Assembly: GCA_016934675.1 (NCBI GenBank)
Contig: JAFGSJ010000004.1
Location: 1 to 64,000, forward strand
Direction of reading: 5' to 3'
Length of the DNA: 64,000 nt
Origin: a bacterium
Lineage (GTDB): Bacteria; CSSED10-310; JAFGSJ01
This document shows, in pieces, positions 1 through 64,000 of the stretch. How positions within the stretch are numbered: the first letter of the stretch is position 1; each line of letters starts with the position of its first letter. The notes below the pieces were generated by a model. That model ran no database searches, was not told the origin of the DNA, and saw only the letters and a list, made by a program, of their open reading frames with translations. A program made the position numbers and the translations under genes.

Positions 1-603
1 CTCCTCTATGACCCGAGGAAGGACCCGAAAATGCTGAGTAGAGGCATTGATTACTCGGACCCTCTCGAAGGCAAGGTCCGTTGGAAACCGAAGATATTTC
101 ATAATTTTCATGGGGTGGATTTTGATGGTCTCTCACTCGCTCGTGATGTTGCCTTGTACACCTGTTCCGCTCCGACTTATTTCCCGTCAGCAGACGGGTT
201 TATTGATGGGGGCGTGTTCGCCAATAATCCGAGCAATGTGGCTATCGCCCAGGCTATTTCAAGTGCGAATGAACCGTCCGAGAGGGCCGATCTTGATGAG
301 CTGGTCCTGTTGTCGGTCGGCACCGGCATAAGTCTCAACTATATCAAGGGTGATACTCTCAACTGGGGCTATGCCCAATGGGTCAAACCACTCCTGAATG
401 TGCTCATGGACGGCGTGGAAACCATCGCCCATTATCAGGCGACCCAGCTTCTCTGTGAGCGATATCACCGGCTTCAGATTTACTTTGACAAGTACAAAAC
501 CATCAAACTCGATAATGTCAAAAAACTCGGTAGCATGGACCGGATCGCCCGAAACCATGATCTCGGACCAACTATCCAATGGCTCATGGAGAACTGGATA
601 TGA
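1..603 (+). CDS. Patatin-like phospholipase, C-terminal part (5' end outside window)
   Basis: Frame is open from base 1; TCSAPTYFP and the DGGVFANNP (patatin DGG/A) motif; stop at 601-603. Confidence 0.8.
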   Translation, partial: LLYDPRKDPKMLSRGIDYSDPLEGKVRWKPKIFHNFHGVDFDGLSLARDVALYTCSAPTYFPSADGFIDGGVFANNPSNVAIAQAISSANEPSERADLDELVLLSVGTGISLNYIKGDTLNWGYAQWVKPLLNVLMDGVETIAHYQATQLLCERYHRLQIYFDKYKTIKLDNVKKLGSMDRIARNHDLGPTIQWLMENWI

Positions 604-871
604 GTACACACATTTACTTGAAAAAGAGGAAATTTTTTGTTTTTTCCAAACGCTATACTGTAGCTGAAATTTCCATTGACAAGTCTCCTTTGACCCAGTA
701 CGATGGAATGGGAAAGGGGGTGAAACGTCCCGCAGATTTTCTGTAGTCAAAAAAACCAGGAGTTATAGGCTGATCCGCCTACCCCCCCCCGAATTTTTAG
801 GGAAACGGTCCGATATCGTTTAATTGCAAGGGATTCAGGTCATTTTCGAACAAGAATAGTAGGCGGCGATT

Positions 872-919
872 TCGCAACCTAAAGGATTTATAAGGAAACC
901 ATATAAACCCTAGTTGCGC
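872..919 (+). repeat. Candidate short attC-like recombination site (attC0)
   Basis: TCGCAAC (872-878) and GTTGCGC (913-919) as outer simple sites; inner arms AGGATTTAT / ATAAACCC pair imperfectly with one extra A; lies 17 nt before the ATG at 936. Confidence 0.5.
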
Positions 920-935
920 AATATAAGGTGGGTTT

Positions 936-1784
936 ATGGAAGATTTGCACAAAAATACGCAAGATGAGCTTATTGTTGAACACCTTCGTACTGAGCTTGC
1001 AAAGATAGAGCCGTCAAGACGTAAAAGAGTTATGGAAAAATTTGTTCTAGCTGCGTTAGGAAGTATTCCATGGGTAGGTGGATTTTTAAGCGCTGCAGCT
1101 AGTTACAAGGCGGATGAGGGGCCATTAAAACAAAATTCATTACAGACGCAATGGCTTGAGGAGCATCACCAGAAGATCATTGAACTTCAAGAAACATTAG
1201 CAGAAATACAAGAACGCTTTGAAGGTTTTGGAACAAATATTGATGATCGCATCCAGAGTGAGGAATATTTGATGTTAGTTCGGAAGGCTTTTCGTACATG
1301 GGATGAGGCTGATACAAATGAAAAGCGTCGTTTTTCAGCAAATACAATCACAAACGCTGCAGGCACTAGGGTCTGTTCAGATGATGTTGTTCATCTTTTT
1401 CTTGATTGGCTGGAGCTATATCATGAATCTCATTTCGCTGTTATTAGGGAAATATTCACAAACCCTGAATCATCTCGTTATGAAATATGGACTAATCTTT
1501 ATGGTGAAATACCACGTGAAGATTCTGCTGAAGCAGATTTGTTCAAATTACTGATACGTGATTTAAGCACTGGCGGAGTGATAAGGCAAGAGCGTGATGT
1601 AAATCATCTTGGACAATTTGTTAGAAAAACGCCGCAAAGGCGGCGTAGTACAAAACCATCGTCAACTCTGGAGTCTGCATTTGAAGATACCAAACCATAT
1701 GTTCTAACAGAACTTGGTAAGCAATTTGTTCATTACACCATGAATGAAGTCGTGGCTCGTATTGAAAGGTCTGGGAGTGAGTGA
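936..1784 (+). CDS. Hypothetical protein, 282 aa, with N-terminal hydrophobic segment FVLAALGSIPWVGGFLSAAASY; candidate cassette payload
   Basis: Complete ORF with AAGGTGGG upstream of the ATG; flanked by attC-like sites on both sides. Confidence 0.75.
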   Translation: MEDLHKNTQDELIVEHLRTELAKIEPSRRKRVMEKFVLAALGSIPWVGGFLSAAASYKADEGPLKQNSLQTQWLEEHHQKIIELQETLAEIQERFEGFGTNIDDRIQSEEYLMLVRKAFRTWDEADTNEKRRFSANTITNAAGTRVCSDDVVHLFLDWLELYHESHFAVIREIFTNPESSRYEIWTNLYGEIPREDSAEADLFKLLIRDLSTGGVIRQERDVNHLGQFVRKTPQRRRSTKPSSTLESAFEDTKPYVLTELGKQFVHYTMNEVVARIERSGSE

Positions 1785-1795
1785 AATGCTGTTAA

Positions 1796-1855
1796 GCCCA
1801 ACACCATTTTGCACAGGACGCCAAACAGCATGCGCCTGTGAAAATATAGTTCGGT
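1796..1855 (+). repeat. attC recombination site (60 bp)
   Basis: R''=GCCCAAC (matches RYYYAAC), arm CACAGGACGC pairs with GCGCCTGTG leaving an extra A, R'=GTTCGGT; starts 12 nt after the stop codon of the upstream ORF. Confidence 0.82.
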
Positions 1856-1873
1856 CCGACTGCAGGCGGTCGG

Positions 1874-1978
1874 ACCGAACGGGTCCGCGGCTGAATCGTT
1901 GTCTGGACCGCCTGCGACGGCCGAACACGCGGCTCGAACTGCCGAGCCGCACGCAGATCAGCCGCGGCCCCGTTATGC
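1874..1978 (+). repeat. attC recombination site (105 bp) of an ORF-less mini-cassette
   Basis: ACCGAAC...GTTATGC; arms AACGGGTCCGCGGCTGAATC / GATCAGCCGCGGCCCCGTT pair with one mismatch and one extra A; internal hairpin GCGGCTCG-AACTGC-CGAGCCGC. Confidence 0.75.
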
Positions 1979-2001
1979 AACAATCACATAGGTAATCAAA
2001 T

Positions 2002-4932
2002 ATGAGCGTACCTGATAGAGTTATTAAATTAATCGAAACTTTCGATAATAATTTGGAATCGTACAAAAAAGGTAACTACAATGAAACCCAGGTACGAAGG
2101 GAATATATAGACCCTTTTTTCAAGGAACTTGGTTGGGATGTTGCAAACAAACAGGGCTATGCCGAAGCATACAAGGACGTGATCCATGAAGACGCCATCA
2201 AGATTGGTGGCGTTACCAAAGCGCCGGACTACTGCTTCCGAATCGGTGGCGTCCGTAAGTTTTTTTTGGAAGCGAAAAAACCGTCCGTAAATATTCAAGA
2301 AGACATCCATCCGGCCTATCAGTTGCGTCGTTATGGGTGGAGCGCCAAACTGCCACTGAGCATTTTGACGGATTTCGAAGAACTTGCCGTTTACGACTGC
2401 CGGGTGAAGCCGTCGAAGAATGACAAGGTTTCCCACTCCCGCATCCTTTACTTCAAATACACGGATTACGAGAACCGGTGGGAAGAAATCGCTGGCATTT
2501 TTTCAAGGGATGCTATTCTAAAAGGCTCTTTTGACAAATATGTCGGATCCAATAAAGGCAAGAAAGGCACAACTGAAGTTGATGCCGCTTTCTTAAATGA
2601 GATTGAGAACTGGCGTGAGCTTTTGGCCCGCAACATCGCTCTACGCAATCCGAACCTTTCCCCGAGGGAATTGAACTTCGCCGTTCAGCAGACCATCGAC
2701 CGGATAGTGTTTCTCCGCATCTGTGAGGACCGGGGAATGGAGTCTTACGGCGGATTGATGGCGCTACGTAACGGGGAGAATGTTTACAAGCGGCTGTTTC
2801 ACCTTTTCAATAAAGCTGACGAGAAATACAACTCCGGGCTGTTTCATTTTAAAAAAGAAAAAGACCGCGAAAATTGTGACAACCTGACGCCTTTTCTACT
2901 AATCGACGATAAGCCTTTGAAGGAGATTTTCAAGAATCTATATTATCCAGAAAGCCCCTACGAATTTTCTGTTATATCGGCTGATATCCTCGGCCAAGTG
3001 TATGAACGCTTTTTAGGTAAAATCATCCGCCTCACCGCCGGTCACCACGCCAAAATCGAGGAAAAGCCCGAAGTTCGGAAGGCGGGCGGGGTTTATTATA
3101 CGCCCACCTATATCGTGGACTATATCGTCAAAAACACTGTAGGTAAACTGGTTGAAGGCAAAAGGCCCGGCCCCAAAGGCGGCGTTAGAAATTTAAAAAT
3201 ACTGGACCCGGCCTGCGGTTCGGGTTCGTTTTTGATCGGTGCATACCAGTTTTTGCTGGACTGGCATCGGGATGAATATATCAATGATGGCCCGGAGAAG
3301 TGGTCAAAAGGCAAAATTCCTCGCGTCTACCAATCCCAGAAAGGGGAATGGCGTTTGACTACCGACGAACGTAAGCGGATTCTTATAAACAACATATATG
3401 GCGTAGACATCGATCATCAGGCGGTGGAAGTGACAAAGCTGTCCCTATTGCTCAAGGTGCTGGAAGGGGAGGATGAACAGGGCATTGGCAAGCAGATGCT
3501 TTTGTTTCAGGAACGAGTTCTTCCGGACCTTTCGAACAACATCAAGTTCGGCAACTCCCTGATCGGTCCAGATTTCTATGACCACCAACAGATGAGTGTT
3601 TTTGACGAAGAAGAAATCTATCGTGTCAATGTCTTTGACTGGAACGCAGAATTTTCTGATATCATGCAAGATGGCGGTTTTCACGCGGTGATCGGAAATC
3701 CGCCATATGTCGACTTGAAGGGATTCCCCGAGCAAGAGCTCACATATATTTTCCGATCCTATGATTGCGCAAATAATCGAATCAATCTATTTGCAACATT
3801 CATGGAACGTTCGTTTTCTCTACTACAGAAAGCGGATGGTTATTTTTCCATGATCGTACCAACAGCTGTTTTGGCCCAAACATCGTACACTGCTTTAAGA
3901 AAGAAAATTCTCAATGAAGCCACACTTATCGATCTCGCCCGCCTCCCTAATGAATCATTTGGATCAGCCGCTGGTGAGGTCAAGGTTGATACGGTAATTG
4001 TGACATGGAGCACTCCACACAAAGTGAATTTTCAGACAAATCTCATTGCTTACCGTGGTTATGAACGAATTAACGCAATCACTCCAATTTCCGCGCATGT
4101 TCACGGAAAACTATCACTGAACAGTATCGTCAAAGATACTGATTATGTGTGGCCCGTAAACACAACAGACTCCCATAATGCAGTCCTTGAAAAAATTGAA
4201 GCAAACGGCGTTCCTTTGGTTTCACTTGTGGAATTCTGTCTAGGTCTGACACCCTATGACAAATACAAAGGACACACTGAAAAACAGATCACGGACAAGG
4301 TTTTTCACGCTGACCATCAAAAAGATCCAACATTCAAGAAACTACTCAAGGGCAATGATGTTCGTCGCTATTATGTCAACTGGAACGGCGAAGCATGGAT
4401 AAGTTACGGAGCCTGGCTGGGAGCTCCCCGCGAAGAACGGTTTTTCACGAAAAAACGGATTCTCGTTAAGCAAATCATAGACTGGAGCAGCTTGCGAATA
4501 TGGGCCGCTTTAACGACTGAAGCCTTATACAACACGCAAAATGCATTCAACTTGCTTCAAAATGATGAGACCTCACTTGAGTATATTTTGGGACTGCTGA
4601 ATTCGAAGCTGATCAACTTCTACCACCAGAAACGATTTCTTGATGAATTTAAGATGCGATTTCAAAAGATTTTGATTTGCGACTGTAAACGATTCCCCAT
4701 CCGCCCCATTGATTTCGATAATTCCGATGATGTTGCCATGCACGACAAAATGATCAATTTTGTCGATCAGATGCTGGAGTTGAACAAAAAGCTTGCCGAA
4801 TCCAAAATGCCGCAGACAACAGAGATGTTGAAACGGCAAATCGACGCCACAGACAGGCAAATTGATGAACTCACATATAAACTGTATAATTTAACAGATG
4901 AAGAAATAAAAATAGTGGAATCAGTAATTTGA
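2002..4932 (+). CDS. Type IIG-like restriction-modification enzyme (Eco57I-like class: nuclease, N6-adenine methyltransferase and specificity domain fusion)
   Basis: N-terminal APDYCFRIGGVRKFFLEAKKP (PD-(D/E)XK-like), DPACGSGSFL SAM motif, NPPY catalytic motif, long C-terminal TaqI-like specificity region. Confidence 0.88.
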   Translation: MSVPDRVIKLIETFDNNLESYKKGNYNETQVRREYIDPFFKELGWDVANKQGYAEAYKDVIHEDAIKIGGVTKAPDYCFRIGGVRKFFLEAKKPSVNIQEDIHPAYQLRRYGWSAKLPLSILTDFEELAVYDCRVKPSKNDKVSHSRILYFKYTDYENRWEEIAGIFSRDAILKGSFDKYVGSNKGKKGTTEVDAAFLNEIENWRELLARNIALRNPNLSPRELNFAVQQTIDRIVFLRICEDRGMESYGGLMALRNGENVYKRLFHLFNKADEKYNSGLFHFKKEKDRENCDNLTPFLLIDDKPLKEIFKNLYYPESPYEFSVISADILGQVYERFLGKIIRLTAGHHAKIEEKPEVRKAGGVYYTPTYIVDYIVKNTVGKLVEGKRPGPKGGVRNLKILDPACGSGSFLIGAYQFLLDWHRDEYINDGPEKWSKGKIPRVYQSQKGEWRLTTDERKRILINNIYGVDIDHQAVEVTKLSLLLKVLEGEDEQGIGKQMLLFQERVLPDLSNNIKFGNSLIGPDFYDHQQMSVFDEEEIYRVNVFDWNAEFSDIMQDGGFHAVIGNPPYVDLKGFPEQELTYIFRSYDCANNRINLFATFMERSFSLLQKADGYFSMIVPTAVLAQTSYTALRKKILNEATLIDLARLPNESFGSAAGEVKVDTVIVTWSTPHKVNFQTNLIAYRGYERINAITPISAHVHGKLSLNSIVKDTDYVWPVNTTDSHNAVLEKIEANGVPLVSLVEFCLGLTPYDKYKGHTEKQITDKVFHADHQKDPTFKKLLKGNDVRRYYVNWNGEAWISYGAWLGAPREERFFTKKRILVKQIIDWSSLRIWAALTTEALYNTQNAFNLLQNDETSLEYILGLLNSKLINFYHQKRFLDEFKMRFQKILICDCKRFPIRPIDFDNSDDVAMHDKMINFVDQMLELNKKLAESKMPQTTEMLKRQIDATDRQIDELTYKLYNLTDEEIKIVESVI

Positions 4933-4935
4933 GAT

Positions 4936-4994
4936 GCATAACAAAAAAATCCAGCGGACGCAAAAAGCCGCGCCGCTGATTTTCGTCGTTATCG
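4936..4994 (+). repeat. attC recombination site (59 bp)
   Basis: R''=GCATAAC, L''=ATCCAGCGG, L'=CCGCTGAT (one extra C in L''), R'=GTTATCG; starts 3 nt after the stop codon; same layout as the classical 59-base element. Confidence 0.88.
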
Positions 4995-5013
4995 ACAAAT
5001 AGAGGGTAATACA

Positions 5014-5751
5014 ATGGAACTCAATTTCATGGACTTTGAAATCCCTCTGCTTCAAGCCCTTGTCAAACTTGGTGGAAAAGCAAAGCCGAAGGAAGTATAT
5101 CCAGTTGTGGAAAAAATAATGGGTTTGAATCCACAAGATTTTCCAAACGAATATGAGAAGTATAAGAGCAAAGTCATCAAATGGCAAAATAAAACAGCAT
5201 GGGCACGTGAATACCTGAAGCGGAAATATCAATTAGATGGTTCAGAACGTGGCATTTGGAAACTAACCGAAATTGGAGAAGAAAGGCTCAATCACTTCAA
5301 CCGAACACAAAAAGACCCGGATGAAGGTTTGGCGCCATTATTGGGAGTTGATTCCTCTCTATCAGAAGAGAACATCACACCAAGAGAAGGCTTCAACAGA
5401 ATAGCGAATATTCAAATACATGAGACAGGCGACATACTCGGTGTTCGAGGAATTGTCTACGAACCTATCAATGAACAAGGTGTAATTCTATTATTTGCAG
5501 CTTTATGTCATGACTTGGGATTTATGATCGAAGCCATTCGGAATGCTTTTCCTGATGCGTTATTAAGGAGAAGAAATGCAAAAGGAACGTGGAATAGTTG
5601 CAAAGCCGAATTCGAGTATAAATCATCTAATTTCAAATCTCATAAACACGATCCGAACCAATGTGACCTAATCATTTGTTGGGAACATGATTGGCAGGAT
5701 TGCCAGAAAGAAGTTCTTTGTCTTAAGGAACTGGCCAATGAATTTAAATGA
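5014..5751 (+). CDS. Mrr N-terminal-like winged-helix protein with putative C-terminal nuclease-like domain
   Basis: N-terminus resembles Mrr_N (LVKLGGKAKPKEVYPVVEKIMG...); C-terminal FPDALLRRRN...KAEFEYKSSNF..H.HDPNQCDLIICWEHDW resembles a PD-(D/E)XK-like core; GAGGGT upstream of start. Confidence 0.7.
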   Translation: MELNFMDFEIPLLQALVKLGGKAKPKEVYPVVEKIMGLNPQDFPNEYEKYKSKVIKWQNKTAWAREYLKRKYQLDGSERGIWKLTEIGEERLNHFNRTQKDPDEGLAPLLGVDSSLSEENITPREGFNRIANIQIHETGDILGVRGIVYEPINEQGVILLFAALCHDLGFMIEAIRNAFPDALLRRRNAKGTWNSCKAEFEYKSSNFKSHKHDPNQCDLIICWEHDWQDCQKEVLCLKELANEFK

Positions 5752-6362
5752 AACAAACCATCACAATAGTGTTGTCTGTTTTACTTGTTCTATTTTCACA
5801 GTCAGCCCACGGTTCGAGATCGTTACAGAGATTACCGGTCGAACTCATCCAGAGCCTGATCACAGAATATGACTACGATGAGAGCGGGAACCTGGTCGAG
5901 GAGATCCAGCTCGGTGACGCCTTCGATGATCTGACCACCCTGCGGTATACTTACGACGAGCAGGACCGGCTCGAGACTGTGCTCCACAATGGCAAAATAC
6001 TCAAACGCTATACCTATGACCCCAACGATCAGGTCGAGACTATCACCGATGCCCTCGAACTGGCGACCGGCTACGAGTATGATGAATTGGGCCGCTGCAC
6101 CAAAACCAGCTATCCCGATGAGTCGGTCCGGGAGCAGACCTACGACGCCGAGGGCAATCTGTCCCGGGAAAAGACCCCGCTCGGCGTGGAATACAACTAT
6201 GAGTACGCTGCAGCCAACAGACTGGATACGGTCTGGCGGTGCGGGTTGATCGTAGTATTCATAGGTCAGAAAGATACGATTGTTGATGCCTTGATGGAGT
6301 CGTTCGGCGTTGTGATGCCGTTCGAGGCACTTCTGAAAGCAGTAAGAGGAATCTGTGGCTGA
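5748..6362 (+). pseudogene. RHS/YD-repeat fragment behind a signal-peptide-like start
   Basis: EYDYDESGNLVEE, YTYDEQDRLETV, YTYDPNDQVETI, YEYDELGRCTKT, YDAEGNLSRE repeats; RHS similarity stops near 6235. Confidence 0.65.
6262..6350 (-). mobile_element. Remnant of an rve-type transposase C-terminus
   Basis: Minus-strand translation YCFQKCLERHHNAERLHQGINNRIF resembles the terminal YN.ER.HQG motif of IS-type DDE integrases; too short to be functional. Confidence 0.6.
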
Positions 6363-6498
6363 TGAAGAGGGTTCTTCAAATGAAATATGGTTGTATTGTT
6401 GCAGTCTTTGCTTGTCATGGTGAATCTTGAATGCTATACTCGTTTTGGAAATGATACTAATCTTATCAATATGTCTCCTTAGAAGAGAGGAGGGTGCC

Positions 6499-7563
6499 AT
6501 GGATTTTTTAGATCAGCTTCTGGAGTTATCCGCTAAAGTAGCCAAGCAACGTGAGAACATCCAAACCGAGGAAGCAACGAAAACGGCCTTCGTGATGCCA
6601 TTTATCAACGCACTGGGCTATAATGTGTTCGATCCGACTGAGGTTGTGCCTGAATTTACAGCGGATGTCGGTACGAAAAAAGGTGAAAAAGTCGACTATG
6701 CCCTGATGAAAGACGGCAGTCCGATCATTCTTTTTGAGTGCAAATGGTGTTGCAGTAATCTTGATACAGCCGATATTTCACAGTTATATCGCTATTTCTC
6801 TGTTGTTGACGCTCGGATTGCGATCTTGACGAATGGCATCATCTACCGGTTTTATACCGATCTTGAAGAAACAAACAAGATGGATAAGAAGCCATTTTTA
6901 GAGTTTGATTTACTCAATATTGATGAGGAGCTAGTCAAGGAAGTCAAAAAAATCTCGAAACCGGCCTTTGATCTTGAGAAATTAATGGCAACTGCCAGCG
7001 ATCTGAAATACACCAAGGAAATTAAGAATATTCTGAGTGAGCAAATTAATTCGCCCTCGGAAGAGTTTGTGCGTTTTTTTGCATCACAAGTCTATGCTGG
7101 GCGATTGATGCCCGATGTACGTGCCCAGTTTACAGATATCACCAAACGCGCTTTCCGCGATTTCATCAACGATCAGATCAACTCCAGACTCAAATCGGCT
7201 ATGACCGCATCGACAATACAGACAGATGAATCGGTGGATGAAGAGGAACAAATACCTGAGTCGGATAAATCCAAAATAGTGACCACTGAGGAGGAAATCG
7301 AAGGTTATCACATCGTTAAATCGATTTTGCGTGAAGTAATTGATCCCAAACGAGTGGTCATGCGTGATACAATCAATTATCTGGGCATTTTACTTGATGA
7401 TAATAACCGCAAACCGATCTGCCGCCTCTATCTGAATACAGCCAATAAATACTTGGCCCTCATGGACGTGCAGAAAAAAGAGGAAAGATTTCTTTTGGAA
7501 AGCCTTAACGACATATACAAATACGCGGAACAACTCAAGAACACACTGACATTCTATAGATAA
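6499..7563 (+). CDS. Orphan HsdR N-terminal-domain-like (Type I restriction R-subunit-like) protein, 354 aa
   Basis: FINALGYNVFDPTEVVPEF..DVGTKKGEKVDYALMKDGSPIILFECKW nuclease motif; RBS AGGAGGG before ATG 6499; no helicase domain and no adjacent hsdM/hsdS. Confidence 0.8.
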   Translation: MDFLDQLLELSAKVAKQRENIQTEEATKTAFVMPFINALGYNVFDPTEVVPEFTADVGTKKGEKVDYALMKDGSPIILFECKWCCSNLDTADISQLYRYFSVVDARIAILTNGIIYRFYTDLEETNKMDKKPFLEFDLLNIDEELVKEVKKISKPAFDLEKLMATASDLKYTKEIKNILSEQINSPSEEFVRFFASQVYAGRLMPDVRAQFTDITKRAFRDFINDQINSRLKSAMTASTIQTDESVDEEEQIPESDKSKIVTTEEEIEGYHIVKSILREVIDPKRVVMRDTINYLGILLDDNNRKPICRLYLNTANKYLALMDVQKKEERFLLESLNDIYKYAEQLKNTLTFYR

Positions 7564-7731
7564 TAACTATCGTGGTTGTGCCCTATGGATTCAAAAAAAG
7601 CGTGGCAATGGTCAACGCCATTTCAATAACCGGTTTTCATTGTCGGTCATCTTTTTTTCAGGAATCAAAGAAAAAGAAGGAGATAGCCAGGCCCCTTGGA
7701 GAAGTCAGGCTGATAGCATTAAGGAGAAATA

Positions 7732-8241
7732 ATGCATGTAAAATGTCCTAAGTGTGGTGGAACAGGAAAAGTTGGATACGGTTGTTGTGGTGGCTTGCTA
7801 TTATTCCTATTCTTAGCTGGGATTTTTAATATTATTGGATTATTGATCATAGGTGTGGCATTTGGTGGCAAAGGTGGAATTCAAGCGATGTTTCTGGGTG
7901 GACATGGGTCAATCCTATACGGAATAGAAAAAGGTGATTCGCAAAGTATTGCTATCGGAGTCGTTTTATGTATAATTAGCCTTGTTCCTTTAGTAATTGT
8001 AATAAGTGGCAAATCCTGCCCAGTATGTAATGGTAGGGGGAAATCAGTAGTGTATTCAGATCAGGATATTACTTCACAGCCAAGACAAGTTTCCTATCAA
8101 TCAGAATCAAAAAATGAGAAAAGCGATAAGGACTTTTTAGATGCATTGGAGAGACTTTCCAGACTCTATGAAAAAGGGATGTTGACAGAAGAAGAATTTA
8201 ACTCAAGTAAAACAGAGTTAATCAATAAATTTCGATTATAA
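7732..8241 (+). CDS. Zinc-ribbon, transmembrane and C-terminal SHOCT-like protein
   Basis: CPKCGGTGKV and CPVCNGRGKS half-ribbons flank a hydrophobic region; C-terminal LDALERLSRLYEKGMLTEEEFNSSKTELI is SHOCT-like; RBS AAGGAG. Confidence 0.75.
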   Translation: MHVKCPKCGGTGKVGYGCCGGLLLFLFLAGIFNIIGLLIIGVAFGGKGGIQAMFLGGHGSILYGIEKGDSQSIAIGVVLCIISLVPLVIVISGKSCPVCNGRGKSVVYSDQDITSQPRQVSYQSESKNEKSDKDFLDALERLSRLYEKGMLTEEEFNSSKTELINKFRL

Positions 8242-8637
8242 CAGAGTGCCACCGGGTAAGCTTTTAACCTTTATTTGCTGCTGTGAACAGATTTCAAGTT
8301 ACTTGCCCATGCAGCGTTCAAAAATTCATTCGCAGTGAAAAGGCTATGGATGTGCAGTAGGAATGTCTAATGCATGAAAATCTCGACTTTACTCTCGATC
8401 AAGTTTGATCACGAAGACAATAGGATATCCACCAGAGAATCGTTTGGGTATACAAATAGCTTGATGACCGGGTCTAGAACAGTCCTATCCCACCGACCCT
8501 CAAACAACTTAGCTCTGTCCCGGATAATAATCCAATTGCTCTCCCGGACTCAGACGGACTTCATTCTGTTATCATCCTGAACCGTTATGCACAATGTACT
8601 ATTCTTTATTCAGCTATTTCGGATCAATCACACCTTC

Positions 8638-11600
8638 TTAGAGATAAGGACAATCAAGTTCATCCCACCAATCAATGAGTCCATCTCCGTCGTTATCCAG
8701 GCCGTCGTAGCAGGTACTGCCTGATTCAGAGCTTCCTTCGCAATAGGGAACACAGTCGAATGCTTCGCAACCGTCCGGTCTGACCGGTGAGTCCGGAATC
8801 GGCTGGCCCGGTGCCGGCATGTCATTATTATAGTCCTGGAAACCGGGAAAGCATCCGTCAAAGACACAGTAACCGGAAACCTCGTCGGTGTAAGTGGTAA
8901 AACTGTTCTGGTAGAGGCACGACTTATTGATGCCGCCGCAATGGTTATGTTCGAAGTATGGGGCTTGGTAATTTGGCGGACTGCTGGTGGTATAGCCTTC
9001 ATCAATTTCACTGTCACAATCGTTATCAAACAGGTCGAAATATTCGGTGTAATCGGGATTACAGGTATTGTCCGGCTGTTCGAGAGTATTCCAGGCATAT
9101 TCGGCATAGATATCAAGTGCATCTGAATTCGAATACTTGATGAGTCCGAATAGATTGTGCCTCTGTGCTTGCGAGGACCACTGTGTAATGTTGTGCAGAT
9201 ACTGATCAACATCATTCCATCCACCCACACCGAAGGATTTGAGTCCATAGAAATCGTAATAGGTTGCTGCTTCGCGGATATTCCAGGGAGAGCCCCAACC
9301 GATTCCATAAAACCATGAACCGGGGATGATCGAGTCGGTGTCGAGCAGATCATTCCCCCACCAAACCTGGTCAAGCTCTTCTCCGGACAGAGGATTGCCC
9401 AAACCTTTTCCGAAGTGGGCCGGGTTGAGCATATCGTCCCAGAAAATCAGTTTAATCTTATCATAGGGATAATTTACAGGCTTGTGCTGGTTCAGCCAGC
9501 GGGCCATGGAATTCAGGTGATTGGTGATATTGAGATATTTCCCGCTATAGCCCGGAGTCACGGCATCGTCACCGCCAAGTCTTCGAGACCGGCTGTCCCT
9601 GCTTTGACCGGCTGTAAGCCTATGGAATTCTGAAATGTCAAAGATCAGTACATATTCGGGTTCCAGAGTGGTCAGGGTAGGCTGAACGATTCGACAGTCC
9701 CAGGCAGGATAAAAGTCTTTTTCGGCAAAATTGAAGAGGTCTCTGGCATCGAATTCACCCGACAATGCTCTGAAATCATAGTTCACAACGAGATTCTCAT
9801 CCGGAGCCATGCTGCCGCCGGCAATCCGGTGAATCACGGTTTTCTTTCCGAAATTCACATCATTGTAATTGTAGTCGTCATCGGACTTGACCAGCTCATA
9901 ATCCACTCCTTCGGTAAAACATTGCTCCGGATCCGCATACTGGCAGACGGTGATCTTAGTCGTACTTGTGGTGATGACATTACTCAAGAGGCCGGTAATA
10001 TCGGATACGGCCACATCATCAAGATAGTACACCGTGCCTGCCCCAGTCCCTTTGGCATAAAGTTCCACATCGATACTGGCTATTTCGGGCGCATAAGTCG
10101 AAAAGACAGCCACGTAATGGCCCCAGCCGCTCTCGGGCGGGACCATATTATTTCCATGCGGTCTGGCAATCTTTCTGGTATAGGATGAGTGAAAAGGCTG
10201 ACTCCCATTGGCTTTTCTGAATGTAGCAGTCATTTCAAGGATTCCCGTCGCGTTGATCGGGTAATCAGCTTTCAGCCAGAATGAGACTTGGAAAACACGG
10301 TTCCGACGGTACGTATCGGTCAGAAGAATGCGATTTGAGCCTGTTTGCTGGATATAAGGCTGCAGAATATCGCTTTTTTCATTTGGGTCCAGGCCTTCAG
10401 GAATGGTGAGCATCAGTGATTGACTGTTACTACCGGCAATTCTCAGATTATCGATCAGCACAAACTCGGTTGTATCGTTCATACTATCTCTGACGCCATA
10501 ATTGGTAAACCTGATCTCGATCATGTCACTCGGTTCTGTAAATACATGGGATTGATCACAATGCCAGACCTCATCATGATCGGAAAGGTCAAACAGTTGG
10601 GACCAGTTTCCCCAAGAGCCATTGTTATGGATACGGCAATCCACACTCAGGCCCTCGTTGGGCTCAAAATCGGCACTCATGAAATAATCAAAGAGTAACT
10701 CCTCGTCAGCGTGGGTCACGGTATAAAAAATCTTACTGATGTAGGCATCTCCGGTAGTATTGGCGTTGAGCCTCATTTTGCTGCCATGGTCCTGTCCGCC
10801 GCAATCATCATTGGGATTGGCTTCCTCCACGACAACAGAGCCCTTTACTGTCCATTCCGCAAGCGAATCAAGCTCGTAGACAGTTGTATCAATACTCCGA
10901 AAGACCATGTGATCAATCCGGGCAGCCTCATTGGCTTCATCGGCATTGTTGAAGAAGGTAATATCGATGTCGTGTCCCTGTGGATCCAACACTAATAATC
11001 CACCCAACCCAGATGCATAGGCATGCCAGGTATTATCTCCACCACCGAGACAATCCACCGGATTGATAAACCATTCCTGATAAGTAACATCAGTATCGAA
11101 TTTGTAACCCGCATACAGGCATTCACTATTATCCAGATTAAAACGGTTGAAATAAAACACATTAAATCGTGCTATATCGAGTGAGGAAGTATCGAAACGT
11201 TTGGTGACCTGCGAATTACCATCGATACGCATATTGCTGGCAGTGTAGTTAGCGAACGATATATTGGTTACCTGCTCGACCTCCGCATAATTCTCGATGG
11301 TCCAACCTGAAAGATCGGTAAAATCCGCCGAATACATGATTATACCGTTATCCTCAAGTCTGAGGCTATCGAGGCGAACATTTTCAATCAATTCATCGGC
11401 CGTATTGGTGAATTTAAGTTCGAGGTCGGTGCTCAATCCCGTGAGTTCAACTTCATTGTCACAATGCCAGAGGTTATCACTATCATTTTTTTCATACAGG
11501 AGAAGCCAGACGCCACCATCGACGCGGTAATAGGCTTGCAGATATTCTGTAGTTTCAAGACCCGTCAACAGATAATCCACCTTCAGGTCAAGATTGGCAT

Positions 11601-14430
11601 ATCCGGTCGTATCGATGATCGGACTGATGATACTTGAAAATGGACCGGGTTGTTGACAGTTTTGACAACCACCATCGATCCGGACATTACTTGAACCAGG
11701 CGATGTTGGAACGCATTCATCCTGGACATTTTCCGTTACAGCGTTCCCTGATTCAATTGTCCAGTCACCCATTTGTTCGAATTCATCATGTTCAAAGTTA
11801 TATCCATTCAAATTCAGATTGGCTACGCGAATATAATCGGTGGAGCCCGTGGCAGTGTTGAGCAGTTTCAATTCAACCGGCTGAAGATCATTATAAATTG
11901 TATACCAGCCAACCGAGCATCTCCAATTATTATCACCGGGACCTGAACCGGTATAGTAGGTTACAAATTCACCCGTTCCACCCAAGCGATACTGCATAAC
12001 CAGATTCTCGCTTGAAAATAAAGAAGAAGCTTTATTATAATCTATACTGAAGGTGACTTGATCGTAAGATGTTGTGTCAAAAGTCCGGGTGATTGAAGCG
12101 CCTCCACTGAGTCTGATCTGCCAGTTACTTAAAGCATCCGGACAGGAATCGGTTCCCACCTCGATATATGCTTGTCCTGATATGTCCCAAGTTTCGAGTG
12201 TATCGAACTCATCGATAATCAGAGGTGTTTCGGCAACGCGAGACCACTCAGAGTCATTGGTGGTTGCCTGGATGAAATCCCAGTTGTCCGGCTCAGGATC
12301 AGAACCCTGATCAAAACTCGGATTTGGCAAAAGATTCGCGAAAGCATCGGGAGTACAGGAAGGCGGATTTTCGCAGGGGACGGCCACATCACTCACGATC
12401 GTAAAGGGAATATTCTCGGCCCACCAACCTTCTCTCAAATTATGATCCGCATCCTCGATCACTCCGGGGCAGTTCTGATCTGTAATATCACGGGCCAGAT
12501 TGACACAGGGATAGAAATGTCGCTCCTTGGTATAGTCCATTCTGTATTTATTCAGCGCGATCAAGTGCTTGTATTTCAGACTGCTGTCAAGGATATAACC
12601 ATTCCATCCGGCGGCATGGGGCCACATGTTGTACTTATAGCGAGTGATCGTATCGATGAAGGCACTCATTTCATCCGGAATGAGGGTGATATTGTCAAGT
12701 AGTGCTTCCGGATCATTTCCCTGCTGGTCGGACGTGAGTCTGAATCGTAAGAGAATGCCGTTGTAATTCGCGGCTTCGGCCGGGAGATACATCATGTTTG
12801 ACGTGCACAGCCATTCGTTATTATGCTGTCCGCCATTCTCAGTCCAGAATGAATATGGAGTGGGATAGATCACTTCGGTCCAGGTATCAGTCTCGAAATC
12901 ATACCAGTCAAGATGTAAACCGTCGCTGGTGCCCGCCGCCATATTTTTTGTCTTGAGATCGAATTTGACTTTGAACAGTCCGTGACCGCCGATAGGAACC
13001 GGGTTGATCATGGTCAGAATAGCTTTCGGTTCCGTTCCGTTCAGGGTAAATGAACCGGAGCCGATGGCTCCTTCGGGATTACAGCCGGAATCGTCACTAC
13101 TATAGTTCCAGGTCCCGGCAGCATTGACCGACCAGTTTCCATTGGTAACAGGATCATCATCGAGCCAGATCGGATCAAGTTGTGGTACATCGTCAGTATC
13201 ATTCCCCCAATATGCTCTGATCTCGACATCGGGCCAATCCTCAATAATCATGACGGGAAGGACAAACTGGTTTTCCGTGAAGAACCAGGTCATAGTGATC
13301 ATGCCATAATAGGCACCGGTTCCTCCAGATACTGTCTGGATGTCAGCCGGATCTGCCAGAATATTGATGACCCAGTTGCCGCCCTCTGGAAGCGTTTCGA
13401 TCACATAGCCCTGATCTCGCTGGAATCCATCGGCGGGAAGCCTTTCGTCCAAATCGATATTCGAGATTGCCGCCACGGACGTATTCATCACCGGATTTCC
13501 GATGACAATCTTGTTGCCGAGAGGCCAGCGAGCGGCAGGTATGTCCACAATGGGCACATCAAGACTACCCTGTGATACTTGATAGAGCCAATCTTTCAAT
13601 TCCCGGGCCGCAAATTCATCTTCGGTTCCGAGATCAGCATAGATTGTCCAGTTACCCTCAGGTGCTACTTCAATAATCTGCTGGCAATTTGTGAAGATAT
13701 GCTTGGGTTCAGGCACGATGGCAATCTCATCGTAAGGCCAGGCAGAAGCACAATCTTCATAACAGTTTAAACAGTTTTCTTTTAATTGTTCGCAGTAGCC
13801 GTTTCCACAAGTGTCTTGCGCGGGAACACAGAAAAAGTCCTCATCACAGGCACAATCCGGTGGAAAATAGAGATTCACGCTCTTGCAGATGGTATTTTCC
13901 GGACAAAGCGGGACCAGTGGATCACACTCGTCCAACTCACCGATATCCAGACACCAGCCCTCAAAACAAACCTGCCCTTCACGGCATTCATCATTACTGT
14001 TGCAGCCGCAGTCTTCTGGTAGATTACATGAATTCTCATATGTTTCATTGCAGTCACCGTTGAGATTAAGACATATGAATTGATCGAGAGCAGGGACACA
14101 ATATCCTTCATAATACTCTCGATACTGAATATTTGTCAGTCCTCGACAGCACGGTGGCGATAATGGACCGCGCAACCCTCCTTCTGGGATACAATCAACA
14201 ATTTTTGCAGTATCAGCCTTACTAGGGTTGATTGGATCAGGGCTATCCTTTACCTTATCATTCGAAGGCGTTACCATGGCGATGTCTGGACCGAACAATC
14301 CGTCAACCCCCTTCTGCATCGCCCCGTTTTCAATCCTGACTTCGACCGGGCTTATTTCTCGGGCAGCGCTGAAAACAGGGAAAAAACACACAATACACCA
14401 GTACATCACGAGAAAGGTTTTAAACCACAT
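8638..14430 (-). CDS. Large secreted glycoside-hydrolase-like protein (GH20/84-type N-terminal fold) with tandem repeat domains and C-terminal MopE-like metal-binding motifs
   Basis: Signal peptide MWFKTFLVMYWCIVCFFPVFSA with GGAGGAT upstream; DLGTEDEFAARELKDWLYQ...GAYYGMITMTWFF; C-terminal FDNDCDSEIDEG and DGLDNDGDGLIDWWDELDC. Confidence 0.7.
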   Translation of the reverse strand: MWFKTFLVMYWCIVCFFPVFSAAREISPVEVRIENGAMQKGVDGLFGPDIAMVTPSNDKVKDSPDPINPSKADTAKIVDCIPEGGLRGPLSPPCCRGLTNIQYREYYEGYCVPALDQFICLNLNGDCNETYENSCNLPEDCGCNSNDECREGQVCFEGWCLDIGELDECDPLVPLCPENTICKSVNLYFPPDCACDEDFFCVPAQDTCGNGYCEQLKENCLNCYEDCASAWPYDEIAIVPEPKHIFTNCQQIIEVAPEGNWTIYADLGTEDEFAARELKDWLYQVSQGSLDVPIVDIPAARWPLGNKIVIGNPVMNTSVAAISNIDLDERLPADGFQRDQGYVIETLPEGGNWVINILADPADIQTVSGGTGAYYGMITMTWFFTENQFVLPVMIIEDWPDVEIRAYWGNDTDDVPQLDPIWLDDDPVTNGNWSVNAAGTWNYSSDDSGCNPEGAIGSGSFTLNGTEPKAILTMINPVPIGGHGLFKVKFDLKTKNMAAGTSDGLHLDWYDFETDTWTEVIYPTPYSFWTENGGQHNNEWLCTSNMMYLPAEAANYNGILLRFRLTSDQQGNDPEALLDNITLIPDEMSAFIDTITRYKYNMWPHAAGWNGYILDSSLKYKHLIALNKYRMDYTKERHFYPCVNLARDITDQNCPGVIEDADHNLREGWWAENIPFTIVSDVAVPCENPPSCTPDAFANLLPNPSFDQGSDPEPDNWDFIQATTNDSEWSRVAETPLIIDEFDTLETWDISGQAYIEVGTDSCPDALSNWQIRLSGGASITRTFDTTSYDQVTFSIDYNKASSLFSSENLVMQYRLGGTGEFVTYYTGSGPGDNNWRCSVGWYTIYNDLQPVELKLLNTATGSTDYIRVANLNLNGYNFEHDEFEQMGDWTIESGNAVTENVQDECVPTSPGSSNVRIDGGCQNCQQPGPFSSIISPIIDTTGYANLDLKVDYLLTGLETTEYLQAYYRVDGGVWLLLYEKNDSDNLWHCDNEVELTGLSTDLELKFTNTADELIENVRLDSLRLEDNGIIMYSADFTDLSGWTIENYAEVEQVTNISFANYTASNMRIDGNSQVTKRFDTSSLDIARFNVFYFNRFNLDNSECLYAGYKFDTDVTYQEWFINPVDCLGGGDNTWHAYASGLGGLLVLDPQGHDIDITFFNNADEANEAARIDHMVFRSIDTTVYELDSLAEWTVKGSVVVEEANPNDDCGGQDHGSKMRLNANTTGDAYISKIFYTVTHADEELLFDYFMSADFEPNEGLSVDCRIHNNGSWGNWSQLFDLSDHDEVWHCDQSHVFTEPSDMIEIRFTNYGVRDSMNDTTEFVLIDNLRIAGSNSQSLMLTIPEGLDPNEKSDILQPYIQQTGSNRILLTDTYRRNRVFQVSFWLKADYPINATGILEMTATFRKANGSQPFHSSYTRKIARPHGNNMVPPESGWGHYVAVFSTYAPEIASIDVELYAKGTGAGTVYYLDDVAVSDITGLLSNVITTSTTKITVCQYADPEQCFTEGVDYELVKSDDDYNYNDVNFGKKTVIHRIAGGSMAPDENLVVNYDFRALSGEFDARDLFNFAEKDFYPAWDCRIVQPTLTTLEPEYVLIFDISEFHRLTAGQSRDSRSRRLGGDDAVTPGYSGKYLNITNHLNSMARWLNQHKPVNYPYDKIKLIFWDDMLNPAHFGKGLGNPLSGEELDQVWWGNDLLDTDSIIPGSWFYGIGWGSPWNIREAATYYDFYGLKSFGVGGWNDVDQYLHNITQWSSQAQRHNLFGLIKYSNSDALDIYAEYAWNTLEQPDNTCNPDYTEYFDLFDNDCDSEIDEGYTTSSPPNYQAPYFEHNHCGGINKSCLYQNSFTTYTDEVSGYCVFDGCFPGFQDYNNDMPAPGQPIPDSPVRPDGCEAFDCVPYCEGSSESGSTCYDGLDNDGDGLIDWWDELDCPYL
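10435..12220 (-). repeat. About four tandem divergent repeats (~145 aa each) within the large secreted protein
   Basis: Recurring pattern W.I.../..RI.G.../..FDT..../..YR......W.C......L..../..F.N.AD......D.LR; approximate boundaries. Confidence 0.65.
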
Positions 14431-14728
14431 AATATCCTCCTCTGCAAAAAAGAATTGAGTAATTCTAAATCCCCCCGTATTGCTATAAATCCCTTTTTCT
14501 GGTGATGTGTAATTTGTAACAGATATAAATAAAGCTGTCAACTATTTTTATTACAGGAGGAAGTTTCTAGCATTCACTATATAAGAATATAGCCTTTTCA
14601 CAGGATTAACCAAGAATGTTAATCCATTCAGTAATTGTATGGTCTTCAGATTCCTCACTTTCTGTGCTATGCTATGATAACTCTGAGGGAGCACCGGGAT
14701 CACGATATACGTATCACAGGTAGAGCAG

Positions 14729-15028
14729 ATGGCAGAATGTCCGTTTTCCGTCAGCATAGTCAGCACCAACGAGGGCTGTAAGCCAAACCTTATCCTATGC
14801 TCGCGCGTAAGGCACCTTTGCGCTGAGTATAACATCAATCTTACGACTAATCATTGTCGAGCTGATGTGATCGTCATCAGCACCTGCGGTTTTTCTGCAT
14901 CGCTGGAAGAGAGCACTATCAGACAGACTGTCTACTCCTTGTTATGTGTAAATGGATCACAGAGGACACAGAAAAAAATGGGAAGAAAAGTGTTCAGCTC
15001 GATTGTGGGTATCGGATCGATCTTCTGA
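14729..15028 (+). pseudogene. Fragment resembling the N-terminal (UPF0004) domain of MiaB/RimO-like methylthiotransferases
   Basis: EGCKPN...ADVIVISTCGFSASLEESTIRQTV resembles GC..N...ADV.VINTC.F...A..ES; no radical SAM CxxxCxxC follows. Confidence 0.45.
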
Positions 15029-15056
15029 TCGAGGCAAAGGAATCTGTAAAACTGCA

Positions 15057-18000
15057 TCAGGCAATGAGTTGTTCGGATTGGGCCTTGTCGAGTTCGAGTG
15101 ATATGATTCGTGAGATACCCGGGTCGGCCATGGTCACTCCGTAAAAGACATCAGCGACCTCGACCGTATGTTTCGAGTGGGTGATCATGATGATCTGAGA
15201 TTTTTCGGACATTTCCTTGAGGAGCCGGGTGAATCGGGAAGTATTGGCTTCATCGAGGGCGGCGTCGACTTCATCGAGGAAGCAGAGTGGGCTGGGCCGA
15301 TAGTAGAAGATGGCGACCAGGAAGGCGATAGCAGTCAGGGCTTTCTCGCCGCCGGACAGCAGGGAGAGAGTCTGCAGTTTCTTACCGGGTGGTTGGGCCA
15401 CAATCGTAATGCCCGTTTCGAGTAGATCGTCTTCCTGTTCAAGCTGCAATTCAGCGAACCCACCGCCGAACAGACGCTGGAACAGGGCCTGGAAGTTACT
15501 GTTGACTTCGTCGAAACAGGTGCGGAAGCGCAGTTCGGATTCACGATCAATTTTCAATACGGTTTGCTGCAGGGTCTCGATTGCTTCGAGCACGTCTTTT
15601 TTCTGGGTAGACATATCGTCGATTTTTGTGCGAATGGCTTCATATTCCTCGGGTGCGGAGAGATTCAGGTCATCATAACCTTCGAGCCTTTTCTGACATT
15701 GTTCGATTTTCTTTTTGAAGGCCAGTTCTTCCTGTTCATCAGCCAGTTGAAAGCCGAGTGATTCGATGTCCTGAGGGCTGCATTTGAGTCTATTGGTGAT
15801 ATCTTCGAGGACATGAGCCAACTGGAATTCGAGAGATCTTTGATTGACTTGTGCTTCGGCATAGGTTTCTTTGAGCGGTGTCACTGTTTTTGTCAGAACG
15901 CCTTCCCATTCGGTTTCCTTTTCGACCTGGGTCTTGACATCCTGGAAGTGGTGCGTGGATTGGTCGATGTCTTGATTGATGGTTTCGAGTTCGCCATGCA
16001 GCCCTTTCAATTTGCTATCCGTATCAACGATGGTCTTTTCCAGGGTCGTTTTCTGCTGGTGGGCCTCGACGATTCGGCGTTCATTGCGGCGGGCCTGGTT
16101 TTCAAATTCTTCGAGCATGTCCTGATGGGTCGCCAAGCTGCGTTGAGCATTATCGACTTTTTCTTTGAGCGAGGTCCAATTGACCCGGACATCGGTGAGT
16201 TCTGATTGGACCCGTTCCTTTTGTTCATTGAGTTCAGCGAGTTCTTCATCCAGGGCGGTGGTAATGTTTTCGAGTTCGAGTCGGTAGTTTTCGGCTTTGG
16301 CCAGGGATTGTTCGAGGTTGGCTATTTCGTTCCGATTATGTTCCAGATCGTAATCGAGCTGTTCATATTCGAGCCGACTGACTTTCAGGGCATTTTCGTA
16401 TTGGGAGATATCGCGTTGAATACTTTCGAGGTCCTTGAGCAAGCTTTGTTGGGTCAACTGCAGGGTGTGTTTCTGTTGTTCACAGTCATTCCCGGCCTGT
16501 TTCAATGCTTCGAGGGCCTGTTCGTAGTCGTTTTTGCGGTTTCGGACTTCTTCACAGCGGGCCTTGAGCTCGACCAGGTCATGTTCGAGCGCACCGATTT
16601 CCTGTTTGCGGGAATAGAGTTCGATCGTCGCGGTCATTTCGCGGCCGGCCCTGATGATTCCGGATGGTTCGAGGACGACACCCTCGGTTGTGATATAGGT
16701 CAGGGCCATGTTCGACTCATGTTGATGTTCGATCGCCATTTCGAGTGACGAAGCCAAAACCATGCGTTCGAGCACGCGATCGAGAACAGGAGACAGGTCC
16801 GGGTCGGAGTTGACGTATTGCCGTAAGCGGGGCAAGCCTTCGAGTTGGTCCTGAGAACATCCGGGTTGTTTCGGTTTAATGTCCGTCGGACCGGGTCCAA
16901 GCGGCAGGAGACTGACCCGTCCCCATTCTTTTTCCTGGACAGTTTTGATCAGGGAAACAAGTTCAGCCTTATCTTCCACCAAAACAGTATCGAGACAGGT
17001 TTGAAGGGCGATAACCACAGGCAATTCATAGTCACGGTTGATCTGAATCCGATCGGTCAGAAGGGCAGGCTGCGGCCGGTCCTGTGTGCTCATTTCAGAA
17101 AGCAGGGCTTGGGTCCCGGGTGAGTAGCCCTCGAGCGAACTTTCCCGTTCTTCGAGTGACTGCAGGCGGGCTTCCTTCCTGTGTAATTCCTCGTTCCATT
17201 TCTCGACTTCCGCGAGTAGTTCGGCATATTTATTCTCTTCAGACCGCTTTTCAGCTTCCAGTTGCCGGTGTTGATCGACCAGGGCAGCCAATCCGATTTC
17301 GAGTGTGCTCAACCGAGCTTCGATCTCGGTCTGGCGCGGCACACAGAGTTGTTTTTTTTGTTCGTATTCGTGCTCTTCCCTGTGCAGGCGGTCCTGGCGG
17401 CGATCGATCTCCTCGACTATCGAATGGACCCGGGCCATCTGCTGATTCAGTTGTGAAATGCTCGAAATCGTTTTCAGATGGTCGCGTTGTTTGCTTTCCT
17501 TGCTTTCGGTCAATTCGAGGATACGTGTGGCGATTTCCTCGACCAGGGCCTGTTTGAGCCGAACCTGTTCCTCGGCGGTCCGGGCCTGGTCGGACAGGTC
17601 TTCGAGTTCACTCTCCAATTCGGTATACGTGGCGTGGAGACTGTGCTTTTTCTCCTGCAATTCTTCGATTTCGTATTCAAGATTTTTCACTTCCGCGGCC
17701 AGTTCGACCAGACGGGTCTGAGAAAAATCAATATTTTGCAAAGACAGGTCCACGTCTTTTTCGAACGTAGACTTGCGTAAATGCAGGCCATTCAATTCGG
17801 TCCGAAGTTGTTCGAGCTGTTCTTCCTTGAGGTTTTTATCCCGGACACTGGTCGCGATCTGCGTTTCAAGCTTGGTGATCTCATCCAGCAGGGCAGTACA
17901 TTTTTCAGTGACCTGTTTGATGTCAGCCTTCATGGCCGACAATCTGAATGAGGCATACTTTTTTTCGAGATCGATCAGAACGGCTTTGTCCTGCAGATAG

Positions 18001-18641
18001 CGTTTGGCTCGGCCGGCTTGTTTTTTTAAGGTGTCAGCGATGTTACCAAGCTCGAAAAGCCTGTCTTCGATCCGCACAAGGTTTTGATGGGTGTTCTCGA
18101 TTTTTCTGAGGGCCTCTTCCTTCTTGGATTTGTAGCGAATAATACCCGCCGCTTCCTCGACCAGGAGACGACGCTCCCGAGGTTTACTTCGCAAGACCAG
18201 ATCGACTTTACCCTGCTCGATCAAAGCATAGGAACCCTTGCCCAAACCGCTGTCCATGAACAACTCGACTATATCTTTCAACCGACAGGGCACACGATTG
18301 ATGTAATACTCACTCTCACCGTCACGAAACAAACGCCTGGTAATCTCGGTCTGGCCGGGAAGCACCCGAGGCAGTTCACCCGAACTATGGATGACCAGCG
18401 TCACCTCAGCCATGCCCACAGGCTTCCGTTTCGGCGAACCGTTGAAAATCAAATCTTCGAGACGATTGCCCCGTAGGGTCCGGATGTTCTGCTCGCCAAG
18501 CACCCAGCGGATCGCATCCGAAATGTTACTCTTGCCGCAGCCATTAGGACCTACGATTGCGGTGATCCCCGGTCGAAATTCAATCTCCATCCGGTCGACA
18601 AACGATTTGAAACCCTGAATGTGCAACCGCTCGAAATACAT
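15057..18641 (-). CDS. smc: Chromosome segregation protein SMC
   Basis: MYFERLHIQGFKSFVDRMEIEFRPGITAIVGPNGCGKSNISDAIRWVLGEQ, long coiled coils, C-terminal LSGGEKALTAIAFLVAIF...CFLDEVDAALDEAN. Confidence 0.96.
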   Translation of the reverse strand: MYFERLHIQGFKSFVDRMEIEFRPGITAIVGPNGCGKSNISDAIRWVLGEQNIRTLRGNRLEDLIFNGSPKRKPVGMAEVTLVIHSSGELPRVLPGQTEITRRLFRDGESEYYINRVPCRLKDIVELFMDSGLGKGSYALIEQGKVDLVLRSKPRERRLLVEEAAGIIRYKSKKEEALRKIENTHQNLVRIEDRLFELGNIADTLKKQAGRAKRYLQDKAVLIDLEKKYASFRLSAMKADIKQVTEKCTALLDEITKLETQIATSVRDKNLKEEQLEQLRTELNGLHLRKSTFEKDVDLSLQNIDFSQTRLVELAAEVKNLEYEIEELQEKKHSLHATYTELESELEDLSDQARTAEEQVRLKQALVEEIATRILELTESKESKQRDHLKTISSISQLNQQMARVHSIVEEIDRRQDRLHREEHEYEQKKQLCVPRQTEIEARLSTLEIGLAALVDQHRQLEAEKRSEENKYAELLAEVEKWNEELHRKEARLQSLEERESSLEGYSPGTQALLSEMSTQDRPQPALLTDRIQINRDYELPVVIALQTCLDTVLVEDKAELVSLIKTVQEKEWGRVSLLPLGPGPTDIKPKQPGCSQDQLEGLPRLRQYVNSDPDLSPVLDRVLERMVLASSLEMAIEHQHESNMALTYITTEGVVLEPSGIIRAGREMTATIELYSRKQEIGALEHDLVELKARCEEVRNRKNDYEQALEALKQAGNDCEQQKHTLQLTQQSLLKDLESIQRDISQYENALKVSRLEYEQLDYDLEHNRNEIANLEQSLAKAENYRLELENITTALDEELAELNEQKERVQSELTDVRVNWTSLKEKVDNAQRSLATHQDMLEEFENQARRNERRIVEAHQQKTTLEKTIVDTDSKLKGLHGELETINQDIDQSTHHFQDVKTQVEKETEWEGVLTKTVTPLKETYAEAQVNQRSLEFQLAHVLEDITNRLKCSPQDIESLGFQLADEQEELAFKKKIEQCQKRLEGYDDLNLSAPEEYEAIRTKIDDMSTQKKDVLEAIETLQQTVLKIDRESELRFRTCFDEVNSNFQALFQRLFGGGFAELQLEQEDDLLETGITIVAQPPGKKLQTLSLLSGGEKALTAIAFLVAIFYYRPSPLCFLDEVDAALDEANTSRFTRLLKEMSEKSQIIMITHSKHTVEVADVFYGVTMADPGISRIISLELDKAQSEQLIA

Positions 18642-18867
18642 GCTCTGCCTTTCCGATCCAATTTCCGGATTTACCGTCAAAACATGGTACCGATCACGAA
18701 CCTGTCCGGCTTGGAGCAAGGACCAGAACCCTTTCAGCCCCTGTCTCCATCAAATCAGATCCATTGTAGAACATTCCCTGCCAGAAATCAAGGAAAAAAT
18801 ACAAGGGGAGGTAGAAATCCGGACTGAGCATATCAAGATGTTGTATTTGACCGATGTGTCAGACGGG

Positions 18868-19932
18868 TCATTCAGATGAGCTACCCCGTGAACTCAAATA
18901 GTCAAAAAAAATCGAGGCCAGATATTCATAACCGAGTTCATTGGGATGGAGTCCGTCAGGCAGAAACAGGTCGGCCAGATTACCGTTATAGTCGCTGATG
19001 GCTTCATGGAGATCGACCAGGTCCAGACCGTTGTTCAGGCAATAGCTTCTGATTTGATCGTTCAATTCTTGTGTGGGTTCGAAGCATTCCTCATAATAGA
19101 GGCAGGGGGTCAGGGTGCACAGGATCGGGATGGTTTGATTGGCTTGACAGGCTTCGGCCGTTCTGGCGAGATATTCGAGGGTTTGGCAGTTATAGGGTTC
19201 GTAACAGGCACCGGGAAACATGAGGTCGTTGATGCCGATCAGGAGAATGAGATAGGCTGGTCGGTAATACCACAGATACGTATCAAGGTAATAATGAAAC
19301 AGGTTACCGGAGGTCATGCCTCCGATACCTTCGTTGAACGCTTCTGCTTCGTCACCGAAGTATTCCTGGAGTTTCGGAGTCAATTTAGCCGGATACTCGA
19401 TACCGTAGCCACCCTCGGTGATACTGTCGCCGGTACAGACGAACAGGTTGGGGGTATTGGAGCCGATGAATTCGATCACGATGCTCGAAATCGGGGTCAA
19501 ACCGGGAGCATAACCGAGTGCATCAGCCTGACAGCGATAAAAATATCTGTTGCTCGGCACAAGTGCGTATCCGAACCGGAAGTGCATGAGACCATCTTGC
19601 GGAGGCGGACAAGCTTCCACGGCCAGGATGTTCGAGAGGTCGGCCTGATCGGAAAGTTGGATGACATAGCTGGTCCCGGAGACGGTGCTGTTCGTATCTT
19701 CGATCACAACCAGGGGATGCGGGGAGGAAAGCATGATTCCGTCCACCGGGCTGACAATGATCGGGTTGTTGAGAGGCGGAACAGTCGGGGTGCTGGTCGG
19801 GGTCATGGTCGGGGTCGGGGTCGGGGTATCCTCCGGGTCTGAATCGTCATCGTCCGTACAAGCCAGAAACAACAATCCTGAACCGTAGAGAATAATGAAC
19901 AGCATTCCTATACAAGAAATGAATCGTCTCAT
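18868..19932 (-). CDS. SGNH/GDSL-family hydrolase lipoprotein
   Basis: Lipobox-like LLFLACTDDDD, FVCTGDSITEGGYG block I, GINDL block, DGLHPNELGYEYLA block V. Confidence 0.85.
   Translation of the reverse strand: MRRFISCIGMLFIILYGSGLLFLACTDDDDSDPEDTPTPTPTMTPTSTPTVPPLNNPIIVSPVDGIMLSSPHPLVVIEDTNSTVSGTSYVIQLSDQADLSNILAVEACPPPQDGLMHFRFGYALVPSNRYFYRCQADALGYAPGLTPISSIVIEFIGSNTPNLFVCTGDSITEGGYGIEYPAKLTPKLQEYFGDEAEAFNEGIGGMTSGNLFHYYLDTYLWYYRPAYLILLIGINDLMFPGACYEPYNCQTLEYLARTAEACQANQTIPILCTLTPCLYYEECFEPTQELNDQIRSYCLNNGLDLVDLHEAISDYNGNLADLFLPDGLHPNELGYEYLASIFFDYLSSRGSSSE
19785..19827. repeat. Short GGTCGG-type tandem repeat encoding a Thr-Pro linker
   Basis: gtcggggtgctggtcggggtcatggtcggggtcggggtcgggg encodes TPTPTPTMTPTSTPT on the minus strand. 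Confidence 0.8.
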
Positions 19933-20030
19933 TTTCACTCTGACTCCCGGCATAAGGTCTGTTTTTATACCTTTCTCGATATCCTGACCAATCGATCGAT
20001 ACCCTGATCCGTCAGATCAGATGGGGCCTA

Positions 20031-21086
20031 TCAGCGGCTCGATTGCCGGACATAGTCGAGGTCGGCCTTGACCATCATTTCGATCAAACCCTCGAAGCTG
20101 ACCTTCGGTTGCCAACCCAGTTCTTGACAGGCTTTAGTCGGATCACCGATGAGCAGATCGACTTCGGTCGGTCTGAAGAAGCGGGGATCGACTTTTACCA
20201 GGACACGTCCGGTTTTTCGGTCGCGGCCCACTTCGGCAATGCCGTCTCCCTCCCAGGCGAGGGGCATCTCGAGCAGCTCGAACACTTTCTCGGCAAATTT
20301 ACGCACGGTATGGGTTTGGCCCGAAGCAATCACGTAATCAGTGGGTTTAGCTTGCTGTAACATCAGCCACATGGCCTCCACATAATCGCCGGCGTAACCC
20401 CAGTCTCGTTTCGCATTCAAATTACCCAGGGTCAAAACATCCTGTTGGCCGTATTTGATTCGTGCAGCGCCGATGGTTATCTTGCGTGACACGAAATTCT
20501 CACCCCGTCGGGGCGATTCGTGATTGAACAGAATACCGTTACAGGCATACAGGTTATAGGCTTCGCGATAATTGACTACAATCCAGTAGGCATACAGTTT
20601 GGCCACGCCGTAGGGTGAACGTGGATAGAACGGTGTGGTCTCGGTTTGAGGCACTTCCTGGACCTTACCATACAGTTCCGATGTTGAAGCCTGGTAAAAT
20701 CGGGGCGAGATACCAAGGTCCTTGATCGCATCGAGCACCCTCAACGTCCCGACTGCATCAGTTTCGGCAGTATATTCCGGCACTTCGAACGAGATTCTGA
20801 CGTGACTCTGGGCGGCCAGATTGTAGATTTCCTCGGGTCTGGTCCGCTCGATCACCCGATTGAGATTACTCGAATCAGCCATGTCCCCATAATGCAGCAC
20901 CAAGCGTTTCTCGTCTTTTTTGTATCGTTGATAGAGATGTTCGATCCGCTGCGTATTGAAAGTTGAACCGCGTCGAACCAGCCCGTGGACCTCGTATCCT
21001 TTTTCCAGCAACAATTCGGCCAGGTAGGAGCCGTCCTGACCGGTAATACCGGTAATAAGCGCTCGTCTCATTCCCATCCCTTTCAT
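20031..21086 (-). CDS. gmd: GDP-mannose 4,6-dehydratase
   Basis: [72 protein letters not shown]. Confidence 0.95.
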
Positions 21087-21282
21087 AAATCTCGAAAAAC
21101 AGGGTCATGTGCCGGTCCTGTTAATTGTGTCATCCACCCTGACCAGCTGAATCACGAGATGTTTCATATCCCCTCTGCTCCTAAAAAGCAAGCATGGTAC
21201 GATATTATTCTCTTGACAAAAAACCGGTACATGGTTAAGCAAGGATAGGGATTATCAAGAGGACAGGAAAGGATGTCCATGT

Positions 21283-23940
21283 ATGAAATCTGTGACAAAT
21301 AATCGTTTTAGGACCATGTTCCTGGCACTTCTGATCATGTCTTGGGCAGGCACCAGCTTGGCAATCGAGCGGCGGGTCTATCAGACCAGACGGACCGCTG
21401 GCAGCCCGCCGGTTATTGATGGTCGGCTCGATGATCCGGTCTGGGAGCTTGTGGAGTGGAGCGGTGACTTTATTCAACGGAGTCCCCATGAAGGGAAACC
21501 GCCTTCGGAGCAGACTGCTTTCAAAATCTTGTATGATGACTCTTTCCTCTATGTGGCTTTCCGCTGTTTTGATACGGAACCGGAACTGATCTCGAAACGC
21601 CTGTCGCGTCGAGACGGTTTTGATGGGGACTGGGTCGAGATCAATATCGACAGCCTGTTCGATCATCGGACGGCCTATTCGTTTACCGCCAGTGTTTCCG
21701 GCGTCCTGGGCGATGAGTATATCTCTGAAGATGGCGATAACTGGGATACGAATTGGGACCCTATCTGGTATTTCGAAACAATGATCGATGAGCTGGGTTG
21801 GACTGCCGAATTCAGGATTCCATTGAGTCAGCTACGTTTCAGTTCTGCACGGGAACAGGTCTGGGGCATACAATGCACTCGGCGAATTTTTCGCTATGAG
21901 GAACGCTCGAACTGGCAGAATATTCCCCGTGAGGAAACGGGTTGGGTCAGTCTTTTCGGTGAACTGCACGGCATTACCGGACTTGAACCGAAACGGCAGA
22001 TTGAACTTCTGCCCTATGGTGTGGCCCAGTATGAACGTTTTCCCCGCGAAAGGGGGAATCCTTATGCTCGAGGTGAGCGGACCGAGTTCGACGCAGGTCT
22101 GGACGGTAAACTTGGATTGAGCACGAATTTTGTGCTGGATTTCACCATCAATCCGGATTTCGGCCAGATCGAGGCTGACCCTTCCGAAGTCAATTTGACG
22201 GCGTACGAGACCTTTTTCGATGAGAAGAGGCCATTTTTTATCGAGGGGCGTAACATCCTGGATTATTGTTTAACAACAGGGATGTGGGAGGACAATTATT
22301 CGAGCGATACCCTGTTTTACTCGAGACGGATTGGTCGGGCCCCCCATCGGACACTATCTTCCGACGCCGCCAATGCATATTTTGTCGATCAACCGGATGA
22401 AACCACCATTCTCGGTGCCTTGAAACTCACCGGCAAGTCCAGGAACGGTCTGGCGATCGGCATTCTCGAGGGGATTACCGCTGCGGAAGACGCCCGAGTC
22501 GAAATCGCCGGCCAGGAACATCATGAACGGGTCGAACCCCTGACCAATTATTTCATCGCATGTATTCAAAAGGATTATGATCAGGGCAATACGGTCATCG
22601 GAGGTATGTTCACCTCGACCGAACGCGATCTGGACCGTGATGAGTTGGATTTCCTGCATCGTTCGACCTTAACCGGCGGCTTGGACCTCTTTCAGCGCTG
22701 GGCCGATCAGACTTACTATTTCGGCGGAAAGCTGTTTTTCAGCCAGGTCCGGGGCGATCAGGAGGCCATATATCTGACCCAGACCTCCTCGACCCATTAT
22801 TTTCAGCGACCTGACGCCGATCACGTCAACCTGGACCCGGACCGGACCTCACTGACTGGGCACGGCGGCTCACTTAAAATTGGAAAAAGCTCTGGTGAAG
22901 GGTTCCGGTTCGAGAGTGGACTGACCTGGCGCTCGCCCGGACTCGAATTGAATGATCTGGGTTATCTCCGGTCCGACGACCGGATCAATGCCTGGACCTG
23001 GGTCGGCTATCGCATAATCCAGCCGTTTTCCGTGTTTAATGCTTTCAGTACCAATTTGAATGGAACAAACCAATGGGATTTCAGCGGTGAGCATGAATGG
23101 AACAAACTCAATCTGAACTCGAATGCGGAATTCAAAAACTTCTGGACCGGCTCGGCCGGATTGACTTACCAGGAGGAGTCACTCTCGAGGAGTGCCTTGC
23201 GGGGTGGTCCTTCGCTCAAGGTTCCCGCAGGTCTCTCCGCGGTCGTTTCCTGTGTTACCGATTACCACAAACGACTCTATGGCGAATATGGCTTCGAAAG
23301 TTACCAGGGCGAGTATGGTTCATCGAATCTGGCCAATGTCTGGTTCTCCCTATGCTATCGTCCCTCGAACGCACTGAAAGTGACCTTCAATCCTTCATAC
23401 GTGAATAGAGCTGATGCCGATGAGTATATCTCAACGATCGAGGACTCACAGACCGAGAATTACTACATTTTCGGAAAAATCCATCAGTCAACACTGGCAA
23501 TGACGATCAGACTTGACTATACGTTGACCCGCAATTTGACGATCCAATATTACGGTCAACCCTTCATCAGTTCGGGCTCATATTCGCATTTCAAAAGAGT
23601 GACCGATCCGCGGGCCAAAGACTACCACAACCGCTATTATCAGTATGACTCCTCGGAGATTACCTATGCAGATCGGCGTTATTCCATCGATGAAAACCAT
23701 GACGGTTCAACGGATTATGACTTTGATGATCCGGATTTCAATGTTCAACTCTTCATTTCCAATCTGGTAGTCAGATGGGAGTATGTGCCCGGCTCGACGC
23801 TCTATGTGGTCTGGTCACAAAATCGGGAAGCTTATCTGACAACAGGCGATTTCGCGGTGGGGGACGATCTCGATCATCTGTTCTCGATCCAACCCGAGAA
23901 TATTTTTCTTGTCAAAATGAACTACTGGCTCTCATTATAG
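21283..23940 (+). CDS. DUF5916-like protein: N-terminal CBM9-like domain plus C-terminal outer-membrane barrel-like region
   Basis: PPVIDGRLDDPVWE....LYDDSFLYVAFRCFD; NPDFGQIEADPSEVNLTAYETFFDEKRPFFIEG. Confidence 0.85.
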   Translation: MKSVTNNRFRTMFLALLIMSWAGTSLAIERRVYQTRRTAGSPPVIDGRLDDPVWELVEWSGDFIQRSPHEGKPPSEQTAFKILYDDSFLYVAFRCFDTEPELISKRLSRRDGFDGDWVEINIDSLFDHRTAYSFTASVSGVLGDEYISEDGDNWDTNWDPIWYFETMIDELGWTAEFRIPLSQLRFSSAREQVWGIQCTRRIFRYEERSNWQNIPREETGWVSLFGELHGITGLEPKRQIELLPYGVAQYERFPRERGNPYARGERTEFDAGLDGKLGLSTNFVLDFTINPDFGQIEADPSEVNLTAYETFFDEKRPFFIEGRNILDYCLTTGMWEDNYSSDTLFYSRRIGRAPHRTLSSDAANAYFVDQPDETTILGALKLTGKSRNGLAIGILEGITAAEDARVEIAGQEHHERVEPLTNYFIACIQKDYDQGNTVIGGMFTSTERDLDRDELDFLHRSTLTGGLDLFQRWADQTYYFGGKLFFSQVRGDQEAIYLTQTSSTHYFQRPDADHVNLDPDRTSLTGHGGSLKIGKSSGEGFRFESGLTWRSPGLELNDLGYLRSDDRINAWTWVGYRIIQPFSVFNAFSTNLNGTNQWDFSGEHEWNKLNLNSNAEFKNFWTGSAGLTYQEESLSRSALRGGPSLKVPAGLSAVVSCVTDYHKRLYGEYGFESYQGEYGSSNLANVWFSLCYRPSNALKVTFNPSYVNRADADEYISTIEDSQTENYYIFGKIHQSTLAMTIRLDYTLTRNLTIQYYGQPFISSGSYSHFKRVTDPRAKDYHNRYYQYDSSEITYADRRYSIDENHDGSTDYDFDDPDFNVQLFISNLVVRWEYVPGSTLYVVWSQNREAYLTTGDFAVGDDLDHLFSIQPENIFLVKMNYWLSL

Positions 23941-23956
23941 TGTCTGTGTTCAGCAA

Positions 23957-26017
23957 TCATACAACGGTCATCACGGTCTGAAAGGTCTCGGAACGATTTC
24001 CGACCCGATCGGTCAACTGGACTTTCAATACATGTCGTCCCAGAGCGGTGCCCAGTGGTATCTGAATCTCGAGCCAATGCCGGTCCGGATCATACTCGGC
24101 CTCGAGGGCTTGATCGTCGAGACTGATTTCCATGTGTTCATCATCAATGCCGGTGCCCTCATCTCTGACCGTTAATCTGATCAGGGCCCCACGTTTGACC
24201 GAAGCGGGCTTGAAACCTGCCTGGGCTTGAATGGTGGGCGGCACAAGGTCCAGAAAGAGTGCAAATGTACTGAGATACCTGATCTGGGCTTCGAGGACCA
24301 TCGCGTTCGGACCGGGCCGTTGACTGGAATACTGATAGCTCCAGTAGTGACCGTTTTCATAATACTGATATATTCCGAGTTTGGTCAGGTCAGACGAGCC
24401 CGTATCCGGAACCAGAAAGGTCAAAGTCGCAGTCCGGTCGAACGGTGTTCCGGCTGGGGTGAAGCTCACCGCCTGACCGAACGGGACCAGTTGTCCCTGG
24501 GCCTTGGCTTCGAACCGCTCGAAACCCAGATAGAGATGATCATACAAGGCAGCCTCGGGAATATACAAGACCAGATCATCATCTTTGAACCGGGCGGTCC
24601 TGCCTGGCTGAAAATGATAAAACATCCGGTTGTGCTCGAATAAAACCCGATTTGGATCAAGGGGATCTACGACCTTAATCTGAACCGGACCGGTCTGATA
24701 CGCACTCAGATCAATTATGCCCATGATCCGGCCCGGTCCGAACTCATACAGCGGCACTTTGATCAAAGCGTGACGCTCAGCATCGGAACAGAGTATCAGC
24801 GGGGCAAACTGGTCCGTGTGAGTCCGTTCAGCCTCGAACACATGAAACGAACCAAAATCCTTCACAGACACCGATTTTAAGACAGGTATTTCTGTCTGGC
24901 CCGGTCCGGAAATCCGGTCGCGGAAAGAAGACAGATCAGTGCGAATTCTCAAGGGTAGTTTCAGGGTTGCGTGGTTCCCGGCATAGTCCGAAGCTACGAA
25001 TTTCAGCAAGACCTTTTCTTGATGAAGGGTCTGCGTGTCAAGCGAGACTGTCGTTGTAGGCGAGGCCGACAGAAAGGGTGTCCCGGGCACAGAACCATGC
25101 CCGAATTTATGGATATAACGTGTCGGTGAATAACCGGATGCAATGAGATCGTAGAGCAATCCGTTCCGATGATTATTCGAGTAAGTCATGGCATCGAACC
25201 GTATTCGTTTGATCAGAACATCATCGCGGCATAGATCGAGTTGATAGATGCCGACTTTATTTGCGGCCCCAATCGTATCATGGACATCAACAGCGAATTC
25301 GATCGAACCGGTGACCACGGGCAGCTTTTGTTCGGTCATTCCGGCAAGTTGGCTGGTAGTCAATACCAGGGTCTCGGGCGAAAAATTCACAAAGGAGCCG
25401 GCTGAGATCGGTTTGAGTGACACACTCTTGAATGTCGGAACGGTCGTGTCCTTGAAAGCAGGTGTCAGATAGGGCAGGGGATTGATCGGCTTGTCTTCAC
25501 CCTGTCTGAGCTCGAAGTGAAGGTGAGGTAAACCAGCACCTGTTTCACCGGACCAGGCGATGAGCTGGTTTTTGGTTACCGGCACCGACAGAAAGATATT
25601 ACCCGGATATTTCCTCTTTTCCAATTGGGCCTGGGCAACATGGCTTTCGAGATGCAGGTAGTTTTCCTCGAATCTGAGCAGGTGGGCATAGACGCTGACC
25701 AGGCCGTTTGCGTGTTTGATATACAAAGCTTTCCCGTAACCACGTTTCTGAACATTGAGGCGATAGATCGTTCCGGACTCAACAGCTCGGACCTCGAGTC
25801 CGGTTTGGCCGCCTGTTTTGAAATCGATCCCGGCATGAAAATGATTGTTGCGGAATTCACCAAATGAGGATGACAGGCCGATATAGGAACTCAATGGCCA
25901 CTGCAGTGTGGGGAGTGGAGGTGTTGGTCCCGCAGCCATTAATACAATGATCAGACACACCAGCACAGTCAGAAAGATCTTAAATGTATTTCCCGGTAAT
26001 TTTGATTTTTCAGCCAT
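23957..26017 (-). CDS. M23-family (LytM-type) metallopeptidase
   Basis: SSFGEFRNNHFHAGIDFKT ... YAHL ... GLPHLHFELR. Confidence 0.88.
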   Translation of the reverse strand: MAEKSKLPGNTFKIFLTVLVCLIIVLMAAGPTPPLPTLQWPLSSYIGLSSSFGEFRNNHFHAGIDFKTGGQTGLEVRAVESGTIYRLNVQKRGYGKALYIKHANGLVSVYAHLLRFEENYLHLESHVAQAQLEKRKYPGNIFLSVPVTKNQLIAWSGETGAGLPHLHFELRQGEDKPINPLPYLTPAFKDTTVPTFKSVSLKPISAGSFVNFSPETLVLTTSQLAGMTEQKLPVVTGSIEFAVDVHDTIGAANKVGIYQLDLCRDDVLIKRIRFDAMTYSNNHRNGLLYDLIASGYSPTRYIHKFGHGSVPGTPFLSASPTTTVSLDTQTLHQEKVLLKFVASDYAGNHATLKLPLRIRTDLSSFRDRISGPGQTEIPVLKSVSVKDFGSFHVFEAERTHTDQFAPLILCSDAERHALIKVPLYEFGPGRIMGIIDLSAYQTGPVQIKVVDPLDPNRVLFEHNRMFYHFQPGRTARFKDDDLVLYIPEAALYDHLYLGFERFEAKAQGQLVPFGQAVSFTPAGTPFDRTATLTFLVPDTGSSDLTKLGIYQYYENGHYWSYQYSSQRPGPNAMVLEAQIRYLSTFALFLDLVPPTIQAQAGFKPASVKRGALIRLTVRDEGTGIDDEHMEISLDDQALEAEYDPDRHWLEIQIPLGTALGRHVLKVQLTDRVGNRSETFQTVMTVV

Positions 26018-26119
26018 ATTGTTGTAATATATAGGTCATCGAATACAGATCACAAACGGTGCAGCCCGAGTGTCTTCCGCCAGGCATGGCCTTGCAATTC
26101 CCGGCGAGCATCGGAAAGG

Positions 26120-26668
26120 ATGTTTATAATGAAAAAGATGAAAAGGTCCACTGAACGAATGATACAATACCTGGTGTATATGCAGGTCCTGATTGTCTTG
26201 GCTTTCCTTATGGCTTGCAATCAAAGCGATACGTCCGAGAGTGCTTCAGAGCTTTTCGTTCAGTTGAATCATGGTGATTGCAAGGAGTTTGGTGCAGACG
26301 ATCAGGCGGCATCCGCGGGACCGTCTAACCATCAGGATTGTCTCGAGATACAGGCAAACGGGAACGTATTACAGTTGCGGCATCTCAATGCGGGTTTCAA
26401 TTGTTGTCCCGCCCAGATCAATGCAGAAGTGACCCTGGAAGGTCCCATACTGACGATCTCTGAGAGTGAAAGCGAGCAGGGGTGTCATTGTCTGTGTTTG
26501 TACGATCTGGATTATACTATTCAGGGGTTGGGTCCTGGGATATATACGGTCCGGGTGGTGGAGCCCTATCTCGAGCCCGGGGATTCAGTCCTGGAATGCC
26601 AGTTCGACATGGATGGCTCGTCATCGACCTCCTGCTGTGTTGACCGTCATCACTATCCCTGGGAATAA
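26120..26668 (+). CDS. Cysteine-rich lipoprotein of unknown function
   Basis: Lipobox-like FLMACNQ; conserved-looking LNAGFNCCP and CHCLCLYDLDYTI motifs; C-terminal CCVDRHHYPW. Confidence 0.65.
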   Translation: MFIMKKMKRSTERMIQYLVYMQVLIVLAFLMACNQSDTSESASELFVQLNHGDCKEFGADDQAASAGPSNHQDCLEIQANGNVLQLRHLNAGFNCCPAQINAEVTLEGPILTISESESEQGCHCLCLYDLDYTIQGLGPGIYTVRVVEPYLEPGDSVLECQFDMDGSSSTSCCVDRHHYPWE

Positions 26669-26823
26669 CATCCTCACATTGTACTTGTCTTTCAGACTCA
26701 AATCGAGTATACCTGATATTCGTCTTGTTCAGGTGAACAGTGAGACATGTTCATCATTCTCGTAATCATCATCTATCACAAAGAGAAATGATCAGAAAAA
26801 CCTTTTTTCGAAAGGTGGGTGAA

Positions 26824-28188
26824 ATGACTCAACTCGTATCAAAAATCAACAGTATGTTCCGTCGGATACTCGAGGACCATCCCAATGCGCACCAGGTCTA
26901 TCGGGAGCTCAGTGAGGGCATGTCCGCCAAGGGGTGCACTTTTGGCAGTGGACCGATGCCGTTGTATGTGAAGCCGTATTTCATCGATGGGGCCCGCATG
27001 CCTGAGATCCGCTGGACGACCGAGGTATTGATGCGGATCATGAACAAAAGCGCCCAGTTGTATTTCAGCGATGATGCCGCCAAGCCATTGTTTTATCTTT
27101 CACCCGCAGAGACGGAACTGATCGACGTACCCGTGGGATATCATGATCGGATCCAGATCACCCGCAATGATGCTTTTCTGACGGATGACACATTATACTA
27201 TATCGAGTTCAATGCCGACAGCCCGGGCGGGCCGATGTATTCAGACGTTCAGGGCGATCTTATTCAACAGTCGGACGTTTTTGTCGAATTGTGCAAGCAT
27301 TTCACCGTGGGCCGCGACCTGATCATGTGGCAGATTCTCAGAATGCTCATGACCTGCTACAAAGAATGGGGTGGCAGAAAGGAGCAGCCGAACATCTGCA
27401 TCACTGCCGGTCCCGAAAGCGGGACTGCTCCCGAATTTCATGCGATCATAGCCTGGTTGCAGTCACTGGGATTCAAGGCGGAATTTTGCGGGACAACTCA
27501 TTGGACCTACACAAATGGCCATTTACGCACACCGAACGGTCTGGAACCGGATGTGATTTATCGGCGAGGCTGGATTGGAGACTGGATCGAGCATATGGAC
27601 GGAATCAAGCCGATCGTAGCCGCCTTGCGTGACCGGAAAGCCTGTATGGTCAATCCGCTTTCCTCGACCCTGGCCTCGAATAAATCGTTATTGGCCGTTT
27701 TGCAGCGTCCGGATATCAAGAAACTATTTACGACCGAGGAGCAGAAAGTCATCGAGACCTATCTGCCCTGGACCCGGGTTTTCGAACAAGGCAAGACTGA
27801 TTTCCACGGTAAGAAGATTGATCTCCAGGAGTATGTCGGCAAGCATAAGGACACTTTTGTGCTCAAACCGATCGATTCCTATGGCGGTAAAAATGTCATC
27901 GTCGGTTTTGCCACGGACCCAGGGGCCTGGGCTGAATGGGTCGACAAGGGCTGTGCTCCTAAAGGCAAGTTCGTTGTCCAGGAAGTTGTTCACATTCCAG
28001 AAGAAGAGCTACCGGTCTTCGTCGATGAAAAATTGCAGTTCGTCAAGAAAAAGATAAACGTGAATTTCTATTGTTACGGGGGCATCTATACCGGCGGTGT
28101 GGTCCGCTCCTCGGACAGCCCGGTCATCAATGTTCATCAGGGTGGCGGTATGACCCCAATAATGTTTGTTGATGGCGAACGCCATTGA
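26824..28188 (+). CDS. Circularly permuted ATP-grasp-type protein (glutathionylspermidine-synthase-like)
   Basis: YYIEFNADSPGGPMY, FVLKPIDSYGGKNVIVG, C-terminal NVHQGGGMTPIM; GGTGGG RBS before ATG 26824. Confidence 0.7.
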   Translation: MTQLVSKINSMFRRILEDHPNAHQVYRELSEGMSAKGCTFGSGPMPLYVKPYFIDGARMPEIRWTTEVLMRIMNKSAQLYFSDDAAKPLFYLSPAETELIDVPVGYHDRIQITRNDAFLTDDTLYYIEFNADSPGGPMYSDVQGDLIQQSDVFVELCKHFTVGRDLIMWQILRMLMTCYKEWGGRKEQPNICITAGPESGTAPEFHAIIAWLQSLGFKAEFCGTTHWTYTNGHLRTPNGLEPDVIYRRGWIGDWIEHMDGIKPIVAALRDRKACMVNPLSSTLASNKSLLAVLQRPDIKKLFTTEEQKVIETYLPWTRVFEQGKTDFHGKKIDLQEYVGKHKDTFVLKPIDSYGGKNVIVGFATDPGAWAEWVDKGCAPKGKFVVQEVVHIPEEELPVFVDEKLQFVKKKINVNFYCYGGIYTGGVVRSSDSPVINVHQGGGMTPIMFVDGERH

Positions 28189-28262
28189 GATTTGAAGCGG
28201 AATTCTGAGTTGAAACCGGAGTTGATGCGATTGATATACGACCTGAGAAGCGGGGCTGAATA

Positions 28263-30053
28263 ATGCGATTACAGATCAAGCCGGGCTGGGTGCCATGGTT
28301 TTTACCTACGATTTTGTTCCTGGTCTTTGTTGGAGCACTGTTGTGTCCGGGATGTAGCGATGATGAGAATGATCCTGATATTATCGTCGATCTCCGGGCG
28401 GATGTGAATCGCAACGGGACGATTGATTTTTCTGATCCGACTGAAGACACTGACGAGGACAGTTGGGATACGACTCATGGCGCCATCTTTCTGGCGAACA
28501 TAGATGACGATCAGGAAACATGCCCAAATACGGGACCTGATCAGGAACTGGCCGCCTGTCATGATGCGATCGATGATGTGGTGAATGGAGAGAACGATCT
28601 CCTGGATATGGCCCGCCTGCAAACGGCACCTTTTCACGATGCAACGGATGATGCCAACGGCAGGCTCAGTATAAGTGAACCGGGCAGGGCCTTTGTGCGG
28701 CTGTTTCGCAAAACAGGCGACAGCTATACGATCTATAGCCCGGAAGAAGAGCTATCGGTAACCGATCTTCGTCACGGGATCGAATTCAGGCTGGAAGCCT
28801 TGGATTTCGTGCGAGATAGTTCGGTCTGGGATGGTTACCTCGATGTTACCTTTAGCGTGACCACAGAGGGTATGACTTACGAGGACCTGGTCCGATTGCG
28901 TGTCTCGCCTCTGATTTTTCATCATCACCTCGACAGCATCAGCACCGCTTATGTGACTGCTTTTAACGACCAGGCCTCGATTACATTTCGCTCCGATCTG
29001 CAGGCGGCTTTGTCTGCTGCTTCAGTCGAAAATCCGCTCTATGAATTCAGGAGCATAGGCGATCAATGGACCCAGGATTTCATGGAAACGGCATACATGT
29101 CCATGCCCGCTGAGGGAGGTCAGCATATCATCAGGGTCAATTTCCGCTCGGCGAATTTCACGAACAACAAACTGCGCAACGCAGGGCGGATCGTGTTTAC
29201 CCAGTTGCGTGGTCCGGACATGGCCGGGGCGGTCTGCTATGATCCGGCCCATTCGGATTATATGGATTCCTTGAACAGTTTCGGGAATCTGGAGGTCATC
29301 CCACCGTTCTCTCATGCCGGCCAATCCTGGCCATTTGGCCGAATTATCCGCGGTAGCACTGCAAACTACTATCCGGACCAGTTTTTTGAGACCATGCTTG
29401 CCTCACAACAGATCCAGCTACCGGTCTCGATTGACACGGAATGGCTAATCGTTGGTCATGTCGATGAAGTATTCAGCTATGTTGAAGTGGAATCTGACCG
29501 GGGTTGGCTGCTCCTGGCCAATGATCCGATTCTGGCTATTGCCATGCTGCAGGATTTGGAGGCAGCCGGATACGGTGATGTGTTGATGTTCGAGGGGATG
29601 AGCTGGATGACGGGCCAATCAGCCGAGATTTCAGTTTCGCAAGTCCTATCCGATCCGGAACTCATGGACGCCAATGTCTGGGCCGCGATCATGGTTGATG
29701 AAATGAAAACCACGTACCATGAGATCACCGGCATCGGCGCGGATGAGATAGTGCCCATACCATTCCTGCATCAGGAAGTCTATGGCTACTCACTTGCCTA
29801 TCAGCCGGGCACGACGAACTCGATCATCATTTCCCGGGACCACTTCGCCACACCGGCAACACACGGTCCGGTCATTAACGGTCTTGATATTTTTCGGCAG
29901 CAATTGCAGGACACTCTGGCTGCTTCTGGGATCACAACGCATTTCGTAGAGGACTGGGACTTATACCATGCCCTCTGGGGTGAGATACACTGCGGATGTG
30001 CGGTGAGCCGCACTGTTCCTAACGACATAATCTGGTGGGAGAGTGATATATGA
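28263..30053 (+). CDS. Protein-arginine deiminase-like lipoprotein (PAD middle and catalytic domains)
   Basis: Lipobox LLCPGCSDD; ADVNRNGTIDF...W....GAIFLANIDDD (PAD_M-like); TQDFMETAYMSMP, VGHVDEVFSYV, LWGEIHCGCAVSR (catalytic Asp, His/Asp, Cys signatures). Confidence 0.88.
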   Translation: MRLQIKPGWVPWFLPTILFLVFVGALLCPGCSDDENDPDIIVDLRADVNRNGTIDFSDPTEDTDEDSWDTTHGAIFLANIDDDQETCPNTGPDQELAACHDAIDDVVNGENDLLDMARLQTAPFHDATDDANGRLSISEPGRAFVRLFRKTGDSYTIYSPEEELSVTDLRHGIEFRLEALDFVRDSSVWDGYLDVTFSVTTEGMTYEDLVRLRVSPLIFHHHLDSISTAYVTAFNDQASITFRSDLQAALSAASVENPLYEFRSIGDQWTQDFMETAYMSMPAEGGQHIIRVNFRSANFTNNKLRNAGRIVFTQLRGPDMAGAVCYDPAHSDYMDSLNSFGNLEVIPPFSHAGQSWPFGRIIRGSTANYYPDQFFETMLASQQIQLPVSIDTEWLIVGHVDEVFSYVEVESDRGWLLLANDPILAIAMLQDLEAAGYGDVLMFEGMSWMTGQSAEISVSQVLSDPELMDANVWAAIMVDEMKTTYHEITGIGADEIVPIPFLHQEVYGYSLAYQPGTTNSIIISRDHFATPATHGPVINGLDIFRQQLQDTLAASGITTHFVEDWDLYHALWGEIHCGCAVSRTVPNDIIWWESDI

Positions 30054-31015
30054 TGAAGATGAACTATTTCATGGCTCTAGTGCTGACCATGGTGGGACTA
30101 TGTTCTGTTCAGAACGGCGTCGCTGCTTTTCAATCCGGTGCTCTCATCGCACTTTCGGCGCTCACTCCGTCAGAACAGGATGCACTCCTGCTGGCAATCA
30201 AACAAGCCCGAACCGACGAGCCTGACGCATTTGCCGCTGTCAAACAGGTCCGGGACAACCTGGCCGAGCTCGATGCCGTGAAACGTGGTCGTCTGGCTGT
30301 GATCACCCCGCTCCTGAAAAGTATAGGCGAAAAAGCACTCTATCCGCTTTTGGAACATATCGCAGTCAGTGATCCCGGCCCAACGGGCTTGACCACGACC
30401 GCCTGGTTGGCCTGGCAGTTGGGACTACTCGAAGCTGTGGGCATGCTCCGAGATGGGCGGACCGCGCCTGTTCTGCGTGCCGTAATCCAAAGCGAACAGC
30501 ACGAGCTCGAAGTGTTCGAGACCGCGGTAGCGGCGTATGCCAAACTCGCGACCGACCGGGTCGTGCAGGACTTACTCGAACTGTCTTCCTGTCCGGAACC
30601 AAAACGTGCATCTGTTCTGGCAGGCATGGGCTTCTGTCGCCGGCTGGACATTGCCCGACACCTGGCCACGACACTTCAAGAAAATCCGGACCAAAACACT
30701 GCCCTGATCGTGGCCCGGGCCCTGGGCAGGATCGGGTCGGCCCTGGCCTGGCAGACGGAAATCATCGCACTCAGCGGTCAAGAAGGTCCGGTCCGGACCA
30801 TGGCGGCCCGATCTCTGGTCGAAGCATACCTACGCTTCAGCCCGGAGGTCCAAAAGATGATCATCCGTTCTCTTCTCATGATTGATCATCCCGATACCTT
30901 GGACTATATTCAGGAACTCAGAATGACAACAAACCCTGATCGATATCAAGAACTCGATCAGCTCATCGAAAGGTTCCAGAAGAGCCCGTTACGGCGCATC
31001 CGGACCATACCCTGA
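30050..31015 (+). CDS. HEAT-repeat-like protein
   Basis: Helical repeat pattern (ALGRIGSALAW.., ARSLVEAYLRF); start overlaps the upstream gene. Confidence 0.55.
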   Translation: MMKMNYFMALVLTMVGLCSVQNGVAAFQSGALIALSALTPSEQDALLLAIKQARTDEPDAFAAVKQVRDNLAELDAVKRGRLAVITPLLKSIGEKALYPLLEHIAVSDPGPTGLTTTAWLAWQLGLLEAVGMLRDGRTAPVLRAVIQSEQHELEVFETAVAAYAKLATDRVVQDLLELSSCPEPKRASVLAGMGFCRRLDIARHLATTLQENPDQNTALIVARALGRIGSALAWQTEIIALSGQEGPVRTMAARSLVEAYLRFSPEVQKMIIRSLLMIDHPDTLDYIQELRMTTNPDRYQELDQLIERFQKSPLRRIRTIP

Positions 31016-31031
31016 ATACTGTAGGTGAGTC

Positions 31032-32231
31032 ATGCATAAGAATATCCCGTTTTCGCCTCCTGATATCTCTCAAACGGAGATCGTAGGCGTTATCGAGGTG
31101 CTGCGGTCAGGATGGATTACCACCGGACCCATAACAAAGCAATTTGAAAAGGAAATCGCCCGCTATTGTGCCACGCCTCGAGCGGTATGCCTGAACTCCG
31201 CCACCAGCGCTATGGAATTGACCCTCCGTATTCTGGGAGTCGGCCCGGGCGATGAAGTCATTACTTCGGCTTATACCTATACTTCCTCGGCCAGCGTGAT
31301 CATCCACTGTGGGGCTACACCTATCCTGGTCGATACCGCTCCCGATTCATTTGAAATGGACTATCAGGCCCTGGATAAAGCAATTTCACCCAGGACCAAG
31401 GCCATCATCCCGGTCGATATTGCCGGAATCATGTGTGATTATGATACGATAATGACCATTGTCCAAAATAAGAAAAAGGCCTTCAAGCCCTCGGATAATC
31501 GTCTGCAGCAAGCGTTCGGAAGAGTTATCATCCTGGCCGATGCCGCTCATTCATTCGGGGCAACCTCTAAGGGTCGCACCAATGGGACCCTTTCTGATTT
31601 TACCTGCTTTTCATTCCATGCCGTAAAAAACTTGACCACCGCCGAAGGAGGTGCCGTGGTCTGGCCAGAAATCAACGGGATAGATAATGACTGGCTCTAT
31701 CATGAATATATGTTACTCTCCCTCCATGGACAATCCAAGGACGCTTTCAATAAGAACAGATCAGGTTCTTGGGAATACGATATCATCTATCCCGCCTATA
31801 AGTGTAATCTGCCCGATATTCTCGCAGCTATCGGTTTGGCACAATTGCATCGCTATCCTCATCTGCTCGAAAAACGAAGAAAGCTGATCGAATCCTATAA
31901 TGAATTCCTCGGGAAACTGCCGGTAATTCTGCTCGATCACTATAATGATCAGAGAACAGGCAGTGGGCATCTCTACCTGATACGTCTAAAAGATAAAACC
32001 GAAGAACAACGAAATGTGATTCTAACGAAAATGGCTGAACAGAGCGTCAGCTGTAACGTGCATTTCAAACCACTGCCCATGTTTACAGCCTATAAAGCAA
32101 TCGGCTTCGACATATGCAACTATCCCAATGCTTATAACCAATATCGAAACGAATTAACACTCCCTTTATACAGCAGCTTATCGACCGATGACATTCACTA
32201 TGTATGTTCATGCCTGGCTCATCTTCTATGA
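31032..32231 (+). CDS. DegT/DnrJ/EryC1/StrS-family PLP aminotransferase
   Basis: IPFSPPDISQTEIVGVIEVLRSGWITTGP; NSATSAMELTLRILGVGPGDEVIT; LADAAHSFGA; SFHAVKNLTTAEGGAVV. Confidence 0.92.
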   Translation: MHKNIPFSPPDISQTEIVGVIEVLRSGWITTGPITKQFEKEIARYCATPRAVCLNSATSAMELTLRILGVGPGDEVITSAYTYTSSASVIIHCGATPILVDTAPDSFEMDYQALDKAISPRTKAIIPVDIAGIMCDYDTIMTIVQNKKKAFKPSDNRLQQAFGRVIILADAAHSFGATSKGRTNGTLSDFTCFSFHAVKNLTTAEGGAVVWPEINGIDNDWLYHEYMLLSLHGQSKDAFNKNRSGSWEYDIIYPAYKCNLPDILAAIGLAQLHRYPHLLEKRRKLIESYNEFLGKLPVILLDHYNDQRTGSGHLYLIRLKDKTEEQRNVILTKMAEQSVSCNVHFKPLPMFTAYKAIGFDICNYPNAYNQYRNELTLPLYSSLSTDDIHYVCSCLAHLL

Positions 32232-32605
32232 CCATGGATTGACCCTGAAAGCCCAATAAACCTTGACAATGTTCCCGGGATAGTATAGCTTAAAATCCAT
32301 AAATGTACCGTGTTATCGCGCCGAAGCGTGCCCTTCAATTTCCTGGCTATGCATAGACGGTTTTCCAGTCAAATTAGTAGGCAATAGGATTATATGATAA
32401 GATTGGCATGTCGATCTATCATGAAAACGAGCTCGAGCGATATTACCGAAAAGAATTATAGTGTTGTACTCACAAAGCTGATGAGGATTACTTTCAATCC
32501 TCGTACACAGGATGAGAGTCCATTTAGTGTTGTTCATATTATTGATCTTGTTCAAATGGACTATACATCCCTTTCGGAAAATAGTGTGTAAAAGGAACAC
32601 GCCTG

Positions 32606-33307
32606 ATGGGAATAATCCCCTGGGAAAGCCTGCCGTTAATCATGAAGAATGATGAGGTTTATCCTTATTATCAACTACTGAAGAATAAACCATATAGCCT
32701 GTTGGGTAAGCGTGTTTTTGATGTAGGCCTGGGGCTTGCTCTGGTCATCATTCTGCTGCCACTTTATTGCCTGATTTCGCTGGCGATTGTACTCGATTCC
32801 CAGGGCCCGGTTTTCTATAGGCAGGAAAGAGTGACGCAATATGGCCGGAAATTTCGCATTTTCAAATTTCGGACCATGGTCCGACATGCCGAATCGATCG
32901 GGAGCCAGCTTACAACTCAATATGATACCCGCATTACCAGGGTTGGCAGGTTCCTGAGAAGATTCCGCTTGGATGAAATTCCGCAGTTGTTCAATATTTT
33001 CAGCGGTGACATGACCTTTGTGGGTACGAGGCCGGAAGTGGAAAAATATGTCTCCAAGTACACTCCCGAAATGTATGCGACCCTGCTCTTACCGGCAGGA
33101 GTCACTTCAGAAGCCAGTATTCAGTACAAGGACGAGGAGCGTCTTCTCTCACCCGGTTGTAATGTAGACCAGGTGTATATTCAGCAGATACTGCCTGAAA
33201 AGATGAAATATAATTTGGCATCATTACAACAATTTTCGCTTGTGCATGAGCTACGAACTATGGTGCGCACCGTCTTGGCGGTTTTACACGGAGATCGCAC
33301 CGCCTGA
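32606..33307 (+). CDS. Bacterial sugar transferase (undecaprenyl-phosphate glycosyl-1-phosphate transferase-like)
   Basis: KRVFDVGLGLALVIILLPLY..., FYRQERVTQYGRKFRIFKFRTM, RRFRLDEIPQLFNIFSGDMTFVGTRPE. Confidence 0.92.
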   Translation: MGIIPWESLPLIMKNDEVYPYYQLLKNKPYSLLGKRVFDVGLGLALVIILLPLYCLISLAIVLDSQGPVFYRQERVTQYGRKFRIFKFRTMVRHAESIGSQLTTQYDTRITRVGRFLRRFRLDEIPQLFNIFSGDMTFVGTRPEVEKYVSKYTPEMYATLLLPAGVTSEASIQYKDEERLLSPGCNVDQVYIQQILPEKMKYNLASLQQFSLVHELRTMVRTVLAVLHGDRTA

Positions 33308-33334
33308 CGGGATTTTCAGACCGGAGGTTAGCCC

Positions 33335-34084
33335 GTGGAAAATCTGGTTTCGATCATCACGCCCAGTTATAATTGTGCCGGTTTCATCGCTGAAACGATC
33401 GAATCCGTACAAAACCAGACCTATCAAAACTGGGAAATGATCGTTGTCGATGATTGCTCGACAGATGATACGAGAACCATCGTTGAATCCTATCAGGCAC
33501 ACGATTCACGTATAAAGTATTACTATCTTGCCCTCAACAGCGGGGCCGCAGTAGCCAGGACCAAGGCGATGGAGCTCGCTTCGGGTAAGTATATCGCCTT
33601 CCTTGACAGCGATGATGTCTGGGTGCCCACCAAATTGGAAAAGCAAATTGCTTTTATGCTGGCCCACCAGTACAATTTTACCTGTACTGCATATGCCCAC
33701 ATGGACGAACAGGGAAAGCCTCTCGACAGGATCATCAAGACGAAAAGAAAAACAGATTACAATGGGATTCTACTCAGTTGCCCCGTGGGCAATTCAACTG
33801 TGATCTATAATGCCGAGAACTTGGGTAAATTCACTGTTCCCAACATAAAGAAAAGAAACGATGACGCACTCTGGCTCCAAATCCTGAAAAAGGAAAAATT
33901 CATCTATGGTCTGAACCAGGTCCTGACCAGATACAGAATACGCCAGAATTCCATCTCCATCAATAAAATTGATTTATTCAAGTATCATTGGCAACTCTAT
34001 CGAGAAATTGAACATTTATCACTGCCTCGCTCGATTTTCCACATTTGCTTCTGGATATTCTTAAAGGTCTTTCATGTGAAATGA
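33335..34084 (+). CDS. Glycosyltransferase family 2
   Basis: VSIITPSYNCAGFIAETIESVQNQTYQNWEMIVVDDCSTDDT; FLDSDDVW. Confidence 0.93.
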   Translation: MENLVSIITPSYNCAGFIAETIESVQNQTYQNWEMIVVDDCSTDDTRTIVESYQAHDSRIKYYYLALNSGAAVARTKAMELASGKYIAFLDSDDVWVPTKLEKQIAFMLAHQYNFTCTAYAHMDEQGKPLDRIIKTKRKTDYNGILLSCPVGNSTVIYNAENLGKFTVPNIKKRNDDALWLQILKKEKFIYGLNQVLTRYRIRQNSISINKIDLFKYHWQLYREIEHLSLPRSIFHICFWIFLKVFHVK

Positions 34085-34335
34085 TAAAGATCGGACAAGC
34101 ATGTGATCCGGGTTAGCGCAGGCATGCTTGTTGGCGAATGTTGGCCGGGGAATGGTGGCAATCGGCCGGACCAGCAGCCCTTTCGGAGAAGTCAAAGCAA
34201 CTCTCCATACGACGAAGCATATGTCTATAATACACCACTCATGAGGTTTTCCGCCCCATGGTTGACAGATGCTGCTTGGGGTGATCGGGTTGGCCCAGAA
34301 ATTGCTACGATAAGTGCGAGATAAGGAGGTCAATC

Positions 34336-34725
34336 ATGTTCATCGATCGACGGCACAATCGTTCTGACAAGGTATACGAAGCGGTGACCAAGCAACTGCA
34401 AGCGGTAGTCCTGGATGGAAAGCTACAGACGGCCCTCTTGGCTGACAGTGACGGTTTAGTGATCGCTGCTGCCAACAATGATCCGCTCAATGATTCACTC
34501 GGTGTGATCGGCGGTAGTCTTCTGACCGAGCGGAATGGTGATGGGCATTCGCATGAGACGACCTATATCCTCAAGCGACGTGAAGGCAATTATTCGATAG
34601 TGTATCACCAGTTCAGTCTACTCGATCAAGACGTTATCTTTCTGGCCCTGGGTTCTGAGCTTGATACGGTCAAGCCACTGGTTTTGCGAGCTGTTACGGG
34701 CACCAAACGCATTCTGGAGAACTGA
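34336..34725 (+). CDS. Roadblock/LC7-like small protein
   Basis: ALLADSDGLVIAAANNDP followed by VIFLALGSELDT; RBS AAGGAGG. Confidence 0.5.
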   Translation: MFIDRRHNRSDKVYEAVTKQLQAVVLDGKLQTALLADSDGLVIAAANNDPLNDSLGVIGGSLLTERNGDGHSHETTYILKRREGNYSIVYHQFSLLDQDVIFLALGSELDTVKPLVLRAVTGTKRILEN

Positions 34726-34751
34726 AGTATCCGTGTGGGCCTGGCGGGCAG

Positions 34752-36053
34752 TTATTCTGAGCCGAGGCCGGTGGAATCTTGGTGACGAGCCCTTTTCCTT
34801 TTACGGGCGGCGACTTCAGGTGCTTCGATGATGCAGGTGACCAGAATTTTAACTGCCATCCAGAGTAATTGACCGGTTTTGCGGATGAGTCCGGGTGGCT
34901 CATGGCCGACATCCGGCCAGCCTTTTTCGTCCGGTTGGACGTTCTCCCAGTTATGAAAGAGGCGTCCCCATTTACTTTTCAGTGCTTCCTGCACACGTTC
35001 ATTACCGATATGGGGGTACCAGAACATATCGTGATAGAGCACACTGGCGATATATGACCAGGGCGCCAACCAGGTTTTGAGTGACCATTCGACCAATTTT
35101 TTCAGGTTTCCCCAATAGATCCGGTGCTGCATCCTGGCGGCGAAAGTCAGGTCTTTGAACGGGCCGACGAAATGCCAGTTTTCATGGGCCAGGTCCTCAT
35201 CACCCACGATTTCGATTTCCGAGGGATCGCCGCAGCCGAGTCCTCGTTCATGGGCCAGCCGCACATATTTCAGGTCATTCAACGGGTCGAAGCCCATCAT
35301 CTTGGCTGCCACGGCATCGATCGCCACCTGATCGGCCGAGGCCAGAATGACGTTTTTGCCGTACGGTGACATGCAGCGTGGGCCCGGACCATCTCCCGCA
35401 AAAGTCCCATCCATGACGGCAAAGACACCGCGATGGATTTTTTTCTGGATCATCAATAGATCGACCAGCGTTTCGTGAATAACCGGGTGGGTCCAATGCC
35501 GCCATTCGTTGAGCAGGCCACCGAGAGCATTTTTCATAGCCCCGGTCGTGGTGGTAAAAACATGCGTTTTCACTGTGGGTAGATGGATGATATTCTCACC
35601 GATAAAGCGTTTGGGGATGGAAAAACCGTCCGGATAAACCTCATTTAAACACAAGAACTGATCGACCAGGTCGCCGACCGCGTCCCTGATCGAAATCCAT
35701 TCATCCCCTTCATACAGATGAATATTGCGCAGTCCATGGGCCTCGATAACGTGGATTTGTTTATTCTCACGTTCACCCAAATGAGCATCGATGACGACGG
35801 TCCGATTATGGCAGCCATGGACCAAGTCCTTTTGATAGCCGTCCTTGAGCAGGGTCCGGATGACCCCTTCGAGTTGCCAGGGCACCGTCGAGCTGCCCGG
35901 ATAAAAAAAATGCCAGCTGATATTGATCTTCAGGGCCGTATCAGCATCCTTGGCCAGCACCTTCTGATAATCGGCCAGGTTCATTAAACGATAATAATCT
36001 TCCAATACGGTTTCGGGCGTTGTCCTGAGCACTGCTACTTTTGATCGGACCAT
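34752..36053 (-). CDS. DUF362-like protein
   Basis: KVAVLRTTPETVLEDY, LPTVKTHVFTTTTGAMKNALGGL, MDGTFAGDGPGPRCMSPYGKNVILASADQVAIDAVAAKMMGFDP. Confidence 0.8.
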   Translation of the reverse strand: MVRSKVAVLRTTPETVLEDYYRLMNLADYQKVLAKDADTALKINISWHFFYPGSSTVPWQLEGVIRTLLKDGYQKDLVHGCHNRTVVIDAHLGERENKQIHVIEAHGLRNIHLYEGDEWISIRDAVGDLVDQFLCLNEVYPDGFSIPKRFIGENIIHLPTVKTHVFTTTTGAMKNALGGLLNEWRHWTHPVIHETLVDLLMIQKKIHRGVFAVMDGTFAGDGPGPRCMSPYGKNVILASADQVAIDAVAAKMMGFDPLNDLKYVRLAHERGLGCGDPSEIEIVGDEDLAHENWHFVGPFKDLTFAARMQHRIYWGNLKKLVEWSLKTWLAPWSYIASVLYHDMFWYPHIGNERVQEALKSKWGRLFHNWENVQPDEKGWPDVGHEPPGLIRKTGQLLWMAVKILVTCIIEAPEVAARKRKRARHQDSTGLGSE

Positions 36054-36083
36054 CTGCTCTTCCTCATGCTTTCTTTCAGTAAT

Positions 36084-36120
36084 AAAAACCCCGGAAAGGG
36101 GTAAAGCATTTCCGGGGTTT
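36084..36120 (-). terminator. Rho-independent terminator downstream of the barrel-protein gene
   Basis: Perfect 12-bp inverted repeat AAACCCCGGAAA/TTTCCGGGGTTT with T-run on the minus strand. Confidence 0.8.
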
Positions 36121-36143
36121 ATCTTCACACAATGTGAATTGTC

Positions 36144-36737
36144 TTAGAGCAGAACAGCGACACCGGCATAGAGTTCGAACTTGGTCGAATCGGCATCACC
36201 GTCATTTTTATAGCCACCTTCCTTATATTCATAATCACCCATGCCCAGAGTCAATCGTAATCCACCGTCTAAGGCAAAGTGATCGTTCAGGAAATACTTG
36301 GCTCCGCCCTGCAGACCGAACATGAAACCAGTTATGGTCTCCTCATAACCATCATCAGTCTTTTCGTTACCGAATCCGAGAAAACCGCCGGCATAGGGAA
36401 ACAATTCCGAGCTCAAATCGAAATAATAGTTGGCCCCAGCGCCCAGTCCAAAATACGTTGTGGTAACATCTTCACCATTTTCGGTCGAGGTCGAATCAAA
36501 ATCGAACAAAACAAAGGCTTCGAGATTATCGATCACAACATAGCCACCGTGAACATTCAAACCAAATGTGGTTATCGTTTGATCTGTATCTTCAAATTCC
36601 CGTTTATCACTGCTGAAATTGAAATTGGAATCGCCGGAAATAATGATCGTGCCTGGTGATAACTGGACAGCCATTGCTTGCGGAACAATCAATAGAGCAC
36701 ACACAGCGACAAAAAGAATCATCTTTTCGAGTTTCAT
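36144..36737 (-). CDS. Outer-membrane beta-barrel-type protein
   Basis: Signal peptide (MILFVAVCALLIVPQAMA); alternating barrel-like strands; C-terminal FELYAGVAVLL. Confidence 0.65.
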   Translation of the reverse strand: MKLEKMILFVAVCALLIVPQAMAVQLSPGTIIISGDSNFNFSSDKREFEDTDQTITTFGLNVHGGYVVIDNLEAFVLFDFDSTSTENGEDVTTTYFGLGAGANYYFDLSSELFPYAGGFLGFGNEKTDDGYEETITGFMFGLQGGAKYFLNDHFALDGGLRLTLGMGDYEYKEGGYKNDGDADSTKFELYAGVAVLL

Positions 36738-36943
36738 GATTAACTCCCTTCTTTGTTCATTAGGTTCAACTTCTTCAAATACTATTACTATTGCTCGTGC
36801 GGGTTTGTGACCTTCACGCTATTGCTACCCCTCCTTTTCACCTCCTTCCACATACGTTTCATACGTTTGGTCTTATGAGAATTCGGAATTGTTTCTTCAG
36901 TCTAATATGATAGATTTTCTCCTTAAAATTTCAAGTTTATATT

Positions 36944-37477
36944 TCATTCATTCGATTGATCAGGACCGGCAAAATGAGGAATGGGTTGACCGATATCGAT
37001 GTGGTCGACACTGGTCAGTTTCCAGGAAGTTCCTTCTTGACGCAGTGCCAGTTGCATCGTCCCAAATGTGGTTGGACCGCCGACCAGAAAATACCTCTGG
37101 TTGTGATAGGCCGACAGATCGATACCCTGCTGGACGTGTTGATCAGGCACAAAGGTAGCTACCACTTTGAATTCAAGGCTTAGTGTCCCGATTGTATTGC
37201 TGTTGATCGTGGTTTCGACATGCTGGGTAATGATTTTAATGTCGCTAAACTGGGTGCATAGACGGCGCAGCATCTCGGCAATATTGGGTTTGGTCAGGCC
37301 GGACCGATCGATATACTCGTCTGAAATCAGAGCCATGAAAGCATCGGTATCCTTTGCTTGAACAGCCTGAATAGCCCGGTCCAGGAATTTTTCGAGCGGG
37401 TCTTTTTTCAGGACCTGATAGAGAAAAAGCAGAAGGGTCACGATCAAACCAAGTGCGATGTAGGCTTTTTGTGACAT
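36944..37477 (-). CDS. Membrane-anchored NTF2/SnoaL-like protein
   Basis: N-terminal TM helix, then LEKFLDRAIQAVQAKDTDAFMALISDEYID...; C-terminal W.L..VDHI. Confidence 0.55.
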   Translation of the reverse strand: MSQKAYIALGLIVTLLLFLYQVLKKDPLEKFLDRAIQAVQAKDTDAFMALISDEYIDRSGLTKPNIAEMLRRLCTQFSDIKIITQHVETTINSNTIGTLSLEFKVVATFVPDQHVQQGIDLSAYHNQRYFLVGGPTTFGTMQLALRQEGTSWKLTSVDHIDIGQPIPHFAGPDQSNE

Positions 37478-37589
37478 CGAACTCTCCAGGTGCTAGACGA
37501 TCAATGAGAAGACGCTGTTCCCAAGTGATGTCTCACCTATTATAATGGAAGAACAGTTAAAAGTAAACCCAGTTTTGGGGAACTCTCAA

Positions 37590-38603
37590 TTATGGAGTAC
37601 TCGTGAGCCATTGCGCTAATTTAGTCATGCCCTGGTCAATGCTGGTCCGGGGTTGATACCCGAGATATTCTTTGGCGGCAGAGAGGTCGAACCAGTGTGG
37701 GCAGGAGAGCTGATAGGCGAGGAAGCGGGTCATAGGCGGTTCATTTTTCAGCTTGAGCAGACGGTAGACCAATTCACAACAAGCTCCGATTAAGGCAGCT
37801 TTTTTAACCGAGATATGCTGGGTGACAGACGGCAGGCCGGCTGCCTGGACGATGCGATTGATCATTTCCTTGACGGACATGGGCTGGTCCTGTGAAATGA
37901 AAAAGGTCCTCCCGGCTATGTTTGAGCCGGGCCATAAGCGGTCGAGGGCAAGTAGATGCGCCTCGGCGGCGTTATCGACATAGGTCGTATCGACCAGATT
38001 ATCGCCCCGGCCCACGATGCGTAAACGCCCGGAACGTGCCCGGTCCACTATGCGGACCACCAGGTTATTGTCCTCCGGTCCCCAGATCAGGTGTGGTCGC
38101 AAGGCGCAGGTCGCCAGATGTCGATCATTGGCTTGAAGTACGAGTCGTTCTGCTTCGGCCTTGGTTTGCGAATAAAACGAATCATATTCGACAGGATACG
38201 GTGCGTTTTCATCGATACCCTCACAACCGCGACGACCGTAGGCTACACTCGGGGAACTGGTATAGATAAAACGTGGCACACTCAGTATGCGGCAGGCTTC
38301 GAGCAGGTTTTTAGTCCCTATGACATTGGTCGTATAAAATTCCTGATAGGGTCCCCACATGACCACTCGAGCAGCCGTATGGATGACCGCATCCATTCCG
38401 GACACGGCCAGTCGCACGGGTGCAATCTGACGGATATCTCCTCGAATGAGGTTGACTCCCAGGGTCCGCAATTGAGGATAATCTCCCCGACTGAATACCG
38501 TGACCCGTTCACCCCGGTCAAGCAGTTGTCTGACGATGACTTGGCCGAGAAAGCCACCGCCACCTGTTACCAGAATATTCATGAGAGTTTCTCCTGCGCC
38601 CAA
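37590..38603 (-). CDS. oleD: NAD-dependent epimerase/3-beta-HSD family, OleD-like
   Basis: ILVTGGGGFLGQVIVRQLLDRGERV; YSQTKAEAERLV; position in oleABCD-like cluster. Confidence 0.8.
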   Translation of the reverse strand: MGAGETLMNILVTGGGGFLGQVIVRQLLDRGERVTVFSRGDYPQLRTLGVNLIRGDIRQIAPVRLAVSGMDAVIHTAARVVMWGPYQEFYTTNVIGTKNLLEACRILSVPRFIYTSSPSVAYGRRGCEGIDENAPYPVEYDSFYSQTKAEAERLVLQANDRHLATCALRPHLIWGPEDNNLVVRIVDRARSGRLRIVGRGDNLVDTTYVDNAAEAHLLALDRLWPGSNIAGRTFFISQDQPMSVKEMINRIVQAAGLPSVTQHISVKKAALIGACCELVYRLLKLKNEPPMTRFLAYQLSCPHWFDLSAAKEYLGYQPRTSIDQGMTKLAQWLTSTP

Positions 38604-40240
38604 ATCGCCAGTTCCTCACGGCGGATTTTGGCATTATGTCGTATATCGACCGGAAATTTTGGATGAAGCAAAAACAATTCGATCGAACGAGTGTGATGAT
38701 AACGGGCCCCGAGTGAGCGCAATTCAGTCACGGTGTCGTTCCAGTCGAATTTTTTTCGGTCCGGATCGGGTTCGATACAGATAACCGGATGGACTCGCCC
38801 GGCCAGGCTGACGGCAACCAGTGCACTTCGGAACACGGCCGGGTGCGTATTAAAGACCGCTTCGCACGGAATGGTGAACAAAAGCTGGTCCGAAGTTTGG
38901 ACCCGATGACTTTTGCGACCGCAAAACCATAATCTGCCCGCGTTGTCGAGATAACCCAGGTCGCCCATGCGGTGATAGCATCGTCCTTCGGCGTCATACA
39001 TTTTTGCTCTGCGTGTGGCTTCCGGACGTTGAATATAACTCCGGGTGACCACCGGGCCCCTGACTACGATTTCGCCGATTTCTCGCTCGGGCAGAACCAG
39101 TTCGGGTTTGAAATCAGGCAACGCATCATCAGAAATCCGGATGATGCTGACCTGGAGACCGGGCAGCGGTTTGCCCACACAAATGCCTTGACCCTGGTCG
39201 GTCTTGTCTCGCGAAGCCAGGATTTCCCGACTGCCGATCAGGGTCACCGGCATGCATTCAGTAGCCCCGTAGGGCGTATAAACCTCGACACCCTCGGACA
39301 ACATCATGCTAACCTGCTCGAGCACATCCGGTTGGGCCGGGGCGCCGGCGGACACAATTCGTTTGAGTGTGGGCAGTTGTGTGCCACTGGACCGGCTCTC
39401 CCGGGCCAGAACATTGAGCAGGGCCGGCGAACAAAACATGGTTGTGGCATCAAAGTCCTTGATGGCTTGATAAATCTTGGCCGGACAAGCCTTGGCCGGA
39501 AAACGGGCATCCATATCCGGAAAAACCGCGGTCACGCCAAAAGCCGGATCGAACAAAGCAAAAGGCGGAAAAGTCGGCACATCGACTTCACCAGGCTCAT
39601 ACTTGAACATTGCCTGGATCATGAGAATCTGATGTATGAAATTGCCGTGCGTAAAAGCCACTCCTTTGGGCACGCCTGTGCTTCCGCTTGTAAATATAAT
39701 CGCCGCCGTTTCATCCGGCTCCGGCTGGTGCATTGGAAACGGTCCGCGATCGAGACCTAACCTGCGGACCCGGTCCAGTGTGAAACCGCCCGGAATCCAG
39801 CCCGGGCCAACCGTGACCGTTAGTCTGATCGACTGTCGTGCCCAACCGAACAGGAATTGGGCGAATCGGGCCAGAGGGAGGCCGATGAAACCACGGGGTG
39901 AAGCCTCCCCCAAACAGGTCTTTACGGGACCGGAACCGATCCCCGGGTCAATCAGGACCGGCACAATACCTGCTTTCAGCAGGGCAAACATGATTGTAAC
40001 AAAATGCAGGCCCGGTTTGACCATCAGAGCACAACGGTCACCCTTCTCGAAACCGAGGCAAACCAAACCATGAGCCAGGACATCTGTTTCGTCCTGCAAC
40101 TGGGCGTTGGTCAGGTGACGATACAGGTAATGCCCCTCCCGATCCAACCCGCTCGGTTCAACCACTGCTTTTGCATCCGGTCGCGTCCGGGCTATCTCTG
40201 CCAGGAATCCGGCAGCATTTCCTTTATCGAACTCGACCAT
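38579..40240 (-). CDS. oleC: AMP-dependent ligase, OleC-like
   Basis: IIFTSGSTGVPKGVAFTHGNF; YGATECMPVT; neighbourhood with OleA/B/D-like genes. Confidence 0.82.
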   Translation of the reverse strand: MVEFDKGNAAGFLAEIARTRPDAKAVVEPSGLDREGHYLYRHLTNAQLQDETDVLAHGLVCLGFEKGDRCALMVKPGLHFVTIMFALLKAGIVPVLIDPGIGSGPVKTCLGEASPRGFIGLPLARFAQFLFGWARQSIRLTVTVGPGWIPGGFTLDRVRRLGLDRGPFPMHQPEPDETAAIIFTSGSTGVPKGVAFTHGNFIHQILMIQAMFKYEPGEVDVPTFPPFALFDPAFGVTAVFPDMDARFPAKACPAKIYQAIKDFDATTMFCSPALLNVLARESRSSGTQLPTLKRIVSAGAPAQPDVLEQVSMMLSEGVEVYTPYGATECMPVTLIGSREILASRDKTDQGQGICVGKPLPGLQVSIIRISDDALPDFKPELVLPEREIGEIVVRGPVVTRSYIQRPEATRRAKMYDAEGRCYHRMGDLGYLDNAGRLWFCGRKSHRVQTSDQLLFTIPCEAVFNTHPAVFRSALVAVSLAGRVHPVICIEPDPDRKKFDWNDTVTELRSLGARYHHTRSIELFLLHPKFPVDIRHNAKIRREELAIWAQEKLS

Positions 40241-41168
40241 GACTGTTGACCTCAACGGGATAACGGTCGAAAAAAGCCTGTATGAGGGGGGCAATTTCCT
40301 CGAGCGCGTCCTCGACGATGTAATGCCCACCGTTTGGCCATTGATGAACTTCGGCTTCGGGCAGATAGCGTCGCCACTGTTCGAGAAAATCACGATCAAA
40401 GACAAAATCCCGCTCGCCCCAACAGATCAGGGTTGGCACCGAACGAAAGCGGTCCAGTCGTGACGCAACGCCCTGCACGATCGCATAAGCCCGATCGCCA
40501 GGCCGTAACGGTATGTCCTGGACAAAGCGAAGCGTAGCCAGACGCCGATCCGGAGCCTGATATGGGGCACAGTATAGCTGCCGTAGGTTCGGTGACAGCT
40601 TTTTACGTCGACAACAGACCCGGGCCGCTATCCGACTGAATGCATTCAAACGCAGAACAAGGAACTCACCCAGCCAGGTCCTGGTCAAACCGAGCTGCCA
40701 GGGCAATATTTTACCGACCGGCAGCGGAAAGGCAGCGGTATTGAAAATGACCAAACGCTTGATCATTGCCGGGTGTCGATCGGCGAAACCCATTCCGATC
40801 ATACCACCCCAATCATGGAGCAGGAGAGTGAGTTCATTCTCCAGGCCGAGATGTGCCACCAGTGCCTCGAGATCGTCGATCCGCTGCTTTAAAGTATAGT
40901 CATAATGATCGTCGTCGGGAACATCGGACAACCCGCAACCCATATGGTCAGGAACTATACAACGATAGGCACCGCGGAAGGCTTGCACCAAGCCGCGATA
41001 ATAGAACGACCAGGTCGGATTGCCATGGACCATGAGCAGAGGTTCGCCCGGTCCTTCATCCAGATAGTGCATCCGGGTACCGTCTGGCCCAAAAAAATGC
41101 GACTGAAAGGGATATTCACGGGCAAACAGTTCTTCCAAAGCCGGTTTGGCTAATTTGAGCCGTTCCAT
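40224..41168 (-). CDS. oleB: Alpha/beta hydrolase (haloalkane-dehalogenase-like fold), OleB-like
   Basis: MHYLDEGPGEPLLMVHGNPTWSFYYRGLV; LLLHDWGGMIGMGFADRHP; NGGHYIVED. Confidence 0.82.
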   Translation of the reverse strand: MERLKLAKPALEELFAREYPFQSHFFGPDGTRMHYLDEGPGEPLLMVHGNPTWSFYYRGLVQAFRGAYRCIVPDHMGCGLSDVPDDDHYDYTLKQRIDDLEALVAHLGLENELTLLLHDWGGMIGMGFADRHPAMIKRLVIFNTAAFPLPVGKILPWQLGLTRTWLGEFLVLRLNAFSRIAARVCCRRKKLSPNLRQLYCAPYQAPDRRLATLRFVQDIPLRPGDRAYAIVQGVASRLDRFRSVPTLICWGERDFVFDRDFLEQWRRYLPEAEVHQWPNGGHYIVEDALEEIAPLIQAFFDRYPVEVNSHGRVR

Positions 41169-41173
41169 TACCT

Positions 41174-42193
41174 CTACCAGACGACTTCCATCATGGAACA
41201 ATTAAGGCCGCTACCGATACCCATCAGAGCGATATGGTCACCCTTTTCTATCCTGCCGGCATCGAGTGCCTTGGCCAGAGTGACGGGCAAAGCGGCTGGG
41301 CCGATATTACCATATTCCGGATAGGTCGTATACACCTTACGCAGGTCCATTTTAAGAGACTCACAAACCTTTTCGGTATGGGCCTTACTCACTTGATGCA
41401 TGATATAATGGTCCAGGTTCAGAAAATCCCAGCCCAGGACCTCATTTGCCTTGTTCAGCGTCCTGGCTGCCAAGCCCAAACCGGCGACAAGTAAAGCATG
41501 GGCATCAGTCATCATCTGATCGGGCTGGGCCCGACACAAGTGATTATGCTCTGTGGCCGCTACGGTCACACCACCCCGGAATTGAGACCCCTCCTCGACC
41601 AGATCGGACCGACCCAAAATCATGGCCACGCTCCCCGAACCTATGGTAAAAGTCGCGAAACTCTCTCGAAATTCATCCACAGTTGGGGAACTGTTCAAGA
41701 GTCGTTTGATCGTCTGTTCGATCACGAAACGGCTACCCTCGCCATTGACAACAAGGCCGTAGTCGATCTGGCCCCGTTCGATCATGTTTCCGGCAATCTG
41801 CATCCCGTTCAGAAATGCCAGACAGGCATTACCCACATCAAAATTGATGCAATAAGGACTCAGATGCAAATTGTTATGGACAATACAGGCCACGGACGGC
41901 TCGATATAATCCTTGCACACCGAGGTATTGATCAGGACCCCGATTCTGGAACGATCGATGCCCGAACGGATGATCGCTTTTTCTCCTGCCCAGGTTGCCA
42001 TCTGGCTGGGTTGCACATTCTCGTCCCAAAAATAGCGTGACTTGATCCCGGTCAAACCTTCGAACAATCCCCGCTGAACACCAAATTTATCCATAAGTGG
42101 GGCCAATTGCTCTTCTATTTCAGATGATGTAACTCGGTGGGGGGCATCTTCACAGGCCACCGACACAATCGATACATTGTCGAAAAGCATCAT
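41174..42193 (-). CDS. oleA: 3-oxoacyl-ACP synthase III-like thiolase, OleA-like
   Basis: FDVGNACLAFLNGMQIA catalytic Cys, DHYIMHQVSKAH His, EYGNIGPAALP Asn. Confidence 0.85.
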   Translation of the reverse strand: MMLFDNVSIVSVACEDAPHRVTSSEIEEQLAPLMDKFGVQRGLFEGLTGIKSRYFWDENVQPSQMATWAGEKAIIRSGIDRSRIGVLINTSVCKDYIEPSVACIVHNNLHLSPYCINFDVGNACLAFLNGMQIAGNMIERGQIDYGLVVNGEGSRFVIEQTIKRLLNSSPTVDEFRESFATFTIGSGSVAMILGRSDLVEEGSQFRGGVTVAATEHNHLCRAQPDQMMTDAHALLVAGLGLAARTLNKANEVLGWDFLNLDHYIMHQVSKAHTEKVCESLKMDLRKVYTTYPEYGNIGPAALPVTLAKALDAGRIEKGDHIALMGIGSGLNCSMMEVVW

Positions 42194-42403
42194 GACTGTT
42201 CCTCTTAAACCACGAGCTTGTCCTTACTCACTGTTATTGTCTCGGATACATAATCAGTCCGTTGTGAAATGTCAAGCGACCCGCTCAACCATTATCGTTA
42301 ACCAAGGAAATATAACCATTGATTTAGATGCTTGAGTTTTTTTTCTGTTTCTGCTAGGTAAAGACGAACACGACCCAATTCACTTTTGATAAGGAGAATT
42401 GTG

Positions 42404-43165
42404 ATGGAATGGCTATTGGACCCGCAAGTCTGGATTGCTTTGACGACATTGACCGTACTTGAGATTGTGCTGGGTGTCGATAATATCATTTTCATTGCTA
42501 TTCTGACTGAAAAATTGCCGGTCCAGAATCAGGGTAAGGCCAGGCGATTGGGCCTTGCCGGTGCTATGCTCACCAGGATTTTGCTCCTGTCCTGTCTGAC
42601 CTGGATCATGCGATTGACGACACCTTTGTTCACTGTTTTCGCCCTCGATATTTCCGGCCGGGACATCATCCTGATATCCGGCGGGCTCTTTTTGCTGGTT
42701 AAAGCCACCCTGGAAATTCACGAAAAACTCGAAGGTGGCACAAGTGAGCACCAGATCAGGCTCCACTCATCATTTTACAGTGTGATTATCCAGATCATGC
42801 TTCTTGATATTGTTTTTTCGTTCGATTCGGTCATTACCGCAATTGGATTGGCCAATCAACTCGCGATCATGGTATCAGCCATTATCATAGCGGTTATTGT
42901 CATGATGGTCTTTATCAACAGCATCAGCGATTTCGTGGAGCGACATCCCACTCTTAAAATGCTGGCATTGAGTTTCCTGTTACTGATTGGGATCGCCCTA
43001 ATCGGTGAAGGATTCGACCTGCATATACCCAAAGGTTACATCTATTTCGCTATGGCTTTCTCGGCTTTTGTGGAAATGCTGAACATGCGTTTAAGTCGGC
43101 CCCAGAATGAACCGGTCCAGTTAAAAAACGTAAGGCCGTCTGTCAAGCCAGATACTTTGTCCTGA
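42404..43165 (+). CDS. TerC-family integral membrane protein
   Basis: MEWLLDPQVWIALTTLTVLEIVLGVDNIIFIAIL; DIVFSFDSVITAIG; RBS AAGGAG. Confidence 0.93.
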   Translation: MEWLLDPQVWIALTTLTVLEIVLGVDNIIFIAILTEKLPVQNQGKARRLGLAGAMLTRILLLSCLTWIMRLTTPLFTVFALDISGRDIILISGGLFLLVKATLEIHEKLEGGTSEHQIRLHSSFYSVIIQIMLLDIVFSFDSVITAIGLANQLAIMVSAIIIAVIVMMVFINSISDFVERHPTLKMLALSFLLLIGIALIGEGFDLHIPKGYIYFAMAFSAFVEMLNMRLSRPQNEPVQLKNVRPSVKPDTLS

Positions 43166-43242
43166 CTGAGAGTTGGCTCTTCTGACCCAGAAGCATTTTA
43201 ATAGACTCCTTCTAATGCTTTGGAGCACTATGCGCTCAAATT

Positions 43243-44562
43243 CTAATCGGGCCGGCCGTAACTTCGGAGCCAGCTCTGGGCAAGTTCGTTAGCGTCGAAG
43301 CCGGTTTCAGCCAGGATATGGTCGATCATGTCCTGCATCAGGGCTGCATCGCCGACATAGCGATTGAAAAATGAAGAGAGGACCTGGTCGAGTCTATCGG
43401 CCCCGATCTCATCGGCGACATCTTTGTAGAAGAAAGCCCCTTTGAGATACGGTACCAAAGAGAACAGACCGTCTTCGAGAATATCGACCTCACCGCATGA
43501 ATCGGGCCAGGCAATGCCATCATTATGGTTGATCACGTAATTCAAGTCGGCGTCGTAATCCTCCCAGATCAGGGCTTCGGCATCGGCCCCCACGATCTGT
43601 CCGGTGACCCGGGCGGTCAGGTAGGTCACGGTGCCCTCCGATAGAACAAAATCTTCCCAGCAGCGGATGCGGATGCCGTCGCCGTACCAGCCGTGAGCGG
43701 CTTCATGAGTGTGGACATCGGTCATACCGATGGCCCCTTTGGCAATATGCCAGTAGGGGTGATGTTCCATGCCGCCGTAGCTGCCGGCGCCCCAAATCAC
43801 TTCCACGGAACCAGCCTTATCACCGTAGGCGTATGGACCGAGGACTTGTTCGTACCAGTTGAAGATATCGACCAGGTGAGTTGTGGCTTGAAGGGCCTTG
43901 GTTTCATCTCCGGGTAGGACCCACAGGCCGATTTCAGTTCCGTCCTGGGTCGAACCCAGATTGAGATAGCTATACTGTCCGATAGCCCAGGCGATCTGGT
44001 ATGAGGGACAATCAGTCGGGATTGCTTGGGGATAGACGGCCTGAAGGGCCGCGTCGTATCCGTTGACCGTCAGATTGAAGCGGAGACCATCGACCGGTTC
44101 GGAATGACAGGGAAACAGATTGCCGCAGAAATATGGCCAAATCAGGGTTACACCGGTCTCCATGAAGCCCTCGGACACATCCTGATAGCTGAAAGTATAG
44201 TCGATGATCAGCTCGAAAGGGCCCTCTGTCTGGGGAATACCCACGTGCAAATTTCCGTCTGCTATGACATAATTGAGATCACCCTGGGCGCAGCGGACGG
44301 AAGTGATGCCCAGACCGCCCGCCTCGAACGAACAGCCCGTACTGTCCGCAGTGCCGATAGATATGGTAGCGGAAGCTTTGAAAGCACTCATATCAATAGC
44401 CAGGGTCGTACTCAGAATATCACGCTGCCAGTTCTCGACTGCTGCAGGTGGGTTCCAGGGAGGAGGTGTGTCGTCGTCATCATCACCGGAACAACCAGTG
44501 ATCATCATGTATCCGGCCAAACATACAATTACAATGAAAAGAAAACGTGTACATGTGTTCAT
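43243..44562 (-). CDS. M1-like gluzincin peptidase lipoprotein
   Basis: Lipobox-like MMITGCSGDDDDD; GGMEHHP and HEAAHGWYGDGIRIRCWEDFVLSEG. Confidence 0.8.
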   Translation of the reverse strand: MNTCTRFLFIVIVCLAGYMMITGCSGDDDDDTPPPWNPPAAVENWQRDILSTTLAIDMSAFKASATISIGTADSTGCSFEAGGLGITSVRCAQGDLNYVIADGNLHVGIPQTEGPFELIIDYTFSYQDVSEGFMETGVTLIWPYFCGNLFPCHSEPVDGLRFNLTVNGYDAALQAVYPQAIPTDCPSYQIAWAIGQYSYLNLGSTQDGTEIGLWVLPGDETKALQATTHLVDIFNWYEQVLGPYAYGDKAGSVEVIWGAGSYGGMEHHPYWHIAKGAIGMTDVHTHEAAHGWYGDGIRIRCWEDFVLSEGTVTYLTARVTGQIVGADAEALIWEDYDADLNYVINHNDGIAWPDSCGEVDILEDGLFSLVPYLKGAFFYKDVADEIGADRLDQVLSSFFNRYVGDAALMQDMIDHILAETGFDANELAQSWLRSYGRPD

Positions 44563-44787
44563 ACTCTTCTCCTGATCACATTGCAGTGCATTGGACCTGT
44601 TTTGGGACAGCATAGCATAACCAGAGAAAAAAACAATGATTGTTTGCGTTTCCTTAGGATAAGTGCTACAAACCTGGCATGTTTTTCATCAGTCGGGCCA
44701 TATTAGGCACGAAGAGGTCCATGAAGCTGCGTGTTCTGAGTGTGAATGCCCCGACTAATTGGCCTTTGAGCCAGAGAGGAGCGGTTT

Positions 44788-45498
44788 ATGAGAAAGTGTG
44801 CTTGTATTGCGGCAATAGTGATGATCTGGACGCTCAGTGCAGGGGTCCAGGCCCAAGACCAAACCGGGACTACATTAGCCGATGAAAACCAGAAGATCAG
44901 CTATGCCCTGGGCTATAAAATCGGACAGGACCTGAAGGGACTCGAACATAATGTGGACCTGACCATTTTCTCGAAAGGCGTGGCTGATTGCTACCAGAAT
45001 CTTCCCGGTCAACTCACCGAAAAGGAAATTGCTGAAGTCCTGCAGAGTTTCTTCAAAGACATGCAAGCGAAACAGCAGGAAAAAAGACAAATCGCCGGAG
45101 AGAAAAATAAAAAAGAGGGCGAGGAATTCCTAGCCAAGAACAAGGAACGGGAAGGCGTCAAAACCACGGAAAGTGGGCTGCAATACGAAGTTATTACCGA
45201 GGGGACCGGTGTGAAACCAAAGGCGACCGATAAGGTCAAGGTCCACTACAAGGGCACCTTGATTGATGGGACCGAATTTGACAGTTCCTACATCCGCAAT
45301 GAGCCGACTGAATTCAAGGTGAACGGAGTGATCCGAGGTTGGACTGAAGGGCTCCAACTCATGAATGTCGGCAGCAAATACAAATTCTTTGTTCCGGCGA
45401 ATCTCGCTTACGGCGAGCGTGGGGCCAGAGAACCAATTGGACCGAACGCCACCCTGGTTTTTGAAGTCGAATTGCTGGAAATCGTGCCGGACGAATAA
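44788..45498 (+). CDS. FKBP-type peptidyl-prolyl cis-trans isomerase (Mip-like)
   Basis: SYALGYKIGQDLKG; VKVHYKGTLIDGTEFDSSY; VIRGWTEGLQLMNVGSKYKFFVPANLAYGERG. Confidence 0.94.
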   Translation: MRKCACIAAIVMIWTLSAGVQAQDQTGTTLADENQKISYALGYKIGQDLKGLEHNVDLTIFSKGVADCYQNLPGQLTEKEIAEVLQSFFKDMQAKQQEKRQIAGEKNKKEGEEFLAKNKEREGVKTTESGLQYEVITEGTGVKPKATDKVKVHYKGTLIDGTEFDSSYIRNEPTEFKVNGVIRGWTEGLQLMNVGSKYKFFVPANLAYGERGAREPIGPNATLVFEVELLEIVPDE

Positions 45499-45522
45499 GG
45501 CCTTTTTGGTGATTGATAACCC

Positions 45523-45568
45523 AAGCCGATAATCCTATCGTCTGTTCGATGGGGTGTCGGCTTTTTTT
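45523..45568 (+). terminator. Rho-independent terminator after the FKBP gene
   Basis: AAGCCGA...TCGGCTT stem followed by T7 run. Confidence 0.7.
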
Positions 45569-45629
45569 GATAATCAGATCGAAAACAAGGTTGTGTCATT
45601 GACCCAAGCCCGGTCTGAAAGAGATTAGC

Positions 45630-46538
45630 ATGGAAGCAGTGTATGGTTTGAAAGGGGAAATAGCGGCACTCACAGCCGCTTTTTCCTGGGCCTTGGCCAC
45701 GGTCCTGTTTGGGCGGGCAGGCAAGAGTGTCTCGCCTCTGGTCCTGAATTTTGCCAAAGCCCTGATTGCCCTGATTTTATTGGGATTGACCCTGATCGTA
45801 ACCCGGGCCGAGCCGCTTCCTTTTGCCCCCTATGGTATCTCGCTTCTTATGCTTAGTGGTATCATCGGGATTGGTCTCGGCGATACCGCTTATTTTCAGG
45901 CATTGAATATTCTGGGAGCACGTCGGACACTGCTTATGGAAACGCTGGCCCCGCCCATAACCGCTGTTCTGGCCCTGGTCCTGCTCGAAGAATACCTCGG
46001 ACTCTGGGCTTGGTGCGGTATTGGACTCACCCTGGCCGGGATCATCTGGGTGATCGGTGAACGTGAACAGCAATCCGCCCAACATCCGACCGGTTCTTTG
46101 CATAAAGGCCTGCTTTTTGGACTCTGTTTCGCTCTGGCCCAATCAATCGGGGCCCTGCTTTCCCGGATCGCTCTTACCCAGACGCCGATCAGCCCGCTCT
46201 GGAGCGCATTGATCAGACTCATGGCCAGCTTCGTCTTTCTCGGGCTTATGCTGGCCCTGAAAAAACCGTCGTTGGCTCAAGAATCCCCGAAACACATTCG
46301 TTGGCCACTCGTCATGCAGATCGTCATGGCGACCTTCATCGGAACGTTTCTGGGTATCTGGCTGCAGCAGATTTCATTGAAATACACCGACGCGGGTATT
46401 GCTCAGACTCTGCTGAGTACCAGCCCGGTTTTTGTGCTGCCCCTGGCTGCGATCTACCTGGGTGACACTGTTTCCATGCGGGCCATTCTGGGAGCTCTCT
46501 GTGCCCTGGCCGGCATCTCACTGCTCTTTGCCTTCTGA
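45630..46538 (+). CDS. EamA/DMT-family transporter
   Basis: About ten hydrophobic segments in two similar halves; GIGLGDTAYFQALNILGARRTLLMETLAPPITAVLA. Confidence 0.88.
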   Translation: MEAVYGLKGEIAALTAAFSWALATVLFGRAGKSVSPLVLNFAKALIALILLGLTLIVTRAEPLPFAPYGISLLMLSGIIGIGLGDTAYFQALNILGARRTLLMETLAPPITAVLALVLLEEYLGLWAWCGIGLTLAGIIWVIGEREQQSAQHPTGSLHKGLLFGLCFALAQSIGALLSRIALTQTPISPLWSALIRLMASFVFLGLMLALKKPSLAQESPKHIRWPLVMQIVMATFIGTFLGIWLQQISLKYTDAGIAQTLLSTSPVFVLPLAAIYLGDTVSMRAILGALCALAGISLLFAF

Positions 46539-46579
46539 CCGGCCCATTTCCGGTTAAAGGCAGGAGACAGGAGAGAGGA

Positions 46580-49423
46580 GTGAAAAAAATGCGAGTGTTT
46601 CAGATAATGCACATACTGATACTTTTCAGCGTGAGTGCAGGTTTTGTCAATGCGAATAATACCCCATTCAATGCTCGGGTCCATAGTCATGATCAGATCG
46701 AGTTGTTCTGGAGCGATGATGCTGTTCAGGGGAGGGAGGTTGTGGGTTTCAGTATTGAACGAGCCAGTGCTGAATCACCAATCGGTTTGCGGCGTGAGGG
46801 ACTCACATTCGAGCCGTATGCCCTACGTGGTCCGGAAGCCCGATCGCATCTGTTCAGGCTGGACCGCGCCTGCGAGTCAGCGATTCAGATTTTTCGTTTT
46901 AAGGTCATCGAGAATGGCCTCGAGCATGAGCTGGGTTTGGCCGGGGTGATGATGATCAGGAGACCGGAACGGATTATTCCGATGCCGTTCGAGCCGTCCG
47001 AACCGACAGTAGCGGAAGCGTTGAGTGATATCTGGCGGTCCGGCATGAAGTTGTATCGCTATTTTGATCGTCAGGAGCTCACGGGTGATGATCCGGTCAG
47101 GGCCGGCATGGTTTTCTATGTCGAGGAACCACTCAGTCCCGAGATAGTATTGGCCGGAGCGATCAAAGCGGAAGCGAGTTTTCATTTTCCGGCCGGAGAG
47201 TTAACTGGTTTTTGTTACCCGCTCTTGTCCGGTCCGGTGCCGTTTAGCCGCTTCATCGTACAGGTACCAGAACTCGAAGGCATGATTGTCTACTATGATG
47301 GCAATATGCTCCCACTCGAGGCGGACCAACAACTTGCCAGCGGATGGCATATCTATGCTTTTCGGTCCAGTCATACTTTCGAATATGATCTGCCGGCGGG
47401 TGAACTTTCGATTGATCTCGGAACGTACCAGCCTAAACCGGTCGTATCGGAGCCACCCAGGGTCAGGAGGCCAAAGGGTCGGGACACATCGGTGCGGATC
47501 GTCTATGATCCGACGTACGAGACTGCCCGCTATAAGTGCTGGGACAACGGTTATTCAGGGCCCTGGGACGGCATAACCGACCAGTATCCGGGTGTCGATG
47601 AAGTGGTCAATGCCGGGGTAGTCAGACGTGGCCGGATCGTGTATGTCACCGATACCGGTATAATGTCGGCCACTCCGGTCACGGTCTGGGGACCGATCCC
47701 CCCCAAGGCGATCCGTCCGATCTGCAGTTATCAAGTGGGCTGGTCCGAGGAAAAGCAGGCCGCGACTGTCACTGTCCCGGCTGACGCGCCGATTGGGGAT
47801 TATCGTATTCAAGTAGGAACAGACCCCCAGAACTTCTGTACAATGTATGTGCTTTTCGATACAGCACTCTTTGCCCAAAGCCAGGGCGGACCGTTCACCC
47901 CCACGGAAATGGCTTCCTGGGCGTATGAAGACATTGCCTATACGGGCACGCAACGGGACGGTTACGGCTCACTATTTGATTATTTGAATTATCAGTATTG
48001 GGGTCCGACATCAGGTCCGGGTTCGAGCTCGATCTATGGTTACCGGGGCGCGACTGATGCCGAATTGGGCCGCGATGGTGGTCTCTATGGCCAGCGGACC
48101 GTGGAATTGTTCGCATCGATTCATGGCTGGGGTGCCTCCACTCCGCTCGAAGCAGCCATACATTGTTATGAAATAATCGGGCAACGGATCACCTGGACCA
48201 TGCAGCCCTATTACGGCTGTGAGAATGGCTATTATAATTATCATGACCGGGTTTTTGCCGGTGAACAGATTCGGAGTATATCGGGCTCGTATCAAGCCAG
48301 TGAACTGGATGTTAATACGGCTGAAAAGGCAGCCCTGGGCCTCGGATTTGTCAACCGGTTCCCGGCGGCGTATGTCTATAACTGCGGTCAGTGCATGAAT
48401 TTCGGAGCATTGTTGGCCCAGGCTTTCCGAAGTATCGGTATTCCGGCAACGATGCATTATGCGGCCGGTGGGGGCGGCTGGCTGTGGAGTTTTCATGTCT
48501 GGACCAATGCGGCTTTTCTCGAGACGACCTGGACGCCCCAGTCCTGGGGTGGCCGTTGGTTCAAATTTGATGCGTGCGATACCTATACCAGTTCGTCAGC
48601 GGCCCATCTCGAGGGCCATATCGGCCCGGTTGTCTTCGACGGTTTTGGTGATTATCTGCTGAACACGTTCGAGTATCGGGATGGTCCTGGATATCGTGGC
48701 CGTTATGAACTCAACGAGTCCTTCTCTGGCGATTATTATGCCTCGCATTTGGATAGTCTTCTCAAAACAGTGACAATAGCGGATCCCCAGGGCGACGAAC
48801 TCTATCTTTCGGTCAACCAGAGCTCCTGCCCCTTCGAGGTTTATGATTCGTTTGCTGATGCCTCTGGCACGGCCCAGTCAACCTATAGCTACGTCAGGCC
48901 GGGCCATCACGGCTATGCCCTGAACGATACGCAATGGCGTCATTATGGACAGGCCTATGATCCGGGTTTGGATGAGAGCGAGAATCTGCCGACGATCGAA
49001 CCGGGTCAGGTCGTGGAAGGTGTGATCGGTGGTTGGGGCACAGCCTGGTATCGGCTCGAACCACGGGACCAGGACACGATCGAGTTGACCGTTATCCAGG
49101 GTGAAGACCGGATTAAACTGTATGGTCGCTGGGACCAGCCGATCACCTCGACCCAATCACGTCATAACGGTCTGTTGTTTGATATTGGCCCGACAACCAG
49201 CATCAATATTCCCGTAACCGGTTCACGGTTATATATTCTGGTCCAGGGCGAAAATGGTGACGGACAACCCCTTGGCTCGCAACATGTCAGCTATTTTACT
49301 TTGCAGCGCGCTGATTTCAACGATGTGCCGATATTGTCACCCGCAGGTTTCCTACTCGTCCTTATTCTAACCGGATATGTTCTCAGAAGAAGGGAAAGGC
49401 ATGACCGATCAGGACCAGCGTGA
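46580..49423 (+). CDS. Secreted transglutaminase-like protein with C-terminal CTERM-type sorting signal (GTG start)
   Basis: [29 protein letters not shown]...FHVWTNAAF...[11 protein letters not shown]-terminus [25 protein letters not shown]. Confidence 0.75.
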
Positions 49424-52400
49424 ATGGATGGGCAGGAGGGTCGGGCCATATGAGCTGCTCGAATCGCTCGGACAGGGCGGCATGGGCAGCATTTACCGGG
49501 CCCGTCACATCGTCACCGGGCACTTGGTCGCCCTGAAAATGGTCCGTCTGCCCAATGAACATCATCTCCAGGGTATCCGCCGCGAGATTTTTTCCTTGTC
49601 GCGGATGTCACATCCCGGGATTGTTCATATCGAAGCCCATGGGCTCGAAAGTGGAACGCCCTGGTATGCCATGGAATTGCTCGAAGGTATCACGCTTCAG
49701 AGTTGGAGCAAAGGCATGGGTCAAGATACAGTCAAGGGGCTGGCCGTCGAGACAGGTCATACAAGAACGTATCCTGCTATTGACCTTAATCGGATCCGGG
49801 AGACCCGGTCCGTTACCGGGGTTCCCGGGAACACGACCGGTTATCAGCAGAATCTATATGGCCCACCGGACCGGGACGGCCTGTCCGGGCACGAGACCGA
49901 AGCGGTCCCTCAGAGGCAATACTGCCTGGGTTCCGAGCATTTCGGTGAGATATTGACCGTGATTCACCGTTTATGCAATCCCTTATCGTACCTGCATGGG
50001 GAGGGATTGGTTCATCGCGATTTGAAGCCGAACAACATCCTGGTCCGGCCCGATGGTAGCCCGGTAATCATTGATTTTGGTTTGATCACCATGTTCGGGG
50101 GTGATGTCAGTAGAGAAAGCCTGGTGGTCGAACCCTGGGCACTGGGCACACCGGCATATATGGCCCCGGAACAACTTAACAATCAACTCGTTGATGCCCG
50201 GACCGATATTTTTGCACTGGGTTGCATACTCTATGAGTTATTGACGGGTGTGCATCCGTTTCAAGCCGCAACGAGAGATGAGCAGATTCGGCGGCACCTC
50301 TATGAACAACCGCTCCCTCCTTCGAAGTATTATCCGGGTCTCCCGATTGAATTGGAACGGTTAATCATGCACATGCTCGAGAAGCAACCCCGGCAGAGGA
50401 CCGGTTTTGTCGAAGATGTTGCGGTCCAATTGAAAAAACTCGGTGCGGGCAATGGTGTGTTCGCAGCAGCACCGCGGGCCAGGCATTACCTTTACCGGGC
50501 CGACCTGGCCGGTCGGACCGAGGAACAGGTCCATATCCGCGATAATCTGGTCAAGGTCCAGTGCGGACAGGGAAGAATGCTGTTCATACTGGGCGAAAGT
50601 GGGATCGGCAAGACCCGGTTGGCGATTCAGGCGGGTCGCGAGGCGGCCGAGCATGATTACCTTGTCCTGACCGGCGAGGCCATCGAGGGCAGTTATGCTG
50701 CCCTAGGTCTGTTCCGTAAACCGCTCCAATCCCTGGCGGACCGCTGCCGGACCCGGGGCGAAGCCGAGACCCGGCGCATCTTCGGGCGTTGTGGGGCGGT
50801 CCTTATGGATTTCGAACCGGCCATTCGGGACTTGCCTGGCCTCGAACATTATCCAGAACCTGCACCACTGGAACGTGAAGCAGCTCAACTCAGAATAGTG
50901 ACCGATCTGGTTGAAGTGTTCAGAAATACCGCTGCCCAGCAGCCGGTCATGCTCATTCTCGATGATTTGCAATGGGCCGATCAACTCTCGCTCGAATTTC
51001 TCCACTTTGTTCAAAAGAACCTAAACTTAACCGGTGGGCACTGTCTCATTGTCGGGCTCTGCCGCAAGGAAGAGGTGCCCCCGTTCCTGGCTGAAATATT
51101 GGCCTCCTGCCCCGACCGGATTCTGTCCTTGGACCGGCTCGGACCCGAGCATCTGACCTCGATCATCAGCGACATGCTGGCCACGGCCACACCGCCGGAG
51201 GAACTCTGTCGGTATCTGACCAGCGTGGCCGAGGGCAATCCCTTCTTTGTAGCCGAGTATCTTCGTCTGGCCATGAGTATGGGTATCTTTTCGCGGAACA
51301 GCCTGGGCCAATGGCTCCTTCCGCATGATCAGAGTTCGTCCGCCCTGGCCCAATTCGAGAAACTCGGTTTACCCGGCTCGCTGCGGGCCCTGCTCGAAAA
51401 ACGGATCCAGGGACTGCCGATCGCGGTCAGGCAAACTGCCGAACTATGTGCTCTCATTGGTAAAATGGCCCCGGTCCAGTTGATCTGGTCGGTGAGCGGT
51501 CAGAATGAGGAGCAGATATTAGCCAGTCTCGATGATTTGCTTAAGCATCAGATTTTCGAATGGGATAGCCCGAGCACCATTCGTTTTACTCATGACAAGT
51601 TACGCGAGATCATGGTCAAGCACATCCCGGTCCGGCAAAAAAGGGACATGCATGGACGGATCGTGACGGGTATCGAAGCCATATCAGCATCGGCACAGTC
51701 TCCTGAGCAGTACTACCCCGACTTGGGTTTCCATAACGAGATGGCTGGTAACAATGATAAAGCGGTTCACTATTATGTGCGGGCGGCCCAGAATGCACTC
51801 CATCATTTCTCGTATGAAGAAACCATTGTTCATTGTGAACGGGTTGGAGCACTGTCGGATAGCAGTGAAGCCAAGCTCCTGATGGCGCATGCCCTGATCG
51901 GCCTGGCCCGCTTCGAAGATGCCGATCGCATCGCCCTGGACCTCATGGCATCGGAGAATGTTACCGAAAGCGAGAAAACCGCGACACTGCTCGTTCAGGC
52001 GGAATTACGGGAACGCCACGGCCAGTTCGAAGATTCGAATGTCCTGGTCAGGCAGATTCTGGCACGCGAACCGACCGGTTTGCCTCGAATACAAGCTTTG
52101 ATTATCGGGAGCCGTAACTATATCAGGCTCGGCGAAATCGAGGCGGCCGAGCCATATTTGATCGAAGCGTTAACCTTGGCCCAGGTCGAAGGACGTGAAA
52201 AGGAGCAAGCGTCCATTCTCAACAATCTGGGCATTGTCGCTCGAGGTAAGGGCCAATTGGAACACGCCCTCGAGCTCTACGATCAAAGTTTGGCCATTCG
52301 TCGAAAATGCCAGGATCGTCTGGGAGAAGCGCATCTTTTGGTCAATATCAGCGCCATCGACTATGATCGCTTTCGATTTCAAGATTCGCTCGAAGGTCAA

Positions 52401-53201
52401 AAGAAAGCCTTGGTCATTTATCGAGAACTCGGCCATCGCTACGGAGTGGCCGATTGTCTTTCCAACATCGGTGCTGTTTTACAGATAATGGGCAGAAACC
52501 AGGAAGCCCTGCAAGTCCAAGAGGAATCATTGGCTATCGTCCAGGAAATCGGCAATCAGTATGGGATCGCTGACAGTTTGCGTCGAATGGCCACGGTCCA
52601 GTTGAAGCTGGGTCTTTTCCGGGAGGCCCGGCTTGCCCTCGAACGCACGCTCGAGATCGCCCGACACATCAATCATCCTCAATTAGAGCTCGAAACCCGT
52701 CATCTGCTCGGACGAACCTATTATGCTGAAGGAAAGAGCGAGACCGCTCTCGAGATTTTCAACGAGGTTATTGATCAGGGGGCCCGGATCAAGCATACCC
52801 TGATTCAGGCCCGGGCCCTGATCGACAGGGCTGAACTCCTTTTCATTCGCGCCCGGACCATTCTTGACCTCGATGTCAAGCTGGCCCTGACTTTTCTCGA
52901 TCAGTATCCGGAAGACCGGATCTATGCCCTGGGACTATTGGCCAGGTTTGAAGCCGATCAAGCCCGGACTGAAGCGGCCCGGGCCAAACTCGACCAGGCC
53001 GATCGCCTGGCCCAGAAAATCGGGAATCCGGTGACCCTCCTGAAATTCAGGGAAGATGAAGCCTGGGTCTATGCCCGACTCGGCCTGGCCCACGAATTTG
53101 AACGGACAGTCGCTGAAGCCGAAGGTCTGGCTCGACAACTCGAGGACACCCCAGCCCTGAAACGTCTCAAACAACTCCGTGAGTATAGAATGTCTCCTTG
53201 A
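49401..53201 (+). CDS. Ser/Thr protein kinase with AAA-type ATPase and TPR regions
   Basis: [48 protein letters not shown]-loop; repeated TPR-like [28 protein letters not shown]. Confidence 0.92.
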
Positions 53202-53217
53202 TTCAGGCGTTATCAGT

Positions 53218-54141
53218 TCAATCGGGACCAGGGGTCGGCTGATCGAGTTGCTTTCGTTCGGGTTCGTAGTGTATGGTCGCTTCCAGGTCCAATTCTTCTC
53301 TGATGGCCTGTTCGAGCCGGTCGACCAGATCATGCGCATCACGCAAGCTGAGGTCGGATGGCAACCTGATATGACAGGTCACTTCCCGATGCTCACCATA
53401 GCTGTGCAGATGAAGGTGATGGAGCTGCAAGTCACGCTTGAGTGTCTTCACAGCAACCAGATGGAGCTTTTCCCGGAGCTGATTGTCGATATTCTCGCCC
53501 AGGAGCGAATCGATCGAGTGTTTCAGGATTGAAAATGTAGCTATGAAAATGAGTATTGACACGCAAAAGCCCATGACACTGTCGACCCACCAGAAATACC
53601 GTCCGAGAAAGAAACCACCCACGATTAATGCCGATGCTATGGCATCACTGCGATGGTGCCAGCCGTCAGCCAACAGAGATTGGGACTGGAATTTTCTGCC
53701 GCCCCAGAACGAAAACTGGGCCAGGGCTTCCTTACTCAAAGCGGAAATAATAAACACAATCAGGGCCATGAGCGAATATGAGGCTTCATGGTGATGAATA
53801 AAACGGTGCACGGATTCGGTCAGAAAATTGAAACCCACAATAGCCAAAAGGGTCCCGATGATAACCGACCCGATGATTTCAGCCCGGCCATGACCGAATG
53901 GATGTTCCTGGTCCGCCGGTTTTGCCGATATTTTGAAACCGATGATCACGACCAGTGAAGTCAGTGAATCCGACAGGGTATGCCAGGCATCGGCGATGAT
54001 GGCTACTGACGATGTGGCCAGCCCAACCCAGTATTTCAAACCAAACAGGATTATGTTCAGCACGATCGAGATATTACCTTCCCAATAACCGATCCTGCGT
54101 CTGTTCGCTTCCAGTTCAGCTCGATGTTGCGATACAATCAT
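53218..54141 (-). CDS. Cation diffusion facilitator transporter
   Basis: SVAIIADAWHTLSDSLTSLVVIIG; HPFGHGRAEIIG; second DGWHHRSDA. Confidence 0.93.
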   Translation of the reverse strand: MIVSQHRAELEANRRRIGYWEGNISIVLNIILFGLKYWVGLATSSVAIIADAWHTLSDSLTSLVVIIGFKISAKPADQEHPFGHGRAEIIGSVIIGTLLAIVGFNFLTESVHRFIHHHEASYSLMALIVFIISALSKEALAQFSFWGGRKFQSQSLLADGWHHRSDAIASALIVGGFFLGRYFWWVDSVMGFCVSILIFIATFSILKHSIDSLLGENIDNQLREKLHLVAVKTLKRDLQLHHLHLHSYGEHREVTCHIRLPSDLSLRDAHDLVDRLEQAIREELDLEATIHYEPERKQLDQPTPGPD

Positions 54142-54469
54142 CTGGGACCCACGGCCTCTCTGTTTCTTATGGTGAAAGCGTCTTCATTATCACTAAAGCA
54201 GCATATCATTTTCATCGGCAAAATACCAAACTTTAGTCAGAGTTCACCATGCCTGTGCTTACATTACTCCGGCAGGGCAGCGGAAACGTAGTGTTTAGTC
54301 CTAGCCGTGCTGTTAAGGGTGAATTCCTTATTCCCTTTTCTTTCAAACTGAACACTTGACAGACCATTCACTCCCAGGTAGACATATCTGGATTCAAATA
54401 ATAGGAGTGCAGCGTTTTTTGACAGGATAACAGGATGGACAGGCTGTTCTCTGTAAATCAGAATGATTA

Positions 54470-55999
54470 TTACGATCGTCCCAGAGCTTTTTCGAGGGCT
54501 GTGATCACGGTTTTCAGGGCTTTGATCCGGGCGTACCATTTCGAGTTTGATTCGATGATGGTCCAGGGGGCGTAGGCTGTGCTGGTCCGTTGGAGCATTT
54601 CATCGACAGCGGCGGTATAGAGGTCCCATTTTTCGCGATTGCGCCAGTCTTCCTCGGTGATTTTCCATTTTTTGTTGACATCCAGTTCACGTTCCTTAAA
54701 GCGTTTTAGCTGCTCGTCCTGGTCGATATGCAGCCAGAATTTTATAATCACAGTTCCGAAGGAGGTCCACTGTTTTTCCATATCGTTGATTTCGCGGTAG
54801 GCCCTTTTCCATTCTTGTTCGGAGCAGAAGCCTTCGATCCGTTCGACCATGACCCGGCCGTACCAGGAGCGGTCGAAGATGGCGATATGTCCTGCTTTAG
54901 GAAATTCTTTCCAGAATCGCCACAGGTAATGGTGGGCTTTTTCGATATCGTTCGGAGCACCGATCGGGACAACATCGTAACCGCGTGGGTCCATGCCCTG
55001 GACCAGTCGCCTGATATTGCCGCCCTTACCGGCGGCATCGTAACCTTCATAGACAATGACAACCGGGACCCGTTTTCGATAGACCTCGAACTCGAGTTCA
55101 CGGACCCGGTCCTGATACTTTTCGAGGGACTCCTCGTATTCAGGTCTTTCCAGTGAATGGGACAAATCGACCCTGGCCAGGATCGAGGAAGACAGGACCG
55201 GCACAGTTTTCTTTTTTCGGGTCGAACCGGGTTTGGGCTCGATCCTATGTTGCGAAGTGATGTGATTCTTCAGGTTGTCCGCGTCTGCCTTATTTCTGAG
55301 AGCCCTGTCCAGTTGTTCGATGATCGTCGTGAAAATCTTGATCGAGGCGTAGCGCCAATCATGTGCTTCCACGATAGTCCATGGCCCGAATTCGGTCTCA
55401 GTGTGGGCCAGCATATGTTCGATCGACTCCAATATGGTCTTGTAGTGGCGATTTGCCTGCCAGTCCGCTTTGGTTACTTTCCAGTCCGTGGCCGGATTGT
55501 TCTCCTGTTTACGGAAGCGTTTTTGCTGCTCTTTCCGGGAGATGTGCAGAAAAAACTTGATCAGGGAATAACCGCCCTCGACTAGTGTCTGTTCGAATGC
55601 ATTGATACTCTCGAAGAGTTGCCACTGTTTCCGGGCAGAAGTCTTGTGCTTTGTGTCATCGGTTGCCATTTGGCCGTACCAGCTCCGATCGAAGATGGCG
55701 ATGCGGCCCACAGCCGGAATCTTCGACCAGAAACGCCAGAGATAGGGACGGAATTGATCATCCTCGGTCCGGGTTGCGGGCGAGTAGACCTGGAAGCCCC
55801 GCGGGTCCATGGCCAGCGACAGCTTGTTGATCATGGTCCCTTTACCGGCCGCCCCCCAACCCTCGAATAGAATAATGACCGGGATCCGGTTTTCTTTGAT
55901 TGCCCGCTGCACTATCCCGAGTCTGGTTTCCAATTCGGGAAAAAGAGTGCGATAGTCTGTCTTGCTTATTTTTCTTGAAAGGTCCGCTTTTTCCAGCAT
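54470..55999 (-). CDS. pap: Polyphosphate:AMP phosphotransferase (two-domain PPK2)
   Basis: Two tandem PPK2 modules: VIILFEGWGAAGKGTMIN/IAIFDRSWYGQM and VVIVYEGYDAAGKGGNIRRL/IAIFDRSWYGRV. Confidence 0.93.
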   Translation of the reverse strand: MLEKADLSRKISKTDYRTLFPELETRLGIVQRAIKENRIPVIILFEGWGAAGKGTMINKLSLAMDPRGFQVYSPATRTEDDQFRPYLWRFWSKIPAVGRIAIFDRSWYGQMATDDTKHKTSARKQWQLFESINAFEQTLVEGGYSLIKFFLHISRKEQQKRFRKQENNPATDWKVTKADWQANRHYKTILESIEHMLAHTETEFGPWTIVEAHDWRYASIKIFTTIIEQLDRALRNKADADNLKNHITSQHRIEPKPGSTRKKKTVPVLSSSILARVDLSHSLERPEYEESLEKYQDRVRELEFEVYRKRVPVVIVYEGYDAAGKGGNIRRLVQGMDPRGYDVVPIGAPNDIEKAHHYLWRFWKEFPKAGHIAIFDRSWYGRVMVERIEGFCSEQEWKRAYREINDMEKQWTSFGTVIIKFWLHIDQDEQLKRFKERELDVNKKWKITEEDWRNREKWDLYTAAVDEMLQRTSTAYAPWTIIESNSKWYARIKALKTVITALEKALGRS

Positions 56000-56049
56000 G
56001 TTATTCTCCTTGTCCGGACTAGTGTGCCGACTCTTCCCGAGACAAAAGA

Positions 56050-57675
56050 TCAGCTCCGGGATGACAGGGCTTCTTTGAGTTGGTTAATCGTGTCATGCGC
56101 CTTGAACTGGGTCCAGATTTTATAGAAGCGTTTCTGTCTGTCCTGGGCAATGTCGGTTTGTAAGCGGTACATTTCGCCCAGGACGAAGGCCATAGAAGGA
56201 TCGAAATTTTTCTTTTTCCAGTTCACCGAGAGTGAGTCGATGAAATTTTTCGTGAACACGGTGTCCTGAATTTCTCCCAGGCAATCCTGCAGTTCCACAG
56301 TTCGATTGATAAAGGGTGTCAGCGAGGTATTATAAGCCGGGGCCACGAATTCGCAGGCATAACGGAGTTGCTTCATCCGGATTCTGAGTTTGTGGAATTC
56401 CTTGAGTTTGGGATGAGCGAGCACTGATTGTCCTTGAACCAGGACTGCATCCAGCAGGTTGAAAATGAGTAAAGGTGCCATTTCGCGGATCGTTTTCGAA
56501 GCAAGTGCCGCTCTCGGTCGGGTCGAGAGCCGTTTATGACAAAATCGAACGGTCCGGCCTCTGAACCGGCGATAACGCGATGAGCCGAGGGTTTTGAGCA
56601 GATTTTTCAGGGGCACCCGCCGCTGTTTACGGACCCAGTTAGCGAAAGCTTTTTTCTTTTTGAGCGGGAAATACTCGAGTTGTTGCTGGAACCGGTCCAG
56701 GTTCAACAGGAAGACATCGATGTCCCGGACCTCGCCCAGAGCCGCGCCCAGCCATTTGAGTTCATTTTCCAAATACTGGCGCGATATGTCGGGGACAGCG
56801 TCATGAAACAATCTGAGGGCCATGCGCATCCGGCGTGTAGCCACGCGGGCCTGGTGTACAAACTCGCTGTCAAGATCATGTTTCAGTCCGGGCAATTGTT
56901 CTCGGAAACGATGGAACTGATAGGTGAGGATTTTCTGAACGACCAGATCGAGACGGTCGTCGATACCCACCCTGAGTCTGGCGGGTGGGCTTTTTGAGGG
57001 GACAACCACCTTGAGTCGAGAGAGTGCTTGCTCGAACTTGGACGAGGGTGAGGGCTGATACTGGTGCGTATCCCGAAGCAGGGTGGCCAGACTGCGGAGT
57101 TCAGTTTCCGGTCCCTTGATGAGTTCGGCTTCCATCTCGTGAAGCTTCGGGACAGAGCGGCGTGCATGGGGTCCTCGTCGTTGAAAAGTCGAGGTGTCGA
57201 ATGCCAGCTCAAATTCCGCCCCGTTCGGGGACAGGGCCCGATACTGTCGTCGCTCCGTGCGGACCTGGACCTGTTCGAGCAGTTTCCGGGGGAAAATGAT
57301 CGGAGCGACTACTTCCCTGATCGGGGGACAGGCCACTCTCGAAGGATCAACCAGTGGCTTTTTTAACGGGATTTCCTTCTCCATTCTTGTGGCGATCCCA
57401 TCGCCGACTGTGCCCAGGCTCTTTATGGTGTACAGGGCTTTAGCATTGGCCAGACGGTAGCGCAGAACGAGTTTTCTTTTCATGAGTAACCAATCAAACG
57501 TGTCCATGTAGAGGTCAAAATTGTGGATAAGGGTTTGGTCCGTTACCCGGTAGTTATGGGCACGCATGGTGGCAATAATGGTAAACTCGGCCTGTTCATC
57601 CGGGAGCATGAGTTTCAGTTCGATCTCGACCTGGTTCTTTTCCCGGTCCTCGTTCATGGGCGTTTTCGTTTCAGG
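56050..57675 (-). CDS. CYTH and CHAD domain protein
   Basis: VEIELKLML (CYTH ExExK-like); HQARVATRRMRMALRLF and KLRIRMKQLRYACEF (CHAD). Start codon approximate. Confidence 0.9.
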   Translation of the reverse strand, partial: PETKTPMNEDREKNQVEIELKLMLPDEQAEFTIIATMRAHNYRVTDQTLIHNFDLYMDTFDWLLMKRKLVLRYRLANAKALYTIKSLGTVGDGIATRMEKEIPLKKPLVDPSRVACPPIREVVAPIIFPRKLLEQVQVRTERRQYRALSPNGAEFELAFDTSTFQRRGPHARRSVPKLHEMEAELIKGPETELRSLATLLRDTHQYQPSPSSKFEQALSRLKVVVPSKSPPARLRVGIDDRLDLVVQKILTYQFHRFREQLPGLKHDLDSEFVHQARVATRRMRMALRLFHDAVPDISRQYLENELKWLGAALGEVRDIDVFLLNLDRFQQQLEYFPLKKKKAFANWVRKQRRVPLKNLLKTLGSSRYRRFRGRTVRFCHKRLSTRPRAALASKTIREMAPLLIFNLLDAVLVQGQSVLAHPKLKEFHKLRIRMKQLRYACEFVAPAYNTSLTPFINRTVELQDCLGEIQDTVFTKNFIDSLSVNWKKKNFDPSMAFVLGEMYRLQTDIAQDRQKRFYKIWTQFKAHDTINQLKEALSSRS

Positions 57676-57790
57676 CATAGAGGGCGGATTCCATGGGCCG
57701 GGAGACCTGGACCGGCCCAATCGGCTTTACCGTCAGAAATGGCCGCATTGTGGGACGACATATGACCGTGAATTTCAGGATCGTTTGAGG

Positions 57791-58402
57791 TCAGCATTTG
57801 TAGATGATCCGCCTTCCTGTTTTTTTTTCGAGTAATTCCTGCTTGGTCCGGGCCTTCGAGACCTCGGACTGACAAGGGCCCGTGTTGTGCAGGTGAATGG
57901 TCAGCGTGTGATCATCAAAGGAGCAGGATATATTGGTTATGACGCTTTCATGGCTGCAATCCAGGCCGTCCGCGACGCGGAGTATTCCGGCCAGCCATTC
58001 GACCAGGTCGCGCTGGTCGGGTCCGAGTGTCCGGAAACGACGGTGACGCTTCGGGTCAGGGACCGCTTTGGTATGGTAACGGGCGATAAGGGCACATAAG
58101 TCGCGCGCGGACCTGTTCAGACCGGGTATTTCGAGTTCTCCGATCATTGTACTACTTTGTTTGTGGTGCTTGCCGGAGTTGACGCGCGACCAGCCGATAT
58201 CATGAAGATTTCCGGCAATCTCGAGCAGGCGCCGCCGTTCCGGATCAAGGCCATGGAGGGCAACCAGGCCATCAAAGAGTGTCAGGGCCAGAAAGGTTAC
58301 ATGACGGCTATGATCCGGGTCAGGATCATAGTGCTCGGCGACCTGTTTGATAAAATCCATAGTCTCACTGCTGTTCCGGCCTTGGTCTGCCCATGAGTGC
58401 AT
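57791..58402 (-). CDS. HD-domain protein resembling the C-terminal HD domain of Ppx/GppA
   Basis: HSRHVTFLALTLFDGLVALHGLDPERRRLLEIAGNLHDIGWS..HHKQS; LAGILRVADGLDCSH. Confidence 0.82.
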   Translation of the reverse strand: MHSWADQGRNSSETMDFIKQVAEHYDPDPDHSRHVTFLALTLFDGLVALHGLDPERRRLLEIAGNLHDIGWSRVNSGKHHKQSSTMIGELEIPGLNRSARDLCALIARYHTKAVPDPKRHRRFRTLGPDQRDLVEWLAGILRVADGLDCSHESVITNISCSFDDHTLTIHLHNTGPCQSEVSKARTKQELLEKKTGRRIIYKC

Positions 58403-60622
58403 TTAGCGTTTCCTCCGTTTCTTGCGGCCGCTTTTGGTGATGATTTCCTCGTAGGGCGGGGACTTGATCCCCCCTTTCCGGGCGATGGCAATGAGTTCGC
58501 TCTGGCTGCGCACAGCCAGGGCGTCCTCTTTGGCCACAATCCGGATGTAGGACCCATCGGGTTGCATCAGGTGTGCCTTGACGTTATCCGCCAGATAGAT
58601 GCCCAGTATTTCGCTCAGAATTCGCTGCTTTATTTCACTATTCCTGATCGGATACAGTATCTCGATGCGTCTGTTGAAATTTCGGGGCATCCAATCGGCA
58701 CTTCCGGAATAAATCTCGGTTTCACCGCCATTCTGGAAATAAAACAGGCGTGAATGTTCGAGAAAGCGGTCCACGATACTGACAACACGGATATTCTCGC
58801 TGATGCCGGGCAAACCGGGTCGAAGACAGCAGATGCCTCTGACGATGAGTTCGATCCGCACGCCTGCTTGGGAAGCCTGATAAAGCTTCCGGATGGTTTT
58901 GGGATCGACCAGGGCGTTCATTTTGGCGATGATATGGCCCGGCTTGCCCGGCTTCGATTTTTCGATCTCCCGGTCGATCAGACAAAGCATGGTTTCCTGC
59001 GTGTTGACCGGCGAGATCGTGAAGAGACGAAACATGGAGGTTACGGTCTCGCTATTGAGAATATCGCCGCTTGACCATGAATTATAACCGGTCAGAACGT
59101 TAAACAGGGCCGAAACATCATGTCCGAAATCGGGATCGCAGGTCAGAATACCGATATCCGTATAGATTTTGGCTGTTATCGTGTTATAGTTTCCGGTCGA
59201 GACATGGACATAACGGCGCAATTGTTTGCCCTCCCGGCGGACGATCAGGGTCGCCTTGCAGTGCGTTTTCCATTGAATGAAGCCGAAAACCGAGTTGACC
59301 CCGGCTTCTTGCATTTGACGGGCCCAATCGATATTGTCCTTCTCGTCAAATCGGGCTTTCAGCTCGACCACGGCCGTCACCTGTTTGCCGTTATCGGCAG
59401 CCCTGCGGAGCGCAGCCACAACGGGCGAGTCCTTGCCGGTCCGATACAGGGTCTGCTTGATAGCCAGAACATTCGGATCATCCGCGGCCGTATCCAGGAA
59501 GTCCATGACCACGGCAAACGAGTCATAGGGATGGTGCAGGAGGACGTCGCCCTCGCGAATGATGGTAAATATGTCTTTTTCGGCAATAAAGCGTCTGGGC
59601 AAACGGGGATTGAAGGGGACATCACGGAACTGGGGAGCGCAGGGCAGCTCTAAAAGGGCCTGGAAATCACACACATTGATCGGACCATGGATCTCATACA
59701 CAAACCGCTCCTCGATACCCAGATGTTTCAGGATCATTTTTATGATTTTTTTGGGAGCACCAGGATCGATTTCAAGGCGAAGGGCGATCTTGTTTGAACG
59801 GTCCTTGATCACGGCCTCGACTGACTCGAGCAGGTCCATGACCTCATTTTCATACAGATCGTAATCCTGGTTCCTGGTCACCCGCAAAGCTATGGTATTC
59901 TTGATCTTCATGCCCGGAAACAGCCGGTGGACATGCTTGCGGATCAGGTCTTCCAGAAGGATGTAACGATAGCCCCCACTCTCGCTCTTGATCGGGACCA
60001 GCCTGTTCAGAATGGAAGGCACCTCGACAAAAGCATACTCCTGCGGCGTCCGTTTCCCCGGAACCTGCTCGAAAACAACCAACAGGTTGAGCCTGAGATT
60101 GCCCAAATAGGGAAAAGGATGAGCAGGGTCCACAGCCAATGGTGTCAGGACCGGAAAAACATATTCCTCGAAATAGTCCTCGAGCTGCTTGCTGGTCTTT
60201 TTATCCTTCTCGAGCTGTTCGAGACGAAGCAGCGTTATCCCGGCTTTCTCCAATAACGGGATTAGCTCGTTTACAAAACAGGTGCATAGCTCGGAAACAA
60301 GAATACCGGCCTTCTGGGCAATGGCATCGAGTTTGTCCTGTGAAATTTTCTGGAACGTATCGAGGTCCTCGAGGTCTAATTCGAGAAATCGATACAGACC
60401 CCCGACCCGAACCATGAAGAATTCATCCAGATTCGAACTGAAAATCGAGGCGAATTTCAGTCTCTCCAGCACGGGATTGTTCTTATCCTGTGCCTCACCG
60501 AGCACTCGACGATTGAATTCGAGCCAGGCCAGCTCCCGGTCAAGCTGCAACGAGGACTCCTCGAGGCCAATCTTGTCTTTCATCGTCACTGTTTGATCAG
60601 TTCCTGCCTTCACCTTTTTCAT
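58403..60622 (-). CDS. ppk1: Polyphosphate kinase 1
   Basis: LDRELAWLEFNRRVLGEAQDKNNPVLERLKFASIFSSNLDEFFMVRVGGL; HHPYDSF; KAKMNALVD-type and TEIYSGSADWMPRNFNRRIEILYPI. Confidence 0.97.
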   Translation of the reverse strand: MKKVKAGTDQTVTMKDKIGLEESSLQLDRELAWLEFNRRVLGEAQDKNNPVLERLKFASIFSSNLDEFFMVRVGGLYRFLELDLEDLDTFQKISQDKLDAIAQKAGILVSELCTCFVNELIPLLEKAGITLLRLEQLEKDKKTSKQLEDYFEEYVFPVLTPLAVDPAHPFPYLGNLRLNLLVVFEQVPGKRTPQEYAFVEVPSILNRLVPIKSESGGYRYILLEDLIRKHVHRLFPGMKIKNTIALRVTRNQDYDLYENEVMDLLESVEAVIKDRSNKIALRLEIDPGAPKKIIKMILKHLGIEERFVYEIHGPINVCDFQALLELPCAPQFRDVPFNPRLPRRFIAEKDIFTIIREGDVLLHHPYDSFAVVMDFLDTAADDPNVLAIKQTLYRTGKDSPVVAALRRAADNGKQVTAVVELKARFDEKDNIDWARQMQEAGVNSVFGFIQWKTHCKATLIVRREGKQLRRYVHVSTGNYNTITAKIYTDIGILTCDPDFGHDVSALFNVLTGYNSWSSGDILNSETVTSMFRLFTISPVNTQETMLCLIDREIEKSKPGKPGHIIAKMNALVDPKTIRKLYQASQAGVRIELIVRGICCLRPGLPGISENIRVVSIVDRFLEHSRLFYFQNGGETEIYSGSADWMPRNFNRRIEILYPIRNSEIKQRILSEILGIYLADNVKAHLMQPDGSYIRIVAKEDALAVRSQSELIAIARKGGIKSPPYEEIITKSGRKKRRKR

Positions 60623-61141
60623 CGCTACATCCTGCTTGAATCGTCACTAAAAATCAGGAGCGGGTCAATAACCTGCTCACGACGCATCGAGGGTTGTGTG
60701 ACACTGTCTCGCCCCTGTTACATCCTCTTAAAAGGATAGCATGACCGGCCGGTCCATGTCAAGGTTCACGGTCTTTGCATAGGACACCATCATTTTGGGG
60801 TACGTCGTGCCGGCTTGAGCAGACAGTTAATTTGGTAAGCTTCTTTGACAGTCGCTGTCACAAAATTTATCATGTATACAACTTACTCGATTCTTTCCTT
60901 ATTTTAGATTCATTATTTTAATCGGAATGCCAATTTGGATTCATAAGGCCGGGGTATTCGTGGATCAACTCCTTCATTCATGAGTTTCGGGATAAGTCTT
61001 CATTAGGCCACATTGGTTCAATTTCCGGGCAATGACTTCCGCAGATGCCTCGAAGCCACTCAAGCCTTGCTTTTTTTGATGCTGTCATCTACAATCATTG
61101 CGATAGTGTCAGGAAGGTATAATACGGACCGATGATACACT

Positions 61142-61927
61142 ATGACTGATCAATCACTTTCGCAGCGATTTGTGAATTTTGCCGCCAGGACTGTACTGGC
61201 CCGTTATCCCGAGCAGAAACGCATTGCCCGGATTATTCTGGGAACAGATCGGGTCGATCCGGTCGTCGTACTTCCGGCCACGGAAAGTATGCGCAGGCGA
61301 ATCGAGAAATGTTTCAGGAAATCGTGGCGTGACGGTCAGGTTACACACATCAGGCATGCCAGTCATGAATTCAGTTTATGTGCGACCGGCGTGGGAGCAC
61401 CGGCGACTGAGATCATACTAACGGCTCTTCTAGCCGGTGGGGCTCGGACCATTTTGAGATTTGATGTTTGTGGCAGTTTGTCCGAACATTTGCCGGTCGG
61501 AGCTTTGTTCGTGGCGGATAGGGCTTATGCCTATGATGGTGTTTCGAAACTGTATTATCCTCATAATCCGATCGAGGCACATTCGGGACTCGTCCGGATA
61601 ATCATGCAAGCCGGTCAACATGTACAACCGTCCATGACAGCGGGTGCCATCGCCACGGTCGACTTTTTTTTCGCCCAGACCTTGGAAGATCATCGGGCCT
61701 GGGGAAGCACGGCCCAGGCTGTTGATATGGAGACTTCGGCCATCTACGCCATGTGTGCGGCGGTGCAAGTGCCCGCCGTTTCGGTCATGTGCGTGTCCGA
61801 TGTCAAATTGATTGGTCAGGACCCGTTCACCAACGACAATTACAATTATGCCGCTTTCCGGACTGGCCTGAAAAAATTCGGCTCGCTCATACCTGACCTG
61901 ATCGGTCAGGTCGCGGCAGATCAGTAA
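61142..61927 (+). CDS. Nucleoside phosphorylase-family protein (PNP/UDP family)
   Basis: GVGAPATEIILTALLAGGARTILRFDVCGSL; AVDMETSAIYAMCAAVQVPAVSVMCVSD. Confidence 0.87.
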   Translation: MTDQSLSQRFVNFAARTVLARYPEQKRIARIILGTDRVDPVVVLPATESMRRRIEKCFRKSWRDGQVTHIRHASHEFSLCATGVGAPATEIILTALLAGGARTILRFDVCGSLSEHLPVGALFVADRAYAYDGVSKLYYPHNPIEAHSGLVRIIMQAGQHVQPSMTAGAIATVDFFFAQTLEDHRAWGSTAQAVDMETSAIYAMCAAVQVPAVSVMCVSDVKLIGQDPFTNDNYNYAAFRTGLKKFGSLIPDLIGQVAADQ

Positions 61928-62909
61928 TGAGATAAAGTTGGGACTGGTCCTGCATGGTAACCGCTGATTGAATAACAGTCCTGTTTTCGCCCCTCATCAG
62001 ATTGACCGGGAAGCTGTTGCCTCGATATTTGCTGTAATAGAGGCAGGCCCCGGCGGTCAGTTCGGCATCCTGTTCGGTCCCGCCATTCAGAATCAGAGCG
62101 ATCGGGCCTTTCAGTGGCTCAAGTGAAATCTGGGCGTCCCCGGCCCGATAATGGCTCAGTATTTGGACCCCCTCGATTTCATTCCGACTTATGACCGCTT
62201 TGTGACTCGAGGGCAGACGCAGGTGCCGCCCGAGTCGCAGGAGCTCGAGTTCCCGGTGTTCCGGGACCGGACTGTGGGCCAAGAGCTCTCTCAGCCGGAG
62301 TGAATACAAGCGGTCCGTCAAGAGGCACCCGCTGGCCGGTTGCGGGTAATCGGTGATTGAATATTTCCGGGCCAGGGCAATTTGGGCCTTACGTGATCGT
62401 CCCGACAAACCGAGTAACCTGTTTCGTTCGATTGTACCGTTTCGTTCAGGCTGGGTCGGTTCGAGTAACAGGGCGGAAAGCGGTCTCAAGACATAGTCCT
62501 GATAACCGGAATGAAGGGCTATATTCTTGAGCGATTGACGGTTCTGCGACATGGGCCGTTCACCCAGGACCTCTCCGGTCGCTATCAGATCATACCCTTC
62601 CCGCTCCATGATCTTGCCGGCTTCCCTGATCATGAGTGTGTGACAATCGATACAGGGATTCATAGTCTGGCCGAAACCATAGCGAGGTGATCTGAGTATG
62701 GTCAGAAAATCGTCGGTTATCTCGATAATCCGGATCGGGATGTTCAGTTGGTGGGCTGCTTTTTCAGCTTTATCCGACCCGAAAAATGGGGTAATGAATG
62801 CAAGGGCGTGGACATCAACGTCCTGATCGAGTAGAACGCGGGCAGCCAGGATGCTATCCAGACCTCCCGACAGGAGACACAAGGCCCGACCTGATTGTGT
62901 ATGAGTCAT
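61887..62909 (-). CDS. PP-loop (ThiI/MnmA-like) sulfurtransferase-related protein
   Basis: ALCLLSGGLDSILAARVLLDQ; GFGQTMNPCIDCHTLMIREA; DLIATGEVLGERPMSQ. Confidence 0.82.
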   Translation of the reverse strand: MTHTQSGRALCLLSGGLDSILAARVLLDQDVDVHALAFITPFFGSDKAEKAAHQLNIPIRIIEITDDFLTILRSPRYGFGQTMNPCIDCHTLMIREAGKIMEREGYDLIATGEVLGERPMSQNRQSLKNIALHSGYQDYVLRPLSALLLEPTQPERNGTIERNRLLGLSGRSRKAQIALARKYSITDYPQPASGCLLTDRLYSLRLRELLAHSPVPEHRELELLRLGRHLRLPSSHKAVISRNEIEGVQILSHYRAGDAQISLEPLKGPIALILNGGTEQDAELTAGACLYYSKYRGNSFPVNLMRGENRTVIQSAVTMQDQSQLYLITDLPRPDRSGQV

Positions 62910-62932
62910 GATAAGTCCTCTCCGGACGCTGA

Positions 62933-63186
62933 TTAGTTATTGTCTATATAACCCAAGTCAATCAGAAAATCATGGCCCTGACGGTCTCTGGCAGTATCAA
63001 ATGTCGGTGTTTGCATCCCGGCGATTTTTTCCTGCCAGTTTTTCAGGTCCTGCCCGAGTCTTAGCGTGTCTCGATCATTTTCATCATAGATGGTGGGATT
63101 CCATTCAGCCGGGTCCTTTTCCAGGTTGACTAGTGTCCACGCCTGATCTTCAGGGTTCGCACTGATTTTCCAATCTTTATTCTGGA
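62933..63186 (-). pseudogene. Possible sulfatase C-terminal remnant
   Basis: Minus-strand NKDWKISANPEDQAWTLVNLEKDPAEWNPTIYDENDRDTLRLGQDLKNWQEKIAG resembles the terminal LYNLEKDP.E..N....P......L...L..W of arylsulfatases; no catalytic domain. Confidence 0.5.
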
Positions 63187-64000
63187 CCGAGTGATTGATA
63201 AGGAATTTCGCCCTGGTAGACTTCTTCAGCCGGACCAGTAAGAAGCACACCCTGACCACGCATCCAGGCGACAGAGACATCACCGCCGGGTAAGGAGGCT
63301 CTGCAGGGAGAGGAGAGCTTGCCCGTTATAAGCCCGGCCACAACGCAGGCGCTGGCCCCGCTGCCACAGGCCAGCGTCTCACCGCTGCCACGCTCCCATA
63401 CCCGGACACGCACGTGGGTCGCAGAAAGGGGAGTCGCAAAGCCAACATTAACCCTTTCAGGGAAAATAGCCTTCGTTTCCAGACGCGGTCCCCAGACCTG
63501 AACGGGGAATGTGCCGACATCTTCAGCTAGAAAGATGACACAGTGAGGATTGCCCAGGTTCAACACAGTACAGTTCAGGCCAGCCAGTCCTGGTTCGATC
63601 CCCTCGAGCGGCTCGTCGATGAAGGCATGATCAGCCTCGAATGGGACCAGGGCCGGTGTGAGCTCGGGCTCAGGCAGCATAACCTCGACCTGGCTTATCG
63701 GACCATCGGTCGCAATAATCCTGGCCCGCACAACTCCTGCAGCCGTTTCGACTGTCATTTCCGGCCCCTTGACCAGGCCATGGTCATAGGCATATTTGGC
63801 CAGACAACGCAGGCCATTCCCGCACATCTCGGCCTCGGAACCGTCAGCGTTGAATATTCGCATCGAAACATCGGCCCGCTCGGAACGACCGATCTCGATC
63901 AGACCATCCGAGCCGACGGAAAAGTTGCGGCGTGATAAAAGAATGGCCAGGTCCGCAAGAGAACGGGGCAGCTTACTACCCTGCTCGATGTAAATGTAAT
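63177..64000 (-). CDS. dapF: Diaminopimelate epimerase (N-terminus outside window)
   Basis: SVGSDGLIEIG...MRIFNADGSEAEMCGNGLRCLAKY; LNLGNPHCVIF; ERGSGETLACGSGASA; frame open to the window edge. Confidence 0.95.
   Translation of the reverse strand, partial: YIYIEQGSKLPRSLADLAILLSRRNFSVGSDGLIEIGRSERADVSMRIFNADGSEAEMCGNGLRCLAKYAYDHGLVKGPEMTVETAAGVVRARIIATDGPISQVEVMLPEPELTPALVPFEADHAFIDEPLEGIEPGLAGLNCTVLNLGNPHCVIFLAEDVGTFPVQVWGPRLETKAIFPERVNVGFATPLSATHVRVRVWERGSGETLACGSGASACVVAGLITGKLSSPCRASLPGGDVSVAWMRGQGVLLTGPAEEVYQGEIPYQSLGPE

Follow-up and report, generated by a model that had tools for sequence, protein, structure and literature searches.

That integron cassettes carry defence genes is already known. 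The sedentary chromosomal integrons of Vibrio have been reviewed as stores of anti-phage systems (PMC12409362), and the superintegrons of the Vibrionaceae hold gene-less promoter cassettes (PMC11014356), whose promoters, as a section heading of that paper puts it, cannot be identified in silico. Clusters of attC sites lacking an integron-integrase are designated CALINs in the definition of IntegronFinder (PMC9024848). The DNA analysed here (the window) comprises bases 1-64000 of a contig of 131,954 bp (C157) and stems from a genome of 5.45 Mb in 169 contigs with an estimated completeness of 96%, whose phylum is represented by eight genomes in the collection searched. We interpret the first 5 kb, with a probability of roughly 0.9, as an array of cassettes of a chromosomal integron for which the assembly contains no integrase gene; it would be either a CALIN or the array portion of an integron that the assembly has divided over several contigs.

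The array displays the anatomy of integron cassettes, with all elements on the plus strand. From 5' to 3', a putatively promoter-bearing leader repeat (565-915) ends at a G|TT and is followed by the cassette of ORF1 (914-1849), which extends from the leader breakpoint to the cut in attC1 (1796-1855) and thus includes most of that site, by an ORF-less cassette of 123 bp (1850-1972) with attC2 (1874-1978), and by a type IIG restriction-modification cassette of 3016 bp (1973-4988) with attC3 (4936-4994). An ORF with an Mrr_N domain comes next, and no further attC follows it. The upstream neighbour is the 3' part of an ORF for a patatin-like phospholipase (1-603), which is cut at the first base of the contig, the assembly holding nothing further upstream; it resembles the phospholipase effectors of CBASS (PADLOC PDLC00758, E=2.5e-25), and its match to NCBIfam CBASS_lipase has an E-value of 3.4e-19, yet falls under the family cut-off.

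Covariance models of attC were built in this analysis because an Rfam search matched nothing in the window. Model R1 was trained on 18 attC sites from class 1 integrons on plasmids, to which one site was added from a genome of the window's phylum that carries IntI, and model R2 on a training set of the same type plus other attC sites of the window genome; the window sequence was excluded from both. Scored at every position of the 64 kb, R1 ranks attC3 first (37.5 bits, E=1.6e-7) and attC1 second (17.3 bits, E=0.042), with all other positions at 12.1 bits or below, and R2 reproduces this ranking (38.2 bits, E=8.9e-9 and 20.5 bits, E=0.0022, respectively), attC1 being only a moderate match under either model. 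These two model-supported sites lie 3.1 kb apart and possess R''/R' and L''/L' boxes (R'' GCCCAAC at 1796-1802 and R' GTTCGGT at 1849-1855 in attC1; R'' GCATAAC at 4936-4942 and R' GTTATCG at 4988-4994 in attC3) as well as the spacing and extrahelical bases of class 1 sites, as read from the sequence following the definition in PMC2727003. The models accepted neither 1874-1978, where attC2 has the boxes R'' ACCGAAC (1874-1880) and R' GTTATGC (1972-1978), nor 866-921. The bottom strands of all four sites fold better than every one of 200 shuffles each, with z-scores from -3.5 (attC1) to -5.4 (attC2).

The initial annotation had described three well-formed attC-like sites and a weaker one, and had noted that the start of each cassette complements the R'' box of its own attC. 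Its coordinates, ORFs and R''/R' boxes were all reproduced, and its pairing counts are correct (6/7 for the unit starting at 914, 7/7 for that at 1850 and 7/7 for that at 1973); given the AAC/GTT cores, 6/7 arises in 5.3% and 7/7 in 0.55% of random pairs. The match of unit 1850-1972 was dropped as independent evidence, since the pairing is part of a perfect inverted repeat of 12 bp that spans 1849-1880. Two of the three well-formed sites are model-supported and the third, attC2, is backed as a lineage-specific repeat, as detailed below.

The weaker site, at 872-914, was rejected as an attC: the models miss it, and among the genomic copies of the leader whose 3' end it forms, conservation does not extend to the AAC of R''. 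What survives of the claim is the G|TT breakpoint, which is conserved across copies. The leader is a repeat of about 350 bp with about 10 copies in the genome, their mean identity amounting to 76% in the 50 nt that end with the GTT vs 50% beyond. A consensus scan detected a promoter-like block, TTGACA-17-TACGAT (676-704), that points at the array, and its hexamers and spacing are identical in 6/6 full-length leader copies. On three further contigs (C146, C68 and C63) model-supported attC sites come after the leader, as they do in the window, and on C70 one leader copy is internal to an array, with an attC upstream of it. The leader was found neither in viral contigs, searched with one exact pattern, nor in plasmids. 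Of the features of an attI/Pc array head, the leader shows conservation up to G|TT, cassettes behind it and a promoter-like block aimed into the array; it lacks an adjacent intI, none being present beside any of the copies or elsewhere in the assembly. The leader may represent an array head of the attI/Pc type, a gene-less cassette bearing a promoter, or else a recombination site of unusual kind and length. A second conserved promoter-like block is located inside the loop region of a 133-bp attC family of the same genome, one member of which lies at C135:19616-19748. The dispersal of the leader and this loop block are the less ordinary traits of the system. We tentatively consider a dispersed integron system, in which the roughly 10 promoter-bearing, attI-like leaders without adjacent integrase would each head an array of their own and rely on an unseen integrase acting in trans, and in which the promoter-like loop block of one attC family would be copied genome-wide together with the recombination sites; this is an improbable proposal as it stands.

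The initial annotation saw no integrase in the window, and the same holds for the whole assembly, in which no gene exceeds the TIGR02249 cut-off that served to define IntI; genes for tyrosine recombinases on three contigs (C93, C96 and C162) score far under it and were not accepted as IntI. The proposed CALIN-like array is supported as an array, and the apparent lack of an integrase may reflect an assembly break at the contig start. In the latter case we would be dealing with a complete integron whose own intI is located on an unassembled stretch or on another contig. The contig starts only 872 bp ahead of the first proposed site, two of the eight genomes of the phylum carry IntI, and the attC sites of the window genome occur at about 20 loci (some of them recognised from repeat-family similarity instead of the attC models, and some beside toxin-antitoxin and GNAT genes), 17 of which are no more than 5 kb away from the end of a contig (P=9e-7). 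It is because the attC loci lie mostly at contig ends that a split integron stays in contention, despite an assembly that is 96% complete without any IntI over the cut-off, and despite the ORF ahead of the leader encoding a patatin and not an integrase. A true CALIN, with an integrase gene that was never adjacent and with cassettes inserted at secondary or leader sites by an integrase acting in trans, would agree with the scatter of attC loci over the genome and with the absence of intI alongside the dispersed leader copies; the problem of missing sequence applies to it equally, however, most copies being at contig ends. We regard the two as about equally possible, each at slightly less than even odds.

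The ORF-less unit at 1850-1972 belongs to a repeat family (1846-1980) with near-full copies on C135 (88% identity) and C152 (83%) and partial copies on C25, C59, C61 and C45. Most copies diverge 3' of the sequence CCCG|TT, the GTT itself being altered in C152 and in one of the C25 copies. Both ends of the unit coincide with a G|TT: in the window and on C135 its start is the G|TT of an attC that the models support, on C152 it is preceded by a sequence judged attC-like by eye, and the G|TT on its right is where the following cassette begins. In the attC2 stem there is hardly any unpaired spacer at the centre, a pattern scan reported a terminator-like pattern on the minus strand at 1849-1880, and no clear promoter is evident in the window copy. 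As far as the sequence goes, the most plausible reading of 1850-1972 is that of an ORF-less cassette of 123 bp whose end is a lineage-specific attC. A palindromic mobile repeat whose attC neighbours are fortuitous would account for the first 32 bp being a perfect hairpin, for the truncated copies on C59, C61 and C45 and for an end that the attC models do not recognise; it is nonetheless an unlikely explanation, as it leaves to coincidence the G|TT at both ends, the position of the C135 and C152 copies behind attC or attC-like sequences, and the start of the IIG cassette at the right-hand G|TT of the unit, just as this cassette starts after other sites in two genomes discussed below.

The cassette at 1973-4988 encodes a protein of 976 aa (2002-4932) that combines nuclease, N6-adenine methyltransferase and specificity domains (HSDR_N, Eco57I and TaqI_C) with intact PD..EAK, DPACGSG and NPPY motifs, and that matches PADLOC REase_MTase_IIG with E=1e-199. 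Searches against 84,980 species genomes identified a homolog with 93% identity in protein and 91% in nucleotide sequence on a contig of a Desulfobacterales metagenome-assembled genome (locus L094). The common block opens at G|TTATGC and closes at the G|TT in attC3, a site that is also present and model-supported in L094, and the 100 bp on either side of it are 48% and 45% identical between the two loci, the median of random pairs being 48%. In another Desulfobacterales MAG (L099), the IIG cassette likewise begins with TTATGCA, here at the R' of another model-supported attC that is preceded by two more attC sites. As the ends are identical and the neighbours differ in the genome of a sulfate reducer from another phylum, comparison of the loci demonstrates that the IIG unit has moved as a cassette between lineages. 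The window genome and that of L099 are assigned to different phyla, provided that both bins are right, since the former belongs to a phylum of eight genomes and the latter to an order with more than 390 genomes in the collection; the L094 contig measures only 7.3 kb, and its binning could be wrong. IntI above the family cut-off is found in 5/6 genomes holding IIG homologs, and the genome of L094 gave no IntI match. The gene is not confined to cassettes, since several homologs (for example L095, L098, L109 and L111) have no convincing attC nearby. In some homologs the segment corresponding to window positions 3711 to about 4730, the specificity part, does not align although both sides do, which suggests that the target-recognition part has been exchanged among homologs. 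A view of the ORFs as genes fixed in the chromosome, and of the hairpins resembling attC as chance structures or terminators, could draw on the moderate score of attC1 and the terminator-like pattern at 1849-1880, but it is barely tenable in the face of the attC model scores and is refuted for the IIG cassette, whose homologous loci gain and lose sequence exactly at the cassette boundaries amid different flanks. Neither of the outcomes that the initial annotation had named as refuting its reading was obtained: a covariance model accepts two of the sites, and the homologous loci are not fixed in gene order but differ at cassette boundaries.

The defence genes postulated in the initial annotation reduce to this one, for which homology and intact motifs support a predicted defence function. 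ORF1 (936-1784, 282 aa) matched no family in Pfam, PADLOC, NCBIfam, PHROGs or plasmids, and AlphaFold yielded a poor model for it (mean pLDDT 49). Its homologs, 51-62% identical, are found in viral contigs, two of them adjoining a P4-type primase, which hints at accessory or defence cargo. None was found among the seven further genomes of the phylum, nor among 390 genomes belonging to the order around G009, the latter being an empty result of a kind that proves little. As no attC lies close to the homologs from viral contigs, the mobility of ORF1 as a cassette of its own is no more than putative. The Mrr_N-domain ORF (5014-5751, E=3.7e-13) begins after attC3 and is followed by no model match for attC in the window; it may be either a truncated last cassette or the right flank, i.e. 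chromosome.

We propose that an IntI provided in trans, or formerly present, would cut the folded bottom strand of the attC sites at G|TT and so excise and insert the cassettes, that the leader promoter would drive transcription of the array, and that the IIG protein would methylate host DNA and cut unmodified phage DNA. Weighed against the reading as a cassette array are the missing IntI of this assembly and of the L094 genome, the short L094 contig with its doubtful binning, the IIG homologs without attC in their vicinity, the moderate match of attC1 and the failure of attC2 to match.

Like described CALINs, the locus has at least two attC sites in the same orientation with cassettes between them and no integrase gene found. 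It differs in that the contig end permits a split integron, in its lineage-specific attC2 that class 1 models miss, and in the repeated, promoter-bearing leader ahead of the array. The leader and the 133-bp attC family resemble the promoter cassettes of the Vibrionaceae in that non-coding array units holding promoter-like blocks possibly transcribe downstream cassettes; here, in contrast, such blocks are located in a dispersed leader and within an attC loop region. If the leader copies are array heads, the capture and expression of cassettes far from the integrase becomes testable. As in other type IIG enzymes, nuclease, methyltransferase and specificity parts are united in one protein, the difference being that this gene, with predicted activity, rides as an integron cassette. 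The locus provides a cassette-precise record of a complete single-gene restriction-modification system that travelled in the form of an integron cassette between bacteria assigned to different phyla, and documents such cassettes in a phylum of which the collection contains only eight genomes. With the sedentary chromosomal integrons of Vibrio it shares a defence-gene cassette among toxin-antitoxin genes and genes of unknown function, yet it belongs to another phylum, with short dispersed arrays, an integrase absent from the assembly and a 3-kb type IIG cassette whose defence role is predicted. Integrons as stores of anti-phage genes, so far known mainly from Vibrio and from mobile integrons, are thereby extended to little-known environmental bacteria.

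The genome to which the window belongs contains a family of 133-bp attC sites as a repeat family; one copy lies on contig C135 (L065, positions 9617-9749) and others are found on contigs C152, C52, C51, C55, C8, C13, C165 and C63. The inner block of these sites is conserved and holds a promoter-like motif, TTGAC(A/T)-17-T(A/G)(A/G)ACT, which is directed towards the next cassette and is matched exactly in 7 of the 9 copies. The promoter-bearing leader of the array (window 565-915), which ends at the G|TT cassette-boundary cut point, is likewise dispersed, with copies on contigs C61, C60, C15, C68, C146, C63, C70 and C39. The genes downstream of the copies on these other contigs, named by eye, include a TPR-like ORF, toxin-antitoxin-like pairs, a TrkH-like transporter and a REP-type transposase ORF. 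In the window, the contig start falls inside a CBASS-like patatin phospholipase ORF (1-603), and similarity to the end of this ORF is found on C61 immediately 5′ of its leader copy.

On the 3′ side of the array, an ORF with an HSDR_N nuclease-type domain (window 6499-7563) is preceded by an RHS-repeat ORF. On the viral contig L122 (2992-5779), the homolog of ORF1, the first array ORF, has as neighbours a P4-type primase and an ORF identified by eye as a KAP-like NTPase; on a second viral contig, L125, a similar NTPase ORF lies 3′ of the ORF1 homolog.

Upstream of the type IIG restriction-modification cassette in the Desulfobacterales contig L094, group II intron domains (Rfam RF02001 and RF01998; 269-574) lie on the minus strand, oriented opposite to the cassette. 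When the window IIG gene (2002-4932) is compared with its homologs at L096, L097, L098 and L102, the specificity part is unaligned while both flanks align, which suggests that target recognition has been exchanged between homologs.
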